Assembly: GCF_024346585.1 (NCBI RefSeq)
Contig: NZ_AP024523.1
Location: forward strand, 1,869,001 to 1,933,000
Direction of reading: 5' to 3'
DNA length: 64,000 nt
Source: Streptococcus toyakuensis
GTDB taxonomy: Bacteria > Bacillota > Bacilli > Lactobacillales > Streptococcaceae
A model generated the notes under the pieces. That model did no database searches. It saw only the letters and a program-made list of their open reading frames with translations, and was not told the origin of the DNA. Both the position numbers and the translations under genes were made by a program. Positions 1 to 64,000 of this stretch are shown here, one piece after another; the first letter of the stretch is position 1, and each line of letters opens with the position of its first letter.

Positions 1-124
1 ATTTACCTGCACCATTGGGACCCAAAATAGCATTGAAACTTCCTTTTTCAAACTCTAACTGAATATCGTCAACAGCCATATGAGTACCGTACCGTTTAAT
101 CAAATGTTTAGCTTGTAAAATCAT
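1..124 (-). CDS. ABC transporter ATP-binding protein, N-terminal fragment
   Basis: This gene runs off the left edge of the window, so only about 41 N-terminal residues are visible. It begins MILQAKHLIKRYG and reaches a Walker A P-loop, GPNGAGK, which marks it as the nucleotide-binding subunit of an ABC transporter that hydrolyses ATP at the inner face of the membrane. The start is set by a clear AGGAGG ribosome binding site about 8 bases upstream. The transported substrate cannot be read from this fragment. The family call is secure; the specific role is unknown. Confidence 0.9.
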   Translation of the reverse strand, partial: MILQAKHLIKRYGTHMAVDDIQLEFEKGSFNAILGPNGAGK

Positions 125-429
125 ATTTATTTCCTCCTCTTTACCTCACCAGTTTAACAAAAATAATGAAAGAAAAATCGACTTTTGAGATAAGTGGTTA
201 AAATGAGAGGTTAAGTGGTGAGATGATTAGGGTTAAGTTAAAGTAGAGAAGGCTACAGCCATTTTTCTCCTACCGAATTGCTAAATGAAGCTTAAAAACA
301 CTTACAAAAACACATTATATTTTTAAATATGCGCTATAAAAGAGATGTTTTACCGCATCTGGCCGAAAAATTCAAGAATCGGTAGTATTATTCTCGCCAA
401 ATCAAACAATAAAAAATTAACTAGAAATC
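125..429. other. gene-poor AT-rich stretch
   Basis: About 300 bases with no ORF that looks coding. It separates the leftward ABC gene from an orphan short ORF. I see no convincing promoter hexamer pair, terminator or repeat here, apart from scattered A/T runs. Confidence 0.5.
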
Positions 430-549
430 ATGACACACAATCCCTTCTATCAAAATGAAACTGCTGAATATGATATGATTGAATTTGAAGCAAGTAAGTA
501 TTGTCCTGAATTTGAAACTTCCATTAGCCAAATTTTTGACGACAAGTAA
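430..549 (+). CDS. possible 39-residue orphan ORF
   Basis: A short open frame starting MTHNPFYQNETAEYDMIEF. Its composition (acidic, Tyr/Phe-rich, normal codons) looks more protein-like than the surrounding sequence, but it has no good ribosome binding site and no family I recognise. A stop codon lies in frame just upstream. It may be a remnant of a decayed gene. The longer opposite-strand frame over the same bases is hydrophobic and low-complexity and is probably not real. Confidence 0.2.
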   Translation: MTHNPFYQNETAEYDMIEFEASKYCPEFETSISQIFDDK

Positions 550-592
550 ATCCATTAGGAAATAATATATGAAAAGAATTTTCAATACAAGC

Positions 593-626
593 AAAAAACA
601 GCTCTTTTTATCCGAGAAGAACTGTT
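593..626 (-). terminator. candidate intrinsic terminator after the BAAT-like gene
   Basis: An inverted repeat with 10-base arms (597-606 and 617-626, one wobble) and, read leftward, a run of six U after the stem (from 593-598). It lies about 170 bases past the stop of the leftward hydrolase gene and is the first plausible terminator for it. Confidence 0.5.
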
Positions 627-794
627 CTATTTTATGAAAGAGAAAGTCACTAGTAACTCTTGTACTTCTCTCTACGTTTTTACTGTTTGAGTTCAAATTT
701 CTCTTATTTTAGTGTTTGCTTTTGTAGACTGAACTACCAACCAGAACTGTGTTTTTATCTTAGTTGGAACTATTATAGTACGGTTCAGCACTAT

Positions 795-2027
795 CTACAA
801 ATTTTTCAGATGTGTATCAAAATAATTTATCGTGGCAAACCAAGAGTCTACACTTTCTTTCATTAATAAGCGCCAATCTTTTCGATAACGATGATTCGCT
901 TGATAAGCAACCGTCAACATATGCCCTGTTTCATGGTATTTTTTAAACAAAATGGATTCCCCTTTATAATGTGAAATGATATCATCTATCGCGGATGATG
1001 CATTCCATATTTCATCAACATCGCTTCCTAGTAATAATAAGGGAGAGGAAATTTTACTCACATCAATCTGGGCCCTACTATCTTCAGGAATATGTTTTCC
1101 AAAAAACTTGTTTAACAAGTAATTTCCTAACTGAAATTTTTGATACGGAAGTTCTTTTTGCAAATATGTCCAAGAAGATGAATGAGAGTTGAGTTTTCCC
1201 TTTATTCCCTCAAATATTACATTTGAGGGGGAATTGAGTACCAAACATTGCACATCATCCAAAATACTTTGTCCAGCCAGAACAAGCTCTGCTCCTTTAG
1301 AGCGACCATATATTCCTATTTTTGTATTATCAACTTGAGGATGATGGTATAGAAAATCTTTCGCCTCCTCCAGACATTCTATCGGAATTCGTTCTAAATT
1401 TTGAGATAATCCCTCTAAACCAAAATAAGCTATCGCAAGACAAATATAGCCTCTTGAAGATAAAAGTTGGGCAATATTCTGAGCTTTTTCAATTCTTCCC
1501 TCACTACCGCTAACAATAATCACGGCTGGCGCCCTTCTTAACTTTTCATCATAGAATAATCGACCTTGAAAATGCTTGTCATAGATATCTTGATATCTTA
1601 CTCCTAGATTCATATAACGCCTTACGAAACTTTGCTCCGCGACCACATCTTTCCCCAGCTTGATTTTAATTTCAACACCAAAACAATCTCGTAATGGAAT
1701 TCTATCAAGAGAACTCGGTAATCTCCTTTTCCTATTCTTCAACGGTTTCGCATTAAAGAATAATCCCATTTCTGAAACCCCTTTATAAGATCCCGAAATA
1801 GATGCTGTCTGAGAGGTATCAATCATACCGTCCTGATCAGATAAAAAAATTGCGGTTGATTTCCATATAACATCATGATCTAAAAGCAAGGGAGCATTTA
1901 TACAGTAATAATCAGACAGGTACATTTCTACACAATACATTGCCCTTGGTTCTAAACCATTAATAGCAATATAAAAAGATTCATCCGCTAAATCTGTTTG
2001 TGAAATCAGTTCTATGTTTACAGTCAT
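795..2027 (-). CDS. acyl-CoA thioesterase / BAAT-family alpha/beta hydrolase
   Basis: A 410-residue protein with the two-part layout of the acyl-CoA thioester hydrolase/bile acid-CoA:amino acid N-acyltransferase family. An N-terminal beta-sandwich-like half (about residues 1-150) is followed by an alpha/beta hydrolase half. The nucleophile elbow is visible as IGIYGRSKGAE, with Ser in the position held by Ser or Cys in this family; a downstream Asp (LLGSDVDEIW) and His (YHETGHML) complete a plausible triad. No signal peptide is visible, so it should be cytoplasmic. The natural substrate is unknown; bacterial members often act on acyl-CoA-like or other ester substrates. It lies 56 bases downstream of a MarR regulator gene on the same strand, and its ribosome binding site (AAGGAG) abuts an operator-like repeat identical in design to the one before that regulator, so the pair is probably co-controlled. 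Confidence 0.8.
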   Translation of the reverse strand: MTVNIELISQTDLADESFYIAINGLEPRAMYCVEMYLSDYYCINAPLLLDHDVIWKSTAIFLSDQDGMIDTSQTASISGSYKGVSEMGLFFNAKPLKNRKRRLPSSLDRIPLRDCFGVEIKIKLGKDVVAEQSFVRRYMNLGVRYQDIYDKHFQGRLFYDEKLRRAPAVIIVSGSEGRIEKAQNIAQLLSSRGYICLAIAYFGLEGLSQNLERIPIECLEEAKDFLYHHPQVDNTKIGIYGRSKGAELVLAGQSILDDVQCLVLNSPSNVIFEGIKGKLNSHSSSWTYLQKELPYQKFQLGNYLLNKFFGKHIPEDSRAQIDVSKISSPLLLLGSDVDEIWNASSAIDDIISHYKGESILFKKYHETGHMLTVAYQANHRYRKDWRLLMKESVDSWFATINYFDTHLKNL

Positions 2028-2039
2028 ATCTTCTCCTTT

Positions 2040-2058
2040 TTGTTAATTTACTTAACAA
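2040..2058. promoter_or_regulatory. MarR operator copy 2 (before the hydrolase)
   Basis: Inverted repeat TTGTTAA-N5-TTAACAA lying between the MarR gene and the hydrolase gene, directly upstream of the hydrolase ribosome binding site. Half-sites and spacing are identical to the repeat in front of the MarR gene. This is what a dimeric winged-helix MarR protein would recognise; binding is inferred. Confidence 0.6.
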
Positions 2059-2083
2059 TTGTATTTAAAATTTACCGTGACTT

Positions 2084-2539
2084 TTACCACGGTAATTCTA
2101 TCCACACCTTTTCAATATCATCCATCAATTTCACAACTGTTTGAAGTTCCACCTCGCTATAGTTGTTTAAAACTGAAAAGATTGATTTTTCAATATATGC
2201 TTGTTGCTCCTTATGGATTTTAAAAATTTCGATGCCTTTTTCAGATAATCTCAAATATTTATTTTTCCCATTATTCAGATCAAAATCAAAAACAACTAAA
2301 TTTTTTTGAATCAATCTCCTAACACTTTGAGTTATTGCACTTCTTGAAACTTCTAATAATTCAGATAATTTTACTAGATTTAAGGGCTGATTTTCCCCAA
2401 TCACAACAATCAAATGTACCTCATTCAACGTAATGGATTTGTCAACACCACTTTTATGTTGATTTTTTTTTAACTCTTCAAACGCTAAAATAAACCTATT
2501 GAAACGATTATTAAATGCAATAAATTCTTTTTTATCCAT
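2084..2539 (-). CDS. MarR-family transcriptional regulator
   Basis: A 151-residue protein with a central winged-helix DNA-binding region (LVKLSELLEVSRSAITQSVRRL, roughly residues 54-75) and the following wing (DLNNGKNKYLRLSEKG). These are typical of MarR proteins, which bind short palindromes as dimers and are released by small ligands or metals. The gene is followed on the same strand by a BAAT-like hydrolase, a likely target. A 25-bp near-perfect palindrome overlaps the region just upstream of its start codon and another copy precedes the hydrolase, indicating autoregulation and control of the neighbour. No metal-site signature such as that of AdcR is obvious, so the inducer is unknown. Confidence 0.85.
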   Translation of the reverse strand: MDKKEFIAFNNRFNRFILAFEELKKNQHKSGVDKSITLNEVHLIVVIGENQPLNLVKLSELLEVSRSAITQSVRRLIQKNLVVFDFDLNNGKNKYLRLSEKGIEIFKIHKEQQAYIEKSIFSVLNNYSEVELQTVVKLMDDIEKVWIELPW

Positions 2540-2550
2540 AATCTCTCTTT

Positions 2551-2575
2551 CTTTTGTTAATTATATTAACAAAAG
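2551..2575. promoter_or_regulatory. MarR operator copy 1 (autoregulatory palindrome)
   Basis: Perfect inverted repeat with 11-base arms around a 3-base centre, containing TTGTTAA-N5-TTAACAA. It ends about 12 bases upstream of the MarR start codon, where a bound dimer would block transcription or leader access. The same core with the same 5-base spacer recurs at 2040-2058. Confidence 0.7.
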
Positions 2576-2593
2576 AGAAACTTCCTGTCAAAT

Positions 2594-2626
2594 AAAAAAT
2601 CCTCCAGAGTTCAGCTCTGGAGGATT
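2594..2626 (-). terminator. intrinsic terminator associated with the foreign leuS end
   Basis: A perfect 12-base-arm hairpin (2598-2609 and 2615-2626, 5-base loop), followed in the leftward reading by a U run from 2594-2599. It lies 7 bases beyond the duplicated leuS stop codon at 2633, so it belongs with that fragment and now probably ends transcription from the resident leuS as well. Confidence 0.85.
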
Positions 2627-2632
2627 CCTATC

Positions 2633-2665
2633 TTATTTCACAACAATATTAACCAATTTAGTTGG
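2633..2665 (-). pseudogene. remnant of a second, diverged leuS 3' end
   Basis: Read leftward, these bases encode [10 protein letters not shown] followed by TAA, matching the last ten residues and stop of the intact leuS next to it ([10 protein letters not shown]). Most codons that encode the same residue differ at the third position, so this is a homologous end from a diverged lineage and not a fresh tandem copy. It is most simply a recombination scar left when leuS was exchanged. Confidence 0.75.
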
Positions 2666-2692
2666 CTTCAATAGTCCAGTGGACTATTGAAG
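2666..2692. repeat. 12-bp-arm palindrome at the leuS junction
   Basis: Perfect inverted repeat: arms 2666-2677 and 2681-2692 around AGT. It sits exactly between the resident leuS 3' region and the foreign leuS tail, so it may mark or have helped form the recombination junction. It has no U run and does not look like a terminator. Confidence 0.7.
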
Positions 2693-2717
2693 GTGGCAGA
2701 TAGAGATAATAAACTCG

Positions 2718-5219
2718 TTATTTAACGACGATATTAACGAGTTTGTTAGGTACCGCAATCACTTTCACGATTTCCTTGCCGTCAATTTCTGCTCTAACTT
2801 TTTCATCAGCCAGAGCGATTTCTTGCAATTCTTCACGTGATAGGTCTTTAGCGACCATGAGTTTGGCACGGACTTTTCCTTTGATTTGGATGACGATTTC
2901 GATTTCGTCTTCAACCAATTTGCTTTCGTCCCAAGTTGGCCAAGCTACATAAGAGATGGACTCACCTGTTGCAGCAACAGTTTGCCAGAGTTCTTCTGCC
3001 AAATGAGGTGCAAATGGGGCAATCAATTGAATAAAGCCTTTGGCGTAGTCCACATAGAGTTTGTCTTCCTTATTAGCAGCGTTGACAAAGACCATAAGTT
3101 GGGCAATAGCTGTGTTGAATTTGAGGGACTCGATTTGCTCAGTGACAGCTTTAACAGTTTCGTTGTAGACCTTGTCAAGAGCGCCATTGTTTTCTGCAAC
3201 GATTTCCTTGCTTGTAATCAAACGGTAAACACGGTCAAGGAATTTACGGCTTCCTTCCAGACCTTCTTCTGACCAAGCAATCGAAGCATCAAGTGGGCCC
3301 ATGAACATTTCATAAACACGAAGGGTGTCAGCACCATATTGTTCCACAACATCATCTGGGTTAACAACGTTCTTGAGCGATTTAGACATTTTGGCTGGTG
3401 CTTGCTCCAACTCTTCCCCTGTTTCTACATGGAAGAAGGAACCGTCACGTTTTTCAACCTTATCGGTTGCCACAAGAGCCCCACGATGGTCACGGTAGCT
3501 GGTTCCCAAAATCATTCCTTGGTTAAAGAGTTTTTGGAATGGTTCTTTAGTTGGAACGACACCGAGATCATAGAGGAATTTGTGCCAGAAACGAGCATAA
3601 AGCAAGTGAAGAACGGCATGCTCTGCACCACCCACATAGATATCTACTGGCAACCATTGTTTGAGGAGCTCCTCATCAGCCAATTTCTCAGTATTGTGTG
3701 GGTCAATGTAGCGGAGGTAGTACCAGCTTGAACCTGCCCATTGTGGCATTGTGTTGGTCTCGCGACGACCTTTGACACCATCTTCACGAGTCACTTCAAG
3801 CCAATCTGTCAAATTAGCTAGTGGACTTTCACCAGTACCTGAAGGACGGATATCCTTGGTTACTGGCAAGACAAGTGGCAATTCATTTTCAGGAACAGCT
3901 GTTGAAGTTCCGTCTTCCCAATGAATGATAGGAATTGGCTCACCCCAGTAACGTTGACGGCTAAAGAGCCAGTCGCGGAGACGGTAGGTCACCTTCTCTT
4001 GACCACAGCCTTTTTCTTCCAACCAAGCCACAATCTTAGCAATTGCGTCTTCTTTGTTGAGTCCATCTAGGAAGTCTGAATTAACGTGAAGGCCATCTTC
4101 TGTGTAGGCAGCTTCTGCTACATTTCCACCTTCAAGTACTTCTACGATTGGAAGGTCAAATTGTTTGGCAAATTCCCAGTCACGTTGATCGTGGGCAGGC
4201 ACAGCCATAACGGCACCTGTTCCGTAACTAGCAAGAACATAGTCGGCAATCCAGATTGGAATTTCCTTACCATTGACAGGGTTGATGGCATAAGCACCAG
4301 TCCAAACACCAGTTTTTTCTTTGGCAAGGTCTGTACGAGCCAAGTCTGACTTGAGACTGGCTTGGTGTTTATAGTCAGCTACTGCCTCTGCTTGCTCTGA
4401 ACTTGTGATAGCATCAACTAGATCATGTTCAGGAGCCAAGACTGTGAAAGTCGCACCGAAAAGGGTATCAGGACGAGTTGTAAAGACTGTGAATTCCTTG
4501 TCTGTTCCCCTAACTTTAAAAGTTACATTAGCACCTGTTGATTTACCAATCCAGTTGCGTTGCATATCCTTGATAGACTCTGGCCAATCTAGTTCATCTA
4601 AGTCATTGAGCAAACGCTCCGCATAGGCCGTGATTTTGAGCATCCATTGGCGCATTGGTTTGCGGACAACTGGATAGCCTCCACGCTCAGAAGTTCCGTC
4701 CGGAAGAACTTCTTCATTGGCAATGGCAGTTCCCAATTCCTCAACCCAGTTTACTGGCACTTCCGCTTCATAGGCCAAACCTTTTTCGTAAAGCTTGGTG
4801 AAAATCCACTGAGTCCACTTGTAGTAGTTTGGATCTGTCGTATTGACTTCACGATCCCAGTCATAAGAAAATCCAAGAGCATTGATTTGGCGTTTGAAGT
4901 TGGCAATGTTTTCCGCTGTAAATTCTGCTGGGTCATTCCCTGTATCCATAGCGTATTGCTCTGCAGGCAAACCAAAAGCATCCCAACCCATTGGATGAAG
5001 GACATTGTAGCCTTGCGCACGTTTGTAACGACTGAGGATATCCGTTGCGGTATAACCTTCTGGGTGTCCTACGTGCAGACCCGCTCCAGAAGGATAAGGG
5101 AACATATCAAGAGCATAAAACTTCGGTTTTGATGCATCTGTTCCTGTTTTAAATGTATGATGTTCTGCCCAGTAGCCCTGCCACTTAGGCTCAATTTCTT
5201 TATGATTGTAAAAACTCAT
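2718..5219 (-). CDS. leuS: leucyl-tRNA synthetase
   Basis: An 833-residue class I aminoacyl-tRNA synthetase that charges tRNA-Leu with leucine in the cytoplasm. The HIGH-type signature appears as [15 protein letters not shown] near residue 42, an inserted editing (CP1) domain with [11 protein letters not shown] follows around 225-400, and the KMSKS loop appears as [12 protein letters not shown]. Full length for bacterial LeuS. Single gene unit: a start at GGAGAG-spaced ATG, an extended -10 just upstream, and an unusual 3' flank. The stop codon lies inside an imperfect hairpin (2711-2720 with 2735-2744), and a diverged extra leuS tail follows. No T-box leader fits in the short upstream gap. 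Confidence 0.98.
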
Positions 5220-5247
5220 GGTCTCTCTCCAATTTTGTGATGTTACT

Positions 5248-5256
5248 ATTATACCA
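5248..5256 (-). promoter_or_regulatory. leuS extended -10 promoter
   Basis: Read leftward: TGG-TATAAT, an extended -10 about 30 bases upstream of leuS. No good -35 hexamer is seen, as is common when TGn is present. Confidence 0.5.
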
Positions 5257-5305
5257 TTTTTGAGGGAATTTGGTCTCGTTCTATTCTATACTTTTCTATT
5301 TTACC

Positions 5306-5334
5306 TTGCTCTAGAATTTTTAAACTGCTATACT
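5306..5334 (+). promoter_or_regulatory. promoter of the sensor kinase operon
   Basis: TTGCTC-N17-TATACT, 33 bases upstream of the kinase start codon. The -10 lies inside a small palindrome (CTGCTATA / TAGCAG), which could be a regulator contact. Confidence 0.6.
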
Positions 5335-5367
5335 TATAGCAGAAAAAACCTTCCAAGGAGGTAGCAG

Positions 5368-7017
5368 ATGTCTCATTCCTTTAAAAAATCTCTCCAAAAA
5401 GAAATTCTCCATAGAAGCTCTATCGCAGCCTTTGTGACCTCTCTTTTACTACTCATTTTACTTTTTGGTTTTTCCTATTTTTTACAAAAGCAACAACTCT
5501 CCAAAGACACGAGACAGATTGTCAAACAAGTTCAAGAGATGAAAGATGCAAATAATGAGCTCCTGACCACTATGAACTATAAAATGATTCCTGGATTTTT
5601 GGACGGCAAACACACAGAGCGAGAAGTCTTTAGCTTATTTTACGAGACAAAAGCTAAATTAAAACTTAGTTCTGACCTCATTATCCTAAATGATACAGGT
5701 GAATTACTATTTAGCACTAATCGAAATCATCAAGAAAGTATTTTATCACCCTACTATCTAAAACTGCTCATCCAAAATCCTTCTCAAGATAAAGTTACAG
5801 AAAAAATTGCGCTCTCTTCAGACAAGCAACACTACACACTCTTTATCAAACCACTACTTCAAAACCAACGAGTTAAAGCCTATACTATTGCTTTCGTAAA
5901 TGAGAATGATTTCATCTCAAGTTTCCCAATGATAAATTCTAAATACATCATTACCGATAGCTTTGGAAATATGTTTTCCAACAATACAAATCAATTTACT
6001 CGTTCCACTCTTGAAAAATTTGATGAGAAACTCCTACACTCTCGCACCCACTGGTATGCGAATGAACCGCTTATTGTTCAAAAAGAAAAAGTCGGTGCTA
6101 TTTTTTCAATCTATACTTTTCAATCCTTCTTTCCTATTCCTAGCCTACTCGGCCTAGCCTCCATTCTCACCTTATGTATATTCTTCCTCTACTTCTGGCA
6201 AGCAAGACGAATTGCTCATAAGATTGCTACACACAACGCTGTTCCTATTGAAAGTTTAGTTTACCAACTTCAAGAAATTCCCAAACAAGCAGAAAAAATG
6301 CTTTATCTACAAACAGGTGATGAGTTTGAGTTTATGGCCGAAAAAATTAATAATATGTTGTATGAATTAGATCAGCTTCATCAGAAAATGTTGACCATCG
6401 AAAAAGAAAAGTGGATTTTTGAAAGAAAAATGCTGGAAGCTCAGTTCAATCCTCATTTTCTCTACAATACACTTGAAACGATTAAAATCACTTCTTTAAT
6501 GGATGCAAGTCTCACACAAGACCTGATTCAAAAACTCACGCGCATTCTTCGCTACAGTATCACCGATTTAGAAAAAGAAACAAGCATTTGTCAGGATTTA
6601 AAGATTATAGAGGACTACCTTATTATTCACAAGATTCGTTTCGAGCACTTTTCCTATGAAATTGTTTGTCCAGAAAGTGTCGATAATCAGCCTATCCCTA
6701 AACTTTTCTTGCTTCCTCTTGTAGAAAATGCTATAAAATATGGGATGCAATACCGTATTGATCTTCATATTGATATCCAAATTACCTTGGAAGCAGATTC
6801 TCTGACTTTTTTGGTCAAGGATAATGCTGGAGGACTCACAAAGCAAGAGCGACTCGCTATTTTAGACTCTTTAGATAGCCCTCATACCCAGCATGGCATT
6901 GTTAACAGCTACAAACGATTGAGCAATTTCTTTCCTGATGTTCAGCTAGATTTAGGAGTCAATCGTCAAGGAGAAACTTGGGTCAAATTTGTAACGAAAG
7001 GACTAACTCATGTTTAA
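5368..7017 (+). CDS. LytS/YesM-type sensor histidine kinase
   Basis: A 549-residue membrane kinase. One transmembrane helix lies near residues 18-40, an extracytoplasmic sensor region of about 200 residues follows, then a second helix near 250-275, a HAMP-like linker, a His_kinase domain (FNPHFLYNTLE, phospho-acceptor His about 363) and a HATPase region (LVENAIKYGM; KDNAGGL). Kinases of this class phosphorylate AraC-type regulators and often govern carbohydrate uptake. Its stop overlaps the response regulator start by 8 bases. A good promoter and AGGAGG site precede it. Immediately downstream are two solute-binding lipoproteins and a transporter, the same company kept by HptS of Staphylococcus aureus, which senses glucose-6-phosphate together with the binding protein HptA. 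The ligand here is inferred, not shown. Confidence 0.88.
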   Translation: MSHSFKKSLQKEILHRSSIAAFVTSLLLLILLFGFSYFLQKQQLSKDTRQIVKQVQEMKDANNELLTTMNYKMIPGFLDGKHTEREVFSLFYETKAKLKLSSDLIILNDTGELLFSTNRNHQESILSPYYLKLLIQNPSQDKVTEKIALSSDKQHYTLFIKPLLQNQRVKAYTIAFVNENDFISSFPMINSKYIITDSFGNMFSNNTNQFTRSTLEKFDEKLLHSRTHWYANEPLIVQKEKVGAIFSIYTFQSFFPIPSLLGLASILTLCIFFLYFWQARRIAHKIATHNAVPIESLVYQLQEIPKQAEKMLYLQTGDEFEFMAEKINNMLYELDQLHQKMLTIEKEKWIFERKMLEAQFNPHFLYNTLETIKITSLMDASLTQDLIQKLTRILRYSITDLEKETSICQDLKIIEDYLIIHKIRFEHFSYEIVCPESVDNQPIPKLFLLPLVENAIKYGMQYRIDLHIDIQITLEADSLTFLVKDNAGGLTKQERLAILDSLDSPHTQHGIVNSYKRLSNFFPDVQLDLGVNRQGETWVKFVTKGLTHV

Positions 7018-7780
7018 GCTCATTATCGTAGAAGATGAACACCTCATTCGAAAATGGCTAGAGATTGCCGTAGACTACTCTGCCTTAGGCATCCAAGTTG
7101 TAGGAACTGCCAGTCACGGTCAAGAGGGAATGAAACTCATCCAAGAAAAAGAACCTCATATTGTCTTAACAGACATCACAATGCCAATTATGGATGCTTT
7201 TATGATGTTCGAAGCCACTCGTACCCTTTCCTATGAAAAAGTTATCTTATCTGGTTATAACGATTTTCAAAATGCAAAAAAAGCCATGCAATATGGGGCA
7301 GTTGATTTCTTATCCAAACCAATTGACACAAAGGAATTGACAGAATGTCTTCAAAACATTGTTTTGCGATTACAAGTTAGCACCTATCAAGAAACTCCTT
7401 TTTTAGAAGAATATCAAACTTTACTCTCTTCTATCCAACAAGTTGATACACAAAATCAAATCATTCAGCAAATTATTTCCTTTGTCCACAACCACTATGC
7501 AGAACATTTTACTATTAGTAAGCTAGCAGAATCGCTGGGATATAGTGAAAGTTATCTATATAAGGTTATCAAAGAAGACTTCCCCATGACACTAAACGAA
7601 TATATCTTACGCTACCGCCTGAAACAAGCTATAGATAAAATGGCCGAGTCCCCCAATGCCCCCTTAAGCGATATCTCTGACCAAGTTGGATTTTCAGACT
7701 ATAAATACTTTGCCAAAGTCTTTAAAAAGTATCTCCATATTTCTCCAAAAGAATTAAAACTTATGGATAAAAATCATTGA
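7010..7780 (+). CDS. AraC-type response regulator (YesN/HptR-like)
   Basis: A 256-residue regulator with an N-terminal receiver domain (EDE near residue 9, phospho-acceptor Asp in VLTDITMP near 54, switch region ILSGYND, Lys in LSKPID) and a C-terminal AraC helix-turn-helix pair (about residues 155-253, LAESLGYSESYLYKVIKE and ISDQVGFSDYKYFAKVFKK). It is translationally coupled to the kinase by an 8-base overlap. It probably activates the binding-protein/transporter genes that follow. An intrinsic terminator directly after it separates basal regulator transcription from the transporter genes. Confidence 0.9.
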   Translation: MFKLIIVEDEHLIRKWLEIAVDYSALGIQVVGTASHGQEGMKLIQEKEPHIVLTDITMPIMDAFMMFEATRTLSYEKVILSGYNDFQNAKKAMQYGAVDFLSKPIDTKELTECLQNIVLRLQVSTYQETPFLEEYQTLLSSIQQVDTQNQIIQQIISFVHNHYAEHFTISKLAESLGYSESYLYKVIKEDFPMTLNEYILRYRLKQAIDKMAESPNAPLSDISDQVGFSDYKYFAKVFKKYLHISPKELKLMDKNH

Positions 7781-7783
7781 TGT

Positions 7784-7819
7784 AAAAGGATTGCTCAACT
7801 CTATTGTAGCAATCTTTTT
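7784..7819 (+). terminator. intrinsic terminator after the response regulator
   Basis: Hairpin of AAAAGGATTGCT with AGCAATCTTTTT (one bulged base) followed by a T-rich tract, three bases past the regulator stop. It makes the first binding-protein gene depend on its own promoter or on read-through. Confidence 0.8.
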
Positions 7820-7996
7820 ATTTTATACCTACCATCAAAATCCTATTCACAGTTCACGCATCCTTACTCTAGGAGCTTAATTCCTATTTTCTATTTTAGG
7901 TTTCTTTAAGGTTTTTATTATATTCTATAGGACTCTACAAATTATAAACATTATAAAAGTTGTGGAGTAAAAATGTTCGTAAAAAAGGAGACTCTT

Positions 7997-9037
7997 ATGA
8001 AAAAACTACTATTCTTTCTCTCTTGTGGTTGGATATTACTTACTTTATCAGGATGTTCTTCAGCTATAGGAGCGGAAACTAACACTGAAACAGATTCGAA
8101 TAACACTTTGGTTATTTACTCACCTAACCCCGAAGACCTTATCGAAGAAACAATCCCAGCCTTCGAAGAAAAATATGGTATTAAGGTTGATTTAGTACAA
8201 GCCAGCACTGGTGAATTGTTCAAAAAAGCTGAGGCCGAAAAAGAATCCCCAGTAGCTGATGTCATTTTCGGAGGCTCCTATGCCCTCTTCTCTTCTAACG
8301 AAAAACTTTTTGAACCTTATATTTCTCAAGAAAACGACCAGATAATCCCTGAATATCAAAATAAAACAGGATTCTACACACCTTATACACTGGATGTCAG
8401 TGTTATCATTGCCAATTCAGCTCTTACAAAAGATATTAAAATCGAAGGCTACAATGATCTACTCAATCCTAAATTAAAAGGAAAAATCGCTACTGCTGAT
8501 CCAAGTAATGCTTCTAGTGCCTTTGCTCAATTAACAAACATGCTTGTCGACCAAGGTGGATACGAAAATGAACAAGCTTGGACCTATGTGAAAAATCTAT
8601 TTACCCTAGTAGATGGAAAGATTGCATCTAGCTCTTCAAATGTTTACAAAGCTGTCGCCGATGGAGAAATGGCTGTGGGACTCACCTATGAAGATCCTGC
8701 CTTAAAACTCTTAAACGACGGAGTTGATGTAAAAGTTATTTATCCAAAAGAAGGTACCGTCTTTTTACCTGGTAACGCTGCTATCGTCAAAAACGCCAAA
8801 CACATGGACAATGCTAAGAAATTTATCGATTTCCTCCTTTCTCAAGAAATCCAAGATAAGCTAGGAACTGAAACAACAATCAGACCTATTCGTAAAAATG
8901 CTAAAACCAATAGAAATATGAAGGCTATGACAGAAATCAATGTTGCTACTGAAGATTCAGATTATGTCATCAAGAACAAATCCACTATTCTTAAAAAGTA
9001 CAATGATATTTTTACAGATATCCAATCTAAAAAATAA
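7997..9037 (+). CDS. ABC transporter substrate-binding lipoprotein 1 (AfuA/HptA-like)
   Basis: A 346-residue lipoprotein: signal peptide with lipobox LSGC near residue 22, then a periplasmic-binding-protein type II fold of the ferric/phosphate-ester cluster. I start it at the ATG with the AGGAG site, 24 bases inside the longest frame. It is a close paralogue of the next gene (shared runs such as AFEEKYGIKV and FKKAEAEKE-like segments). The Tyr-Tyr pair that binds iron in FbpA/FutA-type proteins is not seen; the corresponding stretch reads GLTYEDPALK. That fits the sugar-phosphate or phosphonate branch (AfuA, HptA) better than an iron protein. Encoded straight after the kinase/regulator pair, it may act as the sensory ligand receptor. 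Confidence 0.82.
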   Translation: MKKLLFFLSCGWILLTLSGCSSAIGAETNTETDSNNTLVIYSPNPEDLIEETIPAFEEKYGIKVDLVQASTGELFKKAEAEKESPVADVIFGGSYALFSSNEKLFEPYISQENDQIIPEYQNKTGFYTPYTLDVSVIIANSALTKDIKIEGYNDLLNPKLKGKIATADPSNASSAFAQLTNMLVDQGGYENEQAWTYVKNLFTLVDGKIASSSSNVYKAVADGEMAVGLTYEDPALKLLNDGVDVKVIYPKEGTVFLPGNAAIVKNAKHMDNAKKFIDFLLSQEIQDKLGTETTIRPIRKNAKTNRNMKAMTEINVATEDSDYVIKNKSTILKKYNDIFTDIQSKK

Positions 9038-9142
9038 AATTTGACTTTTCAATTATTAATTGTCGAACCCTACTATAAAATCAAAAAGATTACTTCCATT
9101 TTTGTAGAGAATTTTACTCTAATAGAATAGAATTATCAGTTT

Positions 9143-9156
9143 TAAAAACGCTTACA
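9143..9156 (+). promoter_or_regulatory. cre-like site before binding protein 2
   Basis: Matches the CcpA operator consensus TGWAANCGNTNWCA at every fixed position except the G in position 2. It lies about 45 bases upstream of the second binding-protein gene, suggesting carbon catabolite control of the transporter genes, which would be unusual for iron uptake. Confidence 0.4.
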
Positions 9157-9199
9157 TTATTTTAAAATAAACTTAAATAACATAACGGAGGTATCCATC

Positions 9200-10246
9200 A
9201 TGAAAAAGAAATGGATGTATTATGCCGCTTGCGGACTAGCTCTTTTTGGTCTTGCTGCTTGTTCTTCTAATGAATCTGCCGATGACAGTTCATCTGATAA
9301 AGGAGACGGTGGTTCGCTAGTCGTTTATTCACCAAACTCAGAGGGCTTAATTGGAGCAACTATTCCTGCCTTTGAAGAAAAATATGGTATCAAAGTAGAA
9401 CTGATTCAAGCTGGTACTGGAGAACTTTTCAAAAAACTAGAGTCTGAAAAAGAAGCTCCTGTAGCCGATGTCATCTTTGGTGGTTCTTATACACAATATG
9501 CTACCCACGGAGAACTCTTTGAAAACTATACTTCAAAAGAAAATGATAATGTTATCAAAGAATATCAAAACACAACTGGCTACTCTACTCCTTACACATT
9601 AGATGGTAGTGTTTTAATCGTCAATCCTGATTTAACTAAAGGCATGAATATCGAAGGATATAGCGACCTTCTTAAACCTGAATTAAAAGGAAAAATCGCA
9701 ACTGCTGACCCAGCAAACTCTTCTAGTGCCTTTGCCCAATTAACAAACATGCTACAAGCTCAAGGTGGCTACAAAGATGATAAAGCTTGGTCTTATGTAA
9801 AAGATCTCTTCACACTTATTGATGGTAAAATCGGTTCAAGCTCATCTGGTGTCTATAAAGCAGTAGCTGATGGAGAAATGGCTGTTGGTCTCTCTTACGA
9901 AGATCCAGCAGTTAAACTCTTAAATGACGGAGCTAACATCAAGGTAGTCTATCCAAAAGAAGGGACAGTCTTCCTACCTGCTAGTGCTGCTATCGTTAAA
10001 AAAGCTAAAAACATGGAAAATGCCAAGAAATTTATCGATTTCATCATCTCTCAAGAAGTACAAGATACACTTGGTACAACCACTACTAACCGTCCTGTTC
10101 GTAAAAATGCTAAAACAAGCGAAAATATGAAACCAATTGACAAAATCAAAACACTCACTGAAGATTATGATTATGTCATCAAGAATAAATCAGATATCGT
10201 TAAAAAATACAACGAAGTATTTACAGATATCCAATCTAAACAGTAA
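9200..10246 (+). CDS. ABC transporter substrate-binding lipoprotein 2 (AfuA-like)
   Basis: A 348-residue lipoprotein with lipobox LAAC near residue 21 and the same binding-protein fold as its upstream paralogue, from which it differs at roughly a third of positions by eye. The start is fixed by a GGAGG site. The segment equivalent to the iron-ligand Tyr pair of ferric-binding proteins reads GLSYEDPAVK. Only 12 bases separate it from the ATPase gene, so this copy is the one most directly tied to the transporter. Pneumococcal homologues of this four-gene type were named pit and annotated as iron uptake; the sequence and neighbours here argue for testing phosphorylated sugars. Confidence 0.85.
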   Translation: MKKKWMYYAACGLALFGLAACSSNESADDSSSDKGDGGSLVVYSPNSEGLIGATIPAFEEKYGIKVELIQAGTGELFKKLESEKEAPVADVIFGGSYTQYATHGELFENYTSKENDNVIKEYQNTTGYSTPYTLDGSVLIVNPDLTKGMNIEGYSDLLKPELKGKIATADPANSSSAFAQLTNMLQAQGGYKDDKAWSYVKDLFTLIDGKIGSSSSGVYKAVADGEMAVGLSYEDPAVKLLNDGANIKVVYPKEGTVFLPASAAIVKKAKNMENAKKFIDFIISQEVQDTLGTTTTNRPVRKNAKTSENMKPIDKIKTLTEDYDYVIKNKSDIVKKYNEVFTDIQSKQ

Positions 10247-10258
10247 AAGAGGTTCACT

Positions 10259-11350
10259 ATGAGTGAGATCAAAATTATTAACGCCAAAAAAATCTACCAC
10301 GATGTCCCTGTTATTGAGAATTTGAACATTACGATTCCAAAAGGAAGTCTCTTTACCCTTCTTGGACCTTCAGGATGTGGAAAAACGACTCTTCTTCGTA
10401 TGATTGCAGGATTCAACAGTATCGAAGGCGGAGAATTTTACTTCGATGATACAAAAATCAATAATATGGAACCCAGCAAACGCAATATCGGGATGGTTTT
10501 CCAAAACTACGCTATTTTCCCACATTTGACTGTCCGAGACAATGTTGCTTTTGGTCTTAAGCAAAAGAAGGTTCCAAAAGAAGAATTGATTCAACAGACC
10601 AACAAGTATCTTGAACTCATGCAAATTGCTCAATATGCGGATCGAAAACCTGATAAACTCAGTGGTGGACAACAACAACGTGTCGCCTTGGCACGTGCCT
10701 TAGCAGTTAATCCAAGTGTTCTCCTCATGGACGAGCCCCTTAGTAATCTGGATGCCAAACTTCGCTTGGATATGCGTCAAGCCATTCGAGAAATCCAACA
10801 CGAAGTGGGAATTACAACTGTTTATGTGACCCACGACCAAGAAGAAGCTATGGCTATTTCAGACCAAATTGCTGTTATGAAAGATGGGGTTATCCAACAA
10901 ATCGGCCGACCAAAAGAACTCTATCATAAACCAGCTAATGAGTTTGTAGCAACCTTTATCGGACGCACAAATATTATCCCTGCCAATCTAGAAAAACGGA
11001 GCGACGGCGCTTATATCGTCTTTTCAGATGGCTATGCCCTTCGAATGCCAGCTCTTGATCAGGCTGAGGAGCAAGCTATTCATGTAAGCATTCGTCCTGA
11101 AGAGTTTATCAAAGATGAATCTGGAGATATTGAAGGAACGATTAGCGATAGCGTCTATCTTGGACTAAATACGGAGTATTTCATCGAGACAGGATTTGCC
11201 TCAAAAATTCAAGTTAGCGAAGAATCAACTTTTGAAGAAGATCTACAAAAAGGCGATCGTATTCGTCTACGAATCAATACTCAAAAATTAAACGTCTTTT
11301 CTGCAGATGGTTCCCAAAACCTGATAAAAGGAGTCAACCATGGAACGTAA
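10259..11350 (+). CDS. ABC transporter ATP-binding protein (AfuC/FbpC-like)
   Basis: A 363-residue ATPase of the CUT/ferric-type import family. Walker A is GPSGCGKTT, the Q-loop [12 protein letters not shown], the signature LSGGQQQR, Walker [13 protein letters not shown] and the switch His THDQEEA. A C-terminal TOBE-type domain (about 280-350) follows. It energises uptake by the neighbouring permease using the binding lipoproteins. It overlaps the permease gene by 11 bases, indicating coupled translation. Confidence 0.93.
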
Positions 11351-12998
11351 AAAACTAAATATTTGGACAGCCTCCTCTTTCTTCATCTTTCTTACCTATC
11401 TTGTCTTTCTCGTTTATCCTATCGTTACCGTGCTCAAGCAAGCACTCATACATGAAGGACAATTCTCACTAGCTAATTTTGTCACTTTCTTTAGTAAAGC
11501 CTACTACTCTGAGACACTTGTCAACAGTTTCAAGGTTTCCATTACCGCTACTGTCACTTCCTTAGTTGTAGGAACCCTATTAGCTTATCTTTTTTCCATG
11601 TATGACTTCAAGGGAAAGAAATTTCTACAAATATTGATTATCATTGCTTCCATGTCAGCTCCTTTCGTGGGAGCCTACTCCTGGATTCTCTTGCTGGGAC
11701 GAAATGGGGTCATCACAAAATTCATGACAAATACTCTTCATCTTCCAGCTATTGATATTTATGGATTCAAAGGAATTGTACTTGTCTTTACACTACAACT
11801 ATTTCCACTGGTATTTCTATACGTTGCTGGGACAATGAAAAGTATTGACAATTCTCTACTTGAAGCAGCTGAAAGCATGGGGTCCTTCGGATTTAAGCGT
11901 ATCGTAACGGTTGTTTTACCTCTCCTAGTTCCAACCTTACTAGCAGCTGCCCTACTTGTATTTATGAGAGCATTCTCAGACTTTGGAACACCGATGTTAA
12001 TTGGTGAAGGATATCGGACTTTCCCAGTCTTGATTTATACCCAATTTATTAGCGAGGTTGGAGGAAATTCTGCTTTTGCATCTGCTTTAGCAATTATGGC
12101 GATTATCATTGCCTTGGCGATTTTCCTTATCCAAAAATACATCTCAAACCGCTACAGTTTCAGCATGAATTCGCTCCATCCAATTGAGCCTAAAAAAACT
12201 ACAAAAGGAAAAATGGCTGCCATTTATGCAACAGTCTACGGAATTATCTTGTTCTCTGTTCTACCTCAAGTCTACTTGATTTATACTTCTTTCCTAAAAA
12301 CATCAGGTATGGTATTTGTCAAAGGTTATTCTCTAAACAGTTACAAGGTAGCTTTCAATCGTATGGGATCTGCTATTTTCAATACCATTCGTATCCCTTT
12401 GATTGCCTTAGTTCTAGTTGTACTATTCGCAACATTTATCTCCTACCTAGCCGTTAGAAAACGGAATTTGTTTACAAACTTAATTGACAGCCTCAGTATG
12501 GTCCCTTATATTGTACCCGGAACTGTTCTAGGGATTGCCTTCATTTCTTCCTTCAATACCGGTCTATTTGGAAGTGGATTTCTTATGATTACAGGGACAG
12601 CTTTCATCTTAATTATGTCCCTATCTGTCAGAAGATTACCGTATACTATTCGCTCATCTGTTGCTAGCTTGCAACAAATAGCACCAAGTATTGAAGAAGC
12701 CGCTGAAAGCTTAGGAAGTAGTCGTCTCAATACCTTTGCCAAGATTACAACTCCAATGATGCTATCTGGTATTATTTCTGGAGCCATCCTATCTTGGGTC
12801 ACAATGATTTCAGAACTCTCTACTTCTATCCTCCTCTACAATGTCAAAACAAGAACAATGACTGTAGCCATTTATACAGAGGTTCTCAGAGGGAATTACG
12901 GTGTAGCCGCAGCCTTGTCAACTATCCTGACTGTTCTAACAGTAGGTTCCTTGCTCTTGTTTATGAAAATCTCTAAAAGCAACAGCATTACACTTTAG
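11340..12998 (+). CDS. fused two-domain ABC permease (AfuB/FbpB-like)
   Basis: A 552-residue membrane protein with about 12 transmembrane helices arranged as two BPD_transp_1 halves in one chain. Both halves keep the EAA loop that contacts the ATPase: EAAESMGSFGFKRI near residue 178 and EAAESLGSSRLNTF near 458. This fused design is typical of the ferric/sugar-phosphate importer family. It is the last gene of the operon and is followed directly by a strong terminator. Confidence 0.92.
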   Translation: MERKKLNIWTASSFFIFLTYLVFLVYPIVTVLKQALIHEGQFSLANFVTFFSKAYYSETLVNSFKVSITATVTSLVVGTLLAYLFSMYDFKGKKFLQILIIIASMSAPFVGAYSWILLLGRNGVITKFMTNTLHLPAIDIYGFKGIVLVFTLQLFPLVFLYVAGTMKSIDNSLLEAAESMGSFGFKRIVTVVLPLLVPTLLAAALLVFMRAFSDFGTPMLIGEGYRTFPVLIYTQFISEVGGNSAFASALAIMAIIIALAIFLIQKYISNRYSFSMNSLHPIEPKKTTKGKMAAIYATVYGIILFSVLPQVYLIYTSFLKTSGMVFVKGYSLNSYKVAFNRMGSAIFNTIRIPLIALVLVVLFATFISYLAVRKRNLFTNLIDSLSMVPYIVPGTVLGIAFISSFNTGLFGSGFLMITGTAFILIMSLSVRRLPYTIRSSVASLQQIAPSIEEAAESLGSSRLNTFAKITTPMMLSGIISGAILSWVTMISELSTSILLYNVKTRTMTVAIYTEVLRGNYGVAAALSTILTVLTVGSLLLFMKISKSNSITL

Positions 12999-13011
12999 TT
13001 TCCCCCATCAA

Positions 13012-13046
13012 AAACAGCCGAAAGGATTACCCTCGGCTGTTTTTTC
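13012..13046 (+). terminator. intrinsic terminator of the transporter operon
   Basis: Perfect 11-base stem (13012-13022 with 13034-13044), 11-base loop and a T6 tail, 13 bases past the permease stop. It could also help end the leftward gene on the other side. Confidence 0.9.
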
Positions 13047-13100
13047 TTATCTTGATATTCTTATCAAATCCCTAGTTCATAACAAGCAAGTCTAGACTGA

Positions 13101-13793
13101 TTAAATAGAGGCTTCTTCCATCTTCTCACGTCCTAGTTCTCGGTAACTACGGTCGCCGACAACTTCTACGCTAAACTGGCCGTCCTCATATTCAAGGATC
13201 GTCACGCTACCATTATCTAGACCATGCGGATGCATGCCATTAATCAAATAAACAATGGTTCCAATGGTCATTCCGTGGCTGACGACAAGGGCATTGCCCC
13301 CACCTTGTTCTTCCATTTCTTTGGCAATCGCTTCAAAACCTTCCTTGATTCGGCCACTGAGTTTTTCCCAGCCTTCAGCCCAACCAGCTGTATCGACCTC
13401 TACCAAACCCTCAGCCAGTTCAGCATAAGACAATTGATGAACATGGTCCACATTAAAGATACGAGGAATAATGCCCATGAAAAGATCACCATCATAAGCT
13501 CCGTCAAAGCTACCAAAACACCATTCTCTAATACGCTTGTCCATGCGATAAGGGATTTTTCCCTGCAAGCCAAGTTCGTCAAGGATGATTCCCATAGTCT
13601 GAATGGTACGACCAGAATCACTTGAATAAGCTCGCTCAAACTGCAGACCAGACTCTCGCAAACCGATTCCTAATTCTTGAATCCCTCGTTCACCTTCAGC
13701 TGTTAAGGGAGTATCGCTCCAACCTTGCGCGCGACCAATCGTGTTAAACATGGTCTTGCCATGACGTACCAAATACAATCGTACTTTTACCAT
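13101..13793 (-). CDS. histidine phosphatase / phosphoglycerate mutase-like protein
   Basis: A 230-residue member of the histidine phosphatase superfamily. The catalytic RHG motif is near the N-terminus (LYLVRHGKTMFN), the second conserved region is AYSSDSGRTIQT, and the distal catalytic His is in VVSHGMTIG. Such proteins dephosphorylate small phosphorylated metabolites or act as cofactor-dependent mutases; the length fits a phosphatase rather than glycolytic GpmA. I start it at the ATG preceded by GGAGG, 57 bases inside the longest frame. It converges with the transporter operon that I suspect handles phosphorylated sugars, but a functional link is speculative. Confidence 0.85.
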   Translation of the reverse strand: MVKVRLYLVRHGKTMFNTIGRAQGWSDTPLTAEGERGIQELGIGLRESGLQFERAYSSDSGRTIQTMGIILDELGLQGKIPYRMDKRIREWCFGSFDGAYDGDLFMGIIPRIFNVDHVHQLSYAELAEGLVEVDTAGWAEGWEKLSGRIKEGFEAIAKEMEEQGGGNALVVSHGMTIGTIVYLINGMHPHGLDNGSVTILEYEDGQFSVEVVGDRSYRELGREKMEEASI

Positions 13794-13836
13794 TTTCCGT
13801 CCTCCGTTTGCTTCTATTATATCATGGATGATAAAA

Positions 13837-13863
13837 CAAAAGCCACCCATACAGGCGACTTTT
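13837..13863 (-). terminator. terminator after the UPF0210 gene
   Basis: Read leftward, a 10-base stem with two G-U pairs closes a short loop and is followed by UUGUUUUA. It lies about 175 bases past the UPF0210 stop and directly upstream of the histidine phosphatase gene. Confidence 0.6.
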
Positions 13864-13891
13864 GCAGGAGATTATTATGAAAAAGTTTAGG

Positions 13892-14018
13892 AGTTCTATT
13901 AAATAAAGATATTAGATGAAAATCAAATTCAAACTAAATCAGTGTTATCTGTTTCAAATAATATTAGGAGGTCTTTATTTAATGATTATAGTATACACAT
14001 CCAACCTTAAATAGAACT
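13892..14018. repeat. small nested inverted-repeat element (possible MITE remnant)
   Basis: About 127 bases bounded by AGTTCTATT and its complement AATAGAACT, with an inner pair TTAAATAAAGA / TCTTTATTTAA near each end. It carries no ORF. Nested end-to-end inverted repeats suggest a miniature element, but no clear target duplication flanks it. Confidence 0.3.
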
Positions 14019-14037
14019 TAAAATTTCTCTTATTTTC

Positions 14038-15375
14038 TTAATTTTTAAAACTATGAATTGGTGCTGGGATTTGTCCTCCGCGAGAGATGAAATCGACAGA
14101 CGAAGCCCCATTGACTTTCATAACAGGCGCAGTTCCTAATAGGCCACCAAACTCAATCATATCGCCTTCTTTTCCTTTTGGAATGATACGAACAGCCGTT
14201 GTTTTCATGTTAATAACACCAATTGCAGCTTCATCTGCAATCATGGCCGCAATGGTTTCAGCAGGCGTATCTTCTGGGATGGCAATCATATCCAAACCGA
14301 CAGAACAGATAGCCGTCATGGCTTCTAGTTTTTCTAAATTTAGAGAGCCATTTTGCACTGCAGCAATCATCCCCTCATCCTCAGAGACGGGGATAAAGGC
14401 ACCAGACAAACCACCGACTTGGTTCCAGGCCATCACTCCGCCCTTCTTAACCTGGTCATTCAAGAGAGCTAAGGCAGCCGTCGTTCCATGCGTTCCAACT
14501 GTTTCTAGTCCCATTTCCTCAAGGACACGTGCCACAGAGTCTCCAACCGCAGGGGTTGGCGCCAAGCTCAAGTCTACAATACCAAACTCCACACCCAATC
14601 TCTCGCTGGCCATTTGACCAACCAATTGACCAATACGAGTGATTTTAAAGGCAGTTTTCTTGACCGTTTCGGCTACTACATCAAAACTCTCTCCACGAAC
14701 TTTTTCCAAGGCACGCTTCACCACACCAGGACCAGAAACCCCGACATTGATGATAACATCAGCTTCTCCAACACCGTGGAAGGCACCTGCCATAAACGGA
14801 TTGTCCTCAACAGCATTAGCGAATACAACCAACTTAGCTGCACCCATATCAGATGAAGTAGCCGTTTCCTTGATAATACGTCCCATATCTGCTACAGCCG
14901 TCATATTAATACCAGACTTGGTTGAGCCGATATTGACTGACGAGCAGACCTTGTCCGTTTCAGCCAAAGCGCGAGGAATAGAATTGATGAGAATCTCATC
15001 TCCCTTTTGATAACCCTTTTGTACCAAGGCAGAAAAACCACCGATAAAATCCACACCAATCTCTTTCGCAGCCTTATCAAGCGCTTTTGCCAGAACCACA
15101 TAGTCTGTTGCATCTGTCGCCGCCCCAATCAGAGAAATAGGAGTTACCGATACACGCTTATTAACGATTGGAATTCCCAACTCCGCTGCAATTTCATCAC
15201 CAACAGCTACTAAATTTGCTGCCTTAGTCGTAATCTTTTGATAAATTTTCTCCGCAGCACGATTGATATCTGGATCGATACAGTCCAAAAGAGAAATTCC
15301 CATGGTAATGGTTCTGATATCGAAGTTTTGCTCCTCAATCATGGCAATGGTTTCAGTAACTTGTCTAATATCCAT
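14038..15375 (-). CDS. UPF0210 / DUF711 (PFL-like) family protein
   Basis: A 445-residue cytoplasmic protein of the UPF0210 family, which has a pyruvate-formate-lyase-like fold but no established reaction. Gly/Ala-rich segments such as [25 protein letters not shown] and [19 protein letters not shown] are typical. I use the ATG with the AGGAGG site; the alternative GTG two codons earlier would sit on that site. It is 9 bases downstream of an ACT-domain gene, a pairing conserved in Firmicutes and suggesting that the small protein regulates or partners with it. Function unknown. Confidence 0.9.
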
Positions 15376-15384
15376 GTGCACCTC

Positions 15385-15651
15385 CTAGATATTATACATA
15401 GCTTCGAAAATCGCTGCACTCTGAATATTAATTTTCACGTTCAAAGTTTGTCCAAAAGCTTCAAATTCATTACGAAGATAAGTGAAATCTTGCTTTTCAT
15501 CACTAGAGACGACAGCCATCATCGTGAAATATTCATCCAAGACAGTTTGAGAGATATCATCAATATTCAAACCCAATTCTGCAATTTTACCAGAAACACC
15601 TGCAACAATTCCAGATTTATCTTTACCAACAACAGTTATAATCGCTTTCAT
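15385..15651 (-). CDS. ACT-domain protein, UPF0237
   Basis: An 88-residue protein that is essentially one ACT domain (MKAIITVVGKDKSGIVAGVSG, then a second beta-alpha-beta unit). ACT domains bind amino acids or similar small ligands and regulate enzymes. The start is the ATG behind a GGAG site. It is co-transcribed with the UPF0210 gene that follows 9 bases later. The ligand is unknown. Confidence 0.92.
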   Translation of the reverse strand: MKAIITVVGKDKSGIVAGVSGKIAELGLNIDDISQTVLDEYFTMMAVVSSDEKQDFTYLRNEFEAFGQTLNVKINIQSAAIFEAMYNI

Positions 15652-15746
15652 AAGCAAACTCCAATTCTTCTTTTAATAGGAAACCTGAACATTAAACAGG
15701 ATTCTTTTCAAATAGTATAGCATAATTCTAACAAAAATACTCAAAA

Positions 15747-15799
15747 ACGCCTGCTTACGAAGTTGTTCTTAAGCAAAAAACAATTTCGTAAACAAGCGT
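15747..15799 (-). terminator. intrinsic terminator of the ribosomal operon
   Basis: A long stem: 21-base arms (15747-15767 and 15779-15799) with three non-Watson-Crick positions, followed in the leftward reading by UUUUUGAG. It lies just beyond the structured element downstream of rplQ and should end the S10-spc-alpha transcript. Confidence 0.85.
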
Positions 15800-15814
15800 C
15801 TACTATCCCAACTT

Positions 15815-15902
15815 ATGATGAGTGTTCCCGCTAGGACCGAAATCCTAGCGGTAGACCAGAGCTAGACTAAGAGCACAAGACTCCATCATCATAACACTCA
15901 AC
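15815..15902 (-). ncRNA. L17 downstream element-like structured 3' UTR
   Basis: Between rplQ and its terminator. An 8-base closing helix (15819-15826 with 15893-15900) encloses a perfect 9-bp hairpin (15828-15836 with 15843-15851). The position directly after the L17 gene and the compact multi-helix shape match the published L17 downstream element of lactic acid bacteria, an RNA of unknown role. The assignment is from position and structure, not a covariance-model hit. Confidence 0.65.
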
Positions 15903-15915
15903 AAAATTGATGATT

Positions 15916-16302
15916 TTATACTAATTCGATGATCGCCATTGGCGCTGCATCACCACGACGTGGTTCAGTTTTAAGGATACGAGTGTATCCACCGTTACGT
16001 TCAGCATAACGAGGTGCAATTTCTGAGAACAATTTTTGAAGTGCTGTAGTAGAAGTGTACTTATCAGTTGCTTCATCATAGTTTTCAGATGCGATTTCAT
16101 TACGTACGAAAGCAGCTGCTTGACGACGTGCATGCAAATCACCACGTTTACCTAGAGTAATCATTTTTTCAACAGTTTTACGGATTTCTTTAGCACGAGC
16201 TTCAGTTGTCACGATTGATTCGTTGATCAAAAGGTCAGTTGTCAAATCGCGAAGCATTGCTTTACGTTGTGAGCTAGTGCGTCCTAGTTTACGGTAAGCC
16301 AT
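15916..16302 (-). CDS. rplQ: 50S ribosomal protein L17
   Basis: A 128-residue large-subunit protein that binds 23S rRNA near the exit tunnel region. The N-terminus [20 protein letters not shown] is the family signature. Last gene of the alpha segment, 11 bases after rpoA, with GGAGG. Followed by a structured 3' UTR and terminator. Confidence 0.98.
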
Positions 16303-16313
16303 TTATTCCTCCT

Positions 16314-17249
16314 TTATTTATCTTTTAATCCAAGACCCAAATCAATGAGTTTGAGTTTCACTTCTTCCAAACTCTTGCGTCCAAGATTTCGTACTTTCAT
16401 CATCTCTGCTTCAGATTTTTCTGTCAAATCATGCACAGTATTGATACCGGCACGTTTCAAACAGTTGTATGAACGCACAGACAAGTCCAGTTCCTCAATC
16501 GTACGATCCAAAATACGGTCGTCAGATTCAGTATCAGCTTCTTTCATCACTTCAGTTGACTTAGCAATCTCAGTAAGATTTGTAAACAAATCAAGATGTT
16601 CTGTCAAAATACGTGCTGAAAGCCCTAAAGCATCTTCTGGAATAATTGTTCCATTTGTCAAGATTTCAAGGGTTAATTTGTCAAATCCATCATTGCTACC
16701 TACACGAGCAGGCTCTACTTGATAGTTGACTTTTGTAACTGGTGTATAAATAGAATCTACAGCAAGTGTTCCAACTGGTGCATTATCTTTTTTGTTTTCA
16801 TCAGCAGGTACATATCCACGACCACTGTTAACAGTCATTGTCGCTTTTAGAGAAGAACCTTCACCGATTGTAAAGAGATAATGATCTGGATTTACAATTT
16901 CAATATCGCTATCTGTCAAAATGTCTCCAGCTGTAATTTCAGCAGGACCTTCAACGTCAAGTTCAATGATTTTTTCGTCTTCAACGTATGATTTCACTGC
17001 AATCCCTTTAATGTTCAGAATGATTTGCATCACGTCTTCACGAACACCTGGAACTGTGTCGAACTCATGCAAGACACCTTCAATGTTGATAGATGTCACT
17101 GCTACTCCTGGTAGAGAAGCTAGTAGTACACGACGAAGAGAGTTACCAAGAGTTGTACCGTAGCCACGTTCAAGTGGTTCGATTACAAACTTGCCATAAT
17201 CTTTATTTTCATCAATTTTTGTTATATTTGGTTTTTCAAACTCAATCAT
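16314..17249 (-). CDS. rpoA: DNA-directed RNA polymerase alpha subunit
   Basis: A 311-residue subunit that nucleates core polymerase assembly. The N-terminal dimerisation domain (about 1-230, with [16 protein letters not shown]) and the C-terminal alphaCTD (about 245-311, with [16 protein letters not shown] and [11 protein letters not shown]), which contacts UP elements and activators, are both complete. Located between rpsK and rplQ as usual. Confidence 0.98.
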
Positions 17250-17291
17250 TTAGTTACTCCCTCTTAAACGAAAAGCAGTGTAATGCGATGA

Positions 17292-17675
17292 TTATACACG
17301 GCGACGTTTTGGAGGACGAGCACCATTGTGTGGCACTGGAGTCACATCACGAATTGCTGTTACTTCAAGACCAGCGGCAGCAAGCGCACGAATAGCTGAC
17401 TCACGACCAGAACCTGGACCTTTTACAGTAACTTCAACTGATTTAAGACCGTGTTCTTGTGCAGATTTAGCAGCAGCTTCAGAAGCCATTTGAGCAGCGA
17501 ATGGTGTAGATTTACGAGAACCTTTGAAACCAAGAGCACCAGCTGATGACCAAGCAATTGCATTACCATGCACATCAGTAATCATAACAATAGTGTTATT
17601 AAATGTAGCGTGAATATGAGCAATACCAGATTCGATATTCTTTTTCACACGACGTTTACGTGTTGGTTTAGCCAA
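17292..17675 (-). CDS. rpsK: 30S ribosomal protein S11
   Basis: A 127-residue platform protein of the small subunit. It contains [18 protein letters not shown] and the basic C-terminus [10 protein letters not shown] that meets mRNA near the Shine-Dalgarno duplex. It lies 17 bases after rpsM and 42 before rpoA. Confidence 0.98.
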
Positions 17676-17692
17676 GACTTTTACCTCCTATA

Positions 17693-18058
17693 TTATTTTT
17701 TCTTACCAGCAATCGCAACAGCTTTACCTTTACGAGTGCGAGCGTTGTTTTTAGTGTTTTGTCCACGGACAGGAAGTCCACGACGGTGACGAATACCACG
17801 GTATGAACCGATTTCCATCAAACGTTTGATGTTCAAGTTTACTTCACGACGAAGGTCACCTTCAACTTTGATTGCATCCACTTCACGACGGATAGCATCT
17901 TCTTGATCTGATGTAAGGTCACGTACACGAACATCTTCTGAGATTCCAGCAGCAGCCAAAATTTTCTTAGATGTTGCAAGTCCGATACCATAAACGTAAG
18001 TCAATGAGATTACTACGCGTTTGTCATTTGGAATGTCAACTCCAGCAATACGAGCCAT
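17693..18058 (-). CDS. rpsM: 30S ribosomal protein S13
   Basis: A 121-residue head protein that bridges to the large subunit and contacts P-site tRNA. It starts [19 protein letters not shown] and ends in a lysine-rich tail. It is followed 17 bases later by rpsK. Confidence 0.98.
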
Positions 18059-18075
18059 GTTTTCTCCTTTCTATC

Positions 18076-18192
18076 TTATCCTTGACGTTGTTTGTGTTTT
18101 GGATTTGCTGGGCAAATTACCATAACACGACCATTACGACGAATTACTTTACAGTATTCGCAAATTGGTTTGACCGATGGTCTTACTTTCAT
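18076..18192 (-). CDS. rpmJ: 50S ribosomal protein L36
   Basis: A 38-residue protein starting [16 protein letters not shown]. It has the zinc-ribbon form: two Cys in CEYC, then Cys and His in [10 protein letters not shown]36 stabilises 23S rRNA late in assembly. It lies between infA (24 bases) and rpsM (17 bases), with a GGAGG site upstream. Confidence 0.97.
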
Positions 18193-18216
18193 TTCTTATC
18201 CCTCCAAGTTTTTCGA

Positions 18217-18435
18217 TTATTTAAAGCGGTAAGTGATACGTCCACGTGTCAAGTCATATGGACTCATCTCGACAGTAACACGATCTCCCGCTAAAATACG
18301 AATATAGTTTTTACGAATTTTACCAGAAACTGTTGCTAAAATCTGATGTCCATTTTCAAGTTCAACCGTAAACATTGCGTTAGGCATTGTATCAACTACT
18401 TTGCCTTCAACTTCAATCACATCGTCTTTTGCCAC
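18217..18435 (-). CDS. infA: translation initiation factor IF-1
   Basis: A 72-residue OB-fold factor that occupies the ribosomal A site during initiation. I start it at the GTG giving [13 protein letters not shown], with GGAGG 8 bases upstream, because this matches the invariant family length; the longer frame adds non-conserved residues. An internal promoter (18509-18537) directly upstream lets infA and the alpha segment be transcribed separately from secY-adk. Confidence 0.97.
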
Positions 18436-18508
18436 GCAAAAGCACCTCCATAAATTTCGATTCGATGCCTCTGAAAACAGAGACAACAATTATAAGTCAG
18501 ACTATCTC

Positions 18509-18537
18509 AGTATAACATTTGTAGCGATTTTTTGCAA
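18509..18537 (-). promoter_or_regulatory. internal promoter upstream of infA
   Basis: Read leftward: TTGCAA-N17-TATACT, in the 116-base adk-infA gap. This is near-consensus for the housekeeping sigma factor and should give extra expression of infA, rpmJ, rpsM, rpsK, rpoA and rplQ. Confidence 0.7.
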
Positions 18538-18551
18538 GTGTGAAAAACGCT

Positions 18552-19190
18552 TTATTTCAAATTTGTCAATACTTTTTCGATGTCTTTGAACACATCATTG
18601 ATATCTTGATTTCCTTCGATATCGTGGACTAATCCTTTGGCACGGTAGTGAGCAATGATTGGTTCACCTTGTGCAATATTCACATCCAAACGACGCTTCA
18701 CTGTCTCAGGTTTATCATCTTCACGTTGGTAGTAATCTTCCTCTTTATAGTCAACTGGTGGGTTGAAAACTTTGTGGAAGGTTTCACCTGTTTCGCGGTG
18801 GATGATACGGCCACTCAAACGTTCCAAGAGACAATCTGGGTTCACTTCGATATTGATCACACCTTCCAGTTCGATACCGAGTTCCGCCAACGTTTTGTCC
18901 AAGGCATGAGCTTGTTCAATCGTACGTGGGTAACCATCCAACAAGAAACCTGTTTCCTTGATGTCGTCCTGTGAAAGGCGTTCTTTAACAATTCCATTTG
19001 TAACTTCATCTGGAACCAACTCACCTTTGTCAATATATGACTTCGCAAGTACACCCATTTCAGTTTGATTTGCCATAGCAGCACGGAACATATCTCCAGT
19101 TGAAATGTGTGCCACGTGGAATTGCTCCACAATTTTAGCTGCTTGCGTTCCCTTACCTGCTCCAGGTAAGCCCATAATCAAAAGATTCAT
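18552..19190 (-). CDS. adk: adenylate kinase
   Basis: A 212-residue kinase that interconverts ATP + AMP and 2 ADP. The P-loop [11 protein letters not shown] is at the N-terminus, the NMP-binding region contains STGDMFRA, and the LID is the short streptococcal form lacking the four zinc cysteines. It follows secY in the spc segment as usual, after a 145-base gap. Confidence 0.98.
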
Positions 19191-19335
19191 GATAGGATCT
19201 CCTTATTTTGTATTTAAATAGAAGCAGAAATCTCATTCAACCCCTATTTAAAAACAAAATAGAAGAGGGGAGACGAAAATCTCTCTGATAGATAGACCTT
19301 CATACTCCACTCTCTAAGCAAAAGTAATTTTGCTT

Positions 19336-20646
19336 TTATTCTGTTTTGTCCATGAAACCAACATACTTACGTTTCAATAGGTAACCTTCAAGTTGTTTGA
19401 TTCCTTCGATACCGGTTGAGATAATGATCAAAAGACTCGTTCCCCCAAAAGCAACAGCTTCTGAAAGACCAAAGACATCTTTTGCCACAATCGGCAAGAT
19501 TGAAATCACACCAAGGAAGATTGATCCGACAGTCGCAAGGCGACGAAGAAGTTTCGACATGAACTCTTCAGTACCCTTACCAGGACGGACACCATGAATG
19601 TAGGCTCCACTCTTTTGCAAGTTTTCTGCTGCTTTCTCTGGATTGATCTGTACAAATGTATAGAAGAATGTAAAGAGAATGATTAACAAGGCATACATAG
19701 CAACACCTGTCGGAGATGTTGTAGATAACATTTCCTGTGCTGTACGTACCCAAGCCCAATCATGACCTGTAGCACTCAAAAATTGAAGAATGGCTGCAGG
19801 TGCTGCTGTGATGGAACTTGCAAAGATAACTGGGATAACCCCCGCTGGGTTTACCTTCAATGGAAGGTATGAGCTTGATGGGGCTCCTTGAGCAACTTTT
19901 GTATATTGGATTGGAATTTTATATTCTGCCTGTTGAACAAAGGTTGTAAAGTATACAATCAACAAGACAGCGATAATCAAAATAACGACAAAGATAATAG
20001 ATGAAGTCAAACGGCTACTTGGAATATTGACGAAGTAGTCAACATAGATGCCTTTAATCATCTCAGGAATTGAAGCAACAATACCTGCAAAGATGATCAT
20101 AGAAACACCATTTCCGTATCCCTTATCTGTAATTTGTTCCCCGAGCCAAGTTACAATCATACTACCTGCTGTGAGGATAATACCAATGGTAACAAAGACT
20201 TGTGGAGTTAAAGCTGTCGTTAATAATTTCGCCCCAGATAGAGTATTAAATCCTGCTGTAATCCCGATAGATTGAACAAATGCAAGCACAAGTGCAATGT
20301 AACGAGTAGCCTGGTTTAGTTTTCTCCGTCCTACTTCCCCTTGTTTGCCCCATTCTACAAACTTCGGTAAAATATCCATTTGTAGCAATTGAACAACGAT
20401 GGAAGCAGTGATATACGGACTTACTCCGAGTGCAAAAACGGAGAAGTTCTTCATGGCATTCCCTGAAACAAGACTAAGCATGTTCAAGAAAGATAAACCA
20501 CTGAGAGCTTCCAAACTTTTTGCATTCACACCTGGAACAGTGATACTTGTCCCAATACGGAAAACAAGAATGATAAAAATCGTAAAGAGAATTTTTGATC
20601 GAACTTGTTTAACCTTGAGCGCTTCTTTTAGTAATTTAAAAAACAT
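19336..20646 (-). CDS. secY: preprotein translocase subunit SecY
   Basis: A 436-residue, ten-helix channel of the general secretion pathway. It starts MFFKLLKEALKVKQVRSKI and contains the family's second signature-type stretch near QPGYITAS-equivalent GVSPYITASIVVQLLQMDI and the C-terminal GTSLLIIISTGIEG. Twelve bases after rplO, as expected in spc operons. Confidence 0.98.
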   Translation of the reverse strand: MFFKLLKEALKVKQVRSKILFTIFIILVFRIGTSITVPGVNAKSLEALSGLSFLNMLSLVSGNAMKNFSVFALGVSPYITASIVVQLLQMDILPKFVEWGKQGEVGRRKLNQATRYIALVLAFVQSIGITAGFNTLSGAKLLTTALTPQVFVTIGIILTAGSMIVTWLGEQITDKGYGNGVSMIIFAGIVASIPEMIKGIYVDYFVNIPSSRLTSSIIFVVILIIAVLLIVYFTTFVQQAEYKIPIQYTKVAQGAPSSSYLPLKVNPAGVIPVIFASSITAAPAAILQFLSATGHDWAWVRTAQEMLSTTSPTGVAMYALLIILFTFFYTFVQINPEKAAENLQKSGAYIHGVRPGKGTEEFMSKLLRRLATVGSIFLGVISILPIVAKDVFGLSEAVAFGGTSLLIIISTGIEGIKQLEGYLLKRKYVGFMDKTE

Positions 20647-20658
20647 GGGTCACCTCTC

Positions 20659-21099
20659 TTAGATGACTTCTACAGAACCACCTTTAGCAGTGATAGCTTC
20701 CTCAGCTGATTTAGAGAATTTAGCTGCTTTCACAGTCAATTTCTTAGTCAACTCACCGTTACCAAGAATTTTAACTCCTGATTTTTCAGCTTTCACAATT
20801 CCTGCTTCGATAAGTACAACTGGAGTTACTTCTGCACCGTCTTCAAAGACGTTCAATTGGTCAAGGTTTACAATTGCGTATTCTTTAGCGTTGATGTTAG
20901 TGAATCCACGTTTTGGAAGACGACGGAACAATGGAGTTTGTCCACCTTCAAAACCAAGGCGAACTCCGCCACCGCTACGAGCTTTTTGACCTTTTTGACC
21001 ACGACCAGATGTTTTACCGTTACCTGATGAAGTACCACGACCAACGCGGTTACGTACTTTACGAGAACCTTCTGCAGGTTTCAATTCATGAAGTTTCAT
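20659..21099 (-). CDS. rplO: 50S ribosomal protein L15
   Basis: A 146-residue protein binding 23S rRNA. It has the Gly/Arg-rich N-terminal extension ([19 protein letters not shown]) followed by a globular domain. A 144-base gap with a strong hairpin separates it from rpmD. Confidence 0.98.
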
Positions 21100-21204
21100 T
21101 TTTATTTTCTCCTCTTTTGTAAAATGCTAGCGCCGATAAGGGAGAAAAGGTTGTCTCCCCCATCAACTCGCCTATACGACGTCATCATAGATGACTATAT
21201 CTAG

Positions 21205-21238
21205 TTTTAGGGGATGGTATAGTGCACATCCCCTAAAA
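21205..21238. terminator. terminator-like hairpin inside the spc segment
   Basis: Perfect 12-base arms (21205-21216 and 21227-21238, 10-base loop), A/T at the base, lying 5 bases past the rpmD stop. The tail is only moderately T-rich. It may partially terminate or act as an mRNA processing or stability site between rpmD and rplO. Confidence 0.55.
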
Positions 21239-21243
21239 ATTCA

Positions 21244-21426
21244 TTAGTTTACTTCTTCAACTGTTACCAAGTGAGATACTGCAGTGATCATACCACGGAT
21301 AGCAGCGTTATCTTCTTTAATAACAGAGCTGTTCAATTTGCCAAGTCCAAGTGCTACAACAGTTTTACGTTGTGATGGAATGCGTCCGATTGGAGACTTA
21401 GTCAAAGTAATTTTAATTTGAGCCAT
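21244..21426 (-). CDS. rpmD: 50S ribosomal protein L30
   Basis: A 60-residue protein, [19 protein letters not shown], of standard bacterial length. The longer frame upstream is not conserved. It lies 13 bases after rpsE, with a strong hairpin right after its stop. Confidence 0.97.
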
Positions 21427-21439
21427 TTTATCCCCTTTC

Positions 21440-21934
21440 TTATGCCAAATCAGAAACTGAAATACCACGAAGGGCAGCAACTTCTTCAGCGCGTTTCAAT
21501 TGTTTCAAACCTTCAACAGTTGCACGAACAATGTTGATTGGAGTGTTAGAACCAAGTGATTTAGATGTAATATCTGCCACACCTGCCAATTCCACAACGG
21601 CACGAACTGCACCACCAGCGGCAACTCCAGAACCTTCTACAGCAGGTTTCAACAATACTTTAGCTCCACCGAATTCTGAAAGAACTTCGTGTGGGATTGT
21701 TGTTCCAACCATAGGAACTTCGATCAAGTTTTTCTTAGCATCATCTACTGCTTTACGGATTGCTTCTGGAACTTCTTGAGCTTTACCAGTACCAAATCCT
21801 ACGCGACCGTTGTGGTCACCAACAACAACAAGAGCTGCGAAACGAAGACGACGTCCACCTTTAACAACTTTTGTAACACGGTTGACAGCAACTACGCGTT
21901 CTTCTAATTCAACTGCATTGTCTTTAAATGCCAT
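21440..21934 (-). CDS. rpsE: 30S ribosomal protein S5
   Basis: A 164-residue small-subunit protein involved in decoding fidelity and mRNA unwinding. It contains the double-stranded RNA-binding-like N-domain ([18 protein letters not shown]) and the C-domain GGVRAV-type region [13 protein letters not shown]. Resistance-type substitutions cannot be judged without an alignment. Confidence 0.98.
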
Positions 21935-21951
21935 TTTCTAGTGTCCTCCTA

Positions 21952-22308
21952 TTAGAATTTCAATCCGTTTTCACGAGCTGCATCAGCCAAAGCTTTCACA
22001 CGTCCGTGATATAGATATCCACCGCGGTCGAACACCACTTCTGAAATACCTTTAGCGTTTGCACGTTCTGCAACGAGTTTACCGACAGCAACGGCTTGTT
22101 CAGTTTTAGTTCCTTTTGAAACTTCTTTGTCAAGAGTTGAAGCACTTGCGAGCGTTACACCCGCTACGTCATCAATCACTTGAGCGTAGATGCCTGTATT
22201 AGAACGGAATACGTTCAAACGTGGGCGATCAGCAGTTCCAGAGAGTTTTCCGCGAACGCGACGGTGGCGTTTTTGGCGGAGTTTGTTTTTATCTGGTTTT
22301 GAAATCAC
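21952..22308 (-). CDS. rplR: 50S ribosomal protein L18
   Basis: A 118-residue 5S rRNA-binding protein. The start is a GTG giving [15 protein letters not shown], preceded by AGAGGTG; the longer ATG frame adds residues not seen in the family. It contains [18 protein letters not shown] near the C-terminus. Confidence 0.96.
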
Positions 22309-22391
22309 AGTTTTCACCTCTTTAGTTTTAAATCGTGTGCTATGCACAAAGTTGGAAAATAGGTTGGTGGTTGAGACTCAACCACTCAACA

Positions 22392-22928
22392 TTATTTACC
22401 TGTTTTACCTTCTTTACGGCGAACGAATTCACCAACGTAACGGATACCTTTACCTTTATATGGTTCTGGTGAACGAAGGCTACGTACGTAAGCAGCTGTT
22501 TGTCCAACTACTTCTTTTGAAATTCCGCTAACAACGATTGTTGTTGGGTTTGGAAGTTCAAAAGTAATTCCTTCTGGAGCTTCAACTTCGTCTGGATGAG
22601 ATTTACCAACAGCCAAAACAAGTTTAGATCCTTGAAGTTGTGCACGGTAACCAACCCCGCGCATTTCAAGTTCTTTCTTGAATCCTTCTGATACACCAAC
22701 AACCATGTTGTTCAAAAGGGCACGAGTAGTTCCGTGAATAGTTTTCATTTCTTTTGAATCGTTTGGACGGTGAAGAGTTACTTCAGTACCTTCCACACGG
22801 ATTTCAATATCTTTTGAGAACTCACGAGTAAGTTCTCCTTTAGGTCCTTTTACAGTTACAACGTTGTCATTGTTAGTGATTTCAACACCAGCAGGCAACA
22901 CGATAACTTTATTACCAATACGTGACAT
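22392..22928 (-). CDS. rplF: 50S ribosomal protein L6
   Basis: A 178-residue protein near the sarcin-ricin loop, made of two repeated domains. It starts [17 protein letters not shown] and ends with the conserved [21 protein letters not shown] 191-base gap with structured element A separates it from rpsH. Confidence 0.98.
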
Positions 22929-22984
22929 GTTTATTTTCTCCTGTTAAATTGTCAGGCCAGAATGGCCAGTTTTCACGGGGTTCA

Positions 22985-23113
22985 GATACTTATTTAGTTC
23001 AAGAGCTGAACTGAACACGCTCTAAGAACTGTGCAAAATAGATAAGTTGGCTTGTTTGTAAACAAACTTCTCCAACTTTCTAATTTTGCTTTGTTCTTTA
23101 CGAGCTTTGTATC
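22985..23113. repeat. structured repeat element, copy A
   Basis: The rpsH-rplF gap holds a branched fold. The outer pair GATAC/GTATC closes a small hairpin and a long arm whose core spans 23019-23105. Helices in order are GCTC/GAGC, GAAC/GTTC, GCAAAAT/ATTTTGC and AAGTTGG/CCAACTT, with a symmetric AGAT/TCTA internal loop between the last two. Two more copies with different helix bases but the same architecture occur at 23592-23723 and 30101-30215. Orientation as given is on the plus strand, antisense to the operon. Confidence 0.7.
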
Positions 23114-23119
23114 TTGATT

Positions 23120-23518
23120 TTACCAAACGTAAGCGATAACTTCTCCACCAACATTCTTTTGGCGTGCTTCTTTATCAGTAAGCAAACCTTCAGAAGTTGA
23201 AAGGATAGCAATTCCAAGTCCGTTAAGAACTTTTGGAAGGTCTTCACGTTTTTTGTAGACACGAAGTCCTGGTTTAGAAACACGTTTCAAGTTAGTGATA
23301 ACTTTTTCACCATTTGGTCCGTATTTAAGGAATACACGGATGATGCCTTGTTTGTCATCTTCGATGATTTCAACGTTTTTTACAAAACCTTCGCGTTTAA
23401 GGATTTCAGCAATCCCTTTTTTGATGTTTGATGCAGGTACTTCAAGTACTTCGTGTTTAGCTTGGTTAGCATTACGAATACGAGTTAGGAAGTCTGCGAT
23501 TGGGTCAGTCATAACCAT
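23120..23518 (-). CDS. rpsH: 30S ribosomal protein S8
   Basis: A 132-residue primary 16S rRNA-binding protein and, in other bacteria, the translational repressor of its operon. It contains [14 protein letters not shown] at the N-terminus and [20 protein letters not shown] near the C-terminus, the RNA-binding loop. It is flanked on both sides by gaps of about 200 bases carrying the structured repeat. Confidence 0.98.
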
Positions 23519-23591
23519 TTTGTTTTTCTCCTCTTACTAGTAGTTTGCAAGTTGCACTTGCTAGTTAATGATTGAGCTAGGCTCAGATAGT

Positions 23592-23723
23592 ATTGATACA
23601 TTCAAATGAGAAAACTCTTATTTGAACACGAGCTACAACCTGTGCAAAAAAGATAAATTTGTTTTGGAGCATCGCTCCTACACCAAATTTCCTATTTTTG
23701 CTGTGGTTGTTACGCTCTTCGTA
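23592..23723. repeat. structured repeat element, copy B
   Basis: In the rpsN-rpsH gap, plus-strand orientation. Core 23630-23717: GAGC/GCTC, AACC/GGTT, GCAAAAA/TTTTTGC, AAATTTG/CAAATTT, with AGAT/CCTA as the internal loop. A side hairpin TTCAAAT/ATTTGAA and outer GATAC/GTATC pair match copy A in layout. Every helix differs from copy A by paired changes, which is direct evidence that the fold is conserved. Confidence 0.7.
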
Positions 23724-23731
23724 TCATGATA

Positions 23732-23917
23732 TTACCAAGATGCTTTGGTAACGCCTGGGATTTGTCCTTTGTAAGCTAATTCACGGAAGCAAACACGGCA
23801 AAGTTTAAATTTGCGGTAAACTGAATGTGGACGACCACATTTTTCACAACGAGTATAAGCTTGAGTAGAGAACTTCGCTGGACGTTTGTTCTTAGCAATC
23901 ATTGATTTTTTAGCCAT
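23732..23917 (-). CDS. rpsN: 30S ribosomal protein S14, type Z
   Basis: A 61-residue S14 of the zinc-binding short form, with cysteines in [11 protein letters not shown] and KLCRVCFRE holding one zinc. Seventeen bases after rplE. Confidence 0.98.
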
Positions 23918-23934
23918 TAGATTTACCTCCTATA

Positions 23935-24477
23935 TTATTTTGCAAAAGGCATTCCAAGGCCTGTAAGCAATGCACGTGACTCTTCGTCAGTGTTAGCAGT
24001 TGTTACGATAACGATGTCAAGACCACGAGTTTTGTCAACGTCATCGAAGTTGATTTCTGGGAAAATCAATTGTTCTTTCACACCAAGTGTGTAGTTTCCG
24101 CGTCCATCAAATGATTTTGTTGGAACACCGTGGAAGTCACGTACACGTGGAAGTGAAACTGAAACCAATTTATCCAAGAATTCGTACATACGTTCACCAC
24201 GAAGGGTAACTTTTGCACCGATCGCAACACCTTCACGAAGACGGAAGCCGGCGATTGATTTTTTAGCTTTAGTGATAAGTGGTTTTTGACCTGAGATAAG
24301 TGCCAATTCTTCAGCAGCTTTTTCAAGGCTTTTAGCGTTTGATACAGCTTCACCAACACCCATGTTCAAAACGATCTTATCTACTTTAGGCACAGCCATC
24401 ACTGATGAGTAGTTGAATTGTTCTGTCAAAGCAGGAACTACTTCATTAAGATATTTTTCTTTTAAACGATTTGCCAT
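23935..24477 (-). CDS. rplE: 50S ribosomal protein L5
   Basis: A 180-residue 5S rRNA-binding protein at the central protuberance that also contacts P-site tRNA. It contains [14 protein letters not shown] and the C-terminal [15 protein letters not shown]. It overlaps nothing and sits 23 bases after rplX. Confidence 0.98.
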
Positions 24478-24500
24478 TATACTTCTCCTTTCCTTCGTGA

Positions 24501-24806
24501 TTAATCAAGCACTTCGCCTGATTTTTTGTTGTAGCGAACTTTTTTACCGTCTACAAATTTGTAACCAACACGACCAGCTACACCATTTTTGTCCAAAACT
24601 TGAACGTTTGATACGTGGATAGCTGCTTCTTTCTCGATGATACCACCTTGAGGAAGTTCGTTAGTTGGACGTTGGTGTTTCTTAACGATGTTAACACCTT
24701 CAACGATAACTTTGTTTACTTTTGGAAGGGCAGTAAGGACAACAGCTTCTGTTCCCTTATCTTTACCAGCGATTACGCGAACTTTGTCGCCTTTTTTTAC
24801 AAACAT
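24501..24806 (-). CDS. rplX: 50S ribosomal protein L24
   Basis: A 101-residue assembly-initiator protein with an N-terminal KOW motif ([18 protein letters not shown]). It lies 78 bases after rplN; that gap contains two short GC-rich hairpins. Confidence 0.98.
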
Positions 24807-24884
24807 TAGGTTTCTCCTTGATTTTTCTTACGCCCATAAGGGCACCCTGGAGGTAAATCCAGGGGACTAGTTTGTTTCTAAAAA

Positions 24885-25253
24885 TTAAAGTACTTCTGGA
24901 GCAAGTGACACGATCTTCATGAAGCCACCTTCACGCAATTCACGTGCAACTGGGCCAAAGATACGTGTTCCGCGAGGAGTTTTGTCTTCACGGATGATAA
25001 CTGCTGCGTTTTCGTCAAATTTGATGTATGAACCATCAGCACGACGAGCACCTGATTTAGTACGAACGATAACTGCTTTAACAACGTCACCTTTTTTAAC
25101 CGCACCACCAGGAGTAGCTTGTTTTACAGATGCCACGATAACATCACCGATGTTTGCAAATTTACGTCCTGAACCACCAAGAACTTTGATAGTCAAGATT
25201 TCGCGAGCACCGCTGTTGTCTGCGACTTTCAAACGAGTTTCTGTTTGAATCAT
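24885..25253 (-). CDS. rplN: 50S ribosomal protein L14
   Basis: A 122-residue protein, one of the most conserved in the large subunit, starting [18 protein letters not shown]. First gene of the classical spc segment; it follows rpsQ by 25 bases. Confidence 0.98.
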
Positions 25254-25278
25254 TTCAGTTTTCTCCTTTCAGGTTTGA

Positions 25279-25539
25279 TTAGATGATGACCGCTTCTTCA
25301 ACAACTTCTACAAGACGGAAACGTTTTGTAGCTGAAAGCGGGCGAGTTTCCATGATACGTACGATATCGCCTTCTTTGGCAACATTGTTTTCATCATGAG
25401 CTTTGTATTTTTTAGAGTAGTTAATACGTTTACCATAGACTGGGTGGTTACGTTTTGTTTCAACTACAACTGTGATTGTCTTGTCCATTTTGTCAGATAC
25501 AACACGTCCAACAAGAACTTTACGATTATTGCGTTCCAT
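25279..25539 (-). CDS. rpsQ: 30S ribosomal protein S17
   Basis: An 86-residue OB-fold protein binding 16S rRNA helix 11 region, starting [20 protein letters not shown]. Last gene of the classical S10 segment. Confidence 0.98.
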
Positions 25540-25563
25540 TGAAATTTCTCCTTCCCTAGTCTA

Positions 25564-25770
25564 TTATTTCGCTTCAGATTGAACTGTTTTGATACGAGCG
25601 ATTTGTTTTTTAACTTCTTTCAAGCGAGCTGTTTGTTCCAATTGACCAGTAGCAGCTTGGAAACGAAGTTCAAACAATTCTTTTTTCAATTCGTTTTCGC
25701 GCTTCGCGAGTTCTTCTTGAGAAAGACCACGAAGTTCTTTAACAAATTCTTTTACTTCATTAAGTTTCAT
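25564..25770 (-). CDS. rpmC: 50S ribosomal protein L29
   Basis: A 68-residue alpha-helical protein near the exit tunnel, a docking site for trigger factor and SRP together with L23. It starts [20 protein letters not shown] and is 9 bases after rplP. Confidence 0.98.
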
Positions 25771-25779
25771 GCCTTCTCC

Positions 25780-26193
25780 TTATTCTGCTTCACGTTTTAC
25801 GAATTTACATTTAACTGGCAATTTGTGGCTAGCAAGACGAAGCGCTTCGCGAGCGATCTCTTCAGATACACCAGCGATTTCGAACATCACTTTACCACGT
25901 TTAACTGGTGCTACCCAACCTTCAGGTGCCCCTTTACCAGATCCCATACGCACACCGATAGCTTTAGCAGTGTATGATTTGTGTGGGAAGATTTTAATCC
26001 AAACTTTACCACCACGTTTCATGTAACGAGTCATGGCGATACGAGCAGCTTCGATTTGGCGGTTAGTGATCCAGTGGCTAGTTGTAGCTTGAAGACCGTA
26101 TTCACCGAATGCTACTTCTTTTCCACCTTTTGCTTCACCGCGCATTTTTCCACGGAATTCACGACGGTGTTTAACACGTTTAGGTACTAACAT
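25780..26193 (-). CDS. rplP: 50S ribosomal protein L16
   Basis: A 137-residue protein that organises the A site and peptidyl-transferase region. It starts [20 protein letters not shown] and contains the loop [17 protein letters not shown]. It is only 3 bases after rpsC, so translation is probably coupled. Confidence 0.98.
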
Positions 26194-26196
26194 TGG

Positions 26197-26850
26197 TTAT
26201 TTACCTCCTTTAGTGTTTTTGCGAGCTGGAAGAACTTCACCACGGTAGATCCATACTTTAACACCAAGTTTACCGTATGTAGTATCTGCTTCTTCCCAAG
26301 CGTAATCGATATCTGCACGAAGTGTGTGAAGTGGAACAGTTCCTTCAGAGTATCCTTCAGCACGGGCGATATCTGCACCGTTCAAACGACCTGATACTTG
26401 AGTTTTGATTCCTTTAGCTCCAGCACGCATTGCACGTTGGATTGCTTGTTTTTGTGCACGACGGAAAGCAACACGTTGCTCCAATTGACGAGCAATTCCT
26501 TCACCTACAAGGTGAGCATCCAAATCAGGTTGTTTGATTTCGATGATGTTGATGTGTACTTGTTTTCCAGTCAATTTGTTAAGTTTCGCACGGAGTGCAT
26601 CAACGTTAGCACCACCTTTACCGATAACCATACCTGGTTTAGCAGTGTGAAGTGAAACGTTAACTTTGTTTACTGCGCGTTCGATTTCGATAGTTGAAAC
26701 TGCTGCGTCAGCAAGTTCTTTTTGAACGAATTTACGGATTGCAAGATCTTCATGAAGGTAATCCGCGTATTCTTTTTCAGCATACCATTTGGCATCCCAA
26801 TCACGGATGATGCCGACACGCATACCAATTGGATGTACTTTTTGACCCAC
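26197..26850 (-). CDS. rpsC: 30S ribosomal protein S3
   Basis: A 217-residue protein at the mRNA entry channel. The N-terminal segment [19 protein letters not shown] and a KH domain with [12 protein letters not shown] are visible, followed by the C-terminal S3 domain. Confidence 0.98.
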
Positions 26851-26862
26851 GATGTTACCTCC

Positions 26863-27207
26863 TTATTTTTCTGCAACAGCTACAGTGATGTGAGCTGTAC
26901 GTTTGTTGATTGGTGAAGCTGAACCTTTCGCACGTGGACGGAAACGTTTCATAGTTGGTCCTTCGTTTGCGAATGCTTCAGATACTACCAAGTTAGCTTT
27001 ATCCAAACCAAAGTTGTTTTCAGCGTTAGCTACAGCTGAGTTCAAAACTTTCAAGATGATTTCAGCAGCTTTGTTTGGAGTGAATGTCAAGATTGCGATT
27101 GCATCGGCTACGCTTTTACCACGGATGTTATCAAGAACAAGACGTGATTTACGAGGTGAAACACGTACTGTACGAGCCATTGCTTTAGCTGAAGTAATTT
27201 CTGCCAT
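26863..27207 (-). CDS. rplV: 50S ribosomal protein L22
   Basis: A 114-residue protein with a long beta-hairpin lining the exit tunnel (residues roughly 80-100, [17 protein letters not shown]). This is the region where macrolide-resistance insertions occur; nothing abnormal is visible here. Confidence 0.98.
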
Positions 27208-27218
27208 TTATGTTCTCC

Positions 27219-27500
27219 TTATTTTCTACGTGTTTTCTTGTCGTCTGCAGCGTGACCTTTGTAAGTACGAGTTGGTGCAAATTCACCAAGTTTGTGACCT
27301 ACCATGTCTTCTTGGATGTAAACAGGTACGTGTTTACGTCCGTCATAAACTGCGATAGTGTAACCAATGAAACTTGGGAAGATCGTTGAACGACGTGACC
27401 AAGTTTTAATAACTTTTTTCTTTTCGTCGTTAGCTTGAGCTTCAACTTTTTTCATCAAATGCTCATCGACGAAAGGTCCTTTTTTAAGACTGCGTCCCAT
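27219..27500 (-). CDS. rpsS: 30S ribosomal protein S19
   Basis: A 93-residue head protein starting [20 protein letters not shown]. It binds 16S rRNA with S13. It follows rplB after a 103-base gap that contains hairpins. Confidence 0.98.
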
Positions 27501-27575
27501 TTTTATATTTTCTCCTTTAAATGTTGTACCACAGCGGCTTGCGCTCTTATGGAGCGCTACCGAGCTGGCGGATTT

Positions 27576-27597
27576 ACTAGTTGCTTAAGCGACTAGT
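27576..27597. repeat. hairpin in the rplB-rpsS gap
   Basis: Nine-base arms ACTAGTTGC and GCGACTAGT (one wobble) with a TTAA loop, about 7 bases past the rplB stop. A second GC-rich inverted repeat lies at about 27535-27570. There is no T tract, so it is more likely an mRNA stability or processing feature than a terminator. Confidence 0.45.
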
Positions 27598-27603
27598 TTA
27601 ATA

Positions 27604-28437
27604 TTATTTCTCGTTGCGACGACGAACGATAAGTTTGTCAGATTTCGCTTTCTTGTTACGAGTTTTAAGACCAAGAGCAGGTTTGCCCCATGGAGTAGAT
27701 GGTGCTTTACGACCAACTGGTGCTTTACCTTCACCACCACCGTGTGGGTGATCGTTAGGGTTCATTACAGAACCACGAACTGTTGGGCGGATACCTTTCC
27801 AACGGCTACGTCCTGCTTTACCAAGGTTTACAAGTCCATGTTGTTCGTTTCCGACAACACCAACTGTAGCACGGCAAGTTCCAAGAATCATACGAACTTC
27901 ACCTGATTGAAGACGAACAAGAACGTATTTACCTTCAGACCCCAATACTTGAGCAGATGCACCAGCAGCACGTACCAATTCACCACCACGACCAGGTTTC
28001 AACTCGATGTTGTGGATCAAAGTACCAACTGGGATGTTAGCAAGTGGAAGAGCGTTTCCGACTTTGATATCTGCTTCTGGACCTGAAACGATACGTTGAC
28101 CTACTTCAAGACCTTTTGGAGCGATGATGTATGCTTTCACACCGTCAGTGTAGTGTACAAGAGCGATGTTTGCAGAACGGTTTGGATCGTACTCGATTGT
28201 TTTAACAACTGCTTCAACATTGTCTTTGTTACGTTTGAAGTCAACCAAACGGTAGAAACGTTTGTGTCCACCACCTTGGTGACGAACTGTGATACGACCG
28301 TTGTTGTTACGACCAGCCTTGCTCTTCAATGCAACAAGCAATGATTTTTCAGGAGTGCTTGTTGTGATTTCAGCGAAATCCAAAGAAGTCATATTACGGT
28401 GACCGTTTGTTGTTGGTTTATAAACACGAATTCCCAC
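27604..28437 (-). CDS. rplB: 50S ribosomal protein L2
   Basis: A 277-residue protein required for subunit association and peptidyl transfer. It contains the RNA-binding OB and SH3-like domains, and the conserved [15 protein letters not shown] near residue 225, including the essential His. Normal length. Confidence 0.98.
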
Positions 28438-28454
28438 GATATTTCCTCCTTAGA

Positions 28455-28751
28455 TTATTCAGCTTCAGCAGCAAACAACTCGATTGCTTTAGAATCAGCT
28501 GTAAGTGTGATGATAGCTTTTTTAGTTTTGTTAGTAAAACCAGTGTAACGTCCAACACGTTTTGCTTTTGGTTTTACGTTGATTGTGTTAACGTTGGCAA
28601 CTTTAACACCTTCGAAAGCAGCTTCAACAGCTTGCTTGATCAAAAGTTTGTGTGCACGAGTGTCAACTTCAAATACATATTTTCCTGCTTCAAGTTGAGC
28701 CATTGAGCTTTCAGTGATAACAGGTTTTTTGATAACATCATACAAATTCAT
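28455..28751 (-). CDS. rplW: 50S ribosomal protein L23
   Basis: A 98-residue exit-tunnel protein that docks chaperones and SRP, starting [16 protein letters not shown]. Its start codon overlaps the rplD stop by one base (TAATG), indicating coupled translation. Confidence 0.98.
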
Positions 28752-29374
28752 TATGCAAGAACCTCCTCGATTTTAGAGATAGCTGCTTGTGTGACAAGAA
28801 GTTTGTCGCTATTTGCGATGTCAAGAACACTTGCAGTTGTAGCAGTTGCAACTTTCACGTTTGGAAGGTTACGAGCTGAAAGAGCTGCGAATTCATTTCC
28901 TTCTTCAAGGATAACAAGAACTTTAGAATCGATGCTCAATGCTGCAAGAACTTTTGCAAATTCAGCAGTTTTTGGAGCTGTAAATGAAAGAGCGTCTACA
29001 GCTACGAATTTGTTTTCAGCAACTTTTTCAGAGTAAACTGATTTAAGAGCTAGGCGACGAACTTTTTGTGGAAGTTTGTAGCCGTATGAACGTGGAGTTG
29101 GTCCGAAGACAACACCACCACCACGCCATTGTGGTGAGCGGATAGAACCTTGACGAGCACGTCCAGTTCCTTTTTGACGCCATGGTTTGCGTCCACCACC
29201 TGATACTGCAGAGCGGTTTTTAACAGCGTGTGTTCCTTGACGAAGGCTTGCGCGTTGGCTGATGATCACATCAAACACAACTGATTCATTTGGTTCGATA
29301 CCAAATACTGCATCGTTAAGAACAACTTGGCCAGCTTCTTTACCAGTTTGGTCAAATAATGTTACGTTTGCCAT
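28751..29374 (-). CDS. rplD: 50S ribosomal protein L4
   Basis: A 207-residue protein with a tunnel-reaching loop (about residues 55-85, [19 protein letters not shown]). In enterobacteria L4 represses the S10 operon; here only the structural role is certain. Confidence 0.98.
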
Positions 29375-29398
29375 TGTGACTGATTTCCCCTTTCTTTA

Positions 29399-30025
29399 TT
29401 ATTTACCAGCTTTAACTGCTGATTTGATAGTGATAAGAGATTTCTTAGCACCTGGTACGTTACCTTTGATAAGGATAACGTTCTTTTCTGGAACAACTTG
29501 TACAACTTCAAGGTTTTGAATTGTTACGCGGTCGCCACCCATGCGTCCTGCAAGGTTTTTACCTTTGAATACGCGGTTAGGTGCAACAGGTCCCATAGAA
29601 CCTGGACGACGGTGGTAACGAGAACCGTGAGCCATTGGTCCACGTGATTGTCCGTGGCGTTTGATGACACCTTGGAAACCTTTACCTTTAGAAGTACCAG
29701 TTACGTCAACAACGTCTCCAGCTGCGAATGTTTCAACTGTAATTTCAGCACCAACTTCCAAGCCTTCAACGTTTTTGAATTCACGAATGAAGCGCTTAGG
29801 AGCCGTGTTAGCTTTCGCTACATGTCCTTTAGCAGGTTTGTTGCTCAATACTTCGCGTTTGTCATCGAAACCAACTTGGATAGCGTTGTATCCGTCTGTT
29901 TCAACAGTTTTAACTTGAAGAACAACGTTTGGAGTTGCTTCAATAACTGTTACAGGGATCAATTCGCCAGCTTCAGTGAAGATTTGAGTCATTCCCACTT
30001 TTTTCCCTAAGATTCCTTTTGTCAT
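29399..30025 (-). CDS. rplC: 50S ribosomal protein L3
   Basis: A 208-residue early-assembly protein whose loop approaches the peptidyl-transferase centre ([20 protein letters not shown]). It follows rpsJ after an unusually long 216-base gap holding structured element C. Confidence 0.98.
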
Positions 30026-30100
30026 GAGAAAATAGTTCCTTTTCTATATTTTTTATTCAAAAAGTTTTTAACGAGCGTTTTTCATGCTCAAGTCTAAGAT

Positions 30101-30215
30101 ACAAAGGGCGTCAAACTCAAAGTGAAAATAGGAAACTGACGCAGTGTCTAACAGACACTAGGAAGTTTATCTTTTTCACACCGAGTTTAGCCCGTGTTCA
30201 ATTAAATTGAAACAC
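30101..30215. repeat. structured repeat element, copy C
   Basis: In the rpsJ-rplC gap and, unlike copies A and B, in the same direction as the operon (minus strand). Core 30106-30193: GGGC/GCCC, ACTC/GAGT, GTGAAAA/TTTTCAC, AAACT/AGTTT with the AGAT/CCTA internal loop, topped by a hairpin AGTGTCT/AGACACT. A side hairpin ends in GAACAC as in A and B. The 3' GTATC is kept, but its 5' partner is not obvious. Confidence 0.65.
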
Positions 30216-30241
30216 CAGCCTCTGCTCTTTTATATTTTAGA

Positions 30242-30550
30242 TTAAAGTTTGATTTCTACGTTTACACCACTTGGAAGATCCAATTTCATCAAAGCATCAA
30301 CTGTTTTTTGAGTTGGGTTAACGATATCGATCAAACGTTTGTGTGTACGCATTTCAAATTGTTCGCGAGAGTCTTTGTATTTGTGAGTCGCACGAATAAT
30401 TGTGTAGAGGCTACGCTCAGTTGGAAGTGGGATTGGACCCGCAACTTGTGCACCTGTACGAGTAGCTGATTCTACGATTTTTGCAGCCGCTGTGTCAAGC
30501 GTACGGTGTTCGTAAGCTTTCAAACGGATACGGATTTTTTTGTTTGCCAT
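30242..30550 (-). CDS. rpsJ: 30S ribosomal protein S10
   Basis: A 102-residue protein, also known as NusE, which joins antitermination complexes and couples ribosomes to polymerase. It starts [19 protein letters not shown]. First gene of the ribosomal operon; a consensus-like promoter and a leader of about 130 nt precede it. Confidence 0.98.
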
Positions 30551-30557
30551 CTTTTTC

Positions 30558-30680
30558 TCCTTTTCGTCTATTTAAGATAATAGGCTAGCTCCACAAGAAA
30601 ACCGACGCGGTGTTGCGTGGCAATGCAACCGAGCGTGTCGCAACCTCTTGCATCAAAGCTAAGGCTGTAATTTACAGCAC
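30558..30680 (-). promoter_or_regulatory. S10 operon leader
   Basis: About 130 nt of leader between the promoter and rpsJ. Read leftward it begins with GCTGTAAATTACAGC (a self-complementary hairpin) and then contains GTTGC/GCAAC and CGAC/GTCG pairings that could form one arm. It may carry r-protein feedback control, but the regulator cannot be read from sequence. Confidence 0.4.
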
Positions 30681-30686
30681 CATAAT

Positions 30687-30715
30687 AGAATAACACAAAG
30701 CCCCTGCGATTGCAA
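30687..30715 (-). promoter_or_regulatory. S10 operon promoter
   Basis: Read leftward: TTGCAA-N17-TATTCT. This is the only good promoter in the gap upstream of rpsJ and should drive the 29-gene ribosomal operon. Confidence 0.7.
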
Positions 30716-30804
30716 GGGATTTGTTGCTGTTTTTTTAAAATTTTTAACATGAAAATGTTTTCTTTTTTGGTGGGTCATTTATTTAAGTATTTTATGGAAG
30801 AAAG

Positions 30805-31395
30805 TTACTCTCTCTTCACCTGTTCATAGCTTTCTTTTCCGTCATTAAGCTTGTCCCAAATCACTACTTGCCCACTTTTGAGAGATTTTTGCACATCGAT
30901 AATTCGTTGATTGGAAGAACCTCGAAACTGGAGCATGAGATTTCTCTTAGTTCGATCGTATCGTCCATCGACAAGAATGTCAATCAATGATAAGAGTTCC
31001 AGTTTATCTGGAGTTTCCAACAACATTTCTTCCCATGTATAGCCCGTCCAGGACCAGATGTCTTTGTCTGGCAATTCCTTCCGGATACGTTTCACGAGTG
31101 GCAAAAGGATTCCTGTATTAAGGAAGGGTTCTCCTCCTAATAAAGTCAAGCCTTGAACATAAGGTTGAGCGAGATCTTCCATGATCTGTTCTTCTAATTC
31201 TGCTGTATAAGGAATGCCAGCATTAAAAGACCAAGTCGCAACATTATAACATCCCTCGCAGTGAAACATGCAACCTGATACATAGAGGGAGTTACGCACA
31301 CCCTCTCCATCTACAAAGTTGAAGGCCTTGTAATCAATAATCCGCCCTTGACTGAGTTCTTCGCTTTTCCATTCTTGTGGTTTTGGATTATTCAT
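30805..31395 (-). CDS. nrdG: anaerobic ribonucleotide reductase activating protein
   Basis: A 196-residue radical SAM enzyme that generates the glycyl radical on NrdD. The cluster motif appears as CMFHCEGCY near residue 42, followed by the GGEPF SAM-binding stretch. Oxygen-sensitive, cytoplasmic. It overlaps the acetyltransferase gene by 8 bases and is the last gene of the nrdD operon. Confidence 0.96.
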   Translation of the reverse strand: MNNPKPQEWKSEELSQGRIIDYKAFNFVDGEGVRNSLYVSGCMFHCEGCYNVATWSFNAGIPYTAELEEQIMEDLAQPYVQGLTLLGGEPFLNTGILLPLVKRIRKELPDKDIWSWTGYTWEEMLLETPDKLELLSLIDILVDGRYDRTKRNLMLQFRGSSNQRIIDVQKSLKSGQVVIWDKLNDGKESYEQVKRE

Positions 31396-31894
31396 TCGCT
31401 ACCTCTATCCAATAACGCTCGACTCCATTACGAACATCCTCAAGGAGCCCACCATTTGCTAAAATGACTGCTCTGCTAGCAGGATTATTCACGCTACAGG
31501 TCACAAGCGTTCTCTTGATGTTCTTTTCCTTAGCAACTTGCAAGCCCTGACGGAGAGTTTCCTTAGCATAACCCTTGACTCTTTCTGATGGACGAATGGA
31601 GTAGCCAATGTGACCAGCATAATTCAATAAACCCTCATTCAGTCTCAATCGCAGATTCAAAAATCCTAGAGCACGGCCTACATCATCAAATGATACAAAT
31701 TGAATAGAAGGAACACGATTTTCAGGCAAGTTTATTCCCATCTCTTTTTGCATATTTGTTTCCAACCACTCTTCATACACAAAGTTCTCTGTATCCCAGA
31801 AACCACCGTCGTGAAGCGACTGATATTTTTCAAATTCCTCCATCATGTCTATAACAGCCTTCTTATCTACTATTGTCGGTCTGCGTAATTCCAT
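31388..31894 (-). CDS. GNAT family N-acetyltransferase
   Basis: A 168-residue GNAT protein that transfers acetyl from acetyl-CoA to an unknown amine. The core includes a motif A-like stretch YSIRPSERVKGYAKETLRQG and the later ASRAVILANGG. Embedded between nrdD and nrdG in streptococci, overlapping nrdG by 8 bases, so it is expressed with anaerobic deoxynucleotide synthesis. Substrate unknown. Confidence 0.88.
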   Translation of the reverse strand: MELRRPTIVDKKAVIDMMEEFEKYQSLHDGGFWDTENFVYEEWLETNMQKEMGINLPENRVPSIQFVSFDDVGRALGFLNLRLRLNEGLLNYAGHIGYSIRPSERVKGYAKETLRQGLQVAKEKNIKRTLVTCSVNNPASRAVILANGGLLEDVRNGVERYWIEVANE

Positions 31895-31913
31895 CCTTAC
31901 CTCCCACTAAGAG

Positions 31914-31939
31914 AAAAGCGAGAGCTGACTCTCACTTTT
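31914..31939 (-). terminator. intrinsic terminator inside the nrd operon
   Basis: Eleven-base arms (31914-31924 and 31929-31939, one G-U pair) with a 4-base loop, T-rich on the exit side. It overlaps the stop of the 46-residue ORF and precedes the acetyltransferase gene, so nrdD may be more abundantly transcribed than nrdG. Confidence 0.7.
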
Positions 31940-32078
31940 ATTTTTTCTTATTCTTGTTTAAAAATTGTTCTCTGAGGTTGAGCAAGCGTTCTTTCTTACC
32001 AGCTCCACCTTTAGAGTGTTTCTCGTGATAACGGGTCACTTGTGCGCGCCCCTTATCATCTAATTGATATTTTCCCAT
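31938..32078 (-). CDS. 46-residue conserved small protein of the nrd operon
   Basis: A very basic small protein, MGKYQLDDKGRAQVTRYHEK then a Gly/Lys-rich middle and a KNKKK end. It lies 11 bases after nrdD and before the acetyltransferase gene. Its charge suggests nucleic-acid or ribosome contact, but no family with known function is recognised. A purine-rich GAAAGAAATG precedes it in place of a strong ribosome binding site. Coding is likely, given the position and the composition. Confidence 0.65.
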   Translation of the reverse strand: MGKYQLDDKGRAQVTRYHEKHSKGGAGKKERLLNLREQFLNKNKKK

Positions 32079-32089
32079 TTCATTTCTTT

Positions 32090-34297
32090 CTAATTTGTTA
32101 CTTGATGTCCAGCTATTTTAATCGTTGAGCCATTCATATGTTTGACACGCGCAGCGATTTCCTTGTGACGGCCGTTGACCATAGGTCTTGCTTGAGGATT
32201 ACCTAGATAGCCACAAGTTCGTTTGACCACATCTACTGTTTTAGGGTCGCTATTGCCACAGTTTGGACAAGCAAATCCTCTTTCAGTTGGTTCAAAATCC
32301 CCTTCAAAGTCACACTTGTAGCAACGGTCAATCGGAGTATTAGTGCCTAGATAACCTACACGGTCGTAGGCATAGTCCCAAACAGCTTCCAGAGCCTTAG
32401 GATTTTGCTGAAGGACTGGATACTCACAATAATGGATAAAACCACCTGACGCACCTGCTTCTGGATAGACTTTCTCAAAGTCTAATTTTTCAAACGGTGT
32501 TGGATTTTTACGAACATCATAATGGAAAGAATTGGTGTAGTATTCCTTGTCTGTGATGTCAGGAATAGAGCCAAACTTCTCTGTATCTAGTCGGCAGAAA
32601 CGATCTGTCAAACTTTCAGATGGTGTTGAGTAGATAGAGAAATGATAGCCATATTGGTCAGACCACTCTTCTACACGGCGTTTCATATCGCGAATGATGT
32701 CTAGCGTGAATTCCTTAGCATCTGGATTGCTTTCCCAGCTGTTACCAAAGAAAACAGTCGCTACTTCATACAAACCGATATAGCCCAGCGAAACTGTTGC
32801 CCGACGATTCTTAAAGAGCTGGTCAACACTTTCTTCTTTACCTAGACGATGGCCAAAAGCACCGTACTGATAAAGGATAGGAGCATTGGCTGGTGTCGCC
32901 TCTTTAGTGCGTTCGACACGGTAAACAAGAGCATCTTCAGCGATATTCATACGCTCGTTGAAGATTTCCCAGAACTTATTCATGTCACCATCAGACTCGA
33001 GGGCGATGCGAGGAAGATTGACCGTCACAACGCCTAGATTCATCCGACCTGAATTGACTTCTACGCCATTCTCGTCTTTCCATCCTTGAAGGAAAGAACG
33101 ACAACCCATAGGAACTTTGAAAGAACCTGTCAAGTCAACAATCTTATCATAAGACAAGACGTCTGGATACATCCGCTTGGTTGCGCACTCTAGAGCCAAC
33201 TGCTTGATGTCGTAGTTGGGTGTCCCTTCCTCTAAGTTGAGTCCTCTTTTAAGCGTGAAGATAAGTTTAGGGAAGATAGCTGTTCGATGTTCTGAACCAA
33301 GGCCCTTGATTCGGATGTTCAAGATAGCTTTTTGAATTTCACGCTCAAAACGATTGGTTCCCAGACCAAAACCGAGCGAAGTAAAAGGTGTTTGCCCATT
33401 TGAAGTGAAGAGAGTATTGATTTCATACTCAAGAGATTGCATGGCATCATAGATGTCTTTTTGCGTTTTCTTCCAAGCGTAATCTTCCCGTTTTTCAGGC
33501 AAGACCCATTCTTCTGCATCTTTGAGGTGTTTTTGGTAATTCTTCTCTGCGTAAGGAGCCAAGACTTCATCGATACGGTCAGCTGAACAGCCACCGTACT
33601 GGCTAGAAGCAACGTTGGCGATGATTTGGGAAATCTGAGCTGTCGCAGTCTGGATAGACTTGGGACTTTCTACCTCTGCATTTCCAATCTTAAAACCATT
33701 TTCCAACATACCTTTAAAATCAATCAAACAGCAGTTGGTCATAGGGGTATAAGGACTGTAGTCCAAATCGTGATAGTGGATATCCCCCTTTTGGTGGGCA
33801 TTGGCTACGTGCTTAGGAAGCATTTGCAGTCCGATTGATTTCCCAACAATCCCTGCTGTCAAATCACGCTGGGTATTAAAGACATCACTGTCCTTATTAG
33901 CATTTTCATTGACAACTGCCTGATCTTTATTGAGAAGCTTATGGATACTAAAGTTAATATCTGTCGCTTTTGAGCGCTCAAAATCCCTCTGTGTCCGATA
34001 AGTGATATACTCCTCAGCTAGCGCATATTCTTTGGCTTCAAGGAGTTCATGTTCTACGATATTTTGAATTTCGTAAATCTTAACCCCCTGTGGAAAGCGA
34101 CTATGAATTTCTGTGACAATTCGCTCGGTCAAAGCATTTAGGCGTTTTTCGACCAAGGGTGTCACATCCATAACCTTGTCTGCCGCCTTGTGGATAGCCT
34201 TGTCAATCTTGTCCACATCAAATGCAACACGTCTCCCATCTCGTTTTTCAACGAAGAGGGTTGCTAAAGTTGTAATTTTTTCTTCTAGTGCAATCAT
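32090..34297 (-). CDS. nrdD: anaerobic ribonucleoside-triphosphate reductase
   Basis: A 735-residue class III reductase that makes dNTPs from NTPs without oxygen, using a glycyl radical installed by NrdG. An ATP-cone allosteric domain lies at the N-terminus (FVEKRDGRRVAFDVDKI, about 15-105). The C-terminal zinc site is CYKCDFEGDF with CPNCG, and the radical glycine is in RTCGYLGNPQARP. I start it two codons inside the longest frame because the AGGA site fits that ATG. A NrdR-like operator pair overlaps the promoter. Confidence 0.97.
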   Translation of the reverse strand: MIALEEKITTLATLFVEKRDGRRVAFDVDKIDKAIHKAADKVMDVTPLVEKRLNALTERIVTEIHSRFPQGVKIYEIQNIVEHELLEAKEYALAEEYITYRTQRDFERSKATDINFSIHKLLNKDQAVVNENANKDSDVFNTQRDLTAGIVGKSIGLQMLPKHVANAHQKGDIHYHDLDYSPYTPMTNCCLIDFKGMLENGFKIGNAEVESPKSIQTATAQISQIIANVASSQYGGCSADRIDEVLAPYAEKNYQKHLKDAEEWVLPEKREDYAWKKTQKDIYDAMQSLEYEINTLFTSNGQTPFTSLGFGLGTNRFEREIQKAILNIRIKGLGSEHRTAIFPKLIFTLKRGLNLEEGTPNYDIKQLALECATKRMYPDVLSYDKIVDLTGSFKVPMGCRSFLQGWKDENGVEVNSGRMNLGVVTVNLPRIALESDGDMNKFWEIFNERMNIAEDALVYRVERTKEATPANAPILYQYGAFGHRLGKEESVDQLFKNRRATVSLGYIGLYEVATVFFGNSWESNPDAKEFTLDIIRDMKRRVEEWSDQYGYHFSIYSTPSESLTDRFCRLDTEKFGSIPDITDKEYYTNSFHYDVRKNPTPFEKLDFEKVYPEAGASGGFIHYCEYPVLQQNPKALEAVWDYAYDRVGYLGTNTPIDRCYKCDFEGDFEPTERGFACPNCGNSDPKTVDVVKRTCGYLGNPQARPMVNGRHKEIAARVKHMNGSTIKIAGHQVTN

Positions 34298-34335
34298 ATA
34301 CATCCTCGTTTCTAAAATGTTCTTTCTAAAAAGTA

Positions 34336-34364
34336 TTATACCCCTCTAAAAAATAAAAATCAAT
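34336..34364 (-). promoter_or_regulatory. nrdD promoter
   Basis: Read leftward: TTGATT-N17-TATAAT. The -35 lies inside the proximal NrdR-like box, so a bound repressor would block polymerase. Confidence 0.7.
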
Positions 34365-34416
34365 ATCTTGTGTTAAAAATCCTAAAATTTTTAAAAATAC
34401 ACAAGATATTGATTTG
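34358..34416. promoter_or_regulatory. pair of NrdR-like boxes
   Basis: Perfect 17-base inverted repeat (34358-34374 and 34400-34416) separated by 25 bases. Each arm (ACACAAGATATTGATTT in one direction) resembles the palindromic NrdR box. Centres are 42 bp apart, four helical turns, consistent with co-operative NrdR binding on one DNA face. Confidence 0.55.
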
Positions 34417-34417
34417 G

Positions 34418-35971
34418 CTATTTGATTTTATAGACTTTAAACTCTGAATAATCAGTCTTTACTTGTTGATAATTTTCTTTTAAGAGTGTCTCCGCCTCAG
34501 ACCAGAGAGCCACCTTGTCGTTTACCACAATCACCTTAGGTTGGTTTTCTTTCAAGTCATGAATCAAGGTAGTTTTATTTTCTTCTGTATTCGTATAAAG
34601 AAGAGGTGATGGGAACATGGATCCAGCCAAACGCTGACTTTCTTTATACATTTGAACATGAGAATCCCAAATATAGATTTGGTCACCATCACTCGTCTCT
34701 TGTTTGACTCTGTCTACTACTTGATGTTGTTCTCTATAAGAAGCTGGATGCAAAACAAAACGAGCCACAAAAGGAATTGCAATCAGATAAACCACCACTA
34801 GGATAGGTAAGTAGAGATTCCCCTTCATAAATTTTTTCCATAAAGTAGGAGCTTCTTCTCTTCTCCGACGACGATCTCCTCTAGCTGAATGTTTCCCACG
34901 AATACTGGTCATCAAAAGAAGGAGTAAAAATGGAAGGATTAGAATCAAACACGAACCGTGAAGAGGTTCTTGAGAAAAAAGCAACAAGGCTAATACAAAT
35001 ATGAAAGCAAAACTAGCTGGTACTGAAATAACATATAATCTTGATGCCTTTGATTGGAACAAACCTAGAAAAACAAGGAAGAGAGCTCCTAAACCAAAGG
35101 TCAACAAACCATAGAATAGAACATTATCCATTAGTTGGGGATTGATAAAGACCTGAAGGGAATCAATCGGATATAAAAGACTTCCTAGAGCTTCTCCAAA
35201 GCCACCTGAAGCAAGAACATAATATCCTACTGGGTAAAAAATGAGAGAAAAGCCAAGTGCTGCTGCAAAAAACTGATAAACTCCATGAGCAAGGCGACCA
35301 TGCCCAACATTAAAGACAAACAAACCAATTGTTACTACTGCAATAAAGAGAAGACTTGTAAGAGGCTCTATGAAAAATGATAGGGCCAAGAAAATCCCCA
35401 GACGTAGAAATCCCTTGTCATGGTTAGGAGTTGATAGATAAGCTGCTATGAACGAAAATCCTGCAAACAGAAATGGCAAAGCTAAAATCGTAGCATATCC
35501 TCCGCCAAAACCGAGACCGGATACCAAAATATAAAATATGGTTAGGAGTTGCTTGGCTTGTTCCCTTTGTCCCGTCAGATAGTCAGTTGAAGAAAAGAGG
35601 AAGTAACCTCCTCCTAAGAGGGCTAGCCATTCTACCAAGGCAAAAAGGATGCCTCCTTGGGTGATGTAAAGTAGCAAGTAATAAATAAGACCGTGACTTG
35701 CATAATAGCTACTGTAAAGCTGTCCTCCCTGATGTAAAGCCCACCCTATATACAAATCCTGCGCCTGAGAGGGACTTACCATATCTAAAAGTAAAGGTAG
35801 CACCACAGAAAAAACCGTTGCAATCGTACTTCCAATGATGAGTCTGAAAAACGGGAAAGCTACCTGTTCTTCTTTTTCTACATGAGATTCAAGGTTCCTA
35901 TCCAATCTATTTTCAATCTCATTACTCTGTATCGTTTTGGATACTTCTTCTATTCTGCCATATACAGCCAT
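34418..35971 (-). CDS. ccs4: competence-induced membrane protein Ccs4
   Basis: A 517-residue polytopic membrane protein with an N-terminal cytoplasmic segment, about ten hydrophobic helices and a C-terminal extracytoplasmic-looking domain (WDSHVQMYKESQRL, NDKVALWSEAETLL). It resembles the pneumococcal late competence protein Ccs4, whose mechanism is not known. The start used is the ATG with AGGAG; the longer frame overlaps that site. A 47-residue ORF and a ComX cin-box lie directly upstream, so expression should peak with natural transformation. Confidence 0.75.
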   Translation of the reverse strand: MAVYGRIEEVSKTIQSNEIENRLDRNLESHVEKEEQVAFPFFRLIIGSTIATVFSVVLPLLLDMVSPSQAQDLYIGWALHQGGQLYSSYYASHGLIYYLLLYITQGGILFALVEWLALLGGGYFLFSSTDYLTGQREQAKQLLTIFYILVSGLGFGGGYATILALPFLFAGFSFIAAYLSTPNHDKGFLRLGIFLALSFFIEPLTSLLFIAVVTIGLFVFNVGHGRLAHGVYQFFAAALGFSLIFYPVGYYVLASGGFGEALGSLLYPIDSLQVFINPQLMDNVLFYGLLTFGLGALFLVFLGLFQSKASRLYVISVPASFAFIFVLALLLFSQEPLHGSCLILILPFLLLLLMTSIRGKHSARGDRRRRREEAPTLWKKFMKGNLYLPILVVVYLIAIPFVARFVLHPASYREQHQVVDRVKQETSDGDQIYIWDSHVQMYKESQRLAGSMFPSPLLYTNTEENKTTLIHDLKENQPKVIVVNDKVALWSEAETLLKENYQQVKTDYSEFKVYKIK

Positions 35972-36007
35972 GTCGTTTCTCCTATTCAATTTATCTGTCT
36001 TAGTATA

Positions 36008-36151
36008 TCAAAAAGACCTAAAATTGTCAGCTTGCGATGGCTGTTTGAGCGATTTTTTGCATAGTTTCACAAAGGTTTCAATTTCCCGAAATCGGTGTAA
36101 ATGCGTCTGTTTAAATGACATGATATAATCCAATTCTTTCTGAGTCAGCAT
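36008..36151 (-). CDS. 47-residue competence-linked small protein
   Basis: A short basic ORF starting MLTQKELDYIMSFKQTHLHR, preceded by GGGAGG at ideal spacing and by the cin-box about 20 bases upstream. Its stop is 36 bases from ccs4. It is thus the first gene of a ComX-dependent operon. No domain is recognised; the helical, lysine/histidine-rich composition suggests a peripheral or nucleic-acid-interacting peptide. Confidence 0.7.
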   Translation of the reverse strand: MLTQKELDYIMSFKQTHLHRFREIETFVKLCKKSLKQPSQADNFRSF

Positions 36152-36171
36152 CGTCCCTCCCTATATCTTTC

Positions 36172-36179
36172 TATTCGTA
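36172..36179 (-). promoter_or_regulatory. cin-box (ComX/SigX promoter)
   Basis: Read leftward: an exact TACGAATA, the combox recognised by the competence sigma factor, preceded by a T-rich tract as is typical. Placement gives a leader of about 20 nt to the 47-residue ORF. Confidence 0.85.
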
Positions 36180-36226
36180 AAAAGCAAGAAAAAGAGGACT
36201 GGTTTGTGTCCTCAGTCCTAGATTTC

Positions 36227-37759
36227 TTATAAGATAGGGGCGAATAACTGGGCAATTTCCTTAATCAATTTTTGATACCAGCTATTTTTTATCGTATGAG
36301 GGAAAATTTCTTGCGATGATGAAAAAATCTCCCGAAAATCTTTTTGAATCTCAGCAATTGATTCTGTTTTATATAGCAAGACTGCATTTTCATAGTGGTG
36401 AAGCAAACTTCTATAATCTAAGTTAATGGTTCCAACTGCAGCAAAATCCTTATCCACTAAAATTTGTTTACTATGGATAAAGCCTGGACTATACTCAAAA
36501 ATCCTGACTCCTGCTGACAAAAGATCCGGATAGGCCCCTCTTGTGATGAGTTGGATCAATTTTTTATCCGGAATGAAAGGAGTCACGATGCGGACATCAA
36601 CACCCCTCATGGCCGCGTTTTTAATACTCTCAGTTAAATCATAGTCAATAATCAAATAGGGCGTTGTGATATAGACTGAATCAGTAGCCTGATTAATCAA
36701 ACTTTGATAGACTTTTTTCCCTACCTGGGTACGGAATATGGGCTTGGGTCCACTACCGTAAGGAATGCAGATCCCTTGGCCAGAACGAGGTTGATTTTCC
36801 AGGTGATACTGGTCAAAATCGCTGATTTCCCCACGATTGATGTACCAAGTCATCAAAAAGAGACGGGTTAGAGCCTTGACACCAGGGCCATCTATGCGAA
36901 TCCCACTGTCCTTCCAGTAGCCAAAGCGTTCTACATGATTGATGTACTCATCGGCTAAGTTAATCCCTCCTGTATAGGCTACCTGACCATCTATGACAAG
37001 GATTTTCCGATGGTCCCGATTGTTGTAAGCCACCGTCAAGCGAGGAATCACCTTGTTAAATTTATGGGCTTCAATTCCTCGACTACGAAGCTGAATAGTA
37101 TAATCTCCAGGCAAAGTCGCCATACAGCCGATATCATCATAGAGCATCTTGATCTCTACACCCTGAGCTGCCTTTTGCTCTAGTATATCTAGTATGCTAT
37201 TCCACATCAGACCTTCTTCGACAATATAGTACTCTAGAAAGATAAATTTCTCAGCTTTCTTGAGGTCTTCCAACATATGTTGCCACATGCTTTCACCCGA
37301 AGAAAAGAATTGTGAGTCTGTTCGATTATAGACATCGGCGTTACTATCCATACTTAACAAAGATTTGATAACTCCGTAAGCAGCCTTATCCTCTTCCTTC
37401 AATTTCTGGCGGAGAGCTTTACTGTTATCCTCCCGAAAATGCATAGAACCAAGTTTGTCCAACTGCTTGATTTCTTTTTTGGATAATCGTCTTTCACCAA
37501 ACATCAGATAGAGCAAGGGGCCGATGACAGGAACAAAAGTTACCACTAACCACATTACTTTACTTTCAGGCGCCATTGAGCGATTGACAATTGCGACAAT
37601 AGTCGCCATACTCATAAAAATTAAGACAATTACCCATAGAATAGGGGCCATGCGCCCTAAATAAAGAAAGAGACCAAAAACAAGACAAAGTTCAAGTAGC
37701 ATAATCGAAAGACTAAAACCATACTTGGACATCAATAATTGAAATTTTCTATATTTCAT
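36227..37759 (-). CDS. cls: cardiolipin synthase
   Basis: A 510-residue membrane enzyme of the phospholipase D superfamily that joins two phosphatidylglycerols to cardiolipin and glycerol. Two N-terminal transmembrane helices (about residues 14-60) precede a PLDNt segment and two HKD motifs: NNRDHRKILVIDG near residue 230 and FIHSKQILVDKD near 425. Full length for Firmicute Cls. A BOX repeat lies just upstream. Confidence 0.95.
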   Translation of the reverse strand: MKYRKFQLLMSKYGFSLSIMLLELCLVFGLFLYLGRMAPILWVIVLIFMSMATIVAIVNRSMAPESKVMWLVVTFVPVIGPLLYLMFGERRLSKKEIKQLDKLGSMHFREDNSKALRQKLKEEDKAAYGVIKSLLSMDSNADVYNRTDSQFFSSGESMWQHMLEDLKKAEKFIFLEYYIVEEGLMWNSILDILEQKAAQGVEIKMLYDDIGCMATLPGDYTIQLRSRGIEAHKFNKVIPRLTVAYNNRDHRKILVIDGQVAYTGGINLADEYINHVERFGYWKDSGIRIDGPGVKALTRLFLMTWYINRGEISDFDQYHLENQPRSGQGICIPYGSGPKPIFRTQVGKKVYQSLINQATDSVYITTPYLIIDYDLTESIKNAAMRGVDVRIVTPFIPDKKLIQLITRGAYPDLLSAGVRIFEYSPGFIHSKQILVDKDFAAVGTINLDYRSLLHHYENAVLLYKTESIAEIQKDFREIFSSSQEIFPHTIKNSWYQKLIKEIAQLFAPIL

Positions 37760-37779
37760 ATCCCCTCCTTGATATTTTG

Positions 37780-37893
37780 ATACTCAATGAAAAGCAAAGA
37801 GCAAACTAGGAAGCTAGTCGCAGGTTACTCAAAACACTGTTTTGAGGTTGCAGATGGAAGCTGACGTTGTTTGAAGAGATTTTCGAAGAGTAT
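37780..37893. repeat. BOX element (boxA-boxC type)
   Basis: Intergenic repeat starting ATACTCAATGAAAA and ending TTTTCGAAGAGTAT, with the internal CTAGTCGCAGGTTACTC and AAAACACTGTTTTGAGG modules characteristic of BOX repeats of the mitis group. Located between the cls and lipoprotein genes. Confidence 0.9.
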
Positions 37894-37980
37894 GAATGCT
37901 AAAAACAGGTAATTAATACTAGTATAACGCAGGTATTCGGTAGAAGGCAAGTATTTATAATCATTTTTCTGAGTAAAAGC

Positions 37981-38005
37981 AAAAGAGACTGACAAAACCA
38001 GTCTC
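37981..38005 (-). terminator. terminator of the lipoprotein gene
   Basis: Seven-base stem GAGACTG/CAGTCTC with a 7-base loop and, read leftward, UUUUGCUUUU after it, 8 bases past the lipoprotein stop. Confidence 0.75.
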
Positions 38006-38013
38006 CTTCTAGT

Positions 38014-38466
38014 CTATTTTGATAAAACAATGCGATCAGACGCGTCTCTATCCATATCGTCAATAATCATCTGATTGCCATTGATTGCATAAATCTTGGC
38101 ATCATCACCAATAATCATGCGTTGATTAGCAGCGTCGAAGCTAACCTGCTTGATTTCTTGTTCCCCATCAGTTTCTACCTGTGTCCAGGTGCCAGTTGTT
38201 CCAGTTACCACTAAAGTGATACGGTCTCCTTCGTCCTGACCAGTATAAGTCCCATCAATATTAGTTGGTTGAGCCTCAGGCGCATTTTGTGAAGAACTTG
38301 TCGCTGCCTGATTTGTATTTTCTGTAGAAGATAAAGCAGCTTGTGATTGTTGAGTTTGTTGTGTTTGCGATTGAACTACTGGTTGTTGAACTCTTTGTGA
38401 ACAAGCTACTAAGAGACTAAGACTTGCTAAAGAAGCAAGAGAAAGTGTGAATCTTTTTAATTTCAT
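38014..38466 (-). CDS. conserved lipoprotein of unknown function
   Basis: A 150-residue surface lipoprotein. Signal peptide with lipobox LVAC near residue 21; a Gln/Ser/Thr-rich linker (about 25-65); then a small beta-rich domain (TYTGQDEGDRITLVVTG onward). The start chosen has AAGGAA upstream. Monocistronic between folC and cls. Function unknown. Confidence 0.82.
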   Translation of the reverse strand: MKLKRFTLSLASLASLSLLVACSQRVQQPVVQSQTQQTQQSQAALSSTENTNQAATSSSQNAPEAQPTNIDGTYTGQDEGDRITLVVTGTTGTWTQVETDGEQEIKQVSFDAANQRMIIGDDAKIYAINGNQMIIDDMDRDASDRIVLSK

Positions 38467-38550
38467 GATGAATTTCCTTTCTGCTACCAATGTAGAGAAT
38501 GTTTCTTCTAACTGATAGTTCCCCTAGTATAACAAGTTCCAAAAAGGAGG

Positions 38551-39801
38551 TCAATTTATCTGCTCATGGGTCAGTAGGTGGCTCCGTACTTCTGAGATAA
38601 AATAGAGAGATCCTGTAACAAACAACAAATCCTGGGTATCGGCTCTTTCTTCGAAACTGCTGATAAATTCGCGATAAGAAGGAATTACATCGTAACCTGT
38701 TATATCTGTCTCATCTAAAGAACCCTGATAGTCAAAGCCGGTCACCTTGAGTTCCACCTGAGGCAAATTTTCAGTTAGATAAGCCAACATCCCTTGATAA
38801 TCCTTCCGTTTCAAGGCTCCAAATAGGATTTGAGGACGATATCCTTCCTGCTCTTTTTCTTTGATAAACTCAACCAAGCGAGTCAAGGCAGGGAGATTAT
38901 GGGCACCGTCCAAGTAGATATGAGAACGAATACGCTCCAAACGTCCAGCCCAATGGGTCTTCTCCAAAGCTCGTCTTACAGCCTGCTCATCAACAACTTC
39001 CTTTCTTTCTCCCATAAAAAGAAGAAAAGTTTGCAACGCCAAGGCCGCATTCTCCTGCTGATAAGCTCCTTCTAAACCTATTTTCAGCCGCGAAATATTT
39101 AGTAAAGAACTTGAAAAATCGCCATTCAGCATTGAAAAATCTTGGCCTGCCTGATAAAGGTCAACAGCTAAAGATTCGGCTTTTTTCTGACAAACAAGAC
39201 TAGCTTCTGAAGGCAATTTTGCAATCACTGCCTTCTTACCAGTCTTGAAAATACCAGCTTTCTGCTCTGCGATTGCTTCTAGACTATCGCCCAAGGTCTC
39301 CTGGTGGTCAAGCCCAATGGAGGTGATGACAGCAAGCTCTCCAGTTACCACATTGGTCGTGTCAAGTAAGCCACCAATTCCCACTTCTAGTAAAACCAAA
39401 TCCACCTCTTGCTCCCTAAAATAGAGGAAAGCAATCAAGGTCAGCAATTCAAAAAAGAACAACTGGTCATGAGTCTGCAGAAGCGTCTTTTCCATCTCCT
39501 TGACCTGCTCAGCTAAACGGATAAAGTCTGCGTCTGCTATAGGTTGTCCATTAATGCAGATTCGGTCATTGACGGAGACAATATGAGGGGAGGTAAAGGT
39601 CGCAACTTTCTTTCCATGCCCCATAAATATTCCCCTCATAAAAGCAATGGTAGAACCTTTCCCATTAGTCCCTGTCACATGGATAATAGGATAAGACTTC
39701 TCAGGATTTCCTAACAAATCCACCGCTTCTTGCATTCGGCCCAAACCTGATCGAAAATTCAAACCAATCCGACTATGAAGCCATTCTTCTACTTCAAACA
39801 T
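38551..39801 (-). CDS. folC: folylpolyglutamate / dihydrofolate synthase
   Basis: A 416-residue Mur-ligase-type enzyme that adds glutamates to folates, and dihydropteroate to dihydrofolate in bifunctional members. The P-loop is VTGTNGKGSTIAF near residue 43; central metal and ligase motifs (LLEVGIGGLLDTTNV, ITSIGLDHQETLG) follow, and DGAHN marks the C-terminal domain. GAGGAG precedes the start. Confidence 0.95.
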   Translation of the reverse strand: MFEVEEWLHSRIGLNFRSGLGRMQEAVDLLGNPEKSYPIIHVTGTNGKGSTIAFMRGIFMGHGKKVATFTSPHIVSVNDRICINGQPIADADFIRLAEQVKEMEKTLLQTHDQLFFFELLTLIAFLYFREQEVDLVLLEVGIGGLLDTTNVVTGELAVITSIGLDHQETLGDSLEAIAEQKAGIFKTGKKAVIAKLPSEASLVCQKKAESLAVDLYQAGQDFSMLNGDFSSSLLNISRLKIGLEGAYQQENAALALQTFLLFMGERKEVVDEQAVRRALEKTHWAGRLERIRSHIYLDGAHNLPALTRLVEFIKEKEQEGYRPQILFGALKRKDYQGMLAYLTENLPQVELKVTGFDYQGSLDETDITGYDVIPSYREFISSFEERADTQDLLFVTGSLYFISEVRSHLLTHEQIN

Positions 39802-39952
39802 ATACCTCTCCTCGACAAAAGTATAATCAATTACCTAGCAAAATTCCATAGATAATAAAAACGAGGTCAGGATTTTCGTCCCAACCTCTTACCTGGTTAG
39901 CTAATCACTAGCTACTATAAATTTTAATGTGGGGTAAAACATCCACTGAACA

Positions 39953-40150
39953 TTCCAACTCTTCTAATTTCTAGGAGTTGGGGTGATACAGTCTCCCAGA
40001 CTTACTGACGGTTTTTATTTTTAGCGTCAGGCTAAAAACGTCCCCCGGACGTTCCAACTCTTCCAATTTCTGGGAGTTGGGCTGATACAGTCTCCCAGAC
40101 TTACTGACGGTTTTTATTTTTAGCGTCAGGCTAAAAACGTCCCCCGGACG
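39953..40150 (-). repeat. 99-bp tandem repeat, two copies, terminator-bearing
   Basis: Two adjacent 99-base units (39953-40051 and 40052-40150) differing at three positions. Each contains three small inverted repeats: CCAACTC/GAGTTGG, CTGACG/CGTCAG and AACGTCC/GGACGTT; the last, read leftward, is followed by a U run and acts as a terminator. A degenerate partial junction at about 39935-39952 hints at an earlier third copy. The unit lies directly after the UPF0473 gene, so that operon ends in duplicated terminators. Confidence 0.85.
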
Positions 40151-40153
40151 TTT

Positions 40154-40459
40154 TTACTCCTCCATAAAACTATTGAAGACTTCTTCAATCATGTTCCATT
40201 CGTCTTCTGAGTCTTCTGGGATTGGTTGCAATTCGCCTTCTGTTCCATCTTCGTTTTCGATGAATGAGTATGCTTGGATTTCAACTTGTCCGTCTTCGTC
40301 TTCTTCTGCGTTAACTGGTACTAGAAGAACATAGTTTTTACCAAATTCTTCTTTTCCATCAATGGTCAAAAGGATTTCAAACAAGGTTTCATTTCCCTGC
40401 TCATCTACTAGTGTAATTAATTCACGTTCTTCGTGGTCGTGGTTATGATCGTGTGACAT
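40154..40459 (-). CDS. UPF0473 / DUF1292 family protein
   Basis: A 101-residue very acidic cytoplasmic protein starting with a His/Asp-rich [14 protein letters not shown]. Family function unknown. It is the third gene of the conserved ireB-ruvX-UPF0473 operon, 15 bases after ruvX. The His/Asp-rich start might bind divalent metals. Confidence 0.9.
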
Positions 40460-40474
40460 AGCCTCTCCTTTGTA

Positions 40475-40894
40475 TTAAAATTTTCTATCTAAATAATTTT
40501 GTAAAATCAGCTGAGCTGCTAACTTATCAATGACTTTCTTGCGCTTGTTACGGCTAATATCTGCTTGCTCAATCAACATGCGCTCTGCGGCGACTGTTGT
40601 CAAGCGTTCATCTTGATAGTCTACTGGTAAATCAAAAAGCTCTTCTAACTTTGCTCCGTAGGCTTGACTAGCTTCCACACGCGGTCCACTTGTATTGTTC
40701 ATGTTTTTAGGCAAGCCCACTACAAATCGTTCCACCTTGTAAGTATCAACCAACTCTTTAACGCGGTCAAAACCAAATTGACCTTGCTCCTCATTGATTT
40801 GGATGATTTCAAGTCCTTGAGCTGTAAAACCAAGCGGATCGCTAATAGCCACCCCTACCGTTTTTGAACCGACGTCCAATCCCATAATTCTCAT
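40475..40894 (-). CDS. ruvX: Holliday junction resolvase / pre-16S rRNA nuclease YqgF
   Basis: A 139-residue RNase H-like nuclease. It starts [19 protein letters not shown], whose Asp is catalytic; [14 protein letters not shown] and [14 protein letters not shown] carry the other conserved residues. Family members process 16S rRNA 5' ends and may resolve junctions. It lies 3 bases after ireB. Confidence 0.95.
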
Positions 40895-40897
40895 AGG

Positions 40898-41164
40898 TTA
40901 TAGATCGACTCCTTGTCCTTTAAGGTAGTAGCGGACCAATTCCTCAACGATTTCATCACGCTCATACTTACGGATTTGATTTCGTGCATTATTATAACGA
41001 GGAACGTAGGCAGGGTCTCCACTCAATACGTAACCTACGATTTGGTTGATTGGGTTGTAGCCCTTATCGTTCAACGAAGCATAAACATCAGTCAGAGTTT
41101 CGCTAATTTCTTTTTTATTGGAATCGTCCAATTTAAAACGTACTGTTTCTTCAGTAAATCCCAT
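40898..41164 (-). CDS. IreB family regulatory phosphoprotein (UPF0297)
   Basis: An 88-residue protein of the IreB family, known in Enterococcus as a substrate of the Ser/Thr kinase IreK that affects cephalosporin tolerance. N-terminal threonines ([10 protein letters not shown]) are in the region phosphorylated there. It contains [20 protein letters not shown]. First gene of its operon behind a good promoter. Confidence 0.9.
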
Positions 41165-41194
41165 TCTAACACCCTCTTTCCTTAGAATAGTACC

Positions 41195-41223
41195 ATTATA
41201 GCATAATTCCTTACGTTCTACAA
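41195..41223 (-). promoter_or_regulatory. promoter of the ireB-ruvX operon
   Basis: Read leftward: TTGTAG-N17-TATAAT with a TGC extended -10, 30 bases upstream of the first start codon. Confidence 0.7.
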
Positions 41224-41250
41224 TTCAGGTAGTCTATTTATTTGGATTTT

Positions 41251-41820
41251 CTATTGTTCTGTCGCGCCATTTGCCAATCTGTCTGAAATATATTTGCTTG
41301 GTTCATTCTTCAAGAGACTTTCTAAACCAATGTTCTTCAAATATTCTAACTGAGAAGCCTTCTTGACATCCAAAACTTGAAAATCAAAACTAGTCGTTGT
41401 TTGAAGTTCGGTTGCACTCAATAGTTTAGTTTCAAGCTTAAATCCTGCTAATTTACGAGCTTCTATGATGGCCTCATCCTTCTCCTCTGCCTCGAGAAGA
41501 GCTTTTTGAGTTTCTTCCACTCCATGTTGGTCAATATAAGTTTTCAACTCATCAGAGACTGGACGCTTTTGTTGAATGCTTAAGCTCAAAAAAGTCTTGT
41601 CTTTGTAAGTAATGGTTTGGGTTTGCTGGCTACCATCATCTGACTTTGGCAAGACCAAAGTCTTGGTCACAACTGTATTCTTCTCGGCATTTTCAATAAC
41701 TGGCAATGCCGACTGAAGCGTATCATTTTCTGTTTTTGTAGCTGGTCCAGTTTCTTTTTTCTGTCCGCAACCAACCAGGACAAAAAGGAAAGCCAGACTA
41801 ACAAGAACTATTTTTTTCAT
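41251..41820 (-). CDS. YehR-like lipoprotein (DUF1307-type)
   Basis: A 189-residue lipoprotein with lipobox LVGC near residue 18. The mature part contains TITYKDKTFLSLSIQQKRP and DFQVLDVKKASQLEYL, resembling the DUF1307/YehR family of unknown function. It is a single gene between spx and ireB, without metal-binding motifs that I can see. Confidence 0.8.
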   Translation of the reverse strand: MKKIVLVSLAFLFVLVGCGQKKETGPATKTENDTLQSALPVIENAEKNTVVTKTLVLPKSDDGSQQTQTITYKDKTFLSLSIQQKRPVSDELKTYIDQHGVEETQKALLEAEEKDEAIIEARKLAGFKLETKLLSATELQTTTSFDFQVLDVKKASQLEYLKNIGLESLLKNEPSKYISDRLANGATEQ

Positions 41821-41855
41821 TTCTTTCTTCTTTCTTTTTGAAATTAAAATAAGAC

Positions 41856-41872
41856 TGGGAGTTGCTCCCAGC
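41856..41872 (-). terminator. terminator after the spx gene
   Basis: Seven-base stem CTGGGAG/CTCCCAG with a TTG loop, 8 bases past the spx stop. The tail read leftward is U-rich but broken (CUUAUUUUAAUUUC). Confidence 0.65.
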
Positions 41873-41880
41873 CTTGATGT

Positions 41881-42279
41881 TTATAGAGCTGCACGCAAAC
41901 GTGCTTCTGCATTTTCTACATTACGGACAGAGCGTGGTAGGAAGGCACGAATATCATCTTCCTTATAGCCAACTTGCAGGCGTTTTTCATCTACAAGGAT
42001 TGGGCTCTTTAAAATTCTCGGTGTTTCCATAATCAGATTGAGGACTTCGTTGACACTCAAATCTTCAATATCCACTCCAAGGGCTTTGGCATAGCGATTT
42101 TTAGATGAAACGATGCTGGCTATTCCGTTATCTGTTTTGGTTAGAATATCCAGTAATTCTTCTCTCGTAATTCCTTCTTTACCAAGGTTTTGTTCTTTAT
42201 AACTTAACTGGTGGGCATTGAGCCAGGTTTTTGCTTTTTTACAGCTAGTACAACTTGAGACTGTATAAATTTTAATCAT
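41881..42279 (-). CDS. Spx/ArsC-family regulator
   Basis: A 132-residue Spx-type protein with the redox CXXC switch at the N-terminus (SCTSCKKAKTWL). Spx proteins bind the RNA polymerase alpha C-terminal domain and reprogramme transcription under thiol stress; mitis-group streptococci carry two. Which paralogue this is cannot be decided here. It lies between the mgtA-like gene and a lipoprotein gene, with its own extended -10 promoter. Confidence 0.88.
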   Translation of the reverse strand: MIKIYTVSSCTSCKKAKTWLNAHQLSYKEQNLGKEGITREELLDILTKTDNGIASIVSSKNRYAKALGVDIEDLSVNEVLNLIMETPRILKSPILVDEKRLQVGYKEDDIRAFLPRSVRNVENAEARLRAAL

Positions 42280-42320
42280 GTACCTACCCCTTTCGCTACA
42301 TGTTACTATCAGTTTAGTCT

Positions 42321-42329
42321 ATTATACCA
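42321..42329 (-). promoter_or_regulatory. spx extended -10 promoter
   Basis: Read leftward: TGG-TATAAT about 41 bases upstream of the start codon. Confidence 0.5.
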
Positions 42330-42414
42330 TAAAAAACATCCGACTTGCGACCTATTTTTAAATTTTTTTAACTTTTTTCGTCATTTTCGTACTTTTTTCT
42401 TGACAAAATGAAAT

Positions 42415-45075
42415 TTACAGCCATTCTTGATATTTTTTGATATAGATTTTTTTCACAATTGTCACGCTAATCATATACAAAATAATGATGAAAAGTAAAA
42501 AGATGAAATAAATCGGTTTTAAAGGAGTTAGATGAAGTAGGATTGCGAGTGGACTATAGGGAAGGAAGGTCACAAAGGCTGCAGCCAATAAGGTTGTCAC
42601 AAGGACTAGCCAAGCTGGACGACTTTGTAAAAAGGGAATTTTGGCTGAACGCAGCATATGGATAACCATGGTCTGTGACCACATGGACTCGATAAACCAA
42701 CCTGTCTGAAACAAGACAATAAATCCTACGGCAGACTCCGCTCCATGAACATAAGCTTGACCTGTTGTCATGGGTACAATGATAAAATAAAGCAAACTGA
42801 AGGTCAAAATATCAAAGGCAGAAGAGATAGGCCCCATCCAAACCATGAAACGTGTGATGGACTTAGCTTCCCAGGTATGCGGATTTCTCAAAAAATCTTT
42901 ATCCACCTTGTCAAAAGGCAAGGCAATACAAGACAAATCATAGACTAGATTTAGGATAATCAAATGAACTGGTGCCATTGGTAAAAATGGCAAAAAGATT
43001 CCAGAGACCAATAGGGATAAGATATTTCCAAAATTAGAACTCACTGTCATTTTGATATATTTAGTCATATTGGCATAGACCTTACGACCTTCAACAAGTC
43101 CTTTTTCCAGCACCATGAGATCCTTATCAAGTAGGATAACATCAGCTGTTTCTTTGGCAATATCTACTGCTGTATCAACAGAAATCCCCACATCTGCAAC
43201 CTTCATAGAAGGAGCATCATTGATCCCATCTCCCATATAGCCAACAGCATGACCATTAGCCTTAAATTGCAAAATAATCCTCGCTTTTTGGTCAGGAGAA
43301 AGTTTGGCAAAGACTGTTACCTCCTCCACGGCTTGAGCCAATTCTTGATTACTCATCTGATCAATTTCAGATCCTAACAGCATCTGATTGATATCCAAAC
43401 CAACCTTTTCACAGACTGATTGGGTAACTTTCTCGTTGTCTCCCGTCAAAATCTTTGTTTGAACCCCATGTTCTAACAGAGCCTTAATTGCTGGTGCTGC
43501 AGATGGTTTAGGAGGATCTAGGAAGGCTAAATAACCAGTTAGAATCATATCCCCTTCATCATCAACTGTATAGGCATGTCCTTCCCTTAAACCTGACTTA
43601 TAGGCTACTCCCAAGACACGCAAACCTTGTTGATTTAGTTGTCTGACTTCTGCTAAAATTTCTTCTCTAATAACATCTGTCAAGGGAGTAATCACTCCTT
43701 GGTATTCCGCATGACTGGAAATCGTCAACATTTCCTCTAGGGCACCCTTGGTTACCAAACTAACAACTTCGTGTTCATCCTTAACGATAACACTCATCCG
43801 TCTACGTTCAAAATCAAAGGGAAGCTCATCTATTTTTTGAAAAGTTTGAGCCAGATTTTGCAAGAGGGTGTGTTCTTTTGCTTCCTTTTCAGTCCGTTTG
43901 ATGATGGCTCTATCCATCAAATTTTTCAAGCCCGTTTGAAAATAAGAATTGAGATAAGCTCGTCTCAAGACGGTCAAATCCAAGCGTCCGTGGATGTCCA
44001 AGGGATATTCAAGGACAATTTCGTCTTGGGTTAGAGTTCCTGTCTTATCTGTACACAAAATATCAATCGCCCCTAAGTCCTGTATGGCATTGAGTTTCTT
44101 GATAACCACTTTTTCCTTGGCCATAATGATGGAGCCTTTTGCTAGACTGGCCGTGATAATCATAGGAAGCATCTCAGGTGTCAATCCAACACCAACACTC
44201 AAAGCAAATACGCCAGCTTCCAGCCAGTCACCATCTGTTAAACCATTGGACAAGAAAACGATGGGCACCATGACCAGCATCAAACGAATCAAGAGCCACG
44301 AAATACTATTCATCTCCCTTTCAAACGAAGTAGGCTCATCATAGGTGTTCAAAGTCTGCTCAATGGCCCCCATCATGGTATCATCACCAACTGCTAAAAC
44401 CACGGCCTTGGCACTACCAGATAAGACATTGGTTCCCATAAAGGCGAGCGCTTCTGCTTCTAGCAGACTATCAGATTGTTGAACTGTTGCCTTGGTCAAG
44501 GCCAATTTTTCAACAGAATCACTTTCGCCTGTCAAGCCCGACTGTTGGACAAAGAAATCGCGCGACTCAAATAAAAGAAGATCTGCTGGAATCATGTCTC
44601 CAGCGCTTAATTTAACCACGTCACCCACTACCAAATCATCGATAGGTACTTCTTGGATTTCTCCTTGACGAATGACAGTCGCTGTGTTGACAATCATTTT
44701 TGATAGATTGGTCGCAGCCTTATCACTACGGAGTTCTTGGACAAAGCGTATGCCACCAGAAATGAGGACTAGGACAACGATGATAATAGAAGTCGTCGGA
44801 TCCTCTTGACCTGGTTTTGCCAACCAGACATTGGTCACCAAGGAAATCACGGCGATGACCAGTAAGATGATCGTAAAAGGATTGATAATGGATTCGTAAA
44901 TCTTTTTGAGGATACTGTCTTCTTGACCCTTTGTGATGGTATTTTCGCCATATAGGTCACGATTTTTCTCCACCTGCTCCTCAGTCAATCCTGTTAGACT
45001 TGTCTTATAAAAAGATAGAGTTTCGTTTAAAGATGTATGAATAGCTATTGCTAATCTTTCTTTTGTAGTTTTCAT
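42415..45075 (-). CDS. MgtA-type magnesium-transporting P-type ATPase
   Basis: An 886-residue P-type ATPase of the IIIB magnesium importer type. An N-terminal cation ATPase domain (TGLTEEQVEKNRDLYGENTI) leads to the first membrane helices; the actuator TGES is in SGLTGESDSVEK, the phosphorylated Asp in CTDKTGTLTQDE, the nucleotide-binding KGALEEM and the hinge GDGINDAPSMKVADVG. A C-terminal bundle of helices follows. It moves Mg2+ into the cell at low external concentration. The assignment to magnesium is strengthened by the M-box riboswitch upstream. A leader ORF and a hairpin that can hide its ribosome binding site add a translational layer. The separate pneumococcal CaxP/MgtA gene has a different riboswitch, so this may be an additional transporter. 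Confidence 0.9.
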   Translation of the reverse strand: MKTTKERLAIAIHTSLNETLSFYKTSLTGLTEEQVEKNRDLYGENTITKGQEDSILKKIYESIINPFTIILLVIAVISLVTNVWLAKPGQEDPTTSIIIVVLVLISGGIRFVQELRSDKAATNLSKMIVNTATVIRQGEIQEVPIDDLVVGDVVKLSAGDMIPADLLLFESRDFFVQQSGLTGESDSVEKLALTKATVQQSDSLLEAEALAFMGTNVLSGSAKAVVLAVGDDTMMGAIEQTLNTYDEPTSFEREMNSISWLLIRLMLVMVPIVFLSNGLTDGDWLEAGVFALSVGVGLTPEMLPMIITASLAKGSIIMAKEKVVIKKLNAIQDLGAIDILCTDKTGTLTQDEIVLEYPLDIHGRLDLTVLRRAYLNSYFQTGLKNLMDRAIIKRTEKEAKEHTLLQNLAQTFQKIDELPFDFERRRMSVIVKDEHEVVSLVTKGALEEMLTISSHAEYQGVITPLTDVIREEILAEVRQLNQQGLRVLGVAYKSGLREGHAYTVDDEGDMILTGYLAFLDPPKPSAAPAIKALLEHGVQTKILTGDNEKVTQSVCEKVGLDINQMLLGSEIDQMSNQELAQAVEEVTVFAKLSPDQKARIILQFKANGHAVGYMGDGINDAPSMKVADVGISVDTAVDIAKETADVILLDKDLMVLEKGLVEGRKVYANMTKYIKMTVSSNFGNILSLLVSGIFLPFLPMAPVHLIILNLVYDLSCIALPFDKVDKDFLRNPHTWEAKSITRFMVWMGPISSAFDILTFSLLYFIIVPMTTGQAYVHGAESAVGFIVLFQTGWFIESMWSQTMVIHMLRSAKIPFLQSRPAWLVLVTTLLAAAFVTFLPYSPLAILLHLTPLKPIYFIFLLFIIILYMISVTIVKKIYIKKYQEWL

Positions 45076-45124
45076 TGGTTTCTCCTATCTGTATGAATGA
45101 TGTGTTTCATACACAGAGACCAAT
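45074..45124 (-). promoter_or_regulatory. sequestering hairpin over the mgtA ribosome binding site
   Basis: Read leftward, ATTGGTCTC (45124-45116) can pair with GAGAAACCAAT (45084-45074), burying part of AGGAG and abutting the ATG; a second pairing CTGTGTATGA/TCATACAG continues the stem. The ATTGG segment overlaps AGTGATTGG (45128-45120), which has an alternative partner inside the leader ORF, so two mutually exclusive folds exist. Confidence 0.55.
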
Positions 45125-45128
45125 CACT

Positions 45129-45200
45129 TTATAAGGGCAGAACGACACAAATCAGCGATTGGCTGTGTATGTGCGGTTCCGGATGATCGTCAATTTGCAT
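45129..45200 (-). CDS. 23-residue leader peptide of mgtA
   Basis: A short ORF preceded by AAAGGAGAT at ideal spacing, starting MQIDDHPEPHIHSQS and ending in LPL. It lies between the riboswitch terminator and mgtA. Its N-terminus is rich in Asp, Glu and Pro, as in Salmonella MgtL, where such codons destabilise the ribosome at low Mg2+. The codons for SQSL include CCAATCGCT (45162-45154), complementary to AGTGATTGG just after its stop. Inferred role: ribosome passage or loss chooses between the two folds before mgtA. Confidence 0.6.
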   Translation of the reverse strand: MQIDDHPEPHIHSQSLICVVLPL

Positions 45201-45230
45201 CGTTTATCTCCTTTCTTTGATTTAAACAGT

Positions 45231-45259
45231 AGAAAATCCCACCATAAAATGGCAGGATT
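45231..45259 (-). terminator. M-box attenuator terminator
   Basis: Eleven-base arms (45235-45245 and 45249-45259, one mismatch or wobble) with a 3-base loop, followed in the leftward reading by UUUUC. It lies directly downstream of the M-box and before the leader ORF, as expected for Mg2+-induced premature termination. Confidence 0.75.
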
Positions 45260-45284
45260 AAAAAACTAACTATCTGTTTTTCGT

Positions 45285-45424
45285 TCAAGCTTTAACTCCA
45301 TAGGGCAATGTAATGAGCTTAGTCTTGGCCTTCGCGACCAGGACTGTTGACCAACGAGTAGTGTCTCCACTGCTTTGCGGTAGTCATCCGTATCCCTATG
45401 GTAGCCTCACCTACCGTTTTCGTC
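45285..45424 (-). ncRNA. M-box magnesium riboswitch
   Basis: Read leftward it shows the conserved M-box pieces in order: GGTAGGTGAGGCT, GGGATACGG, GCCGCAAAGCAGTGGAGACACT, GGTCAACAG, CCCTATGGAG and TTAAAGCTT, of which the longest is interrupted here only for description. This RNA folds compactly with Mg2+ and switches off Mg2+ importers. It is about 140 nt long, downstream of a strong promoter and upstream of a terminator and the mgtA gene. Confidence 0.9.
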
Positions 45425-45428
45425 TTTC

Positions 45429-45457
45429 AGTATAAACCTTTAAAATTTAAAAGTCAA
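45429..45457 (-). promoter_or_regulatory. mgtA promoter
   Basis: Read leftward: TTGACT-N17-TATACT, a near-consensus housekeeping promoter just upstream of the M-box. Confidence 0.85.
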
Positions 45458-45477
45458 TCATCTGAGTTGTTTAATTC

Positions 45478-46539
45478 TTAGATAACTATCAACTCTTTTG
45501 GAGCTAGGGTCAACAATTCACAACCTGTCTCTGTAATCAGGATATCATCCTCAATACGAACGCCATATTTGCCTTCGATGTAGATACCTGGTTCATCGGT
45601 CAAGGCCATACCTGCCTTAATAGTTTCTGTAGAAGTTTGGCTAAAGTAAGGCTCTTCATGAATATCCAGCCCAATACCGTGTCCGATACCGTGGGTAAAG
45701 TAGTCGCCATAGCCTGCTTCAATGATAATATCACGAGGAATTTTGTCAAAGTCACGGAAACCTAAGCCAGCCTTAGCTTGGTCAATCAAGGCTTGGTTGG
45801 CTTTGAGAACCGTATTGTAAATCTCTGCCTGCTCATCACTGACGTGTCCCAAGTAGATAGTCCGGGTCATATCACTGACATAGTGGTCATAAAGGCAACC
45901 GAAGTCCATAGTAACGGCTTCTCCTAGTTCCACTGGTTTGTGCATAGGATGAGCATGAGGTTTGGAAGAGTTGATACCACTAGCTAGAATAGTGTCAAAA
46001 GATAAGCCAGATGCTCCCAACTCACGCATACGGAAGTCAAGGAAGTTGGCAATTTCAATTTCAGTTTTTCCTGGCTTAATAAAGTCAAGCGCATCGCGGA
46101 AAGCTTGGTCTGAGATAGAACAAGCCTTGCGAATCGCTGCAATCTCTGCCTCATCCTTAATCATTCGAAGACCTTCAACAAACTGAGTTTGTGGAAGCAA
46201 GTCAATTCCTTCAAAGGCTACCTGCATACGGTGGTAATAAGATACTGAAATCTCATCCTCAAAACCGATTCGAGACAAGCCCATATCCTTAACAATGCCT
46301 GCAATGACAGCCAATTCATCACGATCAGCCACAATCTCAAACCCACTGGTTTCTTGCTTAGCTGCAATGATATAGCGAGAGTCTGTCGCCAAGACCTGAC
46401 GGTCACGGCTGATGAAGACTGTTCCGTTTGAGCCCCAAAAACCAGTCAAATAATAGACGTTTTTAAGGTTATTGATGATGATGCCATCTAGTTCTTTTTC
46501 TTGCATTTTAGCTAGAAATGCTTGTACACGTTTATTCAT
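45478..46539 (-). CDS. pepQ: Xaa-Pro dipeptidase (M24 aminopeptidase P family)
   Basis: A 353-residue metallopeptidase that releases proline from X-Pro peptides. A creatinase N-domain (about 1-125) is followed by the pita-bread fold with metal ligands in [41 protein letters not shown] and [10 protein letters not shown]. Overlaps the uvrA stop by 8 bases, so it is translated in the wake of uvrA. Confidence 0.94.
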
Positions 46540-49363
46540 GATGTAACTTTCCTTTCAAATAGTGTCCTGTGTAGCTGGCTTCATTGGCCGCTACTTCTTC
46601 TGGAGTTCCTGTTGCGATGATGGTTCCACCACCGACACCGCCCTCAGGTCCCAAGTCAATAATATGGTCTGCAGTCTTAATAACGTCTAGATTGTGCTCA
46701 ATGACGAGGACTGTATTGCCATCGTCTACAAAGCGAGCTAAAACCTTAAGCAAGCGAGCGATATCCTCGGTATGAAGACCTGTCGTCGGCTCATCGAGAA
46801 TGTAGAAAGATTTTCCTGTCGAGCGTTTGTGGAGTTCACTAGCCAGCTTCATACGCTGAGCTTCTCCCCCAGAAAGGGTGGTAGCTGGTTGCCCTAGCGT
46901 CACATAGCCTAGCCCTACATCCTTGATGGTCTGAAGTTTGCGTTGAATTTTCGGAATGTGTTGGAAGAATTCCACCGCATCGTTGACGGTCATATCCAAG
47001 ACCTGCGAGATATTCTTTTCTTTGTAGTGAACTTCTAGGGTTTCACTGTTGTAGCGAGTCCCGTGGCATACTTCACAAGCCACATAAACATCTGGCAGGA
47101 AGTGCATCTCAATCTTGATAATCCCGTCACCTGAGCAGGCTTCACAGCGACCACCCTTGACGTTGAAACTGAAACGCCCCTTCTTGTAACCTCGAATCTT
47201 GGCCTCGTTTGTCTGGGCAAAGAGGTCACGTATATCGTCAAAAACTCCTGTATAGGTAGCAGGGTTGGACCTCGGCGTTCGTCCGATTGGACTCTGGTCG
47301 ATGTCAATCAAACGATCAACATGCTCAATCCCTGTGATGGTTTTGAACCTACCAGGTTTGTCTGAATTGCGGTTGAGCTTTTGAGCAATGGCTTTTTTGA
47401 GGATGCTATTGATTAAGGTCGATTTCCCTGAACCTGACACACCTGTCACCGCGATGAATTTTCCTAGAGGAAAGCGAGCCGTGACATTTTGCAAGTTGTT
47501 CTCACGCGCTCCTGTCACCTCGATAAAACGACCATTTCCCACACGGCGCTCTGCTGGTACTGGAATAGCTCGTTTGCCTGATAAATACTGACCTGTGATA
47601 GACTTGCTGTTGCGAGCCACCTGTTTAGGCGTACCTGCGGCAACAATTTCCCCACCAAAAACACCGGCACCGGGACCAACGTCAATCAGGTAATCCGCCT
47701 CGCGCATGGTATCTTCGTCGTGTTCCACTACAATGAGAGTATTGCCCAAATCACGCATCTTTTTCAGACTAGCAATCAGGCGGTCATTGTCCCTCTGGTG
47801 GAGTCCGATAGATGGCTCGTCTAGGATATAGAGGACGCCTGATAGGTTAGATCCAATCTGGGTTGCCAAGCGAATACGCTGACTTTCCCCACCTGAAAGG
47901 GTACCTGCTGATCGAGATAGGGTCAGATAGTTTAGACCCACGTTGTTGAGGAAGGTCAAACGGTCCTTAATTTCCTTGAGAATAGGCCTAGCAATGATGG
48001 CTTCATTTTCAGACAAGGTTAGCTGACTCACCAAGTCCAAGTGGTCAGCGATAGACAGATCCGAGATTTCTCCGATATGTGGCCCTTGCTGACCACCCAC
48101 ACGGACAGACAGGGCCTGGTCATTAAGACGATAGCCGTGACAGGTTCCGCAGGTCAGCTCATTCATGTAGAGACGCATCTGGGTGCGGGTGTAGTCACTA
48201 TTGGTTTCACGGTAGCGACGTTTGATATTACCAATAACTCCCTCAAAAGGAATATCGATATCACGCACGCCACCAAATTCATTCTCATAGTGGAAATGGA
48301 ATTCCTTGCCATCAGAACCATATAGAATCAAGTTTTTAGCTTCTTCTGACAAGTCCTCAAAAGGCTTATCCATATCCACCCCAAAGGCTGTCATGGCTTG
48401 TTCCAGCATGTTTGGATAGTAGTTGGATGAGATAGGATTCCAAGGCGCTAACGCCCCTTCACGTAGCGTTTTGCTGGCATCTGGCACTACCAAATCAGTA
48501 TCCACCTCCAGCTTGATGCCCAAGCCGTCACACTCACTACATGAACCAAAAGGAGCATTGAAGGAGAAGAGACGAGGCTCTAACTCTGGTACGGTAAAAC
48601 CACAAACTGGACAGGCATAATGCTCAGAGAAGAGCAACTCCGAATCGTCCATCGTGTCGATAATGACATAACCTTCTGCAATACGGAGGGCAGCCTCAAT
48701 GGAATCAAAGAGACGACTACGAATGCCCTCCTTGATGACAATACGGTCAACCACGACATCAATATTGTGTTGCTTGCTCTTGGACAACTCTGGCACTTCG
48801 GTCACATCATAGACTTCCCCATCCACACGGACACGAACATAACCGTCTTTCTGAACCTTCTCAATAACACTCTTATGTTGGCCTTTTTTCTTACGGATAA
48901 CAGGAGCTAATATTTGCAGACGTTGGCGTTCTGGCAATTCCAAAACCTTATCCACAATTTGCTCCACAGAAGAAGCCTTGATAGCTCCATGCCCGTTGAT
49001 ACAGTAAGGCGTCCCCACACGCGCATAGAGGAGACGCAGATAGTCATTGATTTCTGTCGTTGTTCCCACTGTCGAACGAGGGTTTTTGCTAGTCGTTTTT
49101 TGGTCGATGGAAATAGCAGGGCTGAGACCATCAATAGCATCCACATCAGGCTTCTCCATATTCCCCAAGAATTGACGAGCATAGGCTGACAAACTCTCCA
49201 CATAGCGACGTTGACCCTCCGCATAGAGGGTATCAAAGGCCAGACTGGATTTCCCTGAACCTGACAAGCCGGTTACGACAACCAACTTGTCTCGTGGAAT
49301 CTCCACATCAATATTTTTTAAATTATGGGCACGCGCCCCATGAATGACAATTTTATCTTGCAT
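46532..49363 (-). CDS. uvrA: excinuclease ABC subunit A
   Basis: A 943-residue damage-recognition ATPase of nucleotide excision repair; a UvrA dimer loads UvrB at lesions. Two ABC cassettes are visible with Walker [13 protein letters not shown] and [12 protein letters not shown], signatures [12 protein letters not shown] and [12 protein letters not shown], and two zinc fingers (CPVCGF with [14 protein letters not shown] with CEVCHG). I use the ATG giving [15 protein letters not shown], the usual start; the longer frame adds 11 non-conserved residues. An extended -10 promoter sits at 49395-49403. Confidence 0.97.
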
Positions 49364-49394
49364 CTTTGTTCTTTCTAGTCCATTATTGCTTACC

Positions 49395-49403
49395 ATTATA
49401 CCA
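49395..49403 (-). promoter_or_regulatory. uvrA extended -10 promoter
   Basis: Read leftward: TGG-TATAAT, 32 bases upstream of the uvrA start codon; no clear -35. Confidence 0.5.
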
Positions 49404-49420
49404 AAAAAAGTGAGATTCTA

Positions 49421-49450
49421 TTACCCAAAAGGCCGATTTTGTAGTATAAT
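49421..49450 (+). promoter_or_regulatory. corA promoter
   Basis: TTACCC-N18-TATAAT, 45 bases upstream of corA and divergent from the uvrA promoter. Confidence 0.5.
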
Positions 49451-49494
49451 AGTACGGTGTGAAAAAATCTGAAAAATGAGAAAGGATAAGGGAT

Positions 49495-50439
49495 ATGAAA
49501 CAAGTTTTTCTCTCTACAACAACTGAATTTAAAGAGATCGATACACTTGAACCGGGTACTTGGATCAATCTCGTCAATCCGACTCAAAATGAATCACTCG
49601 AAATCGCTAACGCCTTCGACATTGATATTGCTGACCTTCGAGCACCGCTCGATGCAGAAGAAATGTCTCGTATTACCATCGAAGACGAGTATACCCTGAT
49701 TATCGTAGACGTGCCGGTCACAGAGGAAAGAAATAACCGCACCTACTACGTAACTATTCCGCTTGGTATTATCATCACCGAGGAAACCATTATCACTACG
49801 TGTTTGGAACCACTACCTGTCCTCGATGTCTTTATCAACCGTCGCTTGCGTAATTTCTACACTTTCATGCGTTCGCGTTTTATCTTTCAGATTCTTTATC
49901 GCAATGCAGAGCTTTATCTAACAGCCCTTCGTTCGATTGACCGTAAGAGTGAACAAATCGAAAGTCAACTGCATCAATCAACTCGTAATGAAGAATTGAT
50001 TGAGCTCATGGAATTGGAAAAAACCATCGTCTATTTCAAGGCCTCCCTCAAAACAAATGAGCGCGTGATTAAGAAATTGACCAGCTCAACCAGCAATATC
50101 AAGAAATACCTTGAGGACGAAGACCTACTCGAGGATACCCTGATTGAAACCCAACAGGCCATCGAGATGGCAGACATTTATGGAAACGTCTTGCACTCTA
50201 TGACAGAGACCTTTGCCTCTATCATTTCCAACAACCAGAACAACATTATGAAGACCTTGGCCCTTGTGACCATCGTCATGTCCATCCCAACCATGGTCTT
50301 TTCTGCCTACGGGATGAACTTTAAGGATAATGAAATCCCCCTAAACGGCGAGCCAAATGCCTTCTGGTTAATCGTCTTTATCGCCTTTGCTATGAGTGTC
50401 TCGCTCACTCTCTATCTCATCCATAAAAAATGGTTCTAA
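49495..50439 (+). CDS. corA: CorA-family magnesium channel
   Basis: A 314-residue CorA protein: a large cytoplasmic N-domain with long coiled helices (about 1-250), then two transmembrane helices, the first followed by the signature YGMNF that forms the pore entrance. CorA forms pentameric Mg2+ channels gated by intracellular Mg2+. It is divergent from uvrA and only about 4 kb from the mgtA-like importer, so two Mg2+ uptake routes sit close together. Confidence 0.93.
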   Translation: MKQVFLSTTTEFKEIDTLEPGTWINLVNPTQNESLEIANAFDIDIADLRAPLDAEEMSRITIEDEYTLIIVDVPVTEERNNRTYYVTIPLGIIITEETIITTCLEPLPVLDVFINRRLRNFYTFMRSRFIFQILYRNAELYLTALRSIDRKSEQIESQLHQSTRNEELIELMELEKTIVYFKASLKTNERVIKKLTSSTSNIKKYLEDEDLLEDTLIETQQAIEMADIYGNVLHSMTETFASIISNNQNNIMKTLALVTIVMSIPTMVFSAYGMNFKDNEIPLNGEPNAFWLIVFIAFAMSVSLTLYLIHKKWF

Positions 50440-50450
50440 GAGGAGTTCCT

Positions 50451-51128
50451 ATGTCTCAGATTGATCTACAAAAATTAACCAAGAAAAACCAAGAGTTTGT
50501 CCACATCGCTACCCAACAATTCATCAAAGATGGGAAAACAGACGCTGAAATCAAGGCTATTTTTGAAGAAGTTATTCCCCAAATCCTTGAGGAGCAATCT
50601 AAAGGTACAACTGCTCGTTCTCTTTATGGTGCACCAACTCATTGGGCTCATAGTTTCACTATCAAAGAACAATATGAAAAAGAGCATCCCAAAGAAAATG
50701 ATGATCCAAAACTGATGATTATGGACTCAGCCCTTTTCATCACTAGCCTCTTTGCCCTCGTCAGCGCCCTCACTACTTTCTTTGCGGCAGATCAGGCTTT
50801 CGGCTATGGATTTGTCACTCTCCTTTTAGTTGGACTTGTTGGTGGATTTGCCTTCTACTTGATGTACTACTTTGTTTACCAATATTATGGACCAGATATG
50901 GACCGCAGTCAACGTCCGCCTTTCTGGAAATCTGTACTAGTTATCCTAGCTTCTATGTTCCTTTGGTTGCTTGTTTTCTTTGCAACAAGCTTCCTACCAA
51001 CTAGCCTTAACCCAGTACTTGCTCCATTGCCACTAGCTATTATCGGAGCAGCCCTCCTAGCCCTTCGCTTCTATCTCAAGAAACGCTTGAACATCCGAAG
51101 TGCAAGCGCGGGCCCATCACGTTATTAA
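50451..51128 (+). CDS. DUF1129 family membrane protein
   Basis: A 225-residue protein with a cytoplasmic N-terminal helical part (about 1-85) and four to five membrane helices, typical of the DUF1129 family of unknown function. I start it at the ATG with GAGGAG, after the corA stop; the longer frame overlaps corA by 10 bases. It is probably co-transcribed with corA. Confidence 0.85.
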   Translation: MSQIDLQKLTKKNQEFVHIATQQFIKDGKTDAEIKAIFEEVIPQILEEQSKGTTARSLYGAPTHWAHSFTIKEQYEKEHPKENDDPKLMIMDSALFITSLFALVSALTTFFAADQAFGYGFVTLLLVGLVGGFAFYLMYYFVYQYYGPDMDRSQRPPFWKSVLVILASMFLWLLVFFATSFLPTSLNPVLAPLPLAIIGAALLALRFYLKKRLNIRSASAGPSRY

Positions 51129-51143
51129 GAAAAGTGAAAAGCT

Positions 51144-51491
51144 ATGGCATATAGTCAATCCTTAGCTCAGCAGATTCGAAAAATTCTAGCACTCAAACTT
51201 CCTCCACAAATTTTCGAAGAAGAGTTAGAAGAAAAGAAACTGTTTGGTGGCCTGGCCTTTATGATTCGTGGGAAAATGGTCCTTACAGTCAGTTCCAGAA
51301 AGGACGAGCTGGTTATGGTGAGAATTGGAAAAGAAACGGAAAAGCAAGTTCTACCCCGAATAGGAGCTCATACTACATTGATGAGAGGGCGACCTTATCA
51401 TGGCTATATAGACCTAGATATCGAAGGTCAAAAAGAACTGCCTTACTGGATTGATTTAGCCCTCTCCTATAATCAAGAGTTGACCAAGTAA
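51144..51491 (+). CDS. TfoX N-terminal-like protein
   Basis: A 115-residue protein matching the TfoX N-terminal domain (KKLFGGLAFMIRGKMVLTV, then MVRIGKE and MRGRPYHGYIDLD). In gamma-proteobacteria TfoX/Sxy acts in competence, but stand-alone Firmicute forms have no proven role. It is 15 bases after the DUF1129 gene and ends the corA operon at a terminator. Confidence 0.82.
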   Translation: MAYSQSLAQQIRKILALKLPPQIFEEELEEKKLFGGLAFMIRGKMVLTVSSRKDELVMVRIGKETEKQVLPRIGAHTTLMRGRPYHGYIDLDIEGQKELPYWIDLALSYNQELTK

Positions 51492-51519
51492 CTCATATCC
51501 AGCGAGATTAGAAAAACGA

Positions 51520-51549
51520 AAAGCAACTGCATAGGCGGTTGCTTTTTCA
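51520..51549 (+). terminator. terminator of the corA operon
   Basis: Nine-base stem (51520-51528 with 51539-51547), 10-base loop and T5 tail, 29 bases past the TfoX-like stop. Confidence 0.85.
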
Positions 51550-51646
51550 CTTGCTTGCCTACAAGCTTCCCTCTACCCTTTTCCCTATAGTTTTCTCCCA
51601 TCTTTTATGATAAAATAGGCTCAATCTATTTCTAGGAGGATGAGAT

Positions 51647-52681
51647 ATGGTTTCTACTATTGGTATTGTTAGTTTATCTAGTGGCATTATCGGTGAAGAC
51701 TTTGTCAAACACGAAGTGGACTTGGGTGTCCAACGTCTCAAGGATTTGGGACTCAATCCTATCTTTTTGCCCCATTCGTTAAAAGGATTAGACTTTATCA
51801 AGGACCATCCTGAAGCCCGTGCGGAGGATTTGATGCAGGCCTTTTCGGACGATAGCATCGACATGATCCTATGCGCCATCGGTGGAGACGATACCTATCG
51901 CTTACTACCTTATCTTTTTGAAAATGACCAACTCCAAAAGGTTATCAAACAAAAAATATTTCTTGGTTTCTCAGATACAACCATGAACCATCTCATGTTG
52001 CATAAACTAGGTGTTAAAACTTTTTATGGTCAATCCTTTTTAGCAGACATTTGTGAATTGGACAAGGAGATGTTGCCCTATAGCTTTCACTACTTTAAAG
52101 AATTGATTGAGACTGGAAGAATCTCAGAAATCCGCCCTAGTCACGTTTGGTATGAGGAACGAACTGATTTTAGTCCCAAGGCTCTGGGGACAGCTCGTGT
52201 CAGTCATGCAAACACTGGTTTTGACTTGTTGCAAGGAAATGCCCAGTTCGAGGGAGAAATCCTCGGTGGTTGCCTTGAATCCCTCTACGATATCTTTGAC
52301 AACTCTCGATACACAGACAGCACGGAGCTCTGTCAAAAGTACAAACTTTTCCCTGACTTGTCAGACTGGGAAGGTAAGATCCTCTTGCTAGAGACAAGCG
52401 AAGAAAAGCCTGAGCCGGAAGACTTCAAAAAGATGTTGCGGGCTTTAAAGAACGCTGGTATATTCGAGGTCATCAGTGGACTCCTGGTCGGAAAACCTAT
52501 GGATGAAACTTTCTATGACAACTATAAAGAGGCACTATTGAATATTATTGACAGCAATATCCCGATTATCTATAATCTAAATGTCGGCCACGCAACTCCA
52601 AGAGCCATTGTACCCTTTGGGGTCCATGCTCATGTAGATGCACAGGAACAAGTCATTCGCTTTGACTATAACAAAAAATAA
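51647..52681 (+). CDS. S66-family peptidase (MccF/LD-carboxypeptidase-like)
   Basis: A 344-residue serine peptidase of family S66. The nucleophile region is ILCAIGGDDTYRLL, and the later segments ILLLETSEEKPEPED and NLNVGHATPRAIVPFG hold the Glu and His expected of the Ser-Glu-His triad. Members cleave L,D-peptide bonds of peptidoglycan fragments or inactivate microcin C. The sequence does not decide between recycling and immunity; the length and the GGDDT motif fit the MccF-like branch. AGGAGG precedes the start. Confidence 0.85.
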   Translation: MVSTIGIVSLSSGIIGEDFVKHEVDLGVQRLKDLGLNPIFLPHSLKGLDFIKDHPEARAEDLMQAFSDDSIDMILCAIGGDDTYRLLPYLFENDQLQKVIKQKIFLGFSDTTMNHLMLHKLGVKTFYGQSFLADICELDKEMLPYSFHYFKELIETGRISEIRPSHVWYEERTDFSPKALGTARVSHANTGFDLLQGNAQFEGEILGGCLESLYDIFDNSRYTDSTELCQKYKLFPDLSDWEGKILLLETSEEKPEPEDFKKMLRALKNAGIFEVISGLLVGKPMDETFYDNYKEALLNIIDSNIPIIYNLNVGHATPRAIVPFGVHAHVDAQEQVIRFDYNKK

Positions 52682-52786
52682 ATAGTTTCTCTATTTTTGT
52701 GCTTTTGTATTCGTTTTCGTTACAATTTGTATCTGAATTTATTGCATTTCGCTAATTTCTATGATATCCTTTTGAAGGAGGTGTAT

Positions 52787-53050
52787 ATGACAAAACAAAA
52801 AATTAATCGAATCGTAGGTTCTATTGGTGCCTTTATTGGAATTATAGTATTTATTGCCTACATACCTCAAATTATCGCTAATTTACAAGGAAATAAAGCT
52901 CAACCATTTCAACCTTTATCAGCTGCTATATCTTGCTTAATCTGGGTTATTTATGGATGGACAAAAGAACCTAAGAAGGATTGGATACTAATCATTCCAA
53001 ATTCAGCCGGTGTTATTTTAGGTGGAATCACTTTTTTGACTTCACTCTAA
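52787..53050 (+). CDS. SemiSWEET-type sugar transporter
   Basis: An 87-residue three-helix membrane protein of the SemiSWEET/MtN3 type, which dimerises to pass sugars down their gradient. It contains the PQ motif (IAYIPQIIANLQGNKAQPF) and the following SCLIWVIYGWTKEPKKDW, with the family's conserved W and Y. I start at the ATG behind AAGGAGG, 90 bases inside the longest frame. Monocistronic, with its own terminator. Substrate unknown. Confidence 0.85.
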   Translation: MTKQKINRIVGSIGAFIGIIVFIAYIPQIIANLQGNKAQPFQPLSAAISCLIWVIYGWTKEPKKDWILIIPNSAGVILGGITFLTSL

Positions 53051-53070
53051 CAAATCTAATAGTATATATA

Positions 53071-53100
53071 AAAAGCTGGGAAAAGTTTCTCAGCTTTTTT
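53071..53100. terminator. bidirectional terminator, SemiSWEET/tag
   Basis: AAAAGCTG/CAGCTTTT stem extended by partly paired GGAAA/TTTCT, with a T6 tail on the plus strand and A4 on the other. It lies between convergent genes. Confidence 0.8.
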
Positions 53101-53134
53101 CTATATTCTCAGATATGCTAGTTACCTGTACATA

Positions 53135-53698
53135 CTAATGACCGCTTTTCCACTCACAATCATTCTCGTGGTCGTCAATCAGGCCTGCTGCTTGTAGAAA
53201 AGACAAGACAGCGACTGGTCCTGTGAACTTGAAATCTCGTTTTTTGAGATCTTTGGCTAATTTCTCAGACAAAGGTGTTTTAGCTGGGGCTTGGCGATAA
53301 TCGGAAACATCGTTAACGATCGTTTTCCCCTCAACAAAAGACCAAAGATAGGCATCAAAAGAGCCGTACTCTGCCTGTAATCGTAGAAAGGCTTGGGCGT
53401 TAGCGCGTGTAGCAAAAATCTTGGCTCTATTTCGGATGATGGCTGGATTATCCAGCAAGGCTTCCAATTCGGTGTCGGTCATCTCTGCGACCGCTTGAAT
53501 TTGATAGCCATGAAATACTTTTCGGAAAGCCTGGCGTTTGTTTAGTACCGTTTCCCAAGACAGGCCCGCTTGATAGGTTTCCATACACAATAACTCAAAC
53601 AATGCTTGGTCATCATGGAGGGGATGACCCCATTCCTCATCATGATAGGCAATGTAGAGTTGATTGGTCATCTTGACCCACGAACAACGTTTTGTCAT
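53135..53698 (-). CDS. tag: DNA-3-methyladenine glycosylase I
   Basis: A 187-residue base-excision repair enzyme removing 3-methyladenine. It starts MTKRCSWVKMTNQLYIAYHDEEWG and has YQAGLSWETVLNKR and the zinc-site type C-terminal H...C region (DDHENDCEWKSGH). It follows ruvA by 9 bases in a mutL-ruvA-tag repair operon. Confidence 0.95.
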   Translation of the reverse strand: MTKRCSWVKMTNQLYIAYHDEEWGHPLHDDQALFELLCMETYQAGLSWETVLNKRQAFRKVFHGYQIQAVAEMTDTELEALLDNPAIIRNRAKIFATRANAQAFLRLQAEYGSFDAYLWSFVEGKTIVNDVSDYRQAPAKTPLSEKLAKDLKKRDFKFTGPVAVLSFLQAAGLIDDHENDCEWKSGH

Positions 53699-53707
53699 GC
53701 TCTGCTC

Positions 53708-54301
53708 CTATTTGACCAACATTTTAAGGGCCGACTTGATGTAGTTCTCAGCTGTATCTGTCGTTCCTTCAAAGAATTTCTTGATTTTCTTGAGCTCTGT
53801 TGCCTTGTAGCCCAGTGCCAACATGGCTTCCATAGCTTCTTCCAGTTCTTTGTTTTCAGCGCTAGCTTGCACTGGCACCTTGGCAGGAAGATCATCTCCT
53901 GCAACTACTACCTTGCCTTCCAAGTCCAGCACCATCTGCTGGGCTGTTTTCTTGCCAATTTTAGGGAACTTAGTCAAGTAGGTGATATTCTTGGTTTCAA
54001 TGGCTTGAACCAAGCCAGCATTGTCATCAGCAGCGATAATAGCAAGAGCTGATACAGGCCCAATCCCAGACACCGAAATTAGACTAAGAAAGAGCTTTTT
54101 CTCATCTTCTGAGCGAAATCCATAAAGCAGATGGGCATCCTCACGCACGACCTGATGCACATAAATTTGAGCCTCTTGATTGATCTGTCCCGAGTAAGCA
54201 TAGGGGTTAGCTACATGCAGGATATAACCTATACCATTGGTTTCAAGAACAATGTATTTAGCAGTGATTTTGGTAATGATTCCTTTTAAATATTCGTACA
54301 T
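53708..54301 (-). CDS. ruvA: Holliday junction DNA helicase subunit RuvA
   Basis: A 197-residue protein that binds four-way junctions and recruits the RuvB motor. N-terminal OB domain ([20 protein letters not shown]), helix-hairpin-helix region ([15 protein letters not shown] and [16 protein letters not shown]) and C-terminal UBA-like domain are all present. Fifteen bases after mutL. Confidence 0.96.
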
Positions 54302-54316
54302 AGTTTTCCTTTTAGT

Positions 54317-56266
54317 TTAATATTTCCCCAACTCACGGAGACTGGTGTGATTTTCCTGAATACGTCGGAACATCTTTTCCATATCTGACTTGGTAAAATG
54401 CACTAAAACAGGACGTCCGTGGGGACAGTTATAGGGATTGTCACATTGAGAAAGTTGATAAAGCAACTGTCTGGCCGAATGGTCGTCAATACGATGGTTG
54501 GCCTTGATAGACCGCTTGCAGGACATCATGATAGCCAGCTCTGCTCGATATTTCTTGATAGAAACTTCCTTGGTCAAAAGGAGCATGTCGCACATCTCAT
54601 AGATACCTGATTCAATCTCTTCTTCTGCCATCCAAATAGGATGTTCACGTAAGATGAATTGATTTTCTCCGTACTCTGCTAGAAAGACGCCCACTTCCTC
54701 CAAAAGAGGCATTCTTTCCTTGAGATGAAGAGCATCATCCGCTGGAAATTCAAATATATAGGGCACTAGGAGTTGCTGCTGGCTCTGGTCAACATTGCCA
54801 ATGCTTTCACGGTACTCCTCGTACTTAACCCGTTCCTGCGCCGCATGCTGGTCTATGATGTAGAGCCCATCTCGCCCTTGGGCAAAGAGATAAGTCCCGT
54901 GCATTTGCCCGAAAAATTCCAACTCTGGGAAGCTGGATGATTCTTCTCGCTCCAGCTTGTCATAAGCCTTATCAAGACTCGCAATGTCTAACTCTGGGTG
55001 ATCTAGCTGGTCGTAGTTAGCAGGTTTTCTCTCTGCAAAATGCAGTTTTGCTGGCTTAGTCAATTGGTCCAAGGTTTCCTTGGCAAACAAGGTTAAGTCC
55101 TGCCCTTCCTCATTTAATTCTACCTGATAATCAGCCACCTCAGCTTGACTGGATCTAGTCGGCTCTGTTTTCTCATAGTAGAGCGTATTTTCTTTGAGTG
55201 GGAGAATGGTCTGCTCCACCTTCTCACGATTGCGCACGGTCGATTTGGCAAGATTTTCCAAGGCATCTGGAATCAAGGTTTGCTCCTTAAGACTCTTAGA
55301 AATAGCTTCTGAAACCAAGGCCATCAATTCTTTTTCCTTGGAAATCCGCACCTCTTGCTTGGTTGGGTGCACATTGACATCCGCTAGATAAGGGTCGATA
55401 TGAATGTGAATGACAGCCAGTGGAAAACGGCCTACCATAAGCTTACTGCCATAGCCGTCTAGAATTGCACGATTGAGTAAAAAATTCTTGATATAACGGC
55501 CATTGATGAAGAGACTGATATAATTGCGATTGGCTCTAGTCAACTCAGGCAGGGAAACAAAGCCTGAAATTTCGAAATCAAGATCAGAGTTCTCAATTTC
55601 AATCATCTTCTTGGCACTCGCCAAACCGTAAATCCCTGCGATTGCTTGGCGCAGTTGTCCAGTCCCTGCTGTCCGCGTCATTTCCTTGCCATCACTAATC
55701 AAGCTAAAAGAAATCTCAGGATGGGCCAAGCCCAGACGGTTGACAATATCAATGATATGAGACAACTCTGCTTGCTGGCTCTTCATATACTTGAGGCGGG
55801 CAGGCGTGTTGAAGAAGAGGTCCTCCACACAAACCTTGGTCCCCACAGGACTAGTCGCTGGGACGACTTCTTCAACTTCTCCTCCACGCGCGACGAGCTT
55901 GGTTCCATGACTTGCACCATCCATCGCCGTCAACAGAGTCAGTACACTGACAGACGCGATAGAGGGCAGAGCTTCACCACGAAAACCAAGCGTCCGAATC
56001 CGAAAAAGATCTGCTTGATTTTTTATCTTACTGGTTGCATGGCGACGCAGGGCTAATTCTACTTCATCGTGGGCAATTCCATGGCCATTATCTGTGATTT
56101 GGATTTTCTTGAGACCAGCTTCCTCAATCTCAACGATAATCTGACTAGAACCCGCGTCAATAGCATTTTCTACCAACTCTTTAACCACACTTGCAGGACG
56201 TTCGATAACCTCTCCTGCCGCAATCTGGTTTGCCAGCACCTCTGGCAATTCAATAATATGAGACAT
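54317..56266 (-). CDS. mutL: DNA mismatch repair protein MutL/HexB
   Basis: A 649-residue GHKL ATPase that links mismatch recognition by MutS/HexA to strand removal. N-terminal motifs are [23 protein letters not shown] and [14 protein letters not shown]; the C-terminal dimerisation domain (about 450-649) contains [15 protein letters not shown] and the closing [11 protein letters not shown]. First gene of the operon, with an extended -10 promoter at 56314-56322. Confidence 0.96.
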
Positions 56267-56313
56267 CTTTCAGCCCCTTTCTATATCTATTTTCCTAGAA
56301 ATTGATTAGTGCT

Positions 56314-56322
56314 ATTATACCA
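56314..56322 (-). promoter_or_regulatory. mutL extended -10 promoter
   Basis: Read leftward: TGG-TATAAT about 48 bases upstream of mutL. Confidence 0.5.
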
Positions 56323-56349
56323 TATTTCAGATAGGACAGAAAAGCTCCA

Positions 56350-56379
56350 CCACATAGAAGCCAAATCCCTCCACATAGA
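56350..56379 (+). promoter_or_regulatory. direct repeat pair with LytTR operator spacing
   Basis: CCACATAGA occurs at 56350-56358 and 56371-56379: two identical 9-mers with 12 bases between them, 21 bp centre to centre. Similarity continues downstream of each (CAAA-TCCCT type). This 9-N12-9 geometry is that of ComE/BlpR and other LytTR proteins, and the next gene rightward is a LytTR regulator. Confidence 0.55.
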
Positions 56380-56471
56380 CAAAGTCCCTTGCAAGAGGGC
56401 ATAAAATAGTGTTTAATAAGGATATACAGGAAGTGATCACAACCTTGTATAACTGAAAAGGAGAGAAATTT

Positions 56472-56912
56472 ATGAAAGTAGAACTACAGATTAGTGAAAC
56501 TTACGAAGAGGAAAAGCTGATTGTTCAAGCACCTCAGCCGACAGATAAAATCCAGAAAGTCATCGAGTTCGCAGAAAATCTTGACCAAAAAGAAACAATC
56601 AAAGGAAAGATTGATGATCAGGTCTATCTAGTTAAGATTGGTAAGATACAACGCTTCTATATCGAAAATCGGAAGGTTCTAGCAGAAACAGCAAGTCAGA
56701 CCTACAATATTGATTTACGGCTCTATCAGGTCCTTGAAATTCTGCCAACCAATTTTATCCAAATTTCCCAATCAGAAATCATCAATATCGATTCCATCTC
56801 TCATCTCAAGCTCACCCCCAACGGCCTAGTAGAAATTTTCTTGAAAAACGAAAGCTTCACCTACTCTTCACGCCGTTATCTAAAAACCATCAAGGAGAAA
56901 TTAGAACTATGA
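56472..56912 (+). CDS. LytTR-domain DNA-binding regulator
   Basis: A 146-residue protein with a short N-terminal segment and a C-terminal LytTR domain (about 45-146; YLVKIGKIQRFYIENRKVLAE, then FIQISQSEIINIDSISHLKLTPNG and the closing SRRYLKTIKEKLEL). It has no receiver domain. Such stand-alone LytTR proteins are held inactive by a membrane partner encoded next to them (HdrRM and BrsRM of S. mutans). Here the partner DUF3021 gene overlaps the stop by 4 bases. AAGGAG precedes the start, and a LytTR-type direct repeat lies about 90 bases upstream. Confidence 0.88.
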   Translation: MKVELQISETYEEEKLIVQAPQPTDKIQKVIEFAENLDQKETIKGKIDDQVYLVKIGKIQRFYIENRKVLAETASQTYNIDLRLYQVLEILPTNFIQISQSEIINIDSISHLKLTPNGLVEIFLKNESFTYSSRRYLKTIKEKLEL

Positions 56913-57367
56913 AAAAACAAATCTTCCACGACGCAGCTACTGGTGTCCTCATCGGCCTCATCCTCTCTATCATCTTTTCACTCATTTATGCACCAAATAC
57001 CTACGCACCACTAAATCCCTACTCTCTCATCGGCCAAGTGATGGCTCAACATCAGATTCACGGTGCCCTGGTCTTGCTCTACTGCACACTGATTTGGGCA
57101 GCTATCGGTATGCTCTTCAACTTTGGCAACCGCTTATTCAGCCGTGACTGGAGCATGCTTCGTGCCACTCTGACTCATTTCTTCCTTATGCTGGCTGGCT
57201 TTGTCCCACTGGCAACTCTTGCTGGTTGGTTCCCTTTCCACTGGATTTTCTACCTCCAGCTCATTATCGAGTTTGCGATTGTCTATCTCATCATCTGGGC
57301 TATTCTCTATAAAAGAGAGGCTAAAAAAGTAGATCACATCAATCAACTCTTGGAGCATAAAAAGTAA
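56909..57367 (+). CDS. DUF3021 membrane partner of the LytTR regulator
   Basis: A 152-residue protein with four membrane helices and a short basic C-terminal tail, matching DUF3021. In LytTR regulatory systems this protein binds and restrains the regulator; loss of it switches the regulon on. Overlap by ATGA with the upstream gene indicates coupled translation, which would keep regulator and inhibitor balanced. Confidence 0.85.
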   Translation: MKKQIFHDAATGVLIGLILSIIFSLIYAPNTYAPLNPYSLIGQVMAQHQIHGALVLLYCTLIWAAIGMLFNFGNRLFSRDWSMLRATLTHFFLMLAGFVPLATLAGWFPFHWIFYLQLIIEFAIVYLIIWAILYKREAKKVDHINQLLEHKK

Positions 57368-57414
57368 GAGTGCTGATAAAACCACTTGGAATAATAAAAA
57401 AGTCAAGCCTAAGC

Positions 57415-57879
57415 TCAACTTTCCAAATCATACAAATCTGAGATAATAGCTGCGACATGTTTGATATCTTCCAGCATGCCTCGCATTTCAAAGTCAGCCA
57501 ATACAGGAAAGCCAAAGCGTTGACTGTATTGCTTGGCTGTTAGGCAGTATTGGTTATTAAAGTTACGATTTCCTGACCCAACCACACCAAAACACTTACT
57601 AGCATTGTTACCATAGGCAATAAAATCTCCCACCGGTGTCGTCAAAATCTCAACATCTCCGTTATCCACGCCATTCCCACCTTCGAGATAGGTCGGCAAA
57701 AAAGCGACATAGGGATGGTCCATTTCATAGAAATTTTTGCCTTCCTTGACCAAATCCTTGATATGAATCTTTTGGACCTCAATCCCCTCGTACTGGGACA
57801 AGAGATAGTCTTTCAGGCGGGTCACAAAACTCTCAGTGTTGCCGCTCAGACTGATATAAACTAAAGAAATTGTCTTCAT
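57415..57879 (-). CDS. nrdI: flavodoxin-like ribonucleotide reductase protein NrdI
   Basis: A 154-residue flavoprotein that supplies superoxide-type oxidant to assemble the dimanganese tyrosyl radical of class Ib reductase. The FMN loop is VYISLSGNTESF at the N-terminus, with GSGNRNFNNQYC further on. I use the ATG with GGAGG, 12 bases inside the longest frame. No nrdE/F or nrdH genes are in the window, so it is physically separate from its partner reductase. Confidence 0.88.
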   Translation of the reverse strand: MKTISLVYISLSGNTESFVTRLKDYLLSQYEGIEVQKIHIKDLVKEGKNFYEMDHPYVAFLPTYLEGGNGVDNGDVEILTTPVGDFIAYGNNASKCFGVVGSGNRNFNNQYCLTAKQYSQRFGFPVLADFEMRGMLEDIKHVAAIISDLYDLES

Positions 57880-57908
57880 ATTTACCTCCATGATTTTATC
57901 TATAATCG

Positions 57909-57946
57909 AAAAATAACTACCAAGATTGTATCTTGATAGTTATTTT
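57909..57946. terminator. bidirectional-looking terminator before nrdI
   Basis: A long stem AAAAATAACTA/TAGTTATTTTT extended by CCAAGA/TCTTG (small bulges), with A/T runs on both sides. It lies 11 bases past the stop of the leftward membrane-protein gene and upstream of nrdI. Confidence 0.8.
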
Positions 57947-57956
57947 TTGTCAATAC

Positions 57957-58490
57957 TTAGACAAGATCTTCTGTTTCCTCTTCTTCTGCCAAAGCTTTTT
58001 GTTGACGCCACATCTTATAGAAGACAAGGGCTAGGAAAAGAACATTGATGACGATATAGAAAATGCTAACAGCTTTTGAACCAATACTCATCCCTAAACG
58101 CATAGTCTCATCTTGAACCAATTGCACAGCGTCTTGCAAAGTCACATAGCTATAAATTGAACCAATAATAGCTAACAAAACATAGCCAACATAAGTATAA
58201 TTTGCATATTGCAAATTCTTACGAACAAGGAAGACAATTGCTACTACCACTAAAATAGCAGATAGCACAATCAAGGCACTGTTAAAAATAGAATGAGATG
58301 CTTCTGCTACTCTATAGGTGTAATTAAGCTGGTCTTCTAATTGCTGAGCACTAATCCCTTCAATAGTTTTTTGAGCAGCACGAAGGGCTTCTTTGCTAGG
58401 TAAGGGGCTCAACATTCCAAACAGAGACGTAGCTGAAATAAGAGCAGACAAGATTAGCAAGACCCATAGATAAATTGGTTTCTTTTTCAT
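57957..58490 (-). CDS. hypothetical four-helix membrane protein
   Basis: A 177-residue protein with hydrophobic helices near residues 7-28, 68-88, 95-115 and 130-160, a soluble loop between the first two (ALRAAQKTIEGISAQQLEDQ) and an acidic C-terminal tail (EEEETEDLV). I recognise no functional family. It follows the TCS07-like regulator by 65 bases on the same strand and may be read from its own promoter or with that operon. Confidence 0.7.
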   Translation of the reverse strand: MKKKPIYLWVLLILSALISATSLFGMLSPLPSKEALRAAQKTIEGISAQQLEDQLNYTYRVAEASHSIFNSALIVLSAILVVVAIVFLVRKNLQYANYTYVGYVLLAIIGSIYSYVTLQDAVQLVQDETMRLGMSIGSKAVSIFYIVINVLFLALVFYKMWRQQKALAEEEETEDLV

Positions 58491-58555
58491 GATAGAACCT
58501 CCTGATATTATTATTTATTTTATATTATAGCACCTTTTGTAAGGGAATACAAATC

Positions 58556-59842
58556 TTATAGTATAGTTTCTACCTGTTTTCGGTAGGCTTTTGGCGATTT
58601 TCCGCACAATTTTCGGAACACTTTATAGAAATATCCCACGTTACTGTAACCAACAGCATAACAAATATCTTCGATACTGTCACTAGTCGAAAGCAAGAGC
58701 TGTTGGGCAGCCTTAATGCGTTGTTTGTTTAGTAATTCTGCGAAGGTCGAATTGGTTTCTCGCTTAATCAACTGCCCCAGATAAACAGGATTGATAAAGA
58801 GATCCTTACTGATATCCTTGAGCGAAAGTTCTTTCTGATAATCACGCCCAATGACTTCTAGCACACTAACCACATTTTCATTCATTCGATATTGCCCAAA
58901 AAAGCGGGTCAGAGTTTCCTTAATATAAGGAACCAATTCATCAAAGGATTGAATAGCATGAATCGTTTTGACAATATCCGTTAAATCATCAGCTTTTAGA
59001 TGTTCAAACAAGTGAAAGACATCCATGACAAATTGGATAAAAAGCTGCTTGGTAATCGGAACACGAGGTGTATTTTCAAGAACTACCTTCTCCAAGAGGT
59101 TCAACTCTTCTACGATTTGGTTGAGATCCCCCTGAATGATAACCCTATAAATCGGTTCGTAATAGGCAAAGAGACTCTCAGACTGTTTTAAATTTACAGA
59201 ACCGTAAAAGAGGGCCTTCTCAGCATTCAGCTTCCAGCGTTCAAAGTATTCTTGATAAGGGGCTTCAAAGGGAGTAACGACTAAACCATCTAGGGGTTGA
59301 TCAGAAATGAAAATCTGCCAATCTTGTCCTAACACATAGTAGGGAATGGTGAAAGAGCCTTGTTTTTCCTTGGATAGGCCTATCCACCAATTCTCCTTAC
59401 CTCCTAGATAACTAACAAATCCAGCCTCATCTAAATCTTGACTGAGGGTCTGACTTTTCTTTCCTCTCTCGCCGAGCTGACCTGCAATCTTCTCCAGCAG
59501 ATTTCCCAACTCTACCTTATCAACAGGCTTGACCAAATAGTCCACCACACTAAGGTTCATTGCTCTTTTTACATAATCAAACTCCTGATAACCTGAGAGT
59601 AGGATATAGGCTGCATCTGGTAAGATTTCTTTCATCTCCCGAATCATATCAAGCCCTGTTTTATCGGGCATATTGACATCGGAAATGACCACATCGACAG
59701 GATTTTCCTGAACATATTCTAGGGCTTCATCGGCATGACTGGCTGTTGCGACGACCTCCATATCCCACTTATCAAAGGGAATCAAACGTTTCAGACCTTC
59801 TGTCACCATGTACTCATCATCTACTAATAATACTTTATACAT
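58556..59842 (-). CDS. AraC-type response regulator, TCS07-like
   Basis: A 428-residue YesN-type regulator. Receiver domain at the N-terminus (VDDEYMV, phospho-acceptor Asp in VVISDVNMPDK near 55, VKPVDK), a long linker domain, and an AraC helix-turn-helix pair at the end (LKDISKDLFINPVYLGQLIKRE and IEDICYAVGYSNVGYFYKVF). It matches pneumococcal RR07, reported to control host N-glycan utilisation. Intact here, while its kinase gene carries a stop, so it might be unphosphorylated or activated by cross-talk. Confidence 0.88.
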   Translation of the reverse strand: MYKVLLVDDEYMVTEGLKRLIPFDKWDMEVVATASHADEALEYVQENPVDVVISDVNMPDKTGLDMIREMKEILPDAAYILLSGYQEFDYVKRAMNLSVVDYLVKPVDKVELGNLLEKIAGQLGERGKKSQTLSQDLDEAGFVSYLGGKENWWIGLSKEKQGSFTIPYYVLGQDWQIFISDQPLDGLVVTPFEAPYQEYFERWKLNAEKALFYGSVNLKQSESLFAYYEPIYRVIIQGDLNQIVEELNLLEKVVLENTPRVPITKQLFIQFVMDVFHLFEHLKADDLTDIVKTIHAIQSFDELVPYIKETLTRFFGQYRMNENVVSVLEVIGRDYQKELSLKDISKDLFINPVYLGQLIKRETNSTFAELLNKQRIKAAQQLLLSTSDSIEDICYAVGYSNVGYFYKVFRKLCGKSPKAYRKQVETIL

Positions 59843-59853
59843 TTTCTCCCTTT

Positions 59854-61500
59854 CTACTCATCTTGAATTGTAATACGATACTGAACACCTGCTTGCTCCG
59901 CAGACTCTATAGTAATGGCATAGCGGTCCCCAAAATAGAGCACAAAACGCTCATGTACATTGACAATCCCGATAGACTGCTTTTGATCACTGTAACTGGC
60001 TTGGTGTTCAAAATGTCTCTGCCTTAATTTTTCTCGGATATTTGCCAGTTTTTCAGCCGACATACCACGGCCATTATCGACCACTAAAATTTCCACAAAA
60101 CCATCCTGTTTAAGAGCCTTGATACTAATCACATTATCTGTCCGTCTATGGTCAACACCATGCGCGAAATAGTTTTCTACCAGCGGTTGCAAGGTAAACT
60201 TAGGAATTTTCATATTCTCTAGCTCTGGGTCTATCTTGAAACCATAGGCAATGGACTTGGGATAGCGAACCATGCAGAGATAGCTGTATTTACGACAAAA
60301 TTCTAATTCCTGTTTGAGAAGGGTCTCTCTTTCGTCGGAAATATTGTTACGCAAGAGACTACTGAATTCATAAATGATATCTGCCAACTCATCTTGACTT
60401 TGCATAACTGCATACATACGCAAAAACTCCAGCGTATTATACATAAAATGAGGATTGATTTGAGCCTGTAAGGCTCGCATATTGGCATCCTTTTGACTAA
60501 GCTCTAACTGATAAATATCATGGATATTCTTTTCTAATCGATCCAACATATCATTGGTCGTCTCCGCGATTAGGAGCAATTCCTGATCCTTTTCAAGCGT
60601 ATCAATGCGAAGACCTTCTTGCCCTTGGGCAATAGCTTGGATGGAATCCACCAAATCCACTACCTGCTTTTGATAATTAGCAAAAGTCTGCCTCAAAGTC
60701 AGATAGAGAATGACAATAAAGAGAAGGCTCAAACCCACAATCAAAGCAGAGCTAGCCACTGTTCCTTGTAAAACAAAGTTTTTAGGAACTGCCACCTGAA
60801 CCTGATATCCATGAGAAGTCATACCAACAAACCAGTTCTCATGTTCCCTATTGACCCTCTCACCAATATGAAAAATCTCCGTATCAAATGGTGATGTCAC
60901 AGTAACAGCCATCGGAATATGACCTCAGGTATTGTCAATAGCATGGTATAAAACTTCTGGATCCAAGGAGATGTAAATCACTCCTATAGATTGATCCGTT
61001 GCTGGGTCCAGAACTGGAATTCCAAAACTATTGACCTCTGGTTTAAAGGCCTCAGCAGGCAAGATATGACCACTTCTTTTATCCCTTGTTGACACATAAA
61101 CTTCTTTAAAATCCTGCAAGACGATTGCAACACCCGTTATAGAGTCATTTTGGACATAAAGATCATCAATGTTTTCATACAGAGAAATAGAAGTTGACGA
61201 AGCCGCTTGATGCTCCAACAGCCAATAAAAATACTCAGAAGTTGACAAGCTAAAGTACTTATAAACCCCTTGTATCCGTTCTTGATTAGCTACTAAATCT
61301 TGCGCCAGTTGGGCTGATTCCCGATAATAATACTCCACCTCATCGACTGTTCGAGTGGTTACACGCTGGGCTACTCTTTGAGCTTCCTTTTCCCGTGAAT
61401 CCCAGTCAGCGTAAGAGAGTAAGATTGCAAAACTCGCAATAATAATCATCATAACTGAACTGTAGGTTCTTAGAAGCGTATGTAGCCAAAACTGCTTCAT
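59854..61500 (-). pseudogene. TCS07-like sensor kinase, interrupted by an in-frame TGA
   Basis: A YesM-type kinase of about 548 codons, split by a single in-frame TGA at 60925-60927 after DPEVLYHAIDNT; the frame then continues GHIPMAVTVTSPFD without a shift. Before the stop are the first membrane helix and most of the extracytoplasmic sensor. After it are the second helix, HAMP, the phospho-acceptor His in INPHFMYNTLEF and the HATPase (LVENYFAHGV; VDNGRGMS). One base change, for instance CGA to TGA, explains it. The start used (61500) is 1 base from the DUF624 stop; a start at 61524 is possible. Reinitiation at 60912 could make a cytoplasm-biased fragment. Confidence 0.85.
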
Positions 61501-61501
61501 T

Positions 61502-62116
61502 CTATTTTGTCGCCAATTTTTCATGGATACTTTCATAGACCGGTTCCAACATATCACTGATAAAGAAATGCCACATCCCAATTCCTACAAAGAAAAGTAG
61601 GGCAGGCATATAGTAACCAATTGTCACAAGTAGCACTGTCCCAAGGAGAACCTTGGCCACAGCCGCTAAGCTCATAAAGATGCCAATAAAGGATAGTTTG
61701 AGACTATTTCGATAGGACAAATCAAAATAAACTTGTAATTTCAAAGATACTGTATAAGCCAAAAACAGCAGGGCAACTACTAGAACATTCAAAAAGGTCG
61801 CAATCAAATGAATAATAGTCTGATGAGGCAATTGCACCAAGAGATACAGGCCATAGACCAAAACTAGATCCACCCCTAAAAAGCTATAGAAAATCAGGTT
61901 GCTGGAGACAAAATTTTGCTTATAAAGAGACCAAGCCTCCTTCAAACTGTATTCCCGAAAGCTATAACCATGTTCTGCATATAGGCTCATCAAGGTGGCA
62001 CTAGCCGGCGCTAGACCAAGGATAATCCCTCCTGCCAATGTTAATAGCCAAAAGAAGGCTGTCGCAATCATCCCTAAAAAGAAACGATTAAAGACAAAGT
62101 CTAAAAATCTCCCCAT
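61502..62116 (-). CDS. DUF624 (YesL-like) membrane protein
   Basis: A 204-residue protein with about five membrane helices, of the YesL/DUF624 family that commonly precedes YesMN-type two-component genes and sugar ABC systems. Role unknown; it may assist sensing. First gene of the TCS07-like operon, with the kinase start 1 base after its stop. A TATAAT promoter with a cre-like site overlapping the -35 lies upstream. Confidence 0.85.
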   Translation of the reverse strand: MGRFLDFVFNRFFLGMIATAFFWLLTLAGGIILGLAPASATLMSLYAEHGYSFREYSLKEAWSLYKQNFVSSNLIFYSFLGVDLVLVYGLYLLVQLPHQTIIHLIATFLNVLVVALLFLAYTVSLKLQVYFDLSYRNSLKLSFIGIFMSLAAVAKVLLGTVLLVTIGYYMPALLFFVGIGMWHFFISDMLEPVYESIHEKLATK

Positions 62117-62145
62117 GATATCCTCCTAAAAATAACTATGAAACT

Positions 62146-62174
62146 ATTATATCATATTTCAAGCGTTTTCAAAA
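62146..62174 (-). promoter_or_regulatory. promoter of the TCS07-like operon with cre-like overlap
   Basis: Read leftward: TTTTGA-N17-TATAAT. TGAAAACGCTTGAA at 62171-62158 fits the CcpA operator consensus with two mismatches near its end and overlaps the -35 and spacer, so catabolite repression is plausible. Confidence 0.5.
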
Positions 62175-62250
62175 ACTTCTAGTATCCATTTACAATCCCA
62201 TCAAACCATGGTAAAATGAGAATTATGAAAAAATTATCAGGAGACAATTC

Positions 62251-62820
62251 ATGAAAAAATCTATCTTAACTACACTGCTTTTTGCAGTTCTTTACTTCCT
62301 CTGCATGGGGGTTGGTGTCCTTTTGGGCAATCTCTTTGACCAAACTGGAAACATGTTTTATGCGCCTGCCTTTACTGCCCTTGTCGGCGGTAGCGTCTAT
62401 ATGATCCTAGTCGCAAAAGTTCCGCGCTTTGGAGCCATTACCACTATCGGCCTTGTCATGGCCCTCTTTTTCTTGGGGACTAAACACGGTGCCGGTGCCT
62501 TCCTTCCTGGAATTATCTGTGGTCTCCTAGCAGATGGAGTAGCTAACCTCGGAAAATACAAGGACCAAACAAAGAACCTCCTTTCTTTCCTTATTTTTGC
62601 CTTTAGCTCAACTGGCCCAATCTTGCTTATGTGGATTACACCCAAAGCCTATATGGCAACCCTTCTAGCAAGAGGAAAATCGCAAGAATATATCGACCGT
62701 ATCATGGTCGCACCAAACCTTAGAACCGTCCTACTATTTATCGCAAGTATTGTCATCGGAGCCCTAGTGGGTGCTTTGATTGGACAAGCCTTGAGTAAAA
62801 AATTGGCACAGAAAATCTGA
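62251..62820 (+). CDS. MptD-family ECF-type membrane protein
   Basis: A 189-residue membrane protein with five to six helices, matching the MptD putative ECF transporter S-component family (AFTALVGGSVYMILVAKVPRFGA and FLPGIICGLLADG). S components capture vitamins or metals and dock on a shared ECF energising module, which is not in the window. Substrate unknown. Single gene with its own ribosome binding site (CAGGAG) and terminator. Confidence 0.78.
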   Translation: MKKSILTTLLFAVLYFLCMGVGVLLGNLFDQTGNMFYAPAFTALVGGSVYMILVAKVPRFGAITTIGLVMALFFLGTKHGAGAFLPGIICGLLADGVANLGKYKDQTKNLLSFLIFAFSSTGPILLMWITPKAYMATLLARGKSQEYIDRIMVAPNLRTVLLFIASIVIGALVGALIGQALSKKLAQKI

Positions 62821-62825
62821 TTACT

Positions 62826-62850
62826 AAAAAAGAGCCCGGCGGCTCTTTTT
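62826..62850. terminator. bidirectional terminator between the ECF gene and metI
   Basis: Perfect ten-base stem (62826-62835 and 62841-62850) around CGGC with T5/A5 ends; it overlaps the metI stop codon. Serves both convergent units. Confidence 0.9.
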
Positions 62851-63542
62851 TATTTATGGCTCAATTTCTTAGTCAAGAAATCTCCCAAGAATTGGATTGC
62901 AAAGATAATCAAAATGATAACGATGGTTGCCAAGATGGTCACATCGTGATTGTAGCGGTTAAATCCATAAGCGATAGCCACGTTACCAATACCACCAGCT
63001 CCAACCGCACCAGCCATAGCTGTTTCTCCAACAAGAGAAATCAAGGTCACAGTTGTCACACGGATCAAATCTGGAAGGCCTTCTGATAGGTAAACACCTA
63101 CGATATCCCAGAATGTCGCTCCGCTAGCTTGAGCCGCCTCAATAACACCACCATCTAGCTCAGCCAATACCACCTGCACCTGACGGGCAAAGAAGGCAAA
63201 GACTGCAAAAGATAGCGGTACGATAGCCGCATTTGGACCAATGCTTGTTCCTACGATTAGATGAGAGAAGGGTGACAAGACTGCCAAGAGAATGATAAAT
63301 GGAACCGCACGGAAAATTGAGGTAATCTTGTCTAAAATCCAGAAGACGACCTTATTTTCCAAAACACCACCTGGCGCTGTCAAGACAAGGAAAAGACCTG
63401 CCACTAGCCCCAAGAAACCTCCGATGATGAAAGAAAGAACTGTCATATAAAGAGTTAGATAGATGGCTGTTCCCCAGCCTGCCTGACCAGCCCAGCCCAT
63501 TTTATAGACATTTGGCAAATAGGTTTGAATCAATGATTCCAT
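62850..63542 (-). CDS. metI: methionine ABC transporter permease
   Basis: A 230-residue permease with five to six helices and the EAA-type loop (EAAQASGATFWDIVGVYLSE), typical of MetI, which imports methionine with MetN and MetQ. One base separates it from metN. Ends inside a bidirectional terminator. Confidence 0.94.
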   Translation of the reverse strand: MESLIQTYLPNVYKMGWAGQAGWGTAIYLTLYMTVLSFIIGGFLGLVAGLFLVLTAPGGVLENKVVFWILDKITSIFRAVPFIILLAVLSPFSHLIVGTSIGPNAAIVPLSFAVFAFFARQVQVVLAELDGGVIEAAQASGATFWDIVGVYLSEGLPDLIRVTTVTLISLVGETAMAGAVGAGGIGNVAIAYGFNRYNHDVTILATIVIILIIFAIQFLGDFLTKKLSHK

Positions 63543-63543
63543 C

Positions 63544-64000
63544 TTACTGTCCTCCCTTCAATACTTTTAGTTGTACGCCTGCTTGACGAATGGCTTCTTG
63601 GGCGCCTGCCAACGCTGCTTTTTCACCTGACAAAACCACCACCAATTCTCCAACAGGAGTTCCATCGAGAATTTCGATATTTCCATAAAGGATATTAGCC
63701 GTTACTTGATAATGCTTGTACAATTCATTCAAAAGTGGCTCGTCTGTTGAAGCTCCAGCATACTTGAGTTGCACCAAGAGACTGTTTTCAGACAAGTGTT
63801 CCACGATTTCTTGCTTCTCAATCTTGACCATGGCTTCGTCAATACCTGTCGCTGTTGAGATAAAGTCTTGGGTCAAAGGTTGTTTAGGGTCTGAGAAGAT
63901 TTCAAGGACACTGCCCTCTTCAATCAAATGCCCATCCTGCATAACTGCCACACGATTGGCAATATCTTTGACAATCTGCATTTCATGCGTAATCAAGACA
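63544..64000 (-). CDS. metN: methionine ABC transporter ATP-binding protein, C-terminal part
   Basis: The gene runs off the right edge; about 152 C-terminal residues are visible. The fragment begins in the switch region VLITHEMQIVKDIANRV and continues into the C-terminal NIL ligand-binding domain (about LVQLKYAGASTDEPLLNEL), which senses methionine and inhibits transport. The Walker A/B motifs are outside the window. Directly followed by metI, which supports the call. Confidence 0.93.
   Translation of the reverse strand, partial: VLITHEMQIVKDIANRVAVMQDGHLIEEGSVLEIFSDPKQPLTQDFISTATGIDEAMVKIEKQEIVEHLSENSLLVQLKYAGASTDEPLLNELYKHYQVTANILYGNIEILDGTPVGELVVVLSGEKAALAGAQEAIRQAGVQLKVLKGGQ

Follow-up and report, generated by a model that had tools for sequence, protein, structure and literature searches.

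An acidic leader ORF and predicted alternative RNA folds between the M-box and mgtA of Streptococcus suggest a second Mg2+ gate

The M-box of Bacillus subtilis lets transcription through when Mg2+ is low, and in attenuators of the ErmCL type a ribosome held on early codons opens the pairing of segments 1 and 2, upon which segments 2 and 3 pair and the ribosome-binding site is freed. Can the ribosome itself also serve to read Mg2+? In the available text of the literature we found, sensing by ribosome destabilisation is described for E. coli and Salmonella. The MgtL leader of mgtA in these bacteria acts through intrinsic ribosome destabilisation, according to the sections available of PMC11282234 and PMC11552253 (citing Chadani et al. 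2017 and Gall et al. 2016), and for the MgtQ leader of Salmonella mgtB the available part of PMC8092293 reports a switch logic established by experiment, with a peptide of 8 aa carrying Asp2 and Glu5 and with lowered translation of the target when the ORF start is removed. The arrangement of an M-box with a small ORF after it has also been published already, for Mycobacterium tuberculosis pe20 (PMC12810186, accessible sections). Our literature searches, within open-licence PMC papers only, found no Gram-positive counterpart; they agree with the original prediction that no streptococcal system of this kind had been described, but the logic itself had been published for Salmonella MgtQ (PMC8092293, in the part available).

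The window analysed here is a stretch of 64,000 nt from Streptococcus toyakuensis (GCF_024346585.1, contig NZ_AP024523.1, positions 1,869,001-1,933,000 of the forward strand), and all leader and mgtA coordinates are window positions on its minus strand. The mgtA gene (42415..45075) encodes a magnesium-translocating P-type ATPase of 886 aa (TIGR01524, 1073.6 bits, cut-off 610.75), with a Shine-Dalgarno (SD) motif, AGGAG, read from the sequence at 45082..45086. Upstream lie a candidate promoter, TTGACT-17-TATACT, called by consensus match only (45429..45457), and an M-box Mg2+ riboswitch aptamer (RF00380, 45269..45421), assigned by a covariance-model score of 85.1 bits against a gathering score of 44 together with the Mg2+ gene downstream. 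The M-box has a likely intrinsic terminator, TCCTGCCA/TGGTGGGA followed by TTTT (45231..45260), which was recognised by eye and was not flagged by the terminator scan. A pepP-like gene and uvrA, read by eye from ORFs, are the upstream neighbours of the locus. The search of 45040-45268 for other Rfam families at E up to 1 returned a single match, which at 13.5 bits (E 0.85) lies far below its gathering score of 49.5, and on this ground a second family covering the ORF and hairpins was dropped. The pe20 leader likewise combines an M-box, a conserved small ORF and a Mg2+-related operon, but there the M-box controls the ORF via a translational platform and Rho; a conserved N-terminal region with proline is reported for the pe20 ORF, its role left unclear, and in the available text of that paper we found no acidic switch (PMC12810186).

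The 23-codon ORF with a strong ribosome-binding site that had been proposed between the M-box and mgtA is present at 45200-45129 (MQIDDHPEPHIHSQSLICVVLPL), as judged from the sequence and from comparison across Streptococcus, with AAAGGAG (45208..45214, SD match 7) standing 7 nt 5' of it. Its start is indeed rich in Asp, Glu and Pro: among the 43 ATG ORFs of the window with 10-60 codons and an SD match of at least 5, it takes first place by the Asp/Glu/Pro content of codons 2-10 and second place by the Asp/Glu content of codons 2-9. Under a rule of at least two Asp/Glu in codons 2-9 plus an SD-like motif, such an ORF is present in 138 of the 139 mgtA leaders read from Streptococcus, the other (L070) being masked; these loci comprise 90 distinct sequences, which is the better number since the genome collections overlap. 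Over codons 2-10, including IDDHPEP, dN/dS is 0.038 (25 distinct ORFs), indicating strong protein-level selection that extends to the acidic residues; the proposed destabilising stretch, DDHPEP, occupies codons 4-9 (45174..45191), and its two Pro codons and acidic pair are conserved. Few synonymous changes are seen in codons 11-16 (0.038 per site vs 0.26), a sign of nucleotide-level conservation, and dN/dS reaches 0.65 in codons 17-23. Could the ORF and hairpins be by-products, and the leader a conserved spacer after the M-box? The ORF is known from sequence alone, which suits such an account, but the dN/dS of codons 2-10, the conservation of competing helices and the recurrence across families described below leave it barely credible. 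In its acidic, proline-containing start (DDHPEP, against EPDP in MgtL), its pump gene and its alternative folds the leader resembles MgtL, whereas MgtL controls Rho-dependent termination and the locus here has access to the mgtA start as its putative output and an M-box upstream (PMC11282234, PMC11552253, as far as their available text goes).

Downstream of the stop codon, AGTGATTGG (45128-45120) is complementary to CCAATCGCT within the ORF (45162-45154) with one G-U, as proposed. The helix had been drawn too short: pairing extends through CATACACAG (45171-45163) and CTGTGTATG (45116-45108), for a total of 18 bp interrupted by a 3-nt bulge, at a duplex energy of -23.2 kcal/mol (helix B; arm 1, CATACACAGCCAATCGCT, 45154..45171, within the ORF; arm 2, AGTGATTGGTCTCTGTGTATG, 45108..45128, 3' of the stop codon). 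At the mgtA start ATTGG can pair with CCAAT (45078-45074), hairpin C covers the ribosome-binding site and start in the putative OFF form (45074..45124, -15.6 kcal/mol), and the analysis supports the claim that the two pairings exclude each other. Missing from the original prediction was hairpin A (segment 1:2, 45180-45139, -15.2 kcal/mol), which lies inside the ORF, competes with helix B and would block the ON helix. The leader as a whole is more stable than its shuffles (z -2.72; 1 of 200 equally stable).

Conservation was assessed in an alignment (A1) of 74 of the 90 distinct Streptococcus leaders, which excludes leaders with long inserts (L043, L078, L079, L084, L088, L092, L096), the short L181 and eight that are over-diverged (L127, L128, L130, L175-L179). 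The 9-bp core of helix B is paired in 98.5% of 666 cells, against 13-46% in slid-partner controls, and hairpin A in 93.2% of 1035 cells with 21 both-sides-changed cells, which none of 500 shuffles reaches; we take both as support and not as proof, since kinship alone can beat such shuffles. As to covariation, the helix B core shows two both-sides-changed pairs along with G-U/A-U/G-C exchanges, but hairpin C, paired in 96.7% of 748 cells, shows none beyond shuffles among the A1 leaders. Counts for the upper half of helix B cover all 74 rows, but we do not rely on its double-change cells because of an alignment gap in the S. parasanguinis/australis/vestibularis-type rows. Taken at the level of sequence, these comparisons show that the parts exist and are conserved, that the acidic start is selected and that the pairing segment is under nucleotide constraint.

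Folding predicts an RNA that is OFF when free and forms the ON helix with a ribosome at the Asp codons. In free RNA hairpins A and C together are favoured at -38.6 kcal/mol vs -31.2 with helix B forced, and over the 74 distinct leaders helix B has a mean probability of 0.00 without a ribosome, again 0.00 when codon 14 (codon 12 for the shortest ORF) occupies the P-site, and 0.52 when the second Asp does. Measured from the first Asp, this probability has its peak at -1 to +4 codons in all 74, in most of them at the Asp codons and before Pro9; SD accessibility peaks in the same interval in 63 leaders and 12-20 codons beyond the first Asp in 11, in a search that passed over the stop and the four codons before it. 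The folds are mutually exclusive by prediction and one hides the mgtA ribosome-binding site, partly so in mitis-type RNA, where SD accessibility in the free form is 0.31. For the leader of the window itself, predicted SD accessibility rises little, from 0.31 to 0.39 (a gain matched by 7 of 40 shuffles), and stands at 0.55 with a longer 3' flank; the gordonii-type L126 gains almost nothing (matched by 15 of 40), the ribosome effect disappears from L001, L126 and L128 if the footprint is set to 12 nt on each side, and the intermedius-type L127 did not show the ribosome-position pattern in the folding scan.

In the original prediction, ribosomes fall off at low Mg2+ and the bare RNA forms helix B, and full translation at high Mg2+ masks arm 1 and closes the start. 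Its sign and its parts agree, and of five leaders from outside the order, two (L226, L227) show a predicted weakening of the mgtA-proximal terminator when the RNA is bare (partial for L226) and when a ribosome occupies codons 3-14; the terminator forms once the ribosome is at codons 20-31. In Streptococcus, against this, drop-off would leave an RNA predicted to be OFF, hairpins A and C being 7.4 kcal/mol better than forced helix B, and a ribosome sitting on the ORF stop is predicted to melt the start hairpin and not to close it, so that we hold this version to be very unlikely; bare RNA as the ON form was rejected for Streptococcus on the predicted folds.

We favour instead, with a probability of roughly 0.6, a second Mg2+ gate behind the M-box, in which a ribosome held at the Asp codons flips the RNA and turns mgtA ON. 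At low Mg2+ the M-box would pass transcription and the leader ORF would be translated. Ribosome-free or quickly translated RNA would fold into hairpins A and C, the latter masking the mgtA start (OFF). Low Mg2+ would slow or destabilise ribosomes at Asp-Asp(-His-Pro-Glu-Pro), the acidic start probably tripping the ribosome where Mg2+ is scarce, and a ribosome at the Asp codons would keep the 5' arm of hairpin A open; CATACACAGCCAATCGCT could then pair with AGTGATTGG(TCT)CTGTGTATG, so that hairpin C would be prevented and mgtA translated (ON). We infer that the leader ORF is translated, that ribosomes pause on it and that Mg2+ is the signal, and the anatomy points to access to the mgtA start as the output. 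In its order of events, with an early-held ribosome, an opened 1:2 pairing, 2:3 formation and a freed ribosome-binding site, the proposed gate resembles the ErmCL kind; unlike there, no drug-dependent arrest peptide is involved, and the pause would stem from the acidic start and low Mg2+.

The likeness to MgtQ is closer still in its parts: both have a short ORF that carries acidic codons early on, a Mg2+ importer as target, translation control, and four segments in which 1:2 and 3:4 (ribosome-binding site hidden) exclude 2:3 (site free), an arrangement that is predicted here (PMC8092293, available part). By the folding models, a held ribosome as in MgtQ matches better than drop-off leaving bare RNA. 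MgtQ differs in having 8 codons, against 23 here, and in lying between two genes of a PhoP-controlled operon (PMC8092293, same sections), whereas the present ORF belongs to a 5' leader behind an M-box, encodes a different peptide and is Gram-positive. It lies between M-box and mgtA and has no mgtC-mgtB location. A short ORF with a strong ribosome-binding site and early, selected acidic residues ahead of mgtA, joined to exclusive pairings and a Mg2+-pump target, supports a fit to MgtL/MgtQ-type sensing, a type further characterised by destabilisation of the ribosome on these codons under the influence of Mg2+ and bL31. If the gate is real, each leader would give two Mg2+ read-outs, of the free ion at the RNA and of ribosome stability, with the Asp-Asp codons at the position from which, by prediction, a held ribosome should switch the fold. 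A conserved Gram-positive counterpart, following a riboswitch that senses this same ion, would mean that the trick evolved more than once, and reporter studies of the M-box that go no further than the terminator would overlook some of the regulation.

Might the ORF instead work by plain translational coupling, with the terminating ribosome melting hairpin C, the acidic start no sensor and the M-box sensing all? A ribosome at the ORF stop is predicted to open hairpin C (SD accessibility 0.69 in L001; 0.97-1.00 in L016 for a ribosome on the final codon and on the stop). S. parasanguinis-type leaders, whose ORF extends into arm 2 of helix B and stops about 18 nt 5' of mgtA, would favour simple coupling. 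Left unexplained are the amino-acid-level selection on IDDHPEP, the recurrent acidic starts in diverged leaders and helix B itself, and we judge coupling unlikely. The same switch build could also read general translation stress, such as proline/EF-P supply, EttA-like handling of acidic pausing or ribosome-targeting drugs, and be linked to mgtA via ribosome health and not Mg2+ itself. The folding needs merely a slow ribosome at codons 4-8, the two Pro codons are conserved with the acidic pair, and the acidic start of MgtL, EPDP, is a site of EttA action in E. coli (PMC11282234, available sections); yet helix B mostly peaks at the Asp codons, ahead of Pro9, and the ORF stands behind M-boxes of Mg2+ transporters and is rare behind others (2 of 28), leaving stress sensing a small chance.

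That last count comes from a survey blind to acidity, made in a collection where 278 of 395 genomes hold an M-box and covering 70 M-box loci, the 30 best matches and 40 hand-picked for genus spread among the matches listed. Among Bacilli at large, most of the other mgtA leaders that we looked at have an acidic-start ORF following the M-box as well. The blind rule found an SD-preceded ORF in 35 of 38 M-box-mgtA leaders outside Streptococcus, and 27 of these 35 have at least two Asp/Glu in codons 2-9, vs 13.6% of 771 ORFs from shuffled leaders. By this rule, 26 of the 28 M-box loci that precede neither mgtA nor mgtE yielded no acidic-start ORF, the exceptions (L145, L189) both being TTG-started; the 28 were reduced from 32 by assigning L160 to mgtA, L201 and L202 to mgtE and L219 as mgtE-like (below cut-off), and they include L163, which has no called gene, and L156 and L157, whose genes were counted without assignment. 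The rule erred in places: L151 scored as acidic via the wrong ORF, the right one (MDDSSQGR) being present, and in L193, L206, L210 and L223 it chose the wrong ORF where an acidic one is present by eye. It found none in L162, L212 and L218; by eye L162 has MSDHALES, the distant mgtA leaders L218 and L024 have a short basic ORF, and the mgtA leader L212 has no leader ORF. One Asp/Glu in codons 2-9 is present in L195, L196, L205 and L207.

On this basis the chances seem even that Bacilli hold a widespread class of ribosome-based Mg2+ sensors of their own, combining M-box and acidic leader peptide, with varied outputs and independent of MgtL/MgtQ. Its starts would include IDDHPEP, MDDSS, MEDSS, MDESP, MGDDP, MEDGH and QEDEVEEPD, before mgtA and in some lineages mgtE, and its outputs a start-site hairpin in streptococci and a second intrinsic terminator in Bacillus-like genomes; such a class suggests which unannotated small ORFs of Bacilli may be sensors. 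The ribosome-position scan of 36 diverged leaders (L223 left out), read with no preset threshold, gave a clear early-codon rise in L146, L153, L187, L193, L195, L211 and L215, no effect in L150, L199, L200 and L209, outside the genus, and a small or unclear one in the remainder; in several the rise is already there at codon 1, and so it is not specific to acidic codons in those leaders. In the terminator scan of Bacillus-like leaders the expected dependence was absent in L224 and slight in L228, the wrong T-run was taken in L225, and the expected ribosome dependence was seen in L226 and L227, where the terminator is weakened again with the ribosome at about codons 33-43.

The leader of mgtA combines a short coding sequence with RNA segments that are predicted to fold in two mutually exclusive ways; we regard the parts and their conservation as established, and the fold logic as a prediction. 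On the minus strand, a pepP-like gene (named by eye) is followed by the M-box, a 23-codon ORF (45200-45129) and mgtA, with a candidate promoter upstream of the M-box. Of the 139 Streptococcus mgtA leaders read, 138 have an acidic-start ORF with an SD-like motif, and the remaining one (L070) is masked. The ORF occurs in mitis, oralis, infantis, sanguinis, gordonii, cristatus, parasanguinis, australis and vestibularis types; elsewhere its start is changed yet acidic, as in MPNDDHPSQQ of intermedius and MPEDGHPEK of massiliensis, among others. Among 25 distinct versions of the 23-codon ORF, differences per site in codons 2-10 amount to 0.26 (synonymous) and 0.0099 (non-synonymous), a ratio of 0.038. 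Most of the pairing segment falls in codons 11-16, where synonymous change is also mostly gone (0.038), and codons 17-23 are far looser (ratio 0.65), a pattern indicating that the acidic/proline start is conserved as protein and the middle as RNA.

Three helices compete on this minus-strand RNA. Helix A (45180-45139, -15.2 kcal/mol) lies within the ORF, helix C (45124-45074, -15.6 kcal/mol) covers the mgtA start, and helix B, which excludes both, joins an ORF segment (45171-45154) to a segment after the stop (45128-45108); its 18 bp are interrupted by a 3-nt bulge, and its energy is -23.2 kcal/mol. Bare RNA is predicted to favour A plus C, at -38.6 kcal/mol versus -31.2 kcal/mol with B forced. 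Conservation was counted on 74 aligned distinct leaders out of 90: the core of B is paired in 98.5% of cells, A in 93.2% (with 21 double-change cells) and C in 96.7%, and pairing drops to 13-48% in slid controls. The B core has two double changes, along with several exchanges among G-U, G-C and A-U; C has no double change across the 74 leaders. In six leaders (L078, L079, L084, L088, L092 and L096) the loop of hairpin C, whose stem is still readable, contains a repeat of roughly 106 bp that looks like RUP. A similar element sits at a different site in L043 and L067, where the ORF is altered in its later part and the last 175 nt lack the AGTGATTGG segment.

Where must a ribosome stand for helix B to form? 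We kept 15 nt on each side of the P-site unpaired and shifted this footprint codon by codon, in a folding model that disregards tertiary structure, kinetics and Mg2+. Over the 74 leaders, mean predicted helix B probability is 0.00 for ribosome-free RNA and again when the P-site is at codon 14; placing it on the first Asp gives 0.34, and on the second Asp 0.52. With the last four codons and the stop omitted from the peak search, every leader has its helix B optimum between -1 and +4 codons relative to the first Asp; the SD-accessibility optimum does so in 63 of 74, lying 12-20 codons beyond in the other 11. When 11 representative leaders were each shuffled 40 times, 0-2 shuffles matched the real effect for eight of them, against 7 for the window's own leader (L001), 15 for the gordonii-type L126 and 6 for L120. 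A footprint of 12 nt per side abolishes the effect in L001, L126 and L128; given this loss and its shuffle count, the effect in the window's own leader is weak in the model. The ribosome-dependent fold logic is accordingly a prediction of the model, and translation of the ORF, ribosome pausing and a response to Mg2+ are inferences. In S. parasanguinis-type leaders (L016, L172, L182) the ORF continues through the second arm of helix B and ends about 18 nt short of mgtA, where a ribosome in the act of terminating would open the start of mgtA.

The predicted behaviour matches that of Salmonella MgtQ, for which PMC8092293 describes reduced MgtB when the start codon of the ORF is replaced by a stop, and an RBS-freeing fold promoted by acidic codons. 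MgtQ is the closest known system by logic and MgtL by gene, a likeness in logic and target rather than established descent. An M-box with a small ORF has already been described in M. tuberculosis (PMC12810186), the same two elements as here but arranged differently. In pneumococcal work on manganese (PMC7674665 and PMC9495176), the name 'MgtA' denotes a P-type ATPase transporting Mn2+/Ca2+, regulated by a Mn-sensing yybP-ykoY riboswitch. From its M-box and its TIGR01524 match above cut-off, we infer that the present gene is a distinct one. Its close relatives in named records are from Streptococcus mitis and neighbours, and the host genome (2.06 Mb) belongs to the genus Streptococcus. A record labelled S. 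pneumoniae 19F (L056) has an S. mitis-type mgtA plus this leader, perhaps through misnaming or transfer. Elsewhere in the window, Rfam matches to L17DE (15828-15900) and csRNA1 (13836-13983) lie on the minus strand.

Within the order, 278 of 395 genomes contain the M-box (RF00380). We surveyed 70 M-box loci with a rule that took no account of acidity and picked, from the interval separating M-box and gene, the ORF of 10-60 codons with the best SD; since loci of one family are related to each other, these counts cannot be treated as independent. The rule finds an ORF in 35 of 38 mgtA leaders, with at least two Asp/Glu in codons 2-9 in 27 of the 35 (one, L151, via the wrong ORF); shuffled leaders yield an ORF in 771 of 1520, 13.6% of the 771 being this acidic. 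The 32 other M-box loci give 11 ORFs, four of them acidic: L160 (really mgtA), L202 (mgtE, above the TIGR00400 cut-off), and two ORFs that begin with TTG, in L145 and L189. The rest include MgtC-like, FtsW-like and phosphatase-like genes, labelled by matches that fall short of curated cut-offs and by resemblance seen by eye; L135, L147, L152 and similar loci place an M-box ahead of lipid-phosphatase-like, FtsW/RodA-like and MgtC-like genes on the same basis. Small acidic- or Pro-start ORFs also stand behind the M-boxes of mgtE in L201 (MQKDKDEYP, by eye; gene labelled by similarity to L202) and L202 (MVINDDSES), and of an mgtE-like gene in L219 (MEPVP). Exceptions among mgtA leaders are L212, with no ORF behind its M-box, and L024 and L218, where the acidic ORF gives way to a short basic one (MVKRCIIS/MVKRCILL) that has a GAGGAGG site, possibly another leader class. 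By eye, a stretch around TATTGTCTATCTGTTTC recurs near the ORF end in L146, L151, L159, L160, L198, L211 and L221; its reading in different frames (LLSICF, YYCLSVS) suggests that it acts as RNA and not as part of a peptide.

Outside the order, mgtA leaders of five Bacilli with Bacillus-like genomes (L224-L228) have ORFs of 45-51 codons starting MEDGH, MDDSS or MEGSP behind the M-box, which was found in all four searched (L224, L225, L226, L228). A second intrinsic terminator precedes mgtA in these leaders (by eye), and in L226 and L227 the predicted terminator varies with ribosome position. No comparable ATG-started acidic ORF was seen by eye in the mgtA loci L229, L230, L232 and L233, and no M-box in the three of these searched (L229, L230, L232); far upstream, L229 has an ORF that begins with GTG and contains two Glu. 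In L231 and L235, acidic-start small ORFs lie immediately upstream of mgtA, one being MMDHPAPERNLIN and the other containing MREDADDADGW.
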